Shown here one piece after another: positions 1 through 32,000 of a stretch of 32,000 nucleotides of DNA. The notes below the pieces were generated by a model that saw only the letters and a program-made list of their open reading frames with translations, did no database searches and was not told where the DNA came from. The number at the start of each line of letters is the position of its first letter. Position 1 is the first letter of the stretch. The translations under genes were made by a program, and so were the position numbers. Source of the DNA: Candidatus Pacearchaeota archaeon (GTDB lineage: Archaea > Nanobdellota > Nanobdellia > Pacearchaeales > GW2011-AR1); the NCBI GenBank assembly GCA_016186425.1, contig JACPLR010000018.1, forward strand, positions 1 through 32,000. The letters are read 5' to 3'.

Positions 1-1
1 A

Positions 2-547
2 AAAGAATTCTTAAAAAAACTGGAAAAAGAGCAGCAAGAAAAAAATGAAGAGTTAATTTTAGGGGAAGATCTTAATAAAGAATCTCAATTAGAGCCTTCA
101 ATTATTAATGAAGAAATTCAGGAAAAGCAGAAAACTCTTCCATTAATGCCACTCCCTCCAAGACAAACTATAAAACCTATTCAAATTCCATCTCCAAGTT
201 TAATTCCAAAAAATGCTAATCAATTTTCCAATTATCAAGGATTAGAACTTGGAAAAATAACTCCAATTATTGTAAATCAGGGAGTCATAAGTGTTGAATG
301 CCCTGGTCCTGGAAAATTAATCTCAGTAAGAAGCATTGGAAAAGCAACACCGACAAAAATGATTTTAAACAAAGAAGAGATAAATTCTATAATTGAATCA
401 TTTTCTCAGCAGGCAAAAATCCCGAGAATTGGTGGTGTTTTTAAAGCGATTGTAAATAATCTTATAATCACAGCAATTGATTCAGATGTTGCAGGACCGA
501 GATTTATAATAACAAAAGTTCATCCACAACCATCGCAATTTTTGTAA
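2..547 (+). CDS. C-terminal part of a hypothetical protein (starts before the window)
   Basis: Frame open from base 2 to the TAA at 545-547; the listed 146 start is an internal Met; Pro-rich linker then a compact ~75 aa domain. Confidence 0.7.
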   Translation, partial: KEFLKKLEKEQQEKNEELILGEDLNKESQLEPSIINEEIQEKQKTLPLMPLPPRQTIKPIQIPSPSLIPKNANQFSNYQGLELGKITPIIVNQGVISVECPGPGKLISVRSIGKATPTKMILNKEEINSIIESFSQQAKIPRIGGVFKAIVNNLIITAIDSDVAGPRFIITKVHPQPSQFL

Positions 548-692
548 ACAAAAACAGCTATTTAGCTAAACACACCATATCAAATTTTTCTAGGTAAAAA
601 ATTTATGCTTTATTTATAGTATAAAATAATATTAATTTAACATCAATCACTTTCATATATTAAATCAGGTAAAAATATGGCATGATTTTCAC

Positions 693-1091
693 CTATTTTT
701 TCTTTTTAAAATCCAAAGCCAGAGAATTAATGCAGTATCTTTCCCCACTAGGCATTGGCCCATCTGGAAAAACATGTCCTAAATGCCCTCCGCACTTATT
801 GCATATTATTTCTATTCTTTTCATAAACATGCTGTTATCTTCCTTTAACTTAACACTTTTCTTATTCATAACCTTAAAAAAACTTGGCCATCCTGTACCA
901 GAATCATATTTGGCATCAGAAGAAAACAGCGGATTCCCGCATGCTGCGCAAACATAAACTCCTTTATCCTTATTATAAAGCCACTTGCCGGTAAAAGGAC
1001 TCTCAGTTCCGTGATCACAAATTATATTTTTCTGCTCATCATTAAGTTTTTTCTTAAACTTATCAGGCATTTCTGTTTTTTTGGGTTTCAT
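693..1091 (-). CDS. msrB: Peptide methionine-(R)-S-oxide reductase MsrB
   Basis: GTGWPSFF, CAACG/CNKCGGHLGHVFPDGP zinc Cys pairs and RYCINSLALDF catalytic motif. Confidence 0.95.
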   Translation of the reverse strand: MKPKKTEMPDKFKKKLNDEQKNIICDHGTESPFTGKWLYNKDKGVYVCAACGNPLFSSDAKYDSGTGWPSFFKVMNKKSVKLKEDNSMFMKRIEIICNKCGGHLGHVFPDGPMPSGERYCINSLALDFKKKK

Positions 1092-1102
1092 TATGTTTCA
1101 TT

Positions 1103-1510
1103 TTAATTATTTAATTCCTTAACAAATTTTTTAATTTTTCCCTCAATCATATTTACAGCCCTAGCTATATCTTTTTTATTATATTCCGAAGCATCTCTAA
1201 TCTTCCATAAAATTAACTTCTTTCTATATTTTGTAACATTCCCAAATATTTCTCTAGGAACATTATCTGCAACAATAACATAAATATCAGCCCATTTTAA
1301 TAAATCAGTTGATAATCCTTGAGGTTTTCCGCTAATTTTATATCCTTTTTTCTTGGAAATACTAATAACTATCTTAGAAACAGGGCTTCCAATTATAATG
1401 CCAGCACTCTTCGCTTTTATCTTTTTATTTTTATTAAGCTTGTTAAAAACAGCTTCAGCTACCTTGCTTCTGAATCTGTTATGCTTGCAAATAAAAAGTA
1501 TGTTAGTCAT
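1103..1510 (-). CDS. Low-molecular-weight protein tyrosine phosphatase / arsenate reductase-like protein
   Basis: N-terminal ILFICKHNRFRS matches the CX5R P-loop of the LMW-PTP fold. Confidence 0.85.
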   Translation of the reverse strand: MTNILFICKHNRFRSKVAEAVFNKLNKNKKIKAKSAGIIIGSPVSKIVISISKKKGYKISGKPQGLSTDLLKWADIYVIVADNVPREIFGNVTKYRKKLILWKIRDASEYNKKDIARAVNMIEGKIKKFVKELNN

Positions 1511-1623
1511 TTAATATATAATCATCCCAGGTTTATAAAATATAACTTATGAATAAAACCAATATATAAAAACAAGCAAATTTATTATAATTAATTAAAA
1601 CTTACTAAATATAATGTTAAGTT

Positions 1624-1711
1624 ATGTTAAATTTTTCACATAGAAAAATTTAGTAATTATAGACTTTTCAGAGAATATTTAGAAAATATAACAATATCTT
1701 TACCTAATTTA
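1624..1711. repeat. Intergenic palindromic element, short form
   Basis: TAAATTTTTC-acata-GAAAAATTTA hairpin (1628-1652) and terminal CAATATCTTTACCTAATTTA (1692-1711) shared with other intergenic copies. Confidence 0.6.
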
Positions 1712-1762
1712 TTCTTTAAACTTGATTTAAGTTGGATTAGTTTTATCTAATTTAAAATAATT

Positions 1763-4435
1763 TTATCCAAGCAACGCCCTAGCCTTCTTCTGCAGCTCTC
1801 CAGCAAGCTCAGCTTTCTTCCTGGCAAGAATCTGGTCATGATGCCTTGAAACATCTTTAAGCCTCTGCTCAAACTGCTTTTCCAGCTTGCTTTTAATCAG
1901 CGCTTCTCTGCTTTTCATCTCATCAAGCATATGCTGGTGAGCTTTCTCAGTGAGCTCTTTCTGCATCTTAATTCTTTCATTTTTCAACCTTACATCTTCT
2001 TCTTTCTTGAAAAGATTTAGTTTTCCAAGAAGTTGCCTCTTTTCAGATGCTAATTCCATTGCTCTGGTTTTTGCTTCTTCCAAAAGTCGCTTCTCTTTAA
2101 TTTTTAATTCAGCTTCTCTCGCATCATGCCTGCTTTGCATTTCTTTAAGCTTATTTTCTAATTTTCTTTTTTCAAAAAGAATTTTTTCATTAACCCGCTT
2201 TCCATATTCACTTCTCAGACTATCTTGAAGTTTTTTCTTTCTTTGTTCAATGCTCTTATTCAAAGCAATTTCATAATCTTTCCTGAGTTTTGCTTTTAAT
2301 TCCTCTCTTTCTTTTGATGAAATATCTTGTGACTTGTGCATCAGCTCTCTTTTTTTAAGATCAAACTCATTCACGAGCCTTAATTTTTCTTCATTAATAT
2401 GCTTCTTTATCTCAGCATCAAACCTGTCATGAAATTCTTTTTTAAGCTTCTCAGAAATATCTCTAACTTCTTTCTTATGTTTTTCAACTAAGTCTCTATG
2501 TTCTTCTTCTCTCTTCAAGCCTATTTCCTGCTTTATTCTTGATTGTTTATTAATTAATTCTTTATTTATCGCTCTTTGCTTTTCAATAGCGTGGCTCTGG
2601 TCAATTAATTTAGTTTTCAAAAGATCATTCAACTTTTCTTCATTTAGAAAGGATTCTTCTAAAGCTTTCTTTTGGTTCTCTAATTTTTGTGAAAGTTCTG
2701 CTTGTTTTTTATCAAGATAATTTTTATTTTTTAATTCTATATATCTCTCCCTGTCCCTGGCTTTTTCTAATAGCCTTAAATTTATCAGTCGCGATCTTTT
2801 CTCAAGCTCCTTGATCATTTCATTGTGGGCTTGTTCAGAAAAATATTTTATATCTTTCTTTTTCTCTGCATCTAAAAGCTGTTGTTCTTTCTCTTTTATA
2901 CTTCTCTCCCTATCTAAATAATTTTTATTAATCTTCCTTAAGTCTTCTTCAAACTTCTTTTTTTGCTCAGATTGGTTTATCTTAAGCTGATTTGCAAAAT
3001 TAATATTCATAGTTCTGAAAAGTTTCTTTTTTTCAGATTCTATAGCTCTTCTTAGTTCGTCTTTATATTCCTGTTTTAATTTATTTTTTATGCTGTTTCT
3101 TTCATTTAATGATGCATAAATAAGCTGTTCGCTGATTTCTCTTTTTTTTGAATCAAAGTCTTTCTCAAGCCTGCTTTTTTCTTCATTAACCCTTTTTTTA
3201 AACTCTAATTCCATTCTTGAATTAAATTCATTTTTCAGCTTTTCTGTTGACTCTTCGATATCTTTTTTATGATTTTCAGCAAGAGTCTTATGCTCAAGAT
3301 CTCTTTTCATGGACTCATTATGTTTTATTTCAGACTGTCTTGAAATTATTTCTTTAATTCTCTGTTTCTGCCTTTCTAAAGCCTCTTTTTTAGCAGAAAG
3401 TTCCTTATCCAGCAGCTCTCTTTCTCTTCTCTCTTTATCCAAAGCTTGCTTCATTTCATTTACCTTATTTTCAATTTCTCTTTCATGCCTTTTTCTCTGC
3501 TCTAATGCAAAATTATTAATTTTAACAGCAAACTGCTTTTTTAGTTCAGAATCTAATTTTTTCTTATGCAGTTCAATCTCGTTAATAAGTTTATTATGCG
3601 CTTCTTCAGCAAGCTGTTTTTTTATTTGATTCTTAAAGCCTTGAATACTTGTAAACTGGAGCTGCCTTTGTTTATTGAGCTCAATAAGCTTGTCTTTTAA
3701 TCTCCCCTCATACTCCATCTTCTGTTTCTCCGCCTCTTCCTGATATTTCTGCTTTATTTTAGTGATATAAAAATCATCAATTCTGGCTCTTTCAGCTTCA
3801 AATCTCTTTTTTAATTCATTATCAAATCGTTCAGAAATCTCTTTTTGCAATCCTTCTTTAAGCTTGCCTTTATATTGTTGTTTTAACTTATCCTCAAGTT
3901 CTTTGTAATGAGATTCTAATTGCTCTTTTCTTAAAATTAAATCCCGTTTAAGCTCTTCATTAAGCTGTTTTTCCTTATTTTTCACTTTTTCAGAAAGCTC
4001 AAGTTTTACATCTTTGACAAAATCCTGAAACTCCTTGTCAACTACAACGCCAACATCAGAGTCAACATTTGATTTTTTATTTAACCCATCAGTTATTGTA
4101 GATTTAAGATTTTTTATTTCTCTTTTAAGTTCAACATTAACATCAGCAACTTTTTCAATATCCTTTTTAATTTCTTTTAAGGGAGATTTCTTTTTTACTT
4201 CCCTTTTATTTAAAATTTTTTCCCTTAACTCCTTGATCATTTTTTCAAGCTCTGGAATAGCTGTTGTATCTTTTAGCCTTGATTGAATTATACTAACCTC
4301 TTTCTCAAAACCTTTTGTAAATCCCTGAGCCTGAAGGCTCTGCAGCTCTCTTCTAAGCTCTTCTAAACGGTTTACTTTTCCCTGAAATGTATAAAACTCT
4401 CTTCTTAATTTCTGATCACTCTCTTTTTTAGCCAT
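1763..4435 (-). CDS. Long coiled-coil protein with internal repeats
   Basis: 890 aa, almost entirely charged heptad-like K/E/R/L sequence; no P-loop seen; recurring AHxxMxxE and HKKxxxxxxEKLKxEF blocks. Confidence 0.85.
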   Translation of the reverse strand: MAKKESDQKLRREFYTFQGKVNRLEELRRELQSLQAQGFTKGFEKEVSIIQSRLKDTTAIPELEKMIKELREKILNKREVKKKSPLKEIKKDIEKVADVNVELKREIKNLKSTITDGLNKKSNVDSDVGVVVDKEFQDFVKDVKLELSEKVKNKEKQLNEELKRDLILRKEQLESHYKELEDKLKQQYKGKLKEGLQKEISERFDNELKKRFEAERARIDDFYITKIKQKYQEEAEKQKMEYEGRLKDKLIELNKQRQLQFTSIQGFKNQIKKQLAEEAHNKLINEIELHKKKLDSELKKQFAVKINNFALEQRKRHEREIENKVNEMKQALDKERRERELLDKELSAKKEALERQKQRIKEIISRQSEIKHNESMKRDLEHKTLAENHKKDIEESTEKLKNEFNSRMELEFKKRVNEEKSRLEKDFDSKKREISEQLIYASLNERNSIKNKLKQEYKDELRRAIESEKKKLFRTMNINFANQLKINQSEQKKKFEEDLRKINKNYLDRERSIKEKEQQLLDAEKKKDIKYFSEQAHNEMIKELEKRSRLINLRLLEKARDRERYIELKNKNYLDKKQAELSQKLENQKKALEESFLNEEKLNDLLKTKLIDQSHAIEKQRAINKELINKQSRIKQEIGLKREEEHRDLVEKHKKEVRDISEKLKKEFHDRFDAEIKKHINEEKLRLVNEFDLKKRELMHKSQDISSKEREELKAKLRKDYEIALNKSIEQRKKKLQDSLRSEYGKRVNEKILFEKRKLENKLKEMQSRHDAREAELKIKEKRLLEEAKTRAMELASEKRQLLGKLNLFKKEEDVRLKNERIKMQKELTEKAHQHMLDEMKSREALIKSKLEKQFEQRLKDVSRHHDQILARKKAELAGELQKKARALLG

Positions 4436-4591
4436 ATCTTGATATTTTGGAAACCTTTAAAACCGTTAGGTTTTTTGCTTGCCCCTTGTTACTAAAAGGT
4501 TTATTTTTATGTATTACTTAATGTTTTTTTATATTTAAAGGTTTCTCATTAAGACAGCCAAATCATTAATCTAAAACCAACTTAAACAACT

Positions 4592-4685
4592 AATAAATCA
4601 GGTTAAATTTTTCTTAAATGAAAAATTTCCATTGTGATGATTCAAAAACATTTTGAAAATACCACAATAGTTTTACCTACCTTAT
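4592..4685. repeat. Intergenic palindromic element, best-preserved short form
   Basis: Outer AATAAatcAGGT/ACCTacCTTATT arms, side hairpin AAATTTTTC-ttaaat-GAAAAATTT (4605-4628), inner hairpin TTGTG...TTCAAAA-aca-TTTTGAA...CACAA (4632-4667). Confidence 0.75.
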
Positions 4686-4715
4686 TGCTTAAGTTACTTA
4701 TCTTAAAATATACTT

Positions 4716-7700
4716 TCATTTCAGAGGATTTCTTCCCTTAAACTCATCAAGTTTTCTTTGCAATCTGGCAGTATTATAATATCCTTTTTTCTTCCATTCT
4801 CCCAATTGTTTTTCAAGATCGGGAACCTCTTTATGAGAAATTTCCTTTCTCCTTATTCTTTTCTTAATAACTCTCGCTGCTTTTCTCACAATCCTTCTTT
4901 CAGCCCTGAATTGCTTTCTCTTAAATCTTTTCTGCTTTCTTAACTCTCTTTTCTTAATTCTTTCTTGTTTTCTCTCAATTCTTATTCTCTCTTTTCCTCT
5001 TCTTCTTTCTTCTCTTGCTTTTATTCTCTCTGCTTTTCTCTTTCTCTTCAATAATTTCCTATTCTCCCAAAATCTTCTTCGCCCAATTACTTTTCTTTCT
5101 CTTAATAACATCTTCTCTGTCTTTCTCTTTTCTCTTAAAACTCTTCTCTCATTTCTTCTCTTTTTATATTCAGAAAACCTATATCTTATTCCTTCTGCCA
5201 AGCCTCTCTCTAACCTTGATGTGTCATAATACGCTTTTCTCTTCCATTCTCTTAACTTTCCAGATAATTCTGCAACTAATGGTTTGATTCTTGGTCTTGG
5301 CCTTCTCTCAACAATTATTCTTTCAATCACTCTTTCTTTTGGAACTATTTCTCTTTCTTTGAATGCTCTTCTATATCTAAACAATTTAATTCTTTTCCTA
5401 ATTCTGGAAATAATCGGTTCTCTTATTCTTGCCACTTCTGGCTTTCTAACTCTCAACCTCAATTTAAATTCTATTCTTGGTCTTGGTATAGATTTTAATG
5501 CGCTAGATATTCTTGATAATATTGAAATTCTTGGTCTTGGCTTGACATATACACGACTTGGCTTTATTCTTATTATTTCAGGCTTCTTAATTATCCTTCT
5601 CTTTATTTCTCCTGATAATTCTATTATCTGTTCACGATTTCTATATCCTAAATAAACAAACATTACTGACAAAATAATCCACAAGAAAATTCTAGTATAA
5701 TTAAGATAGTCTACAAACTCGCCTTTCTCAGTACAAGCCATGCAATACTTGCCCCCGCAATCAGTTTCTTTTTCATCAAAATTCTTAATTCTATCATAAC
5801 AATAACTGCAAAATCCGGAGAAATCATCTGTTACAAGAAACCCAATGTCAATTCTCTTTATATTTTGGAATGCAGACTCTTTCACTCTGCTAACAAGTTT
5901 CTGTGATTCAACTTCTTTAATTTCAATATACTTTTCATAACAATAGTCTGTTTTCACAGCCTTAATAGGAACTGCAAGATTACATTCCCTTGTTTCAATA
6001 GTATTGTTCTCGCATAGCTTAAAATCATCGCAAGTTCTTTGTTGCTGGCCTTTTATAGTTGGCTCTCCAGCTAAAATATTTTTAACATTATAATCTGCAG
6101 CACACTCACTCCAATCTTCGCATTTAAATTCAGGGATGCAAGAACAAGCTTGCTTATACGGCTTGTTTAAATTAGTTCCGCACGAATTTAAATCTTCGCA
6201 TTTTTCAGAATATTTATATCCTGTAACATCACACGGCTTCCATTTGCAATACCAATTTTCATTACACGTAGCTCCTCCTAATTCTCCTATTTCTTTTTTG
6301 CTCAAAACATTTACCTGCCATGTAACCTCCTGGCTTTGAGTGCCGCTAATGATCTCAGCCCTTATTTGTGAATTATTACTAAATGACTTTGAAAAACTGC
6401 TGCTCACACTGCTTGTTCCAGAATTTCCAGACTGGAATGCTGAATCTAAATACCATTTAACTTCTAATGGAGCAACGCCAGTAAGTGTTGCAGTAATCTG
6501 GAAATTTATATTCGCGCCTGAAAGCACATTAAGAAATAACTCTTGAGGTGTATGCTCAACATTCAACCCAATAATGCACGATTGAGAGGTAACAGGCATT
6601 GTTGAATTATCTCCGCACAAATTTTGATCAGTGCATGTTCTTGTTTGAGTTCCTTCTACACATCCACTCCATAAGCCACACTGCCAGTCTGAAGCACATC
6701 CGCAAGGCCTTATTTCTGTTTCAGTATCTCCGCATCCATCACTTCTTGTTCTTCTTTCCTCGTTATTAATACAACTGCCCCATGCACTCCACGAACTCCA
6801 GCTAGGAATACATCCTCCTCCACCCCCACCTCCTCCTCCACTACAGCTCTGTGTTCTAACCTCTGTTCCTCCGCAACCATCTGTCCTAGAACTTGTCTGA
6901 CTTCCTGCAGAACAAGCACTCCACGAACTCCAGTCACTATAACTCGGAGTGCAGACAGCTTTATCAGCATGAACCGCAGATCCTAAATAACTGGCAAAAT
7001 TATTATCACTGGCAGTAACTTCCCATCTTACAAAAGATCCAAAACTTGTGTTAACTGTCTGATTGGCAGAAAACTGGCCTTGCGAAATATAAGTTATATT
7101 CTTTGTGCTTCCATTAGGATAATAAGAAGCCCCTCCTGAATACGGTTGCTGTGCTGCATTAGTCGCATTTGCAGAAATATTCTGAGGATTATAAAAAAAC
7201 GTGCCGCTTTCATTAATTTTAGTTATATTAATTCTTAAAACAGAAATATCCCCATCAAAATACCCTCCAAAACTTCTCAAATTTGTCATTGCAACAGGAG
7301 TTACATAACGTATAATAGAAATATTAATTTCAGAAATATTAATAACTTTAGTAATATCAGAAAGCAAAGTATAATTAACACTTACAGGGTTTCTACCCGT
7401 GCTTTTGCTGGATTTTGTATAGTTCATAGTGCAATGCCCGGAAGAATTTGTATAAGCGTCTCCGATAAAAGTTACATTATCGTAAAAATGGCATGTAACT
7501 CCCGTGATATTATTTCCTGTTTCATTATCGTAAATTCTGGCAGTGATATTAATTGAATTAGCCACAAGTCCTAAATCATCCTCTCCAGCAACAGCATCAT
7601 TCCCTCTTATAATATCTTGCAGATTAATTGGATAAGTAATATTAACAATTAAATCAGGGAAATTAATAGAGAAATATCTTATCTGTGTCGCATTTAAATT

Positions 7701-10589
7701 ACTGGCAGTGTCATTGCAGCTAAAAATAATATTATGGCTTCCTGCTGAAATTCCAGAATATAAATAATAAAAATATGTTTCATTTAAAGAAACCATTGTA
7801 ATATTGCTAGAACTATCCAAGCTATAACCGCACCAGCTTATACCATCATTGATGCTTATATTAAAACTCAATGAAGAAGAATTATAAGTTATATTTTCAG
7901 GAGAAATAATTGAAATTAATGGAGCAATAGTATCAATATTCAAAGAACGGGTTTCACTAGAATATTCTGCAGTAATATTCGTATCTCCATCTTGTTCTAT
8001 TCTCAAGCACGAAACAAACCAAAAATGATCATCATCTGAAAGACCCTTAGAAAAACCGAGAATTGTATTATTAGCAGGACTTGTCATTGTTTCATTGCTG
8101 ATACTATCTAAGTTCAAAGTGCAGTTATCAACGACAGCATTTGTATAATAATAAGTGAAATTTATTGTGGCATTATTTGTAATTACATCATTATTTGGAG
8201 AAACAAGATAAATTACAGGAATTGGAGCAGGTCCAAAAACTTCAATATTTCCTATATCTGTCTGAACAGAATTCCCGGCGTCATCATAAATATAAAACCT
8301 ATAAGAGAAATTACCTGTATAAACTATTTTTGTATGTTCAATATAATAAGAAGTACCATTAATTGAAATAGCAGAATCATTTACCCAGCTCCCGCTTGAA
8401 TTTTGCGAGAAAATATAATTATCCAAGGCAATTGTATCTGCAGCAGAAACAACAAAACTTGCAACAGTATTATTATAAACTTGATTACTGGAAGATAATT
8501 CAGAATATGTAGGAGCAGTATTATCAATTGTTACCTGCCATAAATCTCCTTGTGTATTGTGGGATGGAGTAGCTGCATCAAAAACACTTATTCCAGAAGC
8601 GGCAATTCCTGTAGTGCTTGCAGTAATACTAACATTCAACCTCCATGTGCTATTTTGCAATGCAGCTTTGCTTCCAGAATAAAAAGTCATATTTACCATG
8701 CCAGTATTATTCAGATAAGTAAGATTTGCCTGAACATAACTTATGCCAGCAGAAATATCTGGAGAATCTGTAACAGTTGCAGACAAAGTAATATTTTGTC
8801 CAGATCTAACGCTTGCTTGCCCGTTAGGATAAATAACAATCATATCATAAACAATTGGTTTTGTTCTGTCAATAGTATAATGCTTAACATCATTGGCATT
8901 ATTGTTCTGCCCGTCATATGCTACAGCCCTTATATTATACCCTCCAGTATCATTGCTGAACAAAGCAGTATTCCAATTGCAAGTATAAGGCGAACTTGCA
9001 TCAACACAAATAATTGTATAACTAACACTTGAATTGCTATACTGAAATGTAACATTCACAATTCCAGAGCTATCAGAAGCATTTGCTCTTAAAGTAACAA
9101 TTCCATTAACAAAACTTGCGTTTACAGGCGACCACAAATTAATGCTTGGGGCGCTTGTATCACTAATTGTCAAAGGCAAATAATCTTTATTATAAGCGTT
9201 AATTGAATAAACAGCATCACAAATTCCATCAAGATTAATATCCTGGCAAGTTTGTGAAAAACCTGTTCCAGAGGATCTTGCCCAATAATTACCGCCAATA
9301 TTATTTCCTCCAACAATATTTGTAGTTAATGTTTTTGTTGTATTTAATCTATTAATAAAGTTTGGGGTAGAACTCATAGACACAAGATTATTTGTAGTTG
9401 AATTAAAAATATTATTATAAATAAGATTATTGTTCCCGCTGATAATTCTCAAAGCATACGAGTTCGATCTTACGCTATTATTAATAATCTTATTTTCATC
9501 AGTGTTTGATGTTAAATCAAAACCTAAAGATCCGGTTGCAGTTGCAGATATATTATTTCCAACAAAAGAATTGTTTCTTGCTCCAGAATGCAGTCTAATT
9601 GCCTCTGAACTGGAATTTAAGAGATTAATATTATTCCAGCTTATATTATTATTTCTAGATCCGGACAAAAGATAAAGGCCATAACTTGAGCCGCCTTTAA
9701 TAGTTACATTATTTTGCATAATTACATTGTGAATAGAATTTGTTGATAAAGATATTCCCCCTAAAACTGTTGAACCGTAAGTTGTTATATTATTTAATGT
9801 CAAATTATTTGCAATGCTTCCTGCGCCAAAAATAAATACTCCATAACTGCCAGTTCCGGAAGTGGAAATATTATTTTGGTACATCGTATTATTGCCAGAA
9901 TTGCTTAAATAAACGCTATAAGTATCTTTTCCAGAAGTAAATAAGAAACTGTTGCTTAAGGTATTATTCTTATAATTAACTAAAAAAACATTGTAATTTC
10001 TTGCGCTTGAAGAAGTTGAACCATAAGTAATAATTTTATTATTGCTAAAACTTGAATTTATTCCATTCTGAAAATAAAGCGCATAGCTATTTGTTCTTGA
10101 ATTGCTTCCCTGAGTAATATTGCAGTTCTGTAAATTAGTATGGTTGTATCCGTTGCTTGCTATAGCATACCCATTGGCTGACTGGGAATAATTTATTAAT
10201 GTGCTATTGCAATTCAAGGAAATGCTGTTAGCAAGAATATTAAAGCATGTTCCAGATGAATTAACGCTGTTATTTAAAATATAAATTGTATTTGCAGAAT
10301 TTAAATTCCCGCACTGATAAATATAAGTAATTGTAACTCCGTCTTCCAAAACCCCGAATCTTCCTGTAAATAAATTAGAAACATATCTTGCAACAGCCTG
10401 TATTCCGCCAATAAATCTCTGAGTAAAACTGGAAGAAGTCACATTTGTAGCAGTAACCACATCTGCCTTTGAGTCAACAGTATAACTTGAAGAAGTTCCG
10501 CTAAATGAAGATACTGATTCAGAATAATATATAATAGCAAATAAGAATAATATGCTTATAATTAAGCAGATAAAAAGTTTATTTCTCAT
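4716..10589 (-). CDS. Giant secreted/surface protein: parallel beta-helix (NosD-like), Ig-like and TSP1-like domains, C-terminal TM and basic cytoplasmic tail
   Basis: N-terminal hydrophobic signal/anchor; many NNxIxxN/NSxY beta-helix rungs; YSDWSSWSACSAGSQTSSRTDGCGGTEVRTQSC TSP1-like repeats; TM RIFLWIILSVMFVYLGY followed by a very Arg/Lys-rich tail. Confidence 0.9.
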   Translation of the reverse strand: MRNKLFICLIISILFLFAIIYYSESVSSFSGTSSSYTVDSKADVVTATNVTSSSFTQRFIGGIQAVARYVSNLFTGRFGVLEDGVTITYIYQCGNLNSANTIYILNNSVNSSGTCFNILANSISLNCNSTLINYSQSANGYAIASNGYNHTNLQNCNITQGSNSRTNSYALYFQNGINSSFSNNKIITYGSTSSSARNYNVFLVNYKNNTLSNSFLFTSGKDTYSVYLSNSGNNTMYQNNISTSGTGSYGVFIFGAGSIANNLTLNNITTYGSTVLGGISLSTNSIHNVIMQNNVTIKGGSSYGLYLLSGSRNNNISWNNINLLNSSSEAIRLHSGARNNSFVGNNISATATGSLGFDLTSNTDENKIINNSVRSNSYALRIISGNNNLIYNNIFNSTTNNLVSMSSTPNFINRLNTTKTLTTNIVGGNNIGGNYWARSSGTGFSQTCQDINLDGICDAVYSINAYNKDYLPLTISDTSAPSINLWSPVNASFVNGIVTLRANASDSSGIVNVTFQYSNSSVSYTIICVDASSPYTCNWNTALFSNDTGGYNIRAVAYDGQNNNANDVKHYTIDRTKPIVYDMIVIYPNGQASVRSGQNITLSATVTDSPDISAGISYVQANLTYLNNTGMVNMTFYSGSKAALQNSTWRLNVSITASTTGIAASGISVFDAATPSHNTQGDLWQVTIDNTAPTYSELSSSNQVYNNTVASFVVSAADTIALDNYIFSQNSSGSWVNDSAISINGTSYYIEHTKIVYTGNFSYRFYIYDDAGNSVQTDIGNIEVFGPAPIPVIYLVSPNNDVITNNATINFTYYYTNAVVDNCTLNLDSISNETMTSPANNTILGFSKGLSDDDHFWFVSCLRIEQDGDTNITAEYSSETRSLNIDTIAPLISIISPENITYNSSSLSFNISINDGISWCGYSLDSSSNITMVSLNETYFYYLYSGISAGSHNIIFSCNDTASNLNATQIRYFSINFPDLIVNITYPINLQDIIRGNDAVAGEDDLGLVANSINITARIYDNETGNNITGVTCHFYDNVTFIGDAYTNSSGHCTMNYTKSSKSTGRNPVSVNYTLLSDITKVINISEINISIIRYVTPVAMTNLRSFGGYFDGDISVLRINITKINESGTFFYNPQNISANATNAAQQPYSGGASYYPNGSTKNITYISQGQFSANQTVNTSFGSFVRWEVTASDNNFASYLGSAVHADKAVCTPSYSDWSSWSACSAGSQTSSRTDGCGGTEVRTQSCSGGGGGGGGGCIPSWSSWSAWGSCINNEERRTRSDGCGDTETEIRPCGCASDWQCGLWSGCVEGTQTRTCTDQNLCGDNSTMPVTSQSCIIGLNVEHTPQELFLNVLSGANINFQITATLTGVAPLEVKWYLDSAFQSGNSGTSSVSSSFSKSFSNNSQIRAEIISGTQSQEVTWQVNVLSKKEIGELGGATCNENWYCKWKPCDVTGYKYSEKCEDLNSCGTNLNKPYKQACSCIPEFKCEDWSECAADYNVKNILAGEPTIKGQQQRTCDDFKLCENNTIETRECNLAVPIKAVKTDYCYEKYIEIKEVESQKLVSRVKESAFQNIKRIDIGFLVTDDFSGFCSYCYDRIKNFDEKETDCGGKYCMACTEKGEFVDYLNYTRIFLWIILSVMFVYLGYRNREQIIELSGEIKRRIIKKPEIIRIKPSRVYVKPRPRISILSRISSALKSIPRPRIEFKLRLRVRKPEVARIREPIISRIRKRIKLFRYRRAFKEREIVPKERVIERIIVERRPRPRIKPLVAELSGKLREWKRKAYYDTSRLERGLAEGIRYRFSEYKKRRNERRVLREKRKTEKMLLRERKVIGRRRFWENRKLLKRKRKAERIKAREERRRGKERIRIERKQERIKKRELRKQKRFKRKQFRAERRIVRKAARVIKKRIRRKEISHKEVPDLEKQLGEWKKKGYYNTARLQRKLDEFKGRNPLK

Positions 10590-10758
10590 TTTTCCTTCTT
10601 TTTAATTTTTTAATTATTATTTCATTATCTTCAATATCTAGAAAAAGCTCAACATCATCACTTGGTTTTAAGCCAAGATTTTCAAGCAGAGAATTCGGCA
10701 AAGCAACGCGATTAAGCTTCTGGATCTTCAAATCACCAAATTTAATCCTTTTCACCAT
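10579..10758 (-). CDS. Small SpoVT/AbrB-type DNA-binding protein (59 aa), not in supplied ORF track
   Basis: Manual translation MVKRIKFGDLKIQKLNRVALPNSLLENLGLKPSDDVELFLDIEDNEIIIKKLKRRKNEK*; typical swapped-hairpin AbrB pattern; overlaps the giant gene start by 11 bp. Confidence 0.85.
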   Translation of the reverse strand: MVKRIKFGDLKIQKLNRVALPNSLLENLGLKPSDDVELFLDIEDNEIIIKKLKRRKNEK

Positions 10759-10893
10759 CTTTTTATTTACTTTTATTCCGCTTAACTATTAATACTTTTT
10801 TAATACTTTATTTATACTAATATTAGTATTTAAATGTTATTATTGGCATGAATATGCCTTAATCCCAAGTTAATTAAAACCTCTTAATCCATA

Positions 10894-11151
10894 AAATATT
10901 AATATATCAAGCGAATAAATCATGTAAATTTTTCTCCTATTAAAAGGAAAATTTGATAAAGAAAATTATTACATTTAAAGGAGATGTCATAAGAAGAACC
11001 TTGGTTCTTTTTATAAAGGAAAGTTTGATAAATGGTTGCTGGATGCATAGAAACCCGCTGGAGGTTTTTATATTGGTTGCCCTTATTATTGCAGTATTTT
11101 CAAAACTATTCTGAAATCATACTATACCTTTGCCTAATTTAGATGAGAAAG
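10894..11151 (+). repeat. Intergenic palindromic element, array-bearing form
   Basis: 10894-11071 is identical to 26027-26204 except one base; right part matches other copies (GCAGTATTTTCAAAA...CTGAAATCATAC...CTTTGCCTAATTTA). Confidence 0.85.
10977..11014 (+). repeat. 38-bp hairpin unit, copy 1
   Basis: AAAGGAGATGTCATAAGAAGAACCTTGGTTCTTTTTAT, identical at 18630, 21031 and 26110. Confidence 0.95.
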
Positions 11152-11219
11152 TGTCTGATACTTCATTAATCATTAATTTCAATAATCTAATATTCTGTAA
11201 GTCACATACTTTAAACTAA

Positions 11220-12686
11220 TTAAGACAAGCTATAATTTCCAATAAACTCTTCAATATTTTCCTTGCTAGAAGAGGTTTCTGATAGTTTTTTAGCAAGATT
11301 CTTAACCCATTTAACTCTATCTAATTCAATTTGCTCATTTAAAATAGTGCTATTATTATTTGAATAATCATAAGATTTTTCAAGCCAGTAATTTCCAAGC
11401 TGGAATCTTAAAATTAACCTGCCATTAACAACTTCTGATTTAGTTATTTTAACCTCGCTTGCTCTGGTAGCTGCTTTTAACTTAAATAATTCATCATCAG
11501 TCAAAACATAATCGCTTAAATTTTCAATAACAACTGAAACACTCTTTGTTATATTAGATGTAAGGTTACTAGTCATGTTTGTAGCCGCATTTTGCAGAGT
11601 TTGATTTTCTTCTGCCTCTCCTAAAGTTTCACTTTCAGATGTAGCAGTCTGTTCAGGAGTTTCAACGTTAAGATTAGTTGTTACAGATGTAATTTCTTCG
11701 CTGCCAGAGATCAAAGAAACTTTTAACCGCCCTTCTTGAGCAATTAAATTCAACGAAGATAGCTCAATCCCTAAAGTGTAAGCAGTTTCCCCAAGATATT
11801 CTTGTCCAAATCCATTTTGTTTTTCAGAATAATTTGTTATTACAGTTACAACCCCATTATTAAGAATTAAAGAAACCGTCTGCGATGAGGATATAATTTC
11901 AGCAGTTTCTCCTTCTGCGAGAGCATAAGTATAAGGAGTATTTTTTGATGTCTTGCCTTCAACTTCAACACTTAACTCTGCAACAACACCTCCTGTAATG
12001 CCTGCTGCTTCACTCTCCTTATTCTGTTTAGTTTCTGATTTTTCTTCTTTCTTTTCTTCACTTTTTCCTTCCTCTTCATTCTTGCTTTCACTTGCAGAAC
12101 CTGATCCAGTATCTATTGTTTCCGTCGTTGTAGTTGCTTCGGTTTGTGTTTCTGTATTTGTTTCGCTTGTCGTTGTAGTCTCAGGAGAAGTTCCATTAGT
12201 TTCTCCTTTTTTTTCCTTATCCTTGTCTTTATCCTTTTCACTAATTTTATTTACTTTCATAGCAAAAGAAACTTCAGGATAAATTTCTTTCTCGCCAGCA
12301 ACTCCAAAACCACTTCCCTCCCCGCTTAAAGATTTTCCTTCTGCATAAAACTTTCCATTAGTTGTCGAGCTAGAAACTAAATTAGAAAGCTGATAATCAT
12401 AATCACTTTCCCCCATGCTAATTCTTACAACAGAATCAGCAGGAATTAATTCTCCTTTTTTCAAGCTTAATGACAAGCTTCCTTTCAAGGTTTCATTTGG
12501 AGTGTAACTGGTTTGTATGCTTAAAACCGCCTGGCCAGCAAGTCTTTTTTGCATATAATTAAAAACCAAAAAAGAAATAAAAATAATTGCAACTACTCCA
12601 ATAATTATTGCCAATTTTTTTCTAATATCCTTCTTTTTATTTTCACTCTTATCATATTTCTCAAATTTGTATTTTTTCTTAACCAT
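11220..12686 (-). CDS. Membrane-anchored extracytoplasmic protein, unknown function
   Basis: 488 aa with basic N-terminus, TM KLAIIIGVVAIIFISFLVFNYM and low-complexity T/E/K/S linker. Confidence 0.85.
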   Translation of the reverse strand: MVKKKYKFEKYDKSENKKKDIRKKLAIIIGVVAIIFISFLVFNYMQKRLAGQAVLSIQTSYTPNETLKGSLSLSLKKGELIPADSVVRISMGESDYDYQLSNLVSSSTTNGKFYAEGKSLSGEGSGFGVAGEKEIYPEVSFAMKVNKISEKDKDKDKEKKGETNGTSPETTTTSETNTETQTEATTTTETIDTGSGSASESKNEEEGKSEEKKEEKSETKQNKESEAAGITGGVVAELSVEVEGKTSKNTPYTYALAEGETAEIISSSQTVSLILNNGVVTVITNYSEKQNGFGQEYLGETAYTLGIELSSLNLIAQEGRLKVSLISGSEEITSVTTNLNVETPEQTATSESETLGEAEENQTLQNAATNMTSNLTSNITKSVSVVIENLSDYVLTDDELFKLKAATRASEVKITKSEVVNGRLILRFQLGNYWLEKSYDYSNNNSTILNEQIELDRVKWVKNLAKKLSETSSSKENIEEFIGNYSLS

Positions 12687-12703
12687 AATAAAAATTAATA
12701 AAT

Positions 12704-13420
12704 TTAGCTTGTGGTCTCAACAATTGTAACTACATCACTCCAATTTATATCTCCGCTAACCTCAACATAAACAGAAATAACATCTCCGGCTTCATAACTT
12801 ATTACTCCTTCTGACTGGATATCATAATCTTTCTTCTTGCTGTCAGAAGAGGAAATTGTATTGCTAAATCCTGTATCTTGCCCGTTCTTGATTATTTTAA
12901 TATTAACCTTGCCATCTCCTCCTATTTTCATGCTTGTTGACAATCCCGTAATGCTGCCTGGCCTTAACATTACATAACCTATATCCTCGCTTGATCTCAC
13001 TCCTGTAGCTGTATCAATATAACTTGAATCGCTAGAATTTTCATTGTAACCAAAATGCAAAAGCTGGATGTTATTTGTTTCTTTTTCTGTTTTCTTTAGC
13101 TCATTAGATGAAAATGTAACAACAAAAACTTTTTTATCAGTCTTATTATCAGCATAATTAACTTGATAAATGCCTATGTTATTTTTCTCAATTTTTTTAA
13201 TATCCACCTCTTCTGGAAGATTATTCGGGTCTATTTGGGTTATATTCTTAATTTGTTCTTCCTTAATTCCTTCTTCATTAACAAAACCTTTTATATAATT
13301 GGAAATCTCGCCAGAAATATCAGAACTAGAAATACTCTGGGCAAAAACACCGGCTGTCACTAAAAAAATCATTCCTATTGCAAAAATCATCCCTTTTCTC
13401 ATTTTAATCTTAACTAACAT
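12704..13420 (-). CDS. Secreted protein with signal peptide, unknown function
   Basis: MRKGMIFAIGMIFLVTAGVFAQS signal peptide; compact in cluster with neighbours. Confidence 0.8.
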   Translation of the reverse strand: MLVKIKMRKGMIFAIGMIFLVTAGVFAQSISSSDISGEISNYIKGFVNEEGIKEEQIKNITQIDPNNLPEEVDIKKIEKNNIGIYQVNYADNKTDKKVFVVTFSSNELKKTEKETNNIQLLHFGYNENSSDSSYIDTATGVRSSEDIGYVMLRPGSITGLSTSMKIGGDGKVNIKIIKNGQDTGFSNTISSSDSKKKDYDIQSEGVISYEAGDVISVYVEVSGDINWSDVVTIVETTS

Positions 13421-13424
13421 AAGA

Positions 13425-13700
13425 TCAACCGCTTGTATTTGTTAAATTTGCTGCAGGTTGTTCTTGTTGCGGCGGTTCATATTTAACACATACTATCTGA
13501 TTAGTTCCGTCAGTTAATCCAACAGATCCCTGTTGCTTCACTCCTTCAATAAGCGCGTTAATAGTTTGTTGTTGCACTTTTATCTGGGTATTTAGGAAAA
13601 AACTTTGTATTTTAGGCCCGATTAGCAATATATAAATCAAAGCCAAAGCCAATACAATAATAATAGCAATAGCAACAGCAAACTTTTTATCTTTTACCAC
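13425..13700 (-). CDS. Small single-TM protein
   Basis: 91 aa, TM FAVAIAIIIVLALALIYILLIG; 4 bp from the next gene. Confidence 0.75.
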   Translation of the reverse strand: MVKDKKFAVAIAIIIVLALALIYILLIGPKIQSFFLNTQIKVQQQTINALIEGVKQQGSVGLTDGTNQIVCVKYEPPQQEQPAANLTNTSG

Positions 13701-13913
13701 TTTACCTCCTTTTATAGCATAATTTAGATTAATATATCTAAGTTTAAAAACTATTCGTTTATATAAAAATAGTTTTTAAAATACTATAAATATTACAGAT
13801 ATTTAGCTACCTAACCAATAAATAAAAAAATAGAGTTAATCAAAATGATGTGAACCCCTCTAGGTAGACACTTAGAATAGCTAATATACATTATTAATTT
13901 AAAACTAGTTTAA

Positions 13914-13960
13914 CAAGCGAATAAATTATGTAAAAGTATTGCAGTATTTTCAAAACATTT
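13914..13960. repeat. Intergenic palindromic element, possible empty/short form
   Basis: AAGCGAATAAATTATGTAAA joined directly to TATTGCAGTATTTTCAAAA; in the 10.9k and 26k copies the same flanks are separated by arrays. Confidence 0.6.
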
Positions 13961-13998
13961 AAAAGAAAAACTAATAAAGACAACTAATGTTTTCCTTT

Positions 13999-15237
13999 TT
14001 AAATTATCTCTCCAAAACCTATTAATCTCCAATGCCCCTTTATATTTCTGGCAATTCCTACATTATCTCCCTTGAACGGAACAACTGGAATATTCAACTC
14101 TAAATCCAAAATGCCCTCTTTAATTGTCTTTATTCTTCCGACACTTATTGAAGTATTAATGCTTAACATAAGCATTTCGCTTGGCTTGAAATCTTCAACA
14201 ACAAATTGCTCTTCCATTCCAAGAACCTGCTTAAAATGCTGGGCCCTAATTTTTATATTATATGATATTACTGGCAATTTATTATTCAATCCGGCAACAC
14301 AACCAGAAAGATTGTCTGCTTTGGTTAAAGTCATATCAAGCTCTGTTTCAATTGCCAAGCTTCCTCCAGGTCCTGCTGCACTAACTCTGTGATCTCCTCT
14401 TTGCAAAGAAACAATTTTTGTTTTAACAGTTTCATAAATTCTCTGATTTTTTTCAATAACATTTAATCCTGGCTTAATTTCAATTTCATCTCCCACTTTC
14501 AAAATTCCTTTCATCAAACTCCCACCTAAAACCCCTCCGTGCAATTCAGAAGCAGGAGTTCCTGGTTTGTTAATGTCAAAGCTTCTTGCAACAACAAAAA
14601 CAGGATCAGAATTAATTTCTCTCTTTGGTACTTCAATTTCAGCAAGATACTTATAAACTTTATCAATATTTATTTTCTGTTGTGCAGAAACTGGAATTAT
14701 TTCCGAGTTTTCAGCAATAGTGCCTTTAACAAATTCTTTTATTTCTTTATAATTTTTTATTGCTTGTTCTTTTGAAACAAGATCTATCTTGTTCTGGATA
14801 ATTGCAATCTTTTTAACATTTTTTGCTTGAAGGGCAACTAAATGCTCTCGTGTTTGTGGCTTAATTCCTTCATTTGCAGCCACAACAAGAAGCGCAACAT
14901 CAACTATTTCAGCTCCAGATAACATTGTTGCCATCAGCATCTCATGTCCTGGCACATCAACAAAAGTTATGTATCTATAAGGCTCGCCATTTTCAACCTC
15001 GTAGTTATTCCCAGACTTCCTTAAGATTATGTCAGAATAACCAAGTTTTATTGTAATTCCTCTTTTCAATTCTTCGGAATGTGTATCAGTAAACTTCCCG
15101 CTAAGCGCATAAAGAAGCGTTGTCTTGCCATGATCAATATGCCCCGCCATGCCGACATTTAATATCGGCAGTTTTGAAATATCAATACCGTTATTTGCTT
15201 TATTATCTTTATGATTATTTTTATTATCCTTTTCCAT
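13999..15237 (-). CDS. eif2g: Translation initiation factor aIF2 subunit gamma
   Basis: NVGMAGHIDHGKTT, RGITIKLGY, VDVPGHE, NKIDLV GTPase motifs and eIF2-gamma C-terminal domains. Confidence 0.97.
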   Translation of the reverse strand: MEKDNKNNHKDNKANNGIDISKLPILNVGMAGHIDHGKTTLLYALSGKFTDTHSEELKRGITIKLGYSDIILRKSGNNYEVENGEPYRYITFVDVPGHEMLMATMLSGAEIVDVALLVVAANEGIKPQTREHLVALQAKNVKKIAIIQNKIDLVSKEQAIKNYKEIKEFVKGTIAENSEIIPVSAQQKINIDKVYKYLAEIEVPKREINSDPVFVVARSFDINKPGTPASELHGGVLGGSLMKGILKVGDEIEIKPGLNVIEKNQRIYETVKTKIVSLQRGDHRVSAAGPGGSLAIETELDMTLTKADNLSGCVAGLNNKLPVISYNIKIRAQHFKQVLGMEEQFVVEDFKPSEMLMLSINTSISVGRIKTIKEGILDLELNIPVVPFKGDNVGIARNIKGHWRLIGFGEII

Positions 15238-15440
15238 GAATTAACAAGAATTAGAGGTTTTTTAAAGGTGTTGATTTTGTTAAGTAAAATATCAAACTTG
15301 ACATTTTATATAATCCCATATACCATTCAAAATGCCAAAATATAGTTAATATTTATTAATAATACTAATGCTCAATGTGAAAATCAGGCAAAATTATAGT
15401 ATAGTTTCAAAATAAATTTAGTTAAGATATGAGATTTACT

Positions 15441-15875
15441 TTACACTTTTTCTCCACTACTTTTACTCTTCTCTTCTTTTTCCGCTTTCTCTTTTTTCTG
15501 ATTCTGGTCTGGGAAGATTTCTTCTAAGGATTTTCCGCCTTTTTTAAGAACATTAAGGTTAATTTGGATAATATTGCTTGAAATTTCATTTCCCCTCACT
15601 GTTTTCTTTCTTCTGAAACCTTTATGAGGTGTTTTTCTCAAAAAAGGACCTTTTGTCAATAAAATTTTTTTTAATGTCAATCCAGAAACATCTTTCTTTC
15701 CAGGCAGGCCAGCTTTATCACTAGTTCCTTTTATCTCAAATTCATAGCCGGATAAATCTCCGCTTATATCTTTGCCACTAAGTTTTTCTCCGATTTTTTT
15801 TCCAATAAGATCTTCTGATTCAGTTTCAAGATGGAAAGTCTTTCCTTTTTCTGAAATATTTAATTTAAATGCCAT
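15441..15875 (-). CDS. rps6e: Ribosomal protein S6e
   Basis: FKLNISEKGKTFHLE, IGKKIGEKLSG, YEFEIKGTSDKAGLPGKKDVSG, HKGFRRKKTVRGNEIS; adjacent to aIF2-gamma as in many archaea. Confidence 0.97.
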   Translation of the reverse strand: MAFKLNISEKGKTFHLETESEDLIGKKIGEKLSGKDISGDLSGYEFEIKGTSDKAGLPGKKDVSGLTLKKILLTKGPFLRKTPHKGFRRKKTVRGNEISSNIIQINLNVLKKGGKSLEEIFPDQNQKKEKAEKEEKSKSSGEKV

Positions 15876-16011
15876 TTTAATTAAGGTAAAAGAGTATTTT
15901 TAAACCTTTGTTTCACCAAAGAAAGTTACACACAACTTAGTTAAATAAATTGATTTATTTATCCATATCTTAATTATCATAAATAATACAATATTCTCAA
16001 TCACTAACTTT

Positions 16012-16128
16012 AAACCAGGTAAATTTTTTCCTTAAATGAAAAAGTTCTATTATGTATTTTCAAAAAATATCCTTAAATTGCTAAATTTCAAAAATTTTTG
16101 AATTATCATATATTCTTCCCTTATTTTT
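16012..16128. repeat. Intergenic palindromic element, degenerate copy
   Basis: AAACCAGGTAAATTTTTTCCTTAAATGAAAAAG, ATGTATTTTCAAAAAATAT and terminal ATATTCTTCCCTTATTTTTTA. Confidence 0.5.
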
Positions 16129-16170
16129 TAGCTGGAGCTTCTTAATCTTAAGCTATTTATTATAAATAAT

Positions 16171-16872
16171 TTATTTTATCCTTTCAGGATAATCAGAAAT
16201 AATGCCATCAACCCCATAAGAAATCATCCTGGCAATATCTTCTTTATCATTAACAGTCCAGACAAAAACCTTCAATTCTTTCCTATGCGCTTCATCTACA
16301 AATTCTTTGTCAACTAATTTAAAATTTGGATGCAGGGAATAAAGAGGTAAATTCTTAGCTGAAAAATCTGGCATGAATTGTATTTTTGGCTTAAAATCAT
16401 CAATATAAAAAATCCACCCTATCTTAACCTTTGGACATAGCTCATGAAATTTTTTCAAGGCTCTTTTATTAAAAGAGGAAACAAGAAAATCTTCATAACT
16501 CCACTTTTGATTCTCAACAAAATTTCTTATTGTTTCTGCAACAGGATCTGCAGCTTTTGTTCTTTTCAAATCAATATTAATAAGGGCTTTTCGGTCAACA
16601 AGATTTAAAATATCGTTTAGAGTGTTAATGTTATTCCCGTCATTAGTATAAAGTTTTTTTATCTCATCAAAAGCTTTTCTTGAAACCAGGCCCTTAGCAT
16701 TAAATAATTTTTTAAAAGAAGAATCATGTAATAGTACTATCTCTCCAGTTCTACATACTCTTACATCTATTTCAATCATATCTACCCCAAGCTCAAGCGC
16801 TTTTTCAACTGAAAGAGCTGTATTTTCAAGGGCATGCCCGCATGCACCTCTATGTCCTATTTTTAATACCAT
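16171..16872 (-). CDS. Glycerophosphodiester phosphodiesterase
   Basis: IGHRGACGHALENTALSVEKAL, DMIEIDVR, VLLHDSSFKK, FVWTVNDKEDI, GVDGIISDYPER. Confidence 0.95.
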   Translation of the reverse strand: MVLKIGHRGACGHALENTALSVEKALELGVDMIEIDVRVCRTGEIVLLHDSSFKKLFNAKGLVSRKAFDEIKKLYTNDGNNINTLNDILNLVDRKALINIDLKRTKAADPVAETIRNFVENQKWSYEDFLVSSFNKRALKKFHELCPKVKIGWIFYIDDFKPKIQFMPDFSAKNLPLYSLHPNFKLVDKEFVDEAHRKELKVFVWTVNDKEDIARMISYGVDGIISDYPERIK

Positions 16873-16950
16873 CTCTTAGAACCTAAAAAAGTAGGCTATT
16901 TAAAGAGTATCATATCAAACTTTATTAAACAGAAGATTAAAATTCAAACT

Positions 16951-17023
16951 TAAAAATCACGTAAAATCATTGCAATACTTTTCTGAAATCATACCTCATC
17001 TTTACCTAACCTAAATGAGTAAG
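16951..17023. repeat. Intergenic palindromic element, short form
   Basis: ATCACGTAAAATCATTGCAATACTTTTCTGAAATCATACCTCATCTTTACCTAACCTAAATGAGTAAG. Confidence 0.55.
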
Positions 17024-17134
17024 CTAAAAATATTTTATTAATCAATTAAACTTACCTAATTCATTGCATAAACCATGTAAAATTACTAAGATAGTCGCAA
17101 ATTAATAAGTAACTAATATTATCTCTGATAAACT

Positions 17135-17560
17135 CTATCTAGATAAATTCTTTATTTGGTTAATATTTAAACTATTATTCAAAATAGATTCTTCCTCATC
17201 TTCAATATGTTTTCTAAGCTTGTTAATAAGCATTCGTCCGTCAGTATCAAGAGCAACCATGATTCTAATATCACTTCCAGAATTTATAGCATCGTTCAGC
17301 ACTTTTTTATGTCCTCGCAATTCCTGATGCTCAAATAAAACTTTTTCAAATGGTAAAGAAGCTCCTTCATTTTTTAACCTTATAAAAAAGTCTTCTTCCT
17401 TTTTTTCATGCTCATTCCATAAATTATGAAGTTTTCGAAAAACATTGGTAATATGGGAGACATTAAGGGGCTCTTCATCCTCGCTCATAGACATTTCTAA
17501 CTCTTCTAATTGCCTCTCCATTTGTCTGTGCTCTTCAAGCAATCTCTCAACAGAATTCAT
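17135..17560 (-). CDS. Hemerythrin HHE cation-binding domain protein
   Basis: Spaced EEHRQME, WNEHEKKEEDFF, FEHQELRGHKK, LRKHIEDEEESI His/Glu pattern. Confidence 0.8.
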   Translation of the reverse strand: MNSVERLLEEHRQMERQLEELEMSMSEDEEPLNVSHITNVFRKLHNLWNEHEKKEEDFFIRLKNEGASLPFEKVLFEHQELRGHKKVLNDAINSGSDIRIMVALDTDGRMLINKLRKHIEDEEESILNNSLNINQIKNLSR

Positions 17561-17623
17561 AAATATGAAACCAACGAACCATATATAAAGTTTATGCTTG
17601 TGGAAATAGTAAAAATCAGGTCA

Positions 17624-18499
17624 TCACATAATAGGCATATTATAAGTTGAAAATCTTTCCCAAAGTGTTAGTAAATGATTTTTAAATTTTTTATTTTTTA
17701 TTATAAAATTATGGTCGGTATTAGCCTCTTTAGAATTTAACCTTAGTTTTATATCCTTCCCGTCATCAAAATAAAATTTAAATGGATTATAATAAAGAGA
17801 TTCATTAAAATGAATGTTATGTGGATAAAAAACATTATTCCTAAGAATTTCAGAAGAAACGGACAATAAACCAATAAAATCCGTATCACCCGTAATAAAA
17901 GCAGGGTTATGATCTCCAAACATAGAATAATAATAAAGTGCAGCCACAATTCTTTCGTCAGTATCAGATTCATGAATTTTATGTTCCCCGAATCTATTAT
18001 CCTCTCTTTTTTTAAGATGAAAAACTTCGTTTAATAAATAAATCATTTCGCAAAGAGCTGTATACCGAGGGTCATCAGTTTCAAATAAATGCTCACTAAG
18101 TTTATCCGAAAACTGCTTGCTCAAATCAAGAAAAAATTTAATAGAAGATTTGGATTCGACGCTTTCTTTAATGAGTTTAAAGCTTGCCCCTCTTGGGTAA
18201 AGTGGTTTATTCTTAATTAATTTAGAAATTATTTTTCTAGCATCAAGAAACTCTCTGGATACTTCGGGAAGAATCGCAATTTCACACTCATTGCCATGGT
18301 CAAATAAAGGAATAAAATCATAAAGGAATTGTGAGTATTGGGCAAATATTTCAGAGTTGAAATCAATATAATACTTTGATTTATGAATTTCTTTAAGAAG
18401 CAAATGACCTGCGCCTGTTGGGGTAAAACAGCAATTATCTAAAAACAAATGATTTTCAATTTCTAGTATTCTTGAAATATCTGAAATTTTTCTATCCAT
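17624..18499 (-). CDS. PIN-like domain protein (putative nuclease/toxin-like)
   Basis: HLFLDNCCFTPTG acidic start and ITGDTDFIGLL late acidic motif, helical intervening region. Confidence 0.5.
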   Translation of the reverse strand: MDRKISDISRILEIENHLFLDNCCFTPTGAGHLLLKEIHKSKYYIDFNSEIFAQYSQFLYDFIPLFDHGNECEIAILPEVSREFLDARKIISKLIKNKPLYPRGASFKLIKESVESKSSIKFFLDLSKQFSDKLSEHLFETDDPRYTALCEMIYLLNEVFHLKKREDNRFGEHKIHESDTDERIVAALYYYSMFGDHNPAFITGDTDFIGLLSVSSEILRNNVFYPHNIHFNESLYYNPFKFYFDDGKDIKLRLNSKEANTDHNFIIKNKKFKNHLLTLWERFSTYNMPIM

Positions 18500-18556
18500 T
18501 TCACAAGTATAAAATAAGTCTTTATAAAAATACCTATACTCTTACAAAAAGTTAAA

Positions 18557-18708
18557 TGCCCCCACCGGGATTCGAACCCGGGTCTAAGCCTTTCTTCTTT
18601 TTTCCATTATAGGGAAATGTCCTCTCTCAAAAGGAGATGTCATAAGAAGAACCTTGGTTCTTTTTATCAACGAAAGGGCTTGATGCTTGGCCTCTACACC
18701 ATAGGGGC
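18557..18708 (-). tRNA. tRNA-Glu(TTC) with ~79-nt intron at 37/38 (about 18592-18670)
   Basis: Acceptor GCCCCTA/TGGGGGC, anticodon stem AAGCC/GGCTT with loop CTTTCG|A, T-arm CCGGG-TTCGAAT-CCCGG. Confidence 0.92.
18630..18667 (+). repeat. 38-bp hairpin unit inside the tRNA-Glu intron (opposite strand to tRNA)
   Basis: AAAGGAGATGTCATAAGAAGAACCTTGGTTCTTTTTAT, exact match to intergenic copies. Confidence 0.95.
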
Positions 18709-18831
18709 ATATTAAATAAATCAAAGAATAGTTTTTAAAATTACCTATTTAAATAATTATTGAATCTGAGAAAAAAATTGATAAACATTGTTAATTTAAA
18801 AATAACTAAAAACATAATAATTGAAAAAATC

Positions 18832-19197
18832 TCAAAATCTAAATCCTCTCACATAACTCCCTATGATTGGAGTCTCTTTCATTTCTCCAGAAAGGGAATA
18901 AACTAGTGCAAAAAACCATAACACGACGAGTATAACTGCTGCAATCCCGTAAATAATATTGCCAATAACTGGAATTATCGCTTTTAAAACTCCGCCAATA
19001 ACAGCAACAACAACCCATGCAATAAACAAACCCAAAGACTGCTTTGCATAAAACATTACATATCTATTTTCTCTCTTGACAACAATTGCAAGAATAAAGC
19101 CGATTATAAGAAGCAACACTGAAAGAAATGCAAATAATTTTGAATTATCCTTATCTCCTTCTATAATCTCACTCTCTTTTTTTATTCTTCTTGGCAT
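18832..19197 (-). CDS. DUF4870/Tic20-like small membrane protein
   Basis: 121 aa, three TM segments, RYVMFYAKQSLGLF motif. Confidence 0.75.
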   Translation of the reverse strand: MPRRIKKESEIIEGDKDNSKLFAFLSVLLLIIGFILAIVVKRENRYVMFYAKQSLGLFIAWVVVAVIGGVLKAIIPVIGNIIYGIAAVILVVLWFFALVYSLSGEMKETPIIGSYVRGFRF

Positions 19198-19250
19198 TTT
19201 TTATTAAAATAATTATATTATTTAAATTTATTCTTTTTATCTGTTTACTA

Positions 19251-19436
19251 TTAAAAGGAGAGTTCGTAAAGGGAACCATTGCTATTAAAAGGAAAGTTTG
19301 ATAAAGAAAACCTTTGGCACTTAAAAGGAAAGTTTGATAAAGAAAACCTTTGGCACTTAAAAGGAAAGTTTGATAAAGAAAACCATTGGTTGTCTTTATA
19401 GGAGATGTCATAAGAAGAACCATTGGTTCTTTTTAT
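19251..19436 (+). repeat. Tandem array of 5 hairpin units abutting the 3' end of tRNA-Ile
   Basis: Core unit TTAAAAGGAAAGTTTGATAAAGAAAACCTTTGGCAC (period 36), then a full-hairpin unit ending GGTTGTCTTTAT and a variant of the 38-bp unit. Confidence 0.9.
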
Positions 19437-19439
19437 AAA

Positions 19440-19575
19440 TGAGCCTGCGCGGATTTGAACCGCGGACCCCCGCCTCTCTTAGATTTTCTTTTCTATGAAA
19501 GGAGCATTCCAGTGTTAACACGCTGAAACACACTCATATAAGAGCGGTGCTCTAACCAGGCTGAGCTACAGGCTC
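19440..19575 (-). tRNA. tRNA-Ile(TAT) with ~61-nt intron at 37/38 (about 19476-19536)
   Basis: Acceptor GAGCCTG/CAGGCTC, D-arm GCTCAGCCTGGTTAGAGC, anticodon stem CCGCT/GGCGG with loop CTTATA, T-arm CGCGG-TTCAAAT-CCGCG. Confidence 0.88.
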
Positions 19576-19744
19576 GAGCTCATATTATTCTTCTATAAAC
19601 CTTAATTTTAAAGTGTATTTAAAGTTTCTTAACATACAAATCAAAATAAGGATATTGATATTTTTAAGCAAAATGGTTATTACTAGATAGGATTGAATAA
19701 AACATAGATAGATTTTTAAACCCTTAATAATCTTTAAATCCAGC

Positions 19745-19894
19745 ATGAAAAACAAATATATGGACAAAGAGGATGAAGATAATCCAGATAGAGATTCAGA
19801 CGACGATGAAGACAATCCTGACAAAAACTGGGATGATGAAGAAGAGGACGAATGGGAAGAATCTTCAAAAGACAGGTATGATGAGTTTGGATAA
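19745..19894 (+). CDS. Small highly acidic protein (49 aa), not in supplied ORF track
   Basis: MKNKYMDKEDEDNPDRDSDDDEDNPDKNWDDEEEDEWEESSKDRYDEFG*; TATA-like ATTTTTAAA ~30 bp upstream. Confidence 0.55.
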   Translation: MKNKYMDKEDEDNPDRDSDDDEDNPDKNWDDEEEDEWEESSKDRYDEFG

Positions 19895-19920
19895 GCTTAA
19901 TTTGTTTTAATTTGTAAAAG

Positions 19921-20892
19921 TTAAGAGAGGGTTAATTCTTTTTTATTATTTTTTTTATCAATTTCACTAATTAAATTGCCTTCATCAATGATAAATGTCA
20001 AATTTTTTGTATTCCCAGGGATAATTAAATTATCAACTTTGATTATTTTACCCGCCCCTATATCTAAACTTCCAAGTTCATATGTGGCAACCCTCTCTGA
20101 ATTAGCATAAATTGAAAAAGAAATATTTTTTGAACTAGATAAACCGCCGTTTAATATTTGGGCTTCAAATGTTAAATATCGATCTATCTTCGTCGCATTA
20201 ATATCTCTAAAAAATAAATCAGGCAAAGACGGGTCTTTGTATAGTTCATTTACTTTACCAGTTATTTCTCCCCCAATTTCTTGATCGCATCGAGAAAAAT
20301 TATACATAATTGATTTTTCATTAAGAGAATGTCTGAAACCAAGCACATGAAATATCTCGTGAACAGCAATAACCGGATAATTACATTCATTATCTCTGTA
20401 AAGCAAAATTGTTCCGTTAAGTATAACTCTGTATTCACTTGTATTTATAATGACTGACGGGCCTCCTTCACCTGCAATAAAATAATCAGCAAATTCGCTA
20501 GTAACCACGCTTTCCCGGTTGCAAGCAACGCTTATTTGCCCGTCTTTAGAAATTTCATTAAAATTTAAAATAGTTTTATTAGAAATTATCTCAAAAGCTA
20601 ACCTAGCATCATTATTTTTCTCATCATCACAATCAGAAGCCAGGGAGTAAGATATATTCTTTGAAGAAAATCTCATATTTTCATAAAATAACATTCCCCC
20701 GGGATAAGACTCTTCACCAGAAATATTCAACAAATTATTTTCTACAATCCCGCGAATATTTTCCGAATCATTATTAGAAGAAATGTTAAATAATTCGGCT
20801 TTTCCCGGGAAAATAACTTTATATAAAAAAATACTGGTTATAACTAAAGCAACAACTAAAATAGATAAAACGATTATCTCCCATTTCATCAA
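19921..20892 (-). CDS. Membrane-anchored metzincin (matrixin-like) metalloprotease with C-terminal CARDB-like domain
   Basis: HEIFHVLGFRH zinc motif followed by SIMY Met-turn; N-terminal TM. Confidence 0.85.
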   Translation of the reverse strand: MMKWEIIVLSILVVALVITSIFLYKVIFPGKAELFNISSNNDSENIRGIVENNLLNISGEESYPGGMLFYENMRFSSKNISYSLASDCDDEKNNDARLAFEIISNKTILNFNEISKDGQISVACNRESVVTSEFADYFIAGEGGPSVIINTSEYRVILNGTILLYRDNECNYPVIAVHEIFHVLGFRHSLNEKSIMYNFSRCDQEIGGEITGKVNELYKDPSLPDLFFRDINATKIDRYLTFEAQILNGGLSSSKNISFSIYANSERVATYELGSLDIGAGKIIKVDNLIIPGNTKNLTFIIDEGNLISEIDKKNNKKELTLS

Positions 20893-20971
20893 TAACCAAG
20901 AATTTTATTGTTTAAAAATTCTCTTAATTAAAGCCTTTGGCTTTAATCTATTTTTCTAGAATTCTTATATC

Positions 20972-21135
20972 ATCATGCTAAATTTTTCCTATTAAAAGGA
21001 ATGTTTGATAAAGAAAAACATTGGCACTTAAAAGGAGATGTCATAAGAAGAACCTTGGTTCTTTTTATTATTTACTATTGTAAGGATTCATAATATATTT
21101 TAAAAATAATGTAATATCTTTGCCTTATTTACTAG
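20972..21135 (+). repeat. Intergenic palindromic element, array-bearing form
   Basis: TCATGCTAAATTTTTCCTATTAAAAGGAATGTTTGATAAAG..., 38-bp unit at 21031-21068, terminal AATATCTTTGCCTTATTTA. Confidence 0.8.
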
Positions 21136-21188
21136 AGTAATTTACTAAGTTTATTAATTATCCTCTGGCTATTTAAATATTTTATAGA

Positions 21189-21776
21189 TTACTTCAACGA
21201 GTCCCTTAAGTAATCAAAACCAGCTACAATACCAAGCAAACCTGTTGCAATAGCAGCAATTACTGTAAGCCAGAAATAAATAACATTATCAAACCTAAAA
21301 ATAATTAATATAATTGCAATTGACTGGACAAATGTAACAACCTTGCCAATATACTTAACTTTATACGCGTCTGTATTCCTTATCATCCTTATTACTAATC
21401 CAGGAGTTCCAACAATTTCCCTTGATAAGCATGCTGCCAAAAGAAAAGCGAGATTTTGGTCAATAAAATAAAACTTATATAATAAAACAATAATTATTGG
21501 GATCATAAAAACTCTATCAATAACCTGATCAAGTCTTGCTCCAAGTTCTGATTTTTGATTTAATTTTCTTGCAAAAAATCCGTCAAACCAGTCTGTAACA
21601 GCAGCTATCATAAAAAGCACACCAACAAGAATAAAATTGCCCGGATAACCAAAAAGAATCAGATAAATAAGAATAAATGTAAATACCAGCCTTGAAAGAG
21701 TTAATGTATTCGGAACATTCCAAATAAAGTTATTTTTATTTTCTACTTTATTGGTTTTAACCCCTTTTTTAGCCAT
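21189..21776 (-). CDS. CDP-alcohol phosphatidyltransferase (PgsA-like)
   Basis: DWFDGFFARKLNQKSELGARLDQVID matches D-x2-DG-x2-AR-x8-G-x3-D-x3-D; multiple TM. Confidence 0.93.
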   Translation of the reverse strand: MAKKGVKTNKVENKNNFIWNVPNTLTLSRLVFTFILIYLILFGYPGNFILVGVLFMIAAVTDWFDGFFARKLNQKSELGARLDQVIDRVFMIPIIIVLLYKFYFIDQNLAFLLAACLSREIVGTPGLVIRMIRNTDAYKVKYIGKVVTFVQSIAIILIIFRFDNVIYFWLTVIAAIATGLLGIVAGFDYLRDSLK

Positions 21777-21813
21777 CTATAACTTAACAATTTATTATTT
21801 TTAAATCTTTACA

Positions 21814-21828
21814 GGTAAGATTTAAAAA
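21814..21828 (+). promoter_or_regulatory. Putative promoter of tRNA-Asp (BRE/TATA-like)
   Basis: GGTAAGATTTAAAAA ~25-30 bp upstream of the tRNA 5' end; same motif precedes Fic and the 28.2k gene. Confidence 0.5.
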
Positions 21829-21851
21829 CTATACATAATAGCCTTATATAT

Positions 21852-21923
21852 GCCTTGGTAGTTAAGTGGCTATAACACGACCCTGTCACGGTCGAGTCCC
21901 GAGTTCGATTCTCGGTCAGGGCG
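21852..21923 (+). tRNA. tRNA-Asp(GTC), no intron
   Basis: GCCTTGG/TCAGGGC acceptor, CGACC-CTGTCAC-GGTCG anticodon arm, CCGAG-TTCGATT-CTCGG T-arm. Confidence 0.95.
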
Positions 21924-21993
21924 TTTACCCTCTACTTCTTATATATCAAATGTAAAGGGTAAGATTTATAAACCCATTACTCCTAGATAATTT

Positions 21994-22992
21994 ATGGTAT
22001 ACATTTACAAAAAAATAGTTAGCGGAAAACCTTACTATTACTTAAGAGCTTCTAAAAGAAGCGGTAAAAGAATTATAACAAAAGATATTGCCTACTTGGG
22101 AAATTCTATAGAAGATGTAAGAAAAAGTCTGGAAAAAATTCCAGAATATAAAGAAGAAATAAGAAAGGCATACAGAACAATTAATCTTTTTCTTGAATCA
22201 AATTATTATCTTGAGAAAATAAAAAGTCAAAAACTGAAAAAAGATGAATTAATAAAAGATAAATTAGAAGAAATTGAAGCATGCAAATTCCATTACACAA
22301 GAGTATTTAATAAAAAGAATGAAAAAACTAAGCAGGAAATATTAAAAAATTTTGTTGTAGAATATACTTACAATACAGCCTCTATTGAAGGAAATACAAT
22401 TAATTTAGAAGAAGCAAGAAATCTTCTTCAAGAAGGATTAACTCCAAAAGATAAGACATTAAGAGAGATTTATGATTTACAAAATTCAGAAAAAGTATTT
22501 TTTGAAATCCTAAAAACAAGGGAAGAAATAACACACCAGTTTATTATAAGAATACATGATAAATTAATAGAAAATATTGATCAGAGAAAAGGATATAGAA
22601 CAGCAGATATTCGTGTAATTCGTTCAAATTTTGATGCAACTCCTGCCCCTTATGTAAAAACAGATATGGACTTATTGCTTAAGTGGTATGAAAAAAATAA
22701 GAATATTGCGCATCCTTTGGTTCTTGCAACTGTTTTTCACCACAAATTCGAGAAAATTCATCCTTTCATGGATGGAAATGGAAGAACAGGAAGAATGCTC
22801 TTAAACTATATTTTAATAAAAAACCATTATCCTCCAATGATTGTACATAAAAAAACAAGAAATGAATATTTAGACTCGCTCAGATCTGCAGATAAAAGTA
22901 AACTGACAAATTTTAAATTAGAAGAATATAAAAATTTAGTCCAATTTAACGCTCAAGAATTTATTAATACTTATTGGGATATTTTTCTTTAG
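21994..22992 (+). CDS. Fic family protein with internal inhibitory helix
   Basis: HPFMDGNGRTGRMLLN Fic motif; TASIEGNTI inhibitory-helix motif upstream. Confidence 0.93.
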   Translation: MVYIYKKIVSGKPYYYLRASKRSGKRIITKDIAYLGNSIEDVRKSLEKIPEYKEEIRKAYRTINLFLESNYYLEKIKSQKLKKDELIKDKLEEIEACKFHYTRVFNKKNEKTKQEILKNFVVEYTYNTASIEGNTINLEEARNLLQEGLTPKDKTLREIYDLQNSEKVFFEILKTREEITHQFIIRIHDKLIENIDQRKGYRTADIRVIRSNFDATPAPYVKTDMDLLLKWYEKNKNIAHPLVLATVFHHKFEKIHPFMDGNGRTGRMLLNYILIKNHYPPMIVHKKTRNEYLDSLRSADKSKLTNFKLEEYKNLVQFNAQEFINTYWDIFL

Positions 22993-23021
22993 ATCTTTGT
23001 GACAAAAAAGTCTCTGGCTCA

Positions 23022-23030
23022 GTCAGGGCG
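23022..23030 (+). repeat. tRNA-Asp 3'-end direct repeat, copy 2
   Basis: GTCAGGGCG as in tRNA-Asp 21915-21923; extended CAGTCAGGGCGG shared with 23851-23862. Confidence 0.7.
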
Positions 23031-23116
23031 GATTTATTTCTTTAAAGTAGTTACAAATAAAAAGATTTATAAAGTGTTCATAAGATTATAATAAATATAA
23101 GAAAATTGGTTTTGAA

Positions 23117-23806
23117 ATGAAAGAAAACACTAAACAAAAAGGAAATATGGAAGCCTCATACCTAGCAAGACAAATAATGAAACAAGAATTAATCCGTCCT
23201 TGGTCTCAAAAACAGAGTAAACCTATTGCTTACAAGGGATTGAACGATTTATGGGAAATAAGATTCCATCCATGTTATCAATCTTTCCCAAATTCCGAAC
23301 CTGAACTATTAACAAATATTCTTAAAATTAATATAGAAAGAATAGAGCTTGATAATTTTTTTGGCTTTCCTAGAGAGTTTAGAAAGTCATATAAAAATTT
23401 AGTACCATTCCATATACCTGATTTAGACGAACCATATCAAAAAGGATTACTAACCGATAAAATAATTGAAAGTAAACAAACACTATTAGAACAAAGGGCA
23501 TTACTTAACCTTACTGATAAACCTCTAAGTGAAGATGAAAGGCACTATATTAGCGAAAATCAAGGAATCATGTCTTATCAAAAAGGTACTATGTTCCCAG
23601 TTGCACCATTGAAAGAGGGGATGCGAGTAAGAAGGGAGGATTCAGAGATTATGCTTCCTGTAGAAGAAGTTGAACAAATGTTTGCTGATAAACATGCGTA
23701 TGTAATGTTTATAGTAGGAATCACCTTTCCTTATTTAGAACCTGGTACAGAAGCAGAAAGATTAGTCAAAGAAAATTGGTTAGACTATTATAGAAGCAAA
23801 GACTAA
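23117..23806 (+). CDS. Hypothetical protein (229 aa)
   Basis: Long ORF with TATA-like AAAGATTTATAAAG upstream; no family recognised. Confidence 0.75.
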   Translation: MKENTKQKGNMEASYLARQIMKQELIRPWSQKQSKPIAYKGLNDLWEIRFHPCYQSFPNSEPELLTNILKINIERIELDNFFGFPREFRKSYKNLVPFHIPDLDEPYQKGLLTDKIIESKQTLLEQRALLNLTDKPLSEDERHYISENQGIMSYQKGTMFPVAPLKEGMRVRREDSEIMLPVEEVEQMFADKHAYVMFIVGITFPYLEPGTEAERLVKENWLDYYRSKD

Positions 23807-23852
23807 AATCTTTTCAAACATAAAGTAAACCTTCTATTCCCCGCACCACACA

Positions 23853-23861
23853 GTCAGGGCG
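23853..23861 (+). repeat. tRNA-Asp 3'-end direct repeat, copy 3
   Basis: GTCAGGGCG within CAGTCAGGGCGG (23851-23862). Confidence 0.7.
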
Positions 23862-23921
23862 GTTCTTAATATTGTTTTGCATTATAATAATTATTAAAAA
23901 TAACTCAAACTATACTTAGTA

Positions 23922-25391
23922 ATGGCAATCAAAGAAACCCTGGGAGAGATTGTTAATGGGGATGAAGAAGATTTAATAAGAGAAGAAATAGCAGAAGCAA
24001 TGAATCCTCCTAGTGATGAAGAAGATATTTTTTTACAAAATTCTTCTTGTGATATTCTTGGAAATTTCAGAACAATAGCATTAAAAAGTTATAAAAAAGA
24101 AAGATTTTTAGAAGACATTCCTGAACTTATGTGGCCCCTTATAAATAGATCAGATACTTTAATAAAAGGTTATGAAAGAGTATATCATAAACTAAGAAAA
24201 GAGTATATAATTAAAATTGTGAAAGAATTAATTGAAGAAAATCCTGTTAGTTTAAGAAACTTTGAAAGGAAGTTATTATCCTTTTTTATATATCATGTTA
24301 CGGGGCGTGGAAATAGTAATCAATCTCAAGAAGAGTTTTCTGATGCAGTTTTAAAATTTAGAATATTTGAACTGAATCTCGGTGATATCTACTATCTTTT
24401 CTCAAGAAAAAGATGTGGAGAAGGGGGGTATATCTTAGGAATAGCAGACAATGGTAAGATATATAGAAAAAGTATGAGAAAACCAAAAAGAATAAGCAAT
24501 AAAGAAGACTTAAATAATGAAAAATTGCTTAATGAATATTTTGGATCACTTATTTCCCCATATAGAAGAATACATGCTCATGCATCAACATTTTTTTGTA
24601 TGGATCCAGAAGTGGTATCAAAAATAGTTCCAGATAATCTTCTTTGGGCATTTGACAAATCAAGGCTTAATGAATTCTCTGATGAAAATGAAAAAGCAGG
24701 AGCAATCGGAATTGATATGTTAGAATCTGGGATAAGAAATAAGCATTTTTATAGTTCTCATCCTTATGAAGTAATTATTAATTCTAAAAATATCAAGAAA
24801 ATGCGAGTAATCGATGTTCCACCAAAGGGCATTTATTTTTCAACCGAATTCAATGATGGATCTATAAGTATTGGAATATTAAGTGCTAAAAATGAAGAAG
24901 GAAAAATAGCTTGCCATACCTCAGATCACCATGCCAAATTAATACTCGGAAATTCCACCACAAAACTTGATACATTAGGATTAGTAGATATAGCAGGTTG
25001 TATTGCTAGAGATATGTTTGTTTGTGAAGAAAAAAATAAATTTTATTCAGAAACAAGGGTTAAAGGAACGGGAAGTAAGAAAAAAAGTCAAAAAACAGAA
25101 AGGGTTATTTGGCTACCCAGATTTAAAATAAACCTAATAGGAGGTAAAGACACATATGAGAATATATCTGCTAAGGTATCTTCATTAGCCCCTCATCACG
25201 TAAGCGGACATAAACATAGATTGCCAAGAGGCTATAACCCTGATCCAAATAAATTAGATCTTGCAAAAGAATTGGGAGTTCAGATCCCAGAAGGATATAC
25301 TTATGTTAGGGAATATGACCATCCTGGCTCTGGAGAATTTGAAAGGCAATATAAAAGCAGGTCTGCACTTGAACTTTTATTCAGAGAATAA
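23922..25391 (+). CDS. Hypothetical protein (489 aa) with His/Arg-rich C-terminal motif
   Basis: Long ORF; C-terminus HHVSGHKHRLPRGYNPDPNKLDLAKELGVQIPEGYTYVREYDHPGSG...YKSRSALELLF looks like a conserved domain but was not identified. Confidence 0.8.
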   Translation: MAIKETLGEIVNGDEEDLIREEIAEAMNPPSDEEDIFLQNSSCDILGNFRTIALKSYKKERFLEDIPELMWPLINRSDTLIKGYERVYHKLRKEYIIKIVKELIEENPVSLRNFERKLLSFFIYHVTGRGNSNQSQEEFSDAVLKFRIFELNLGDIYYLFSRKRCGEGGYILGIADNGKIYRKSMRKPKRISNKEDLNNEKLLNEYFGSLISPYRRIHAHASTFFCMDPEVVSKIVPDNLLWAFDKSRLNEFSDENEKAGAIGIDMLESGIRNKHFYSSHPYEVIINSKNIKKMRVIDVPPKGIYFSTEFNDGSISIGILSAKNEEGKIACHTSDHHAKLILGNSTTKLDTLGLVDIAGCIARDMFVCEEKNKFYSETRVKGTGSKKKSQKTERVIWLPRFKINLIGGKDTYENISAKVSSLAPHHVSGHKHRLPRGYNPDPNKLDLAKELGVQIPEGYTYVREYDHPGSGEFERQYKSRSALELLFRE

Positions 25392-25393
25392 AA

Positions 25394-25942
25394 TCATTTT
25401 CTCGCCTCATAAACATGCAGGGGAGGAATATTATTTAAAGCAAAATCCTTGGAAACATGCGGGAAAAAATCCTTGAGATACTTTTCAATTTTAGAAGATA
25501 CCTGATAAACAAAAAATCCACCATCTTCATTTAAAATATCTCTGCTTCGTTTAATTAATTCAGTTACATCATCTTCACTCATAAAAGAAAAAGGAACTCC
25601 TGAAATAATATAATCAACTTTGCTAAGATTATTCACTTTTAATATATCTTGTACATTTTCAGCGCTGTCATACACAACAATTAACCTTGGATCATTTATT
25701 TTATTTAAATTTTCAACAAATTCTTTATTTGTCTCAATAATAATTATTTTGGAATCCTGATTCATCTTCTCCAGAAGGTATTTGGTAAAAACACCTGTTC
25801 CAGGACCATATTCAACAATTATCTTCTTTTCACTAAAATCAATTTTATTGCATATTTTTTCAACAATATGTTTTGATGTTTCACTGACTGAAGCCACATT
25901 TTTATCCTTAATAAACTCCTTAAAAACATTCGGCTTTTTCAT
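25394..25942 (-). CDS. SAM-dependent methyltransferase (phospholipid N-methyltransferase / KsgA-like)
   Basis: IIVEYGPGTGVFTKYLLEKM motif I, DYIISGVPFSFM motif IV, NNIPPLHVYEARK C-terminus. Confidence 0.85.
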   Translation of the reverse strand: MKKPNVFKEFIKDKNVASVSETSKHIVEKICNKIDFSEKKIIVEYGPGTGVFTKYLLEKMNQDSKIIIIETNKEFVENLNKINDPRLIVVYDSAENVQDILKVNNLSKVDYIISGVPFSFMSEDDVTELIKRSRDILNEDGGFFVYQVSSKIEKYLKDFFPHVSKDFALNNIPPLHVYEARK

Positions 25943-26026
25943 TCTCAGTTTAAAATTAATAACTATTTATTATTTTCCAAAAAACAACAACAGGCCATAT
26001 AAAAAAGTTAAGACTATTTAATCAAT

Positions 26027-26373
26027 AAATATTAATATATCAAGCGAATAAATCATGTAAATTTTTCTCCTATTAAAAGGAAAATTTGATAAAGAAAATT
26101 ATTACATTTAAAGGAGATGTCATAAGAAGAACCTTGGTTCTTTTTATAAAGGAAAGTTTGATAAGTGGTTGCTGGATGCATAGAAACCCGCTGGAGGTTT
26201 TTATTTTCATAAAGAAAACCATTGGCATCTAAAAGGAAGGGTTGATAAGGGTAAACCATTGGCATCTAAAAGGAAGGGTTGATAAGGGTAAACCATTGGT
26301 TGCCCTTATTATTGCAGTATTTTCAAAATATTTCTGAAATCATACAATATCCTTGCCTTATTTTAATGTGAAA
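26027..26373 (+). repeat. Intergenic palindromic element, longest array-bearing form
   Basis: Shares 178 bp with 10894-11071, then extra 37-bp units AAAAGGAAGGGTTGATAAGGGTAAACCATTGGCATCT and terminal GGTTGCCCTTATT. Confidence 0.88.
26110..26147 (+). repeat. 38-bp hairpin unit, copy 4
   Basis: Exact match to 10977, 18630 and 21031 copies. Confidence 0.95.
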
Positions 26374-26511
26374 GTTGCTTAAATCTTATCAGTTAATCTA
26401 AAGAGATTATTATCCACTTTAAAGAGACTTCACTAAATTTAAAAGCAGGGGAAAGATAATAATTAATTTTTTCCCATTGGAAAAACTTAAATAAAAGAGA
26501 ATATTGATAAA

Positions 26512-27597
26512 ATGATAAAAAAGGGGGCGGGAATGGATCAGAAAAAAGAGATGCAGACAACTATAATTGAAATAAAGAATAATCAGCAGGCTACAAAAGA
26601 GGAATTTCTCAGTATATTAAGGCTTGTTGCTCCAGGAACAAATTTAAGAGCAGCACTTAACGGAATTGTTGAGGCAAAAAAGGGCGGCTTAATGATTGTT
26701 GAAAATGAAATTGTGCATCAAGTTCTGGATGGAGGATTTAAAGTTAACTGCAGGTTCACTCCTCAAAGGCTTATAGAGCTTGCAAAAATGGACGGGGCAA
26801 TAGTTCTATCAAATGATATGAAAAGAATAACTTATGCAAATGTAACTCTTGCTCCAGACAGCAGAATACCAACCAAAGAAACCGGAACTCGTCACAAAGC
26901 AGCTGAAAGAACTGCAAAAATGACAGGAACACTTGCAATAGCTGTTTCTGAAAGAAAAAACGAGATAAGCCTCTACTATAAGGACATCAAATACCATGTA
27001 AGAAGCACTGCAGAAATATTACGAAGAGCTACTGAAACACTTCAGATACTTGAAAAGCAAAGAGAATTATTTGATATTAATCTGACGAAGCTCAACCAAA
27101 TGGAGTTAAATAATGACCTAAGCTTAAGGCAGGCGTGTAAGGTAATACAAAGAGGGAAAGCAATGGAAAAAATTCTTGAATCCCAGGAAAAAACGCTGAT
27201 AGAGCTTGGAAACGAAGCAATACCATTGAAATTAAGAATTAAGGAACTAATGAAAGATGTTGAAAGAGAAATAGATTTTGTAATTAAAGAATACACAAAG
27301 CTTAATTTAAAAAAATCAGAAAATATTCTTGAAAGCCTGTCTTACGAAGAGCTTTTGGATACAGAAAATATAATGATTGCCCTGGCCCATAAAGAAGAGG
27401 CGGGTCTTGACTCGATAAAGGGCTGGAGATTGCTGTCAAAAACAAGTTTGGAAGAAAAAGATATAGCAAATCTAGTATCAAAATTCCAGAGTTTAAATAA
27501 TATAATTAACGCAGAGTTGCATGAACATAAACAAATCCTTGGTGATGAAAAAGCAGGAACATTTGCCAAAGAACTTCAGAGATTCAGGAATTTGTAA
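26512..27597 (+). CDS. disA: DisA-type diadenylate cyclase (c-di-AMP synthase) with linker and C-terminal HhH-like region
   Basis: LRLVAPGTNLRAALNGI, LAKMDGAIVLSNDMKRITYANV, SRIPTKETGTRHKAAERTAKMTG; C-terminal GWRLLSKTSLEEKDIANLVSKFQSLNNII...ELQRF as in DisA. Confidence 0.92.
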   Translation: MIKKGAGMDQKKEMQTTIIEIKNNQQATKEEFLSILRLVAPGTNLRAALNGIVEAKKGGLMIVENEIVHQVLDGGFKVNCRFTPQRLIELAKMDGAIVLSNDMKRITYANVTLAPDSRIPTKETGTRHKAAERTAKMTGTLAIAVSERKNEISLYYKDIKYHVRSTAEILRRATETLQILEKQRELFDINLTKLNQMELNNDLSLRQACKVIQRGKAMEKILESQEKTLIELGNEAIPLKLRIKELMKDVEREIDFVIKEYTKLNLKKSENILESLSYEELLDTENIMIALAHKEEAGLDSIKGWRLLSKTSLEEKDIANLVSKFQSLNNIINAELHEHKQILGDEKAGTFAKELQRFRNL

Positions 27598-27837
27598 TTG
27601 TGAACCTCCCCATGCTAAGAAGACCGGGCATCTAGAAGCTATCTAAACATAATATTTAATCTTATTACTTATTTGAAAACATACCATAAGAAATTTTTCA
27701 TGTGAAAAATTTAACCCTGATTTACATTCATCAACTTTAATTTATAGCTAAACTAGTCTCCATTATTTTATATTTTTACATGTTATGCTTTTTATCCCTA
27801 GGCAAGACCTTAAGGTATTTGAAAGAATAAAGCACTT

Positions 27838-28046
27838 AATCCAGCTTAAAAATTATCTAAAGATATTGCAGTAATTTAAAAATCATTTAAAGGAGGGGTT
27901 GATAAGGGTGAACCTTTAAATCATTTTTAAAAATCATTTAAAGGAGGGGTTGATAAGGGTGAACCTTTAAATCATTTATGATTTTTAAATCCATTAGGAT
28001 TTTGGTGCCCTTTATACTATATTCTTGCCTAACTTTTATGAGAAAG
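27838..28046 (+). repeat. Intergenic palindromic element, 51-bp unit form
   Basis: Two 51-bp units TTTAAAGGAGGGGTTGATAAGGGTGAACCTTTAAATCATTTTTAAAAATCA, terminal TATTCTTGCCTAACTTTTATGAGAAAG. Confidence 0.75.
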
Positions 28047-28199
28047 CTTCAGATATTTGGTCAATTGATAAGTTTCATTTATTAAACTTAGGGAATTTTC
28101 AAAACTAATTATATAAATCCTGCTCTTTGGTAAGATTTATATAATCTAAAATATATTTCTTTGTATATATAGCCTGTAAGCAGGAAAATCTATAAAAAA

Positions 28200-28823
28200 G
28201 TGGTAGATATGAACGAAAGCCAAGAAAACCGAGAAAAAATACCTAAGAAAAAAAATGTTTTTCTAATGTTCATTTTGTCATTAATAACCATTATCGTTTA
28301 TCCTCATGCTTGGTATATAAAAAGAGCCAATGAATTAAATAATCTAAGAACAGCAGCGAAATTCAATAAAGCCATACCAATAATTTCCCTAACATTATAT
28401 CTGGCCCTTATAACGCTTGTAATCGTTTTGGCAATATTTACTCCAATAACCTCTCAAGGAATATCTGCAATAGACTGGAGCGATATCCCAATTGAATTCA
28501 CAATAAATATCTCTTTAATTGTAATTATTTCAATAGCATTAGTTTTAATATGTTTGATTATGGCCTTTAAAACAAGAAAAATACTCAATGAAGTTCTTAT
28601 AAATAAAGGCGAGAAAGTTAAAGTTTCTGGATTTTTTACACTTATCTTTAATTTTTTATACCTTCAATACGAAATGAACCGGATTATAAATGATAAAGAA
28701 AATAATAAAAGAAAGGGCCCATGGGCGATTTTTATTTTAATAATCTTAATAATTATTGCTTCAATTGTAACAATTATTACATTGGTTCCAGACTTTCTAG
28801 ATAGATTATTTCCTTCTGGTTAA
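28200..28823 (+). CDS. DUF4234-like membrane protein (possible start at ATG 28209)
   Basis: SLITIIVYPHAWYIKRANELN motif, four TM segments; GGTAAGATTTATATAAT promoter-like upstream. Confidence 0.7.
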   Translation: MVDMNESQENREKIPKKKNVFLMFILSLITIIVYPHAWYIKRANELNNLRTAAKFNKAIPIISLTLYLALITLVIVLAIFTPITSQGISAIDWSDIPIEFTINISLIVIISIALVLICLIMAFKTRKILNEVLINKGEKVKVSGFFTLIFNFLYLQYEMNRIINDKENNKRKGPWAIFILIILIIIASIVTIITLVPDFLDRLFPSG

Positions 28824-28880
28824 TATTTAAATAGGAATATAAAATAATAAATAATCTAAAATTAAATTAAATAATCGATA

Positions 28881-29090
28881 AATCGGGCATAAATTTTCCT
28901 TTAAAAAGGAAAGTTTGATAAAGAAAACCTTGGTTCATCTAAAAGGAAAGTTTGATAAAGAAAACCTTGGTTCATCTAAAAGGAAAGTTTGATAAAGAAA
29001 ACCATTGGTTGTCTTTATTATTTATTATATATTTTCAAAAAGTTCTTAAATCTCCACAATATCTTTCCCTATCTTATATGGGTAAATTTC
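28881..29090 (+). repeat. Intergenic palindromic element, array-bearing form (3 units)
   Basis: Three AAAAGGAAAGTTTGATAAAGAAAACC units at 37-bp spacing (28902-29019), last ends with full hairpin ATTGGTTGTCTTTATT; right end CAATATCTTTCCCTATCTTATATGGGTAAA. Confidence 0.85.
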
Positions 29091-29188
29091 TGGTTTTATT
29101 TATTTTTCTAAAAATATTCATTATGATAGATAATAAAATATATTTTCCAGCAAAACAATCTTCTTAAACTCTTAAATCAACCAGTTTT

Positions 29189-30004
29189 ATGGAAAGGAGG
29201 GAATTTTTAATTTTTAGCGCTTTATCTTTAGGCATTCCTTTATTTTCCAATGCAGATGAATCTATTGAACCAAGTGAACTAACATTAAAACAAAAAATAA
29301 TTGTCAATCTTCCAACTTACTCTCTAAAATTATATGAAGATAATGAATTAAAAGAAGAATATCCGTGCAGAATAGGAAAACCAAGAACTCCTACACTTAT
29401 TGGAAAAGGCAAGATAATAGAAAAAAAACCGCAAGTAATTTTTAGGTATCTTTCAGGAGAAAGAAAAGGAAGAGTAATAAGATATAGCTATTTAGATCCT
29501 GAGAAAAGAACAATAAAAATGCCATATAGGGATATGAGGGGCCTAGGTTTTGAGATAAATGGAATAATGAATGGAGCTGTGATACATTCAACAACAGATT
29601 ACTGGACAATAGGAACTGCAAGGTCTCATGGCTGTATAGGCGTCAAAATCGATGACATGTTAAAGCTATACGAAGCAGTTCATGATGGCCCTCTTCCTGA
29701 ATTTGAAACTACTTATCAAACATTATTTTTTGACAAAGAAAAAGGAGATTTAACAATTTGGTGCGATATTTACAATAAAGGAACAAATAATGCAAAATCC
29801 CTGGTAGAAATATTAAATGAAAATTTAGCTAATGCAGAAATAAAAAATCATGAAAAAATCAGTGAAAAACTAAAAGAAATAGATAAACAGCTAAAGGCAG
29901 GCAATAGCGAGATACAAAAAATCATTGATCAAGGAAAAGATCCAAAAGATATCTTAAATAAACTGCATACAAGCTTTCCATTAGAAAAATTATTATCAGA
30001 GTAA
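29189..30004 (+). CDS. L,D-transpeptidase (YkuD) family protein with Tat-like signal
   Basis: GAVIHSTTDYWTIGTARSHGCIGVKIDDMLKLYE catalytic His/Cys motif; N-terminal MERREFLIFSALSLG. Confidence 0.9.
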   Translation: MERREFLIFSALSLGIPLFSNADESIEPSELTLKQKIIVNLPTYSLKLYEDNELKEEYPCRIGKPRTPTLIGKGKIIEKKPQVIFRYLSGERKGRVIRYSYLDPEKRTIKMPYRDMRGLGFEINGIMNGAVIHSTTDYWTIGTARSHGCIGVKIDDMLKLYEAVHDGPLPEFETTYQTLFFDKEKGDLTIWCDIYNKGTNNAKSLVEILNENLANAEIKNHEKISEKLKEIDKQLKAGNSEIQKIIDQGKDPKDILNKLHTSFPLEKLLSE

Positions 30005-30051
30005 ATAAATATTTATAAACTAAGAAAAAACCTGTTTCTATTAATCCTAAC

Positions 30052-31371
30052 ATGAAAATAAAAAGAGTAATCGGAAATTTATTGTTAAGTGGCTCTATAA
30101 TTTTTTCAAGTCCAGGGTATAGCCAGGAAAAAGAAAGCCACTCAAATATTATAAAGAAAGCTATAGAAACACAAGTAATAGAGGATATTGAAAATAATCC
30201 CTCTTTTGTAAAGAATAAAGCTTACAGCGTATTCGGGGGAAAATATTATCTCCCAAATATAGACTATCCCATATCTTCTGAAGACTTTCAACACTCCGCA
30301 CTCCAAAATTTAAACATGCCTCTGAAAAAAGAATCTGCAAAAAACAAGGGGGCTGATGAGACAGGCTGGGTTCCAATACCATTGTCAAAAGACCATATTT
30401 ACTTCAGGGCAGAATATCATGTTAAGGATTTTGATTTTAATCTTGAAGACTCAATAAAACAATCTCTTGAACACTATTCAGAATTAAAAGTAAGAAAAGT
30501 TTATACCGATGAAGAATTAAAAACCATTCTTGAAAGAAGCAAAGTGCATATTGTTTTATTTCCTATGGATCAATTTGAGCTTCGCTACCATCCTGGAAGC
30601 TCTCTGCTCATTCATGAAAACGGAGACCATCTTGGAGGAGGATTAAAAAGCCCAAGAGGAGATGTAAAATTAAAGCAGGAATACACAAGAGTCAAAAAAG
30701 AAGATTTAGAAAAATTAGTCGGAGTTTTTAATGGAACATACCACAATGAGGACACTATAAAAATTGTTGACGGGAAAAAAAGGCGGGCAGGATTAATTGT
30801 TGATGGAGAAATTATTGATAAGCCAATAGAAGATATAGCAACTATAGCTTTTTATCAAGACGGCTCGTTTAAAATAGATAATTTTAATTCCCTTCCAGAT
30901 AAGGAAAAAATTCAATTTTTAAGGCAGAATGAATATCTCCTGCTTCATAACGGAGAGATTGTTGAAAATGGGGCATATCCAAGAATATGGAACAGGTATA
31001 ATGATGAAATATTAAGAAGTTACATAGCAACAACAAAAGATGAAAAAAATTTTGCATATGTTTGGACAACATTTTGCCCGACAGCAATTTTCGCTCAAGC
31101 AATGCAGAAAATAGGGTTAAAAGAATTAATGATGATTGACATACATCCGGTAATTGCCGCAATTCTTGCTTCTCCAAGAAACACCCAAGAGGATAACCAA
31201 GTTACATTTAGCAGGGAAAGCTCATATAATTTCGTGCCAGACGAGGCAAAGGTGATTAACTGGGTTACAAGAACAATTGCAACAAAAATTAAAGGCCCAA
31301 TTCAATGGGATCATTATGCAGCAGTAGAAGGCGGAATTGCCCATGATTTTTTTTCAATATCTCAAAAATAA
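30052..31371 (+). CDS. Secreted NAGPA/DUF2233-like (phosphodiester glycosidase-like) protein
   Basis: Signal peptide MKIKRVIGNLLLSGSIIFSSPGYS; FNGTYH, GLIVDGEIID, ATIAFYQDGSFKI, LRQNEYLLLHNGEIV, AQAMQKIGLKELMMIDIHP. Confidence 0.55.
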   Translation: MKIKRVIGNLLLSGSIIFSSPGYSQEKESHSNIIKKAIETQVIEDIENNPSFVKNKAYSVFGGKYYLPNIDYPISSEDFQHSALQNLNMPLKKESAKNKGADETGWVPIPLSKDHIYFRAEYHVKDFDFNLEDSIKQSLEHYSELKVRKVYTDEELKTILERSKVHIVLFPMDQFELRYHPGSSLLIHENGDHLGGGLKSPRGDVKLKQEYTRVKKEDLEKLVGVFNGTYHNEDTIKIVDGKKRRAGLIVDGEIIDKPIEDIATIAFYQDGSFKIDNFNSLPDKEKIQFLRQNEYLLLHNGEIVENGAYPRIWNRYNDEILRSYIATTKDEKNFAYVWTTFCPTAIFAQAMQKIGLKELMMIDIHPVIAAILASPRNTQEDNQVTFSRESSYNFVPDEAKVINWVTRTIATKIKGPIQWDHYAAVEGGIAHDFFSISQK

Positions 31372-31397
31372 AACATTCTATTTTTCTTACCATTTTT

Positions 31398-31802
31398 TTA
31401 TGGTGCAGATGTTGCCGGTATAAGCTCATAATTTTCAAGAACATATTTTATTGTCTCGCCATGTATCCCGGGATATTTTTCATCAACATATTCATATAAT
31501 CTTGATTTCACTCCACTAGCATCATATCCCGAGCCAGGCATTAAATCAAGCATACCAAATATATCTCCGGCAATATAATCTCCTCCAACAAGTCTTGAAA
31601 AATCTTTAAAATTAACTGGCCTATTCATATCCCTTGCCATTTCATCAATAGAATTATATCTCTGATCATTAATCTGTTCTATTATCTTTTTATTAGCATG
31701 AATCTGACCCAGAGTAACACCTGTTAGGCCTGTTAAGAAACATATTCCTATAAACACTGTCGAAAGACTATTTTGTTTAATATTATCCATGCCATATTTC
31801 AT
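31398..31802 (-). CDS. Small membrane-anchored hypothetical protein (start moved to MKYGMDN)
   Basis: TM SLSTVFIGICFLTGLTGVTLG; upstream ORF extension overlaps the putative IS end. Confidence 0.6.
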   Translation of the reverse strand: MKYGMDNIKQNSLSTVFIGICFLTGLTGVTLGQIHANKKIIEQINDQRYNSIDEMARDMNRPVNFKDFSRLVGGDYIAGDIFGMLDLMPGSGYDASGVKSRLYEYVDEKYPGIHGETIKYVLENYELIPATSAP

Positions 31803-31859
31803 CTTTATGCGCTTTATAAATATTTGTTTACTATAAATAACATATAATCCCCTGAACAC

Positions 31860-32000
31860 TGTGCTCACACCAGACATATGTCCTACCCCTAAATTAACTT
31901 ACTAAAATCAAAATAAACTTGACTCGGACATTTATTTTCTAAACTTGTGTGAGGTCTAAAATGATTGTATCTCATACGAAACAATTCTGCATCTTTGTTG
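31860..32000 (-). mobile_element. 3' end of an insertion sequence, truncated by the window edge
   Basis: Transposase C-terminus followed by TGTGCTCACACCAGACATATGTCCTACCCC, a candidate terminal inverted repeat. Confidence 0.6.
31889..31999 (-). CDS. C-terminus of an IS481-like/rve DDE transposase (continues past the window)
   Basis: Manual translation ...NKDAELFRMRYNHFRPHTSLENKCPSQVYFDFSKLI*, typical integrase-core C-terminal YNHxRPHxSL motif. Confidence 0.85.
   Translation of the reverse strand, partial: NKDAELFRMRYNHFRPHTSLENKCPSQVYFDFSKLI

Follow-up and report, generated by a model that had tools for sequence, protein, structure and literature searches.

Near-identical arrays of a REP-like hairpin element in a Pacearchaeota genome: probable ectopic gene conversion

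DPANN archaea with small genomes are generally considered lean. In Rickettsia and Wolbachia, small palindromic repeats (RPE) are tolerated at the edges of genes and tRNAs and are occasionally translated. Literature searches turned up no paper on the repeats of Pacearchaeota or of DPANN archaea. In the available portions of two papers, REP sequences fall into the GTAG and CGTC superfamilies and are associated with RAYT transposases (PMC3733652, PMC6006769). As depicted there, they resemble the element described here, a multi-copy intergenic palindrome of 20–40 bp: both are high-copy, imperfect hairpins of several types, single or clustered, lying near gene ends, with one strand that folds. The window, by which we mean the whole 32,000-nt stretch analysed, is all of contig C6 of a Pacearchaeota genome of 868,632 bp in 29 contigs, about 88% complete. 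This 0.87-Mb genome nevertheless holds ~100 hairpin elements and, as a second repeat, an outer one in ~160 copies.

The REP sequence is the nearest known kind of element. Unlike in REP sequences, neither a GT[AG]G nor a CGTC tag marks the foot of the stem, the conserved 5′ part of the element being AAGGA..TTS and CGTC occurring only in the E type; no RAYT or Y1 gene is flanked by element copies in this about 88% complete genome; and its arrays consist of repeated left arms and a single right arm. Its host belongs to the Pacearchaeota, a lineage absent from the available portions of the REP papers (PMC3733652, PMC6006769). The element works like a REP but is not filed as one here, because the GTAG/CGTC tag and the transposase were looked for and not found. 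With IS200/IS605 and their non-autonomous derivatives it shares a strand-specific mismatched hairpin and an orientation trend with replication-type skew, but it is one hairpin and not two ends, and no target tetranucleotide was found. The genome has a single Y1 transposase (C19:42477), with no listed element within 1 kb; its end hairpins are unrelated to the element, on which ground an IS200/IS605 origin was rejected, and among relatives the presence of Y1 does not track that of the element. Like MITEs, the elements are short, non-coding and dispersed, with empty sites in relatives, but terminal inverted repeats and target duplication are not demonstrated for them. From RPE, as generally described, it differs in being shorter, in forming tandem mosaic arrays and in living in another host domain. 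The Y1 gene itself (C19:42477–42821) encodes an intact IS200-type TnpA and has end hairpins of its own; close by (C19, 43519–46083) lies a reverse transcriptase that by eye looks like part of a diversity-generating retroelement, beside a possible variable protein.

Two blocks of the window, 10894–11071 and 26027–26204 (the 10.9k and 26k loci), are identical at 177 of 178 positions by direct reading, the sole mismatch being a at 11032 against g at 26165. A repeat search also recovered the pair, in two pieces of 203 nt (94% identity) and, to the right, 81 nt (88%), so that both approaches bear out the near-identical 178-bp pair with one mismatch reported in an earlier note on this DNA. Chance is not a candidate explanation for such identity. 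Weak similarity extends leftward of the 10.9k block to ~10872, and the right tails of the two loci agree at 88% over 81 nt, after which similarity drops. The arrays and their surroundings are composed as follows.

10872–10937, plus strand: left part of the outer intergenic repeat, matching the 26k copy exactly from ~10894 rightwards, the left edge of the copy tract
10938–10977, plus strand: A-type left unit without a right arm of its own, the complementary arm TTTTTCTCCTATT lying before it (sequence, unit family)
10978–11014, plus strand: complete B-type hairpin element AAGGAGATGTC-ATAAGAAGAACC(TT)GGTTCTTTTTAT (stem covariation)
11015–11032, plus strand: A-type half unit AAAGGAAAGTTTGATAAA, broken by the X element (sequence)
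11033–11071, plus strand: X-type hairpin element TGGTTGCTGGATGCATAGAAACCCGCTGGAGGTTTTTAT (relatives in other matches)
11072–11087, plus strand: orphan G-type right arm ATTGGTTGCCCTTATT (sequence)
11083–11172, plus strand: right tail of the outer intergenic repeat, outside the copy tract (flank comparison)
18631–18667, plus strand: B-type element within the intron of a tRNA gene (18557–18708, minus strand, 152 nt overall)
19245–19436, plus strand: mosaic array of C-like, A, A, A and B units
20979–21068, plus strand: an A-like left unit and a complete B element forming an array within a copy of the outer repeat
26027–26204, plus strand: second copy of the 178-bp block (direct reading, repeat search, BLAST)
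26205–26294, plus strand: 90 bp missing from the 10.9k locus, comprising a half unit TTTCATAAAGAAAACC and two 37-nt units ATTGGCATCTAAAAGGAAGGGTTGATAAGGGTAAACC (sequence, tandem repeat)
26295–26310, plus strand: G-type right arm closing the 26k array (sequence)
27875–27976, plus strand: H-type left unit GGAGGGGTTGATAAGGGTGAACC in two exact 51-bp copies
28897–29018, plus strand: array of three A units ending in a single A right arm, with an outer repeat tail after it

The earlier note had also placed an array-length indel beside the block, with extra GGGTTGATAAGGG units at 26k and an orphan right arm at 11072–11087, and both were confirmed. The 26k copy carries 90 bp that the 10.9k copy lacks, a 16-nt half unit followed by two 37-nt units in tandem, after which the same right arm follows at both loci. 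A BLAST search of the block against its own genome gave 53 matches, so further copies do exist; framing the case as two loci understates a family of ~100 copies in an outer repeat of ~160. Looking for target-site duplications in the flanks, as had been proposed, yielded none for the whole block. Rather than a private duplication, each block is an array of a dispersed hairpin element.

This element is ~39 bp long and consists of AAGGA-N6/7, a 12-bp stem with a 2–3-nt loop, and a closing arm ending in TTAT. In a stem-based alignment of the elements, the conserved stretch begins at AAGG, 12 nt ahead of the stem, and closes with the terminal TTAT, delimiting an element of 37–40 nt; neither flank is conserved, and the flanks of different elements are unrelated to each other. 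A structure-based scan of the 0.87-Mb genome, covering all but ~1.5 kb of contig ends, found ~100 complete hairpins. They sort into about nine distinct stem types: 32 are B, 30 A, 13 D, 8 C and 8 E, others belong to minor types, and X comes in addition. An array strings together several left units, often of mixed types, and closes with a single right arm corresponding to the last unit. The H-type units at 27875–27976 have an outer stem, TTTAAAGG/CCTTTAAA, in place of the usual right arm.

Pairing in the stem was compared across 12 pairs in 23 distinct stems from this genome and other Pacearchaeota. Stem cells were paired in 94.9% of cases, against 89.2% in shuffles (0 of 500) and 50–61% when slid, and 26 double-change cells were observed against 10.7 in shuffles (0 of 500), comparisons that kinship among the stem types can inflate. 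Primary anchors were used to gather the stems, which leaves the fixed outer pairs uninformative, but not the inner ones; three inner pairs (columns 6–22, 7–21 and 8–20) show 6 to 11 double changes each. On the plus strand there are 21 G-U cells against 1 A-C cell, and since G-U is common and A-C nearly absent there, the AAGG strand is the one whose folding was kept. The stem is maintained by paired changes on one strand. An Rfam search matched only tRNAs and no known structured RNA.

The history of the two loci was followed in a same-genus relative, Candidatus Pacearchaeota archaeon RIFCSPHIGHO2_02_FULL_31_29 (G001), which shares 591 reciprocal best hits with this genome at a median amino-acid identity of 84%; its survey covered all but 935 bp of C13. 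At both orthologous sites in G001 (C33:11410–11685 and C15:20923–21260) the outer repeat is present and the array is absent. In short windows of 30 nt, the stretch directly left of the array is identical between our two loci (30/30), each of which matches its own ortholog at 24/30 and 21/30, respectively; in the next 30 nt outward the order is reversed, the loci agreeing at 18/30 and the orthologs at 26/30 and 27/29. To the right of the array, the 26k tail goes with its own ortholog, at 28/30 in the second window of 30 nt. The copy tract thus has a sharp left edge at ~10894/26027, where paralogous identity exceeds that to the orthologs, as in ectopic conversion, and a less sharp right edge, within the array or up to ~25 nt into the tail. 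Since the tract takes in the left outer-repeat flank and ends in or just after the array, it speaks for ectopic gene conversion and not for a clean insertion; with array-free orthologous sites and a sharp left copy edge, such conversion best explains the pair. The earlier proposal of recent copying or gene conversion is supported accordingly. The array would have been copied between outer repeats, with the direction from 10.9k to 26k slightly favoured, and the difference in array length would be a separate event. Of the unit loss by repeat recombination also proposed earlier, the unequal array lengths stand; the loss step itself may have taken place, but the ends of the indel, TTTTTAT/TTTCAT and AAACC/ATTGG, share no direct repeat. 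A simple deletion at 10.9k is not certain, because its junction, TTTTTAT/ATTGG, recurs at C19:11752, with a different right arm there. At a third locus, C8:12489–12609, 121 bp of the block recur with 94% identity, and TTTSATAAAG comes after X as it does at 26k; this points to the longer form, that of 26k, as the one closer to the original.

Two other accounts of the near-identity fare poorly against this comparison. A block of 178 bp is longer than a common short read, and in a draft genome of 29 contigs one locus might have been given the sequence of the other during assembly; we consider this very unlikely, as both flanks of each locus are syntenic with G001, the copies differ by one base and 90 bp, and the C8 locus holds a partial block of its own. 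The 36–38-bp units do stand in tandem, which would suit tandem-repeat slippage at each locus with chance convergence of the modular parts, but the identity spans the non-repeat outer flank and four module types in the same order, and the flank comparison with the orthologs already disfavours this account, to which we give almost no credence.

The element is restricted to one archaeal family and its near kin. With a covariance model it was detected in 44 of the order's 180 genomes that were searched, of which 42 belong to the same family; across 119 genomes of the phylum the model gave no hit outside the family. In an exact pattern scan of 84,980 species, the matches listed were mostly from Pacearchaeota and Nanoarchaeota, and the bacterial ones among them were mainly perfect palindromes. 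A stricter form of the pattern had no exact match in 2.9 million viral contigs, leaving viral carriage unsupported.

Within the genus, element presence differs between the sister genomes at most sites: syntenic gaps hold elements in both genomes in 12 cases, only here in 36 and only in G001 in 14, the presence/absence polymorphism at syntenic sites of close relatives that characterizes mobile elements. In the 12 shared gaps the orientation is always the same and the type often different. The last hairpin at C12:15774 is of B type here and A type in G001, both arms having changed together, and concerted swaps of this kind also occur at C4:57570 and before the MADILKS gene. Near-empty sites are found before uL11, where an array here corresponds to adjoining genes in G001, and at C21:41770. 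Empty sites reveal no consistent target duplication; the X element in its A unit has TTTSATAA on both sides, and the left flanks of elements are A/T-rich without a consensus target.

Placement relative to genes is asymmetric, in that right ends, and not left ones, adjoin start codons, convergent stops and tRNA-intron edges. Right ends lie 0–8 nt before an ATG in 17/117 cases and at the stop codons of convergent genes in about 17/117, left ends lie at such gene edges in at most 3 cases, and 82/117 elements are at neither start nor stop. Besides the tRNA-intron element at 18631–18667, a tRNA gene with an intron (19440–19575, minus strand) has its 3′ end 4 bp away from the B right end of the 19245–19436 array; another intronic element lies at C23:57361–57515, and two more are apparent by eye at C19:26323 and C19:16175, without confirmation by Rfam. 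Both tRNA genes in the window have long introns (152 and 136 nt overall). The uS3, L37ae, SMC and MADILKS genes are preceded by an element whose type differs between species. Element orientation anticorrelates with the GC skew of the contig in both genomes, with rho −0.54 (p 0.009) here and −0.48 (p 0.014) in G001, a trend partly confounded with gene orientation. Gene-edge placement can mean tolerance, targeting or use.

Many arrays are housed in the outer intergenic repeat, of which 159 copies were counted genome-wide; examples in the window are 11083–11172 and 26306–26400. It is strongly polar, keeping one orientation per contig whatever the direction of the genes (C29 19/0, C4 12/0, C20 14/1, C3 1/11, C23 2/13). 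The polarity sum is 129 against 42 expected, with a maximum of 75 in 20,000 simulations; in G001 it is weaker, at 75 against 44 expected and a maximum of 71. This polarity resembles that of replication-strand-linked sequences.

For the family as a whole, spread as a folded single strand is best supported, because the stem is strand-specific, empty sites exist and orientation shows a trend. The element would move or multiply as a folded single strand, possibly handled in trans by some host or mobile-element enzyme; recombination would then reshuffle the arrays, swapping element types while left and right arms stay complementary. Copies may persist where insertion is harmless, mainly at exact gene edges, and some of these may have been recruited as 5′ leaders. 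Taken jointly, conversion of the array between outer repeats and a hairpin family that spreads as a folded strand, is reshuffled in its arrays and is kept where harmless at gene edges form a reading that we hold to be probable. That the family constitutes an undescribed class of archaeal mobile DNA, an untagged 39-bp hairpin without known transposase that spreads as a folded strand, has its right foot exactly at gene boundaries (start codons, stop codons, tRNA intron edges) and grows as left arms of different types stack up before one right arm, is possible, though less likely than not.

Regulatory roles compete with this reading of the family. If the elements were 5′ leaders that regulate translation or transcription of the downstream gene, selected before ribosomal and other housekeeping genes and with the other copies as by-products, the 20 elements that end 0–8 nt before an ATG, often that of a translation gene, would be accounted for, as would the different-type element that orthologs in other Pacearchaeota carry at the same place. 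Recurrence before the same genes (uS3, L37ae, SMC) and the gene-edge position likewise fit regulatory selection, and some elements lie in a small leader ORF with a stop overlapping the ATG, in 5/16 cases against 99/1428 for genes without an element (p 0.004). Against this, 82/117 copies are at neither start nor stop, many exist in only one of the two sister genomes, a similar number adjoin stops in antisense, and most pre-ATG copies lack a leader ORF, the open frame in some being a minor feature. Use as a leader has support before some start codons and does not cover most copies; as a general explanation we regard it as unlikely. Transcription terminators at gene ends would suit the A-rich 5′ arm, the CC..GG, the T-rich 3′ arm and the about 17 right ends at convergent stop codons, but the transcribed strand of those genes is the one without conserved pairing, the G-U pairs being on the other strand; equally many copies stand immediately upstream of start codons, a place where termination would be harmful, and several sit in tRNA introns or at tRNA ends, so that this function is highly improbable. 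A promoter role for TTTSATAAA as a TATA box was rejected, the leaderless promoters of the genome being TTTAWAAA at −29 and the commonest type, B, having no box, as was a coding repeat, since in most arrays the reading frame is lost through 2/3-nt loops and units spaced at 36, 37 and 38; the open frame occurs only in some pre-ATG copies.

The genome has enough close relatives for gain, loss, conversion and type switching to be followed, and offers a natural system in which to study the spread of palindromes without a transposase among archaea and their possible recruitment as leaders of ribosomal genes. In G001 (C43:17491–17733) a B element carries in its loop a ~43-nt insert of two further hairpins, and the ortholog here is without it. 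The window also encodes a DisA-type diadenylate cyclase (Pfam DAC and DisA-linker; 26512–27597) directly downstream of the 26k array in this archaeal host, and a protein with a YkuD L,D-transpeptidase domain (29189–30004), likewise in an archaeal genome.

Follow-up and report, generated by a model that had tools for sequence, protein, structure and literature searches.

The analysed stretch of DNA, in the following called the window, comprises positions 1 to 32,000 of contig JACPLR010000018.1 from a Candidatus Pacearchaeota archaeon (assembly GCA_016186425.1). On its minus strand, at 18557-18708, lies a tRNA-Glu(TTC) gene, which was recognised by the Rfam tRNA model (cmscan, 41.9 bits) and for which reading of the sequence gave the anticodon TTC and an intron at the canonical position 37/38. 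The intron holds a type A 38-bp hairpin unit at 18630-18667 on the plus strand, with a tail (18630-18641) and a hairpin (18642-18667); the unit is wholly intronic, lies on the strand opposite to the tRNA and is 3 nt away from the 5' splice site. The first-pass annotation had reported four identical 38-mers, one of them entirely within this intron and antisense to the tRNA. Both statements were confirmed: exact matches start at 10977, 18630, 21031 and 26110, all on the plus strand (0 expected in shuffled sequences), and the Rfam model and direct reading place the 18630 copy in the intron, antisense to the tRNA.

The other three identical copies are intergenic. Those at 10977-11014 (+) and 26110-26147 (+) are located in a 203-bp intergenic block which is duplicated at 10872-11074 and 26005-26207 (94% identity) and in which the unit is accompanied by array fragments and by another repeat, TGGTTGCTGGATGCATAGAAACCCGCTGGAGGTTTTTAT; these blocks are larger mosaic intergenic repeats. 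The copy at 21031-21068 (+) is the final unit of a two-unit array. A fifth near-copy, at 19400-19436, is the last member of a tandem array of related 36-bp units (19251-19436, +) and stops 3 nt short of the 3' end of the following tRNA gene (19440-19575, -; Rfam tRNA model, 53.1 bits), the intron of which has no unit. Related arrays of 36-37 bp units were found at 19251-19436, 26216-26309 and 28904-29018. One terminal unit, at 26270-26309 (+), is of the subtype GGGTTG/GGGTAAACC-GGTTGCCC and has compensated arms, and that of the array 28904-29018 is of the subtype AAGTTTG (28980-29018, +). A second repeated module, TATTTAGTATTGTAATGATTCAAGA..TTTTGAAAATACTGCAATATCTTTGCCTAATTT, is found downstream of many intergenic arrays, e.g. 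at 11072-11152, 26295-26375 and 21083-21130. Further relatives of the unit are two 51-bp repeats with a divergent unit AAAGGAGGGGTTGATAAGGGTGAACC at 27875-27977 (+, partly read by eye) and a degenerate inverted copy at 13966-14003 (-), which overlaps the stop codon of an eIF2-gamma-like gene (13999-15237). The window also encodes, at 26512-27597, a DisA-type diadenylate cyclase with a DisA linker in this Pacearchaeota genome.

Units are 38-40 nt long. They comprise a purine-rich tail of 12 nt (AAAGGAGATGTC or variants of it; AAAGGA(G/A)...) and, after it, a hairpin with a stem of about 12 bp and a loop of 2-4 nt. The hairpin follows the pattern RTAA....AACC-loop-GGTT....TTAY and makes the blunt end of the unit, which reads TTTTTAT. 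Arrays of 34-37 bp units finish with one unit carrying the right arm. Type A units have TGTC as the tag before the stem and one subtype has CGTC, but many others have GTTC, CTTC, TTTC, TTTG or GTTG. Subtypes vary in both hairpin arms together. In a seed alignment of 22 sequences, 95.5% of the stem cells were paired and 22 double-sided changes were counted versus 8.1 +/- 2.1 in shuffled alignments, a figure inflated by the relatedness of the sequences. The feet RTAA and TTAY covary as well: among 149 unique units the first stem pair is A-T in 137 and GC in 11, and the second is T-A in 146. In some copies the tail side carries another small hairpin, CTCCTT..AAGGAG; about one sixth of the solitary units have a tail-side pyrimidine stretch able to form a second hairpin (24/138 versus 3/138 control windows, p 2e-5). 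At two loci of the sister species G001 (L269, C43:17488; L232, C15:25172), the loop is lengthened by some 35-42 nt by a partly palindromic insert, with the stem kept.

The 868-kb genome containing the window (G000, a draft that is 88% complete) has 17 exact copies of the 38-mer, 26 if up to three mismatches are allowed (exact copies included), and about 115 family units when searched with a covariance model at E<=1e-4. Within the genus, the seven genomes have 115 (G000), 112 (G001), 1, 13, 6, 12 and 4 units, i.e. the unit is amplified in two genomes and has few copies in the five other congeners; only these two genomes are copy-rich, and all assemblies are drafts. Any copy at all was found in 18 of 55 genomes, and 37 of the 55 relatives are without the family. 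When 85,462 species were searched for the exact core, matches came only from Pacearchaeota records and from one record titled 'Archaeon BMS3Abin17'. IMG/VR searched for the exact core gave 0 matches, and a virus origin of the unit was dropped. Nearly all units are situated in non-coding DNA, most of them intergenic, and the interiors of clear genes are avoided.

The positions of the units relative to genes are strongly asymmetric. In G000 and G001 together, 77 of the 225 units have their right (blunt) end no more than 8 nt ahead of an ATG or at -4..+3 of a stop codon, compared with 4 for the left end (Fisher p about 1e-21); in 23 of the 35 start-codon cases, the distance of the blunt end is 0 or 1 nt. 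In other genomes, the blunt end was located 0-3 nt from tRNA 5' ends (L027, L166, L168, L175, L177, L179, L180, L191, L194), adjoining tRNA 3' ends (L172, L188) and 11 nt from a 16S 3' end (L162). A promoter, with a BRE/TATA-like AAAGGA...GATAA and a transcription start at the blunt end, is disfavoured, since the foot varies from ATAA to GTAA in step with its partner, which becomes TTAC, so that the pair is kept and the TATA-like word is lost. Leaderless tRNAs without RNase P, as in Nanoarchaeum, were rejected, as RNase P RNA is present in most relatives.

Such a distribution could also be expected of a host RNA element that is kept for its function and spread by gene conversion, with the hairpin marking the edges of RNAs. 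It would serve as a leader hairpin bridging an AAGGAG Shine-Dalgarno-like tail to the start codon, as a trailer hairpin after stop codons, as a processing hairpin at tRNA ends and as the inner helix of intron splice motifs. The exact abutment to start and stop codons, to tRNA 5' and 3' ends and to 5' splice junctions, together with the unit near a 16S 3' end, is in favour of this, and a folded hairpin after the AAGGAG tail would give a normal SD-AUG distance. We return to this possibility below, where the strand preference and the histories of individual sites are described.

The tRNA-Glu copy is one of 18 intron units found, which come from at least nine tRNA/lineage sets. G000 has four (Glu, C6:18630; Gly, C19:16163; Tyr, C19:26323; Lys, C23:57403) and G001 five (Glu, Lys or its like, Gly, Arg and Trp); the remaining ones are Glu in the congener G006 (L183), Glu at L049, Ile and Gly at L045, Asp at L044, Tyr at L174 and L190, and L196 and L199 in G005. 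Intron placement was mostly done by tools, but by reading or alignment for the Tyr loci and the Gly locus of L045, and isotypes were derived from the anticodons. All 18 units are antisense to the tRNA (p about 0.004 when nine tRNA/lineage sets are counted, several loci being orthologous). In about 13 introns measured by reading, the unit begins 0-4 nt after the canonical 5' splice site, where no common sequence is present, and between different tRNAs only the hairpin part of the introns is common.

The tRNA-Glu(TTC) intron contains a unit in G000, G001, G006 and another Pacearchaeota bin (L049). The four units all differ in sequence but share their orientation, and that of G001 has an insert in the hairpin loop. 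The congener G002 has a tRNA-Glu(TTC) intron without a unit and in G005 the gene is intronless; in the wider family or order, the intron is unit-free in G020 and missing in G012 and G044. Because presence, absence and subtype vary in this way among relatives, the intron unit is neither universal nor the result of a single recent event. The first-pass annotation had taken the unit to be recently copied or maintained by conversion; a recent single origin of the tRNA-Glu copy is not supported, given the same-orientation units of other subtypes in the orthologous introns of two congeners and the other bin. It had also named an outcome that would speak against a mobile unit, namely the same sequence in this intron of all relatives and no intergenic copies; here the comparison was divided, since several relatives do have a unit in the intron, but intergenic copies abound and other relatives are unit-free or intronless.

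The tRNA-Glu exons are 100% identical to those of the orthologue in G001; the gene is therefore not pseudogene-like and, judged from its sequence, is probably functional. The unit leaves the UUUC/GAAG helix and the 3' AAA bulge of the splice motif intact, both of which were read by eye in three tRNA-Glu introns. That the locus is a pseudogene, as the first-pass annotation had considered, or an assembly artefact has a negligible chance of being correct. The genome is a draft and repeats can misassemble; however, in many independent assemblies the units lie within contigs and have distinct flanks, the exons are identical between species, and the orthologous intron units refute an artefact in practice.

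We also considered the proposal of the first-pass annotation that tRNA introns are a special safe harbour of a mobile hairpin. The 18 antisense units at the 5' splice side agree with it, as does the presence or absence of the unit in the tRNA-Tyr intron and, together with the whole intron, in tRNA-Glu. The unit is indeed tolerated in many introns, but these are not privileged: most units are intergenic, the blunt end abuts boundaries generally, intron units make up only 4 of about 118 in G000, and in the other genomes units at tRNA 5' ends are as common as intron units (9 and 9). The safe-harbour idea gains only partial support, because introns are one of several boundary-abutting landing places of the unit; a special role of introns is quite improbable.

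Site histories were compared between G000 and G001 at about 85% DNA identity. Three empty sites were identified: a unit of about 49 nt with both hairpins at G001 C43:71881 is missing from G000, a unit just before an ATG at G000 C21:40648 is missing from G001, and the tRNA-Tyr intron with the unit at G000 C19:26323 has a sister-species counterpart without it; with two species, gain and precise loss are not separable at a single site. There was no clear target motif or target duplication; the empty sites are clean, although their exact edges are ambiguous, and the flank preference is weak. Elsewhere, the two species have different unit subtypes at the same junction (S11 stop codon, C23:45169, tRNA-Glu and tRNA-Lys). 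At the S11 stop codon the junction is identical, and in the tRNA-Glu intron of two species it is preserved to within 2-3 nt; that it persists despite the differing subtypes is a further point for a functional host RNA. The shared junctions suggest that copies have converted one another or that a single site has been used repeatedly.

The stem wobbles bear on which strand is folded. Among unique arm pairs, 63 wobbles are G.T on the plus strand of the unit and 12 are A.C; the ratio is 22:0 where the plus strand is in sense and 41:4 where the minus strand is in sense, counts that come from copies of shared ancestry and are not independent, so that their significance is overstated. Because the stem is kept on the plus strand whatever the local transcript, folding of this strand during copying fits better than a local RNA function, and the hairpin seems to be kept by its copying. 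A host RNA element would not be expected to favour plus-strand wobbles (41:4) even where the minus strand is transcribed, as in introns, at stop codons and at tRNA 3' ends; moreover, orthologous genes do without the unit at the empty sites, and the family is absent from 37 of the 55 relatives. We consider such an element unlikely.

Our preferred explanation, to which we assign a probability of about 0.58, regards the unit as one copy of a REP-like mobile hairpin element that is non-autonomous and specific to Pacearchaeota. Dispersal, lineage-specific amplification, stem covariation, empty sites, end asymmetry and one-strand wobbles in every context were all observed. The small mobile hairpin that the first-pass annotation had postulated thus gains support from the copy number, the covarying stem, the sister-species empty sites and the presence in many introns. 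The element would move or be copied as a folded single (plus) strand by an enzyme supplied in trans, and insertions would persist where the blunt hairpin end meets a gene or functional RNA at its edge; an intron unit on the strand opposite to the tRNA would leave with the spliced-out intron. Counting against a mobile element are that no mobilising gene was found linked to the units, that no clear target motif or target duplication was seen, that only two, draft, genomes are copy-rich, and that orthologous sites have different subtypes at the same junction, for which copies must have been converted or have inserted more than once at the same point.

A special case of the preferred explanation is a miniature IS200/IS605-type element (PATE) served in trans by a Y1 transposase, in which RTAA would be the guide pairing with TTAY at the right cleavage site. 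Covarying RTAA/TTAY feet, a single-strand hairpin with one strand favoured and the second hairpin in a subset of units (24/138 versus 3/138) are consistent with this, and Y1 transposase genes or fragments are present in all seven genomes of the genus. Their presence does not follow the unit copy number, however, and a fixed target tetranucleotide in the left flank could not be established. In G000, the only Y1 transposase found (C19:42477) has its own distinct ends and no unit nearby, although in this 88% complete genome another copy could be missing. A covariance-model search around twelve Y1 loci found no units, and a Y1 transposase as linked mobiliser was rejected on this ground. We regard the special case as unlikely. 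The complete IS200-type element of G000 itself (L295 1340-1920, C19) is bounded by hairpin ends of its own and has a Y1 transposase in an open frame of 137 aa.

Six of the seven genomes of the genus have reverse transcriptase genes; that of G000 (486 aa, RVT_1) is located at L332 (C19:45232-45873). In G004 (L186), the unit at C35:16510 lies some 290 bp from a reverse transcriptase gene, and an RT-16 RNA (RF03019, 66.5 bits) is also found there. It is conceivable, if very doubtful, that insertion of the element takes place at the termini of processed RNAs via an RNA or cDNA step, in which a reverse transcriptase, for example, joins the folded strand of the element to mRNAs, tRNAs or rRNA at the 5' or 3' end, or to a cut tRNA 5' exon. 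This would explain the blunt end at start and stop codons, tRNA ends and 5' splice sites without a shared junction sequence.

With 38-40 nt, about 115 copies and a nearly exclusive location in non-coding DNA, the unit corresponds to the definition of REPs (imperfect palindromes of 20-40 bp, high copy number, mostly extragenic). The CGTC-tagged REP superfamily (Di Nocera et al. 2013, PMC3733652) comprises high-copy 20-40 bp palindromes with an unpaired 5' tag on one side, CGTC (or TGTC/CCTC), directly before a stem of 8-9 bp with a 4-5 nt loop and a CCA tail. The units resemble them in size, in the one-sided tag (TGTC/CGTC in part of the units), in the first two stem pairs A-T and T-A, in their closeness to ORF 3' ends and in that no dedicated transposase is known; they also supply stop codons, as is reported of GTAG REPs (PMC3733652). 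Unlike CGTC REPs, they are archaeal (Pacearchaeota), have a 12-bp stem, a smaller loop, no CCA after TTAY and a variable tag (GTTC, CTTC, TTTG, GTTG), form tandem head-to-tail arrays, lie flush with start codons and tRNA ends and reside in tRNA introns. GTAG REPs/REPINs with RAYT transposases (PMC2817692, PMC3116915) likewise are short, non-autonomous, directional hairpins amplified in some lineages, but the units listed here have no GTAG before the stem and no linked RAYT. The unit works like a REP and does not fit a named REP family.

A large-scale transposition of tRNA introns has been described in Thermoproteales (Fujishima et al. 2010, reviewed in PMC4090602). Similar sequences occur in introns of different archaeal tRNAs and are gained or lost between close species there too, but it is the intron that recurs, whereas here it is a hairpin repeat living mostly outside introns. 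Rickettsia palindromic elements, to the extent that PMC3733652 cites them, are also palindromes proliferating in a small genome, but lie within ORFs, while the units avoid the interior of clear genes. In other archaea, palindromes termed REPs have been described (PMC12306157) in a text that names neither DPANN lineages nor introns, and a search of open-licence papers turned up neither a description of this repeat nor one of REPs within tRNA introns of archaea. A REP-like hairpin family is documented here in a DPANN archaeon; it shows that a genome-wide repeat can land in archaeal tRNA introns, and it follows a testable rule, i.e. one end at a gene boundary and one strand favoured. This bears on the gain of archaeal tRNA introns and on the way in which very small non-autonomous elements select insertion sites, or survive at them, in compact genomes.

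Outside the genus, an extra conserved motif ATCAGGCGTGACCCTAATTTA is present directly upstream of the unit at L027, L045, L165, L166, L167, L169 and L180, and could belong to a longer ancestral element.

Follow-up and report, generated by a model that had tools for sequence, protein, structure and literature searches.

The tandem hairpin arrays in this archaeal DNA are part of a dispersed family of palindromic units of ~40 nt, which is probably a very small mobile element of Pacearchaeota-type archaea, with new copies joining at the end that faces the gene. The window, a 32,000-nt stretch, is one contig (C6) of the Pacearchaeota-type genome G000 (868,632 bp, 88% complete, 29 contigs). In each unit, a tract that varies by type separates an AAAAGG box from a covarying 12-bp hairpin, with TTTAT at the hairpin end; in type A the order is AAAAGG, tract, ATAAAGAAAACC, loop and GGTTGTCTTTAT. 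We distinguished about ten types, which vary in both tract and stem, with stem arms ATAAGAAGAACC/GGTTCTTTTTAT in type B, ATAAAGAGAACC/GGTTCTTTTTAT in type C, ATAAGGGTAAACC/GGTTGCCCTTAT in type D, ATAAAAGAAACC/GGTGTCTTTTAT in type E and ATAGAAGAAACC/GGTGTCTTCTAT in type H. Across 42 distinct complete units, 94.2% of stem cells are paired and 38 cells show changes on both sides, compared with 15.4 in shuffles, and pairing falls to 48–66% once the partner is slid. On the strand shown the wobble pairs read G-U, and on the opposite one they would be A-C, indicating that the former is the structured strand. A second hairpin around the AAAAGG box is not claimed, because permuted left flanks pair nearly as well (3.78 bp vs 3.92 bp observed, with 8 of 300 permutations reaching or exceeding the observed value). 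In relatives, a common 5′ domain, ATCAGNCNTGANCC, lies ~20 nt upstream of the AAAGG box (loci L108, L110, L111, L182, L185–L187, L191–L193, L197, L199 and L223), which suggests a full element of ~60 nt in those genomes. Rfam gave no family match at the units.

Within the window, TRF confirmed the tandem periods of 36, 37 and 51 bp that a first-pass annotation had reported, at 19,251–19,389 (36 bp), 26,216–26,299 and 28,904–29,010 (37 bp), and 27,875–27,977 (51 bp). The internal unit endings it listed (GGCACTT, GGCATCT or GGTTCATCT) and the terminal right arms are all present, the arrays being closed by GGTTGCCCTTAT (end 26,309) or GGTTGTCTTTAT (ends 29,018 and 19,399); as a control for chance, the reversed pattern gave 0 matches against 54 and 49 for the real one. 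About six units, representing several types, make up a compound at 26,070–26,308. On the plus strand it begins with a right-truncated, diverged type-A unit (26,076–26,109, three mismatches to type A), followed by a complete type-B unit (26,110–26,147), a longer variant ending in GGTTTTTAT with the hairpin ATAGAAACC/GGTTTTTAT (26,148–26,204), a partial type-A remnant with a right-truncated type-D unit in a 37-bp period (26,205–26,267), and a terminal type-D unit with the complete right arm GGTTGCCCTTAT (26,268–26,309). A sister copy at 10,943–11,086 (plus strand, 94% identity over 203 nt) holds an A remnant, a complete B unit (10,977–11,014), the longer variant (11,015–11,071) and an orphan D right arm, and lacks the type-D array; arrays have thus changed in length since the two copies separated.

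The other units listed for the window range from single copies to arrays, and all but one of those given here lie on the plus strand. A complete type-B unit at 18,629–18,667 sits in the intron of a minus-strand tRNA (18,557–18,708), antisense and against the 5′ exon. At 19,253–19,399, a diverged truncated unit, two truncated type-A units and a complete type-A unit form an array with a 36-bp period, which is followed by a complete type-B unit (19,401–19,436) ending 3 nt from the 3′ end of another minus-strand tRNA (19,440–19,575). Both of these tRNAs have introns; a default ARAGORN scan missed them and Rfam detected them. A truncated type-A-like unit precedes a complete type-B unit at 20,995–21,068, and three type-A units with a 37-bp period occupy 28,905–29,018, where only the last is complete. 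The 51-bp array at 27.9 kb had been grouped with the rest and is in fact different: two 51-bp copies holding a type-D-like left half are followed by a displaced right-arm-like sequence (27,875–28,015 in all), and this sole candidate right arm, GGTGCCCTTTAT, lies at 28,004–28,015, ~40 bp downstream. The one minus-strand copy, at 13,966–14,003, is decayed, with a partly deleted left arm. The window, though archaeal, also encodes two further proteins of note, a DisA-type diadenylate cyclase (26,512–27,597) and a YkuD L,D-transpeptidase-like protein (29,189–30,004).

The arrays had initially been read as the expanded side arm of one larger element. Such an element does exist as a second, larger dispersed repeat (AATAAATCATG..., a side hairpin, ...TATTGCAGTATTTTCAAAA...; window positions 10,872–11,172, 13,873–13,960, 16,970–17,044 and 26,005–26,395, among others) and is a frequent host of units. 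Its side hairpin reads AAATTTTTCACATAGAAAAATTT in unit-free copies, and unit-bearing copies retain the left arm and lack the right arm. The loop of this side hairpin is, however, just one setting of the unit family, which is dispersed, comprises about ten types often present as single copies, and also occurs within tRNA introns, next to tRNA ends and by start and stop codons.

The same early reading held that only the last unit of an array carries a complete right arm, and this stands in one direction only. In clusters of at least two units from the examined stretches of G000 and its same-genus relative G001, which were picked around units and are therefore a non-random genome sample, right-truncated units are non-terminal in 60 of 61 cases and terminal units are complete in 48 of 49 (Fisher p = 7e-16). 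A complete unit is not always terminal, however: 27 complete units are non-terminal, including the type-A unit at 19.25 kb, which comes before a complete type-B unit whose end is at 19,436, and the type-B unit at 26,110–26,147 that precedes other units of its compound. The proposal that arrays grow from one end is supported, as the polarity recurs in G001 and in Pacearchaeota CG1_02_32_21 (L205), where four identical units follow one another at 35 bp with a right arm on the last only, and two arrays present in both G000 and G001 have different right ends. Within clusters, truncated units diverge more than complete ones (0.95 vs 0.76 edits, p = 0.004), a weak sign of age order; the difference across all units is not significant (p = 0.23). 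The clusters run head-to-tail rather than alternating, and their linkers are a few nucleotides long and themselves recurrent, which bears out the view of a noncoding repeat without the unique spacers of a CRISPR array. All of these genomes are drafts assembled from metagenomes, and the tandem copy number could be affected by assembly. An assembly artefact as the source of the family is very improbable and largely refuted, although exact copy numbers may be wrong, as the same anatomy and polarity appear in independently assembled genomes.

The units are positioned with respect to genes by one end only. Among the clusters of G000 and G001, with intron copies left out and genes called by simple ORF rules and ARAGORN (so that some start codons are uncertain), 49 of 148 (33%) have the TTTAT end of the hairpin within −6 to +3 nt of a gene edge, here a start or stop codon or either end of a tRNA. 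The opposite unit end lies as close in 2 of 148 (1.4%; p = 1.4e-14) and random intergenic points in 100 of 3,780 (p = 1.5e-35). Start codons lie 0–2 nt from the unit end, or 7–8 nt where TTTTTATAATG or TTTTTATATG follows, and stop codons cluster at −4, −1 and +2 to +3. Copies that precede a start codon or a tRNA 5′ end are in sense, and those that follow a stop codon, a tRNA 3′ end or a tRNA 5′ exon are antisense; all nine tRNA-intron copies are antisense and against the 5′ exon, that is, at the 5′ splice site. Many further copies lie in intergenic repeats, away from gene edges. Among the best-match loci of other genera, the same rule holds at start and stop codons, at tRNA 5′ ends (−1 to +1; L107, L111, L112, L117, L127, L182, L183, L185, L186, L197 and L198) and at tRNA 3′ ends (L115, L119, L193 and L200). 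It is also seen in exact matches from a genome collection, some of these being the same genomes. In G020, a unit lies a few nucleotides past the 3′ end of a probable 16S rRNA gene (L106, 1503–1541).

A TATA-like hexamer is found at −30 to −22 from the unit 5′ end in 23 of 43 sense, 12 of 37 antisense and 11 of 74 other copies, the sense–antisense difference not being significant by itself (p = 0.07). Since the box lies just upstream of sense copies, these appear to fill the interval between the presumed transcription start and the gene, and would thereby give a leaderless gene a hairpin leader. The upstream position of the box also disfavours the unit as a promoter, and a function as terminator alone fits neither the sense copies before start codons nor the intron copies. 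One apparent in-frame insertion within an ORF (L086:5952–5992) was set aside when its G001 orthologue suggested a gene start rather than an interior. At another site (L090, 2897–2935; L166, 4581–4621), the downstream gene has no nearby ATG in either genome; in each of them an in-frame TTG falls within the unit loop region, and the unit might thus provide the start codon. Orientation is also biased at a larger scale in G000, where 60 of 77 clusters lie on the negative-GC-skew strand (p = 9e-7) and individual contigs favour one orientation (C21 9:0, C29 7:0, C6 7:0, C2 0:5; p = 9e-5), with gene orientation a possible confounder; the trend in G001 (39 of 66) is not significant.

A covariance model finds 128 copies in G000 and ~114 in one genome of its genus, against 16, 12, 8, 5 and 2 in others of the genus. 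At E ≤ 0.001, units are matched in 70 of 200 genomes across the order, representing 45 of 104 genera, and most carriers have few copies; these counts are minimum values, given the stricter filters of large covariance-model searches, and the model misaligns shorter variants of distant relatives. Exact type-A matches in a collection of genomes from 84,980 species come only from records named Pacearchaeota or Nanoarchaeota, and type A is identical in G000, G001 and G003, though G000 and G001 are only ~83% identical. IMG/VR viral contigs contain no exact match to type A or B.

For 34 sites, the flanks in G000 could be matched with those in G001. Some orthologous sites are occupied in one genome and empty in the other, among them sites in a tRNA intron (L069:12324), at the junction of overlapping genes (L073:2601) and at gene ends (L067:2479; G001 L163:5559 and L166), an insertion polymorphism between related genomes. 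Read by eye, 12 sites with units in both genomes have clearly different terminal types in 10 cases (B/E at L079:7188, B/A′ at L064:2272, A/C at L096:5168, A/F at L061:2962, and others), a single-base difference (A/A′) in one, and the same type in one. At L062:2652 the inner B unit is common to both genomes and the terminal units differ, consistent with growth at the right end; at L068:2301 both genomes have an F unit and G001 alone has a further unit after it, which also fits such growth but could equally reflect loss in G000. At L064:4225, G001 has the palindrome GTTTAGCTAAAC where G000 has GTTTAG and then a unit. The closest genome, at ~17% divergence, is too distant for target duplications to be read.

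Taken together, the dispersed family, the stem covariation, the array polarity, the flush placement of one end, the occupied and empty orthologous sites and the differences in type lead us to favor a mobile element. Mobility is further supported by the contrast between 128 and ~114 copies in two genomes and 2–16 in others of the genus, and by the patchy presence in the order; we infer movement of the units rather than conversion or retention by selection. Against this reading stand the lack of a linked enzyme, the 27 complete non-terminal units, the weak age-order signal and the non-significant orientation bias in G001. In the simplest account, the right (TTTAT) end of a mobile hairpin would attach exactly at a gene or RNA edge, and other copies would enter the loop of a hairpin already in place, which then lacks its right arm. 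A new unit landing on an old one would take over the right end and leave the old one truncated in its loop, and repeated landings would yield head-to-tail arrays with a single complete right arm and the newest unit rightmost. Insertion with replacement of the right arm fits the polarity, the side-hairpin copies, the turnover of types and the gene-proximal growth, although the entry into the loop, the loss of the right arm and the order of events are reconstructed from the present arrangement.

Selection may explain part of the edge placement, as a leaderless gene would tolerate an insertion between promoter and gene only at the start itself. It poorly explains why there is a single orientation and why placement is no less exact at stop codons and tRNA 3′ ends, which makes an RNA-primed or RNA-end-guided process a real possibility. 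We tentatively raise a more specific version, which we hold to be a good deal less probable than mobility as such: an element of 40–60 nt would be inserted precisely at mature RNA ends (a transcription start coinciding with the start codon or tRNA 5′ end, the tRNA 3′ end, the 5′ splice site or the stop codon), the same end of the hairpin facing inward every time, and arrays would be a directional record. If true, such insertion, with each new unit displacing the previous right arm, would be unlike known prokaryotic small repeats.

Slightly less plausible, and in our view unlikely, is that the hairpin is a functional RNA boundary element which selection retains as a leader on the 5′ side or a trailer on the 3′ side (a processing site, stabiliser or terminator), with arrays and type changes arising by drift or conversion. 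The exact edge placement with the hairpin base always on the gene side, the covariation with G-U pairs on one strand and the several sites common to G000 and G001 would all suit such a role. However, the units are patchy, at different genes in different genera and few per genome, some orthologous sites lack them, and many copies lie in intergenic repeats and not at gene edges. Replication slippage with gene conversion between dispersed copies, in the absence of any transposition, is improbable: it would suit the perfect head-to-tail copies, the sister loci with different array lengths and the types shared across loci, but it does not make new copies at flush gene edges or account for occupied and empty orthologous sites, and types that are only partly similar over 40 nt would be poor substrates for conversion.

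Mobilization in trans of a REP-like element by a Y1 (HUH) single-strand transposase is a little more doubtful still. The hairpin anatomy, the extragenic location, the more than 100 copies and the orientation bias of G000 by contig and GC skew would be expected of such an element, and G000 and G001 each carry one Y1 gene. However, the G000 gene belongs to an IS200-like element whose hairpin ends are its own and unrelated to the units, none of which lies nearby, none of the Y1 loci examined in G000, G001 and other genomes contains units, G009 and G039 have Y1 genes yet no units, and the arrays are head-to-tail where alternation would be expected. More broadly, searches for Y1 transposases and reverse transcriptases in 20 relatives returned no candidate linked to the units. 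The reverse transcriptase was discounted as a mobilizer; it is unlinked to units and, because a target-like gene adjoins it, was judged to belong to a diversity-generating retroelement. This probable retroelement lies on G000 contig C19 at ~42.5–45.9 kb (L172, L178), with the IS200-like Y1 element nearby.

Small palindromic repeats are best known from bacteria, and RAYT enzymes are thought to mobilize some of them. REPs are short imperfect palindromes with more than 100 copies per genome, mostly extragenic, with covarying stems and types that mix in clusters; within BIMEs successive REPs alternate in orientation, and rayt genes have REPs on both sides (PMC2817692). The unit resembles them as an abundant imperfect palindrome (128 copies, a covarying 12-bp stem, intergenic or in introns), but differs in its head-to-tail arrays with a polar right arm, in the lack of units at any Y1 gene examined and in having one end flush with gene edges. 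Rickettsia palindromic elements are likewise dispersed palindromic repeats, of 100–150 bp, notable for in-frame insertion inside ORFs, with different groups reported near one another at orthologous genes (PMC3767692); the unit, by contrast, is ~40 nt long and sits at gene edges rather than in ORF interiors, with no in-frame insertion established. Correia repeat enclosed elements of Neisseria are small hairpin-forming repeats near genes, with evidence of mobility between strains; they have inverted-repeat ends, often insert at TA, can bring promoters, and in some cases lie within the transcript between promoter and gene (PMC2649163). The unit differs from them as a single hairpin with a one-sided edge rule and a TATA-like box upstream of it.

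Two further comparisons are archaeal. The mobile C/D box sRNAs of Nanoarchaeum equitans, also a reduced archaeal genome, occur next to tRNAs, within an intron of a tRNA and on the flanks of split genes (PMC3491384), whereas our units form a single long hairpin and their type consensus sequences contain no recognisable C (RUGAUGA) or D (CUGA) boxes. In Caldiarchaeum, tRNA intron gain has been proposed to proceed through integration of a mobile element, with a 1.8-kb recombinase-coding element implicated (PMC3293823); here, it is a 40-nt hairpin that lies inside introns, against the 5′ exon.

We found no account of this unit family in the open-access literature, and its spread, one-directional arrays and edge placement point to a kind of very small mobile element without an earlier description. 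A large, covarying and apparently recently active family in reduced archaea would be a new system for studying how such elements move, and the exact edge placement is a strong, testable constraint on the mechanism. Polar arrays, together with the turnover of types at fixed sites, could make the order of insertion readable from sequence, and the family may bear on the gain of tRNA introns and 5′ leaders.
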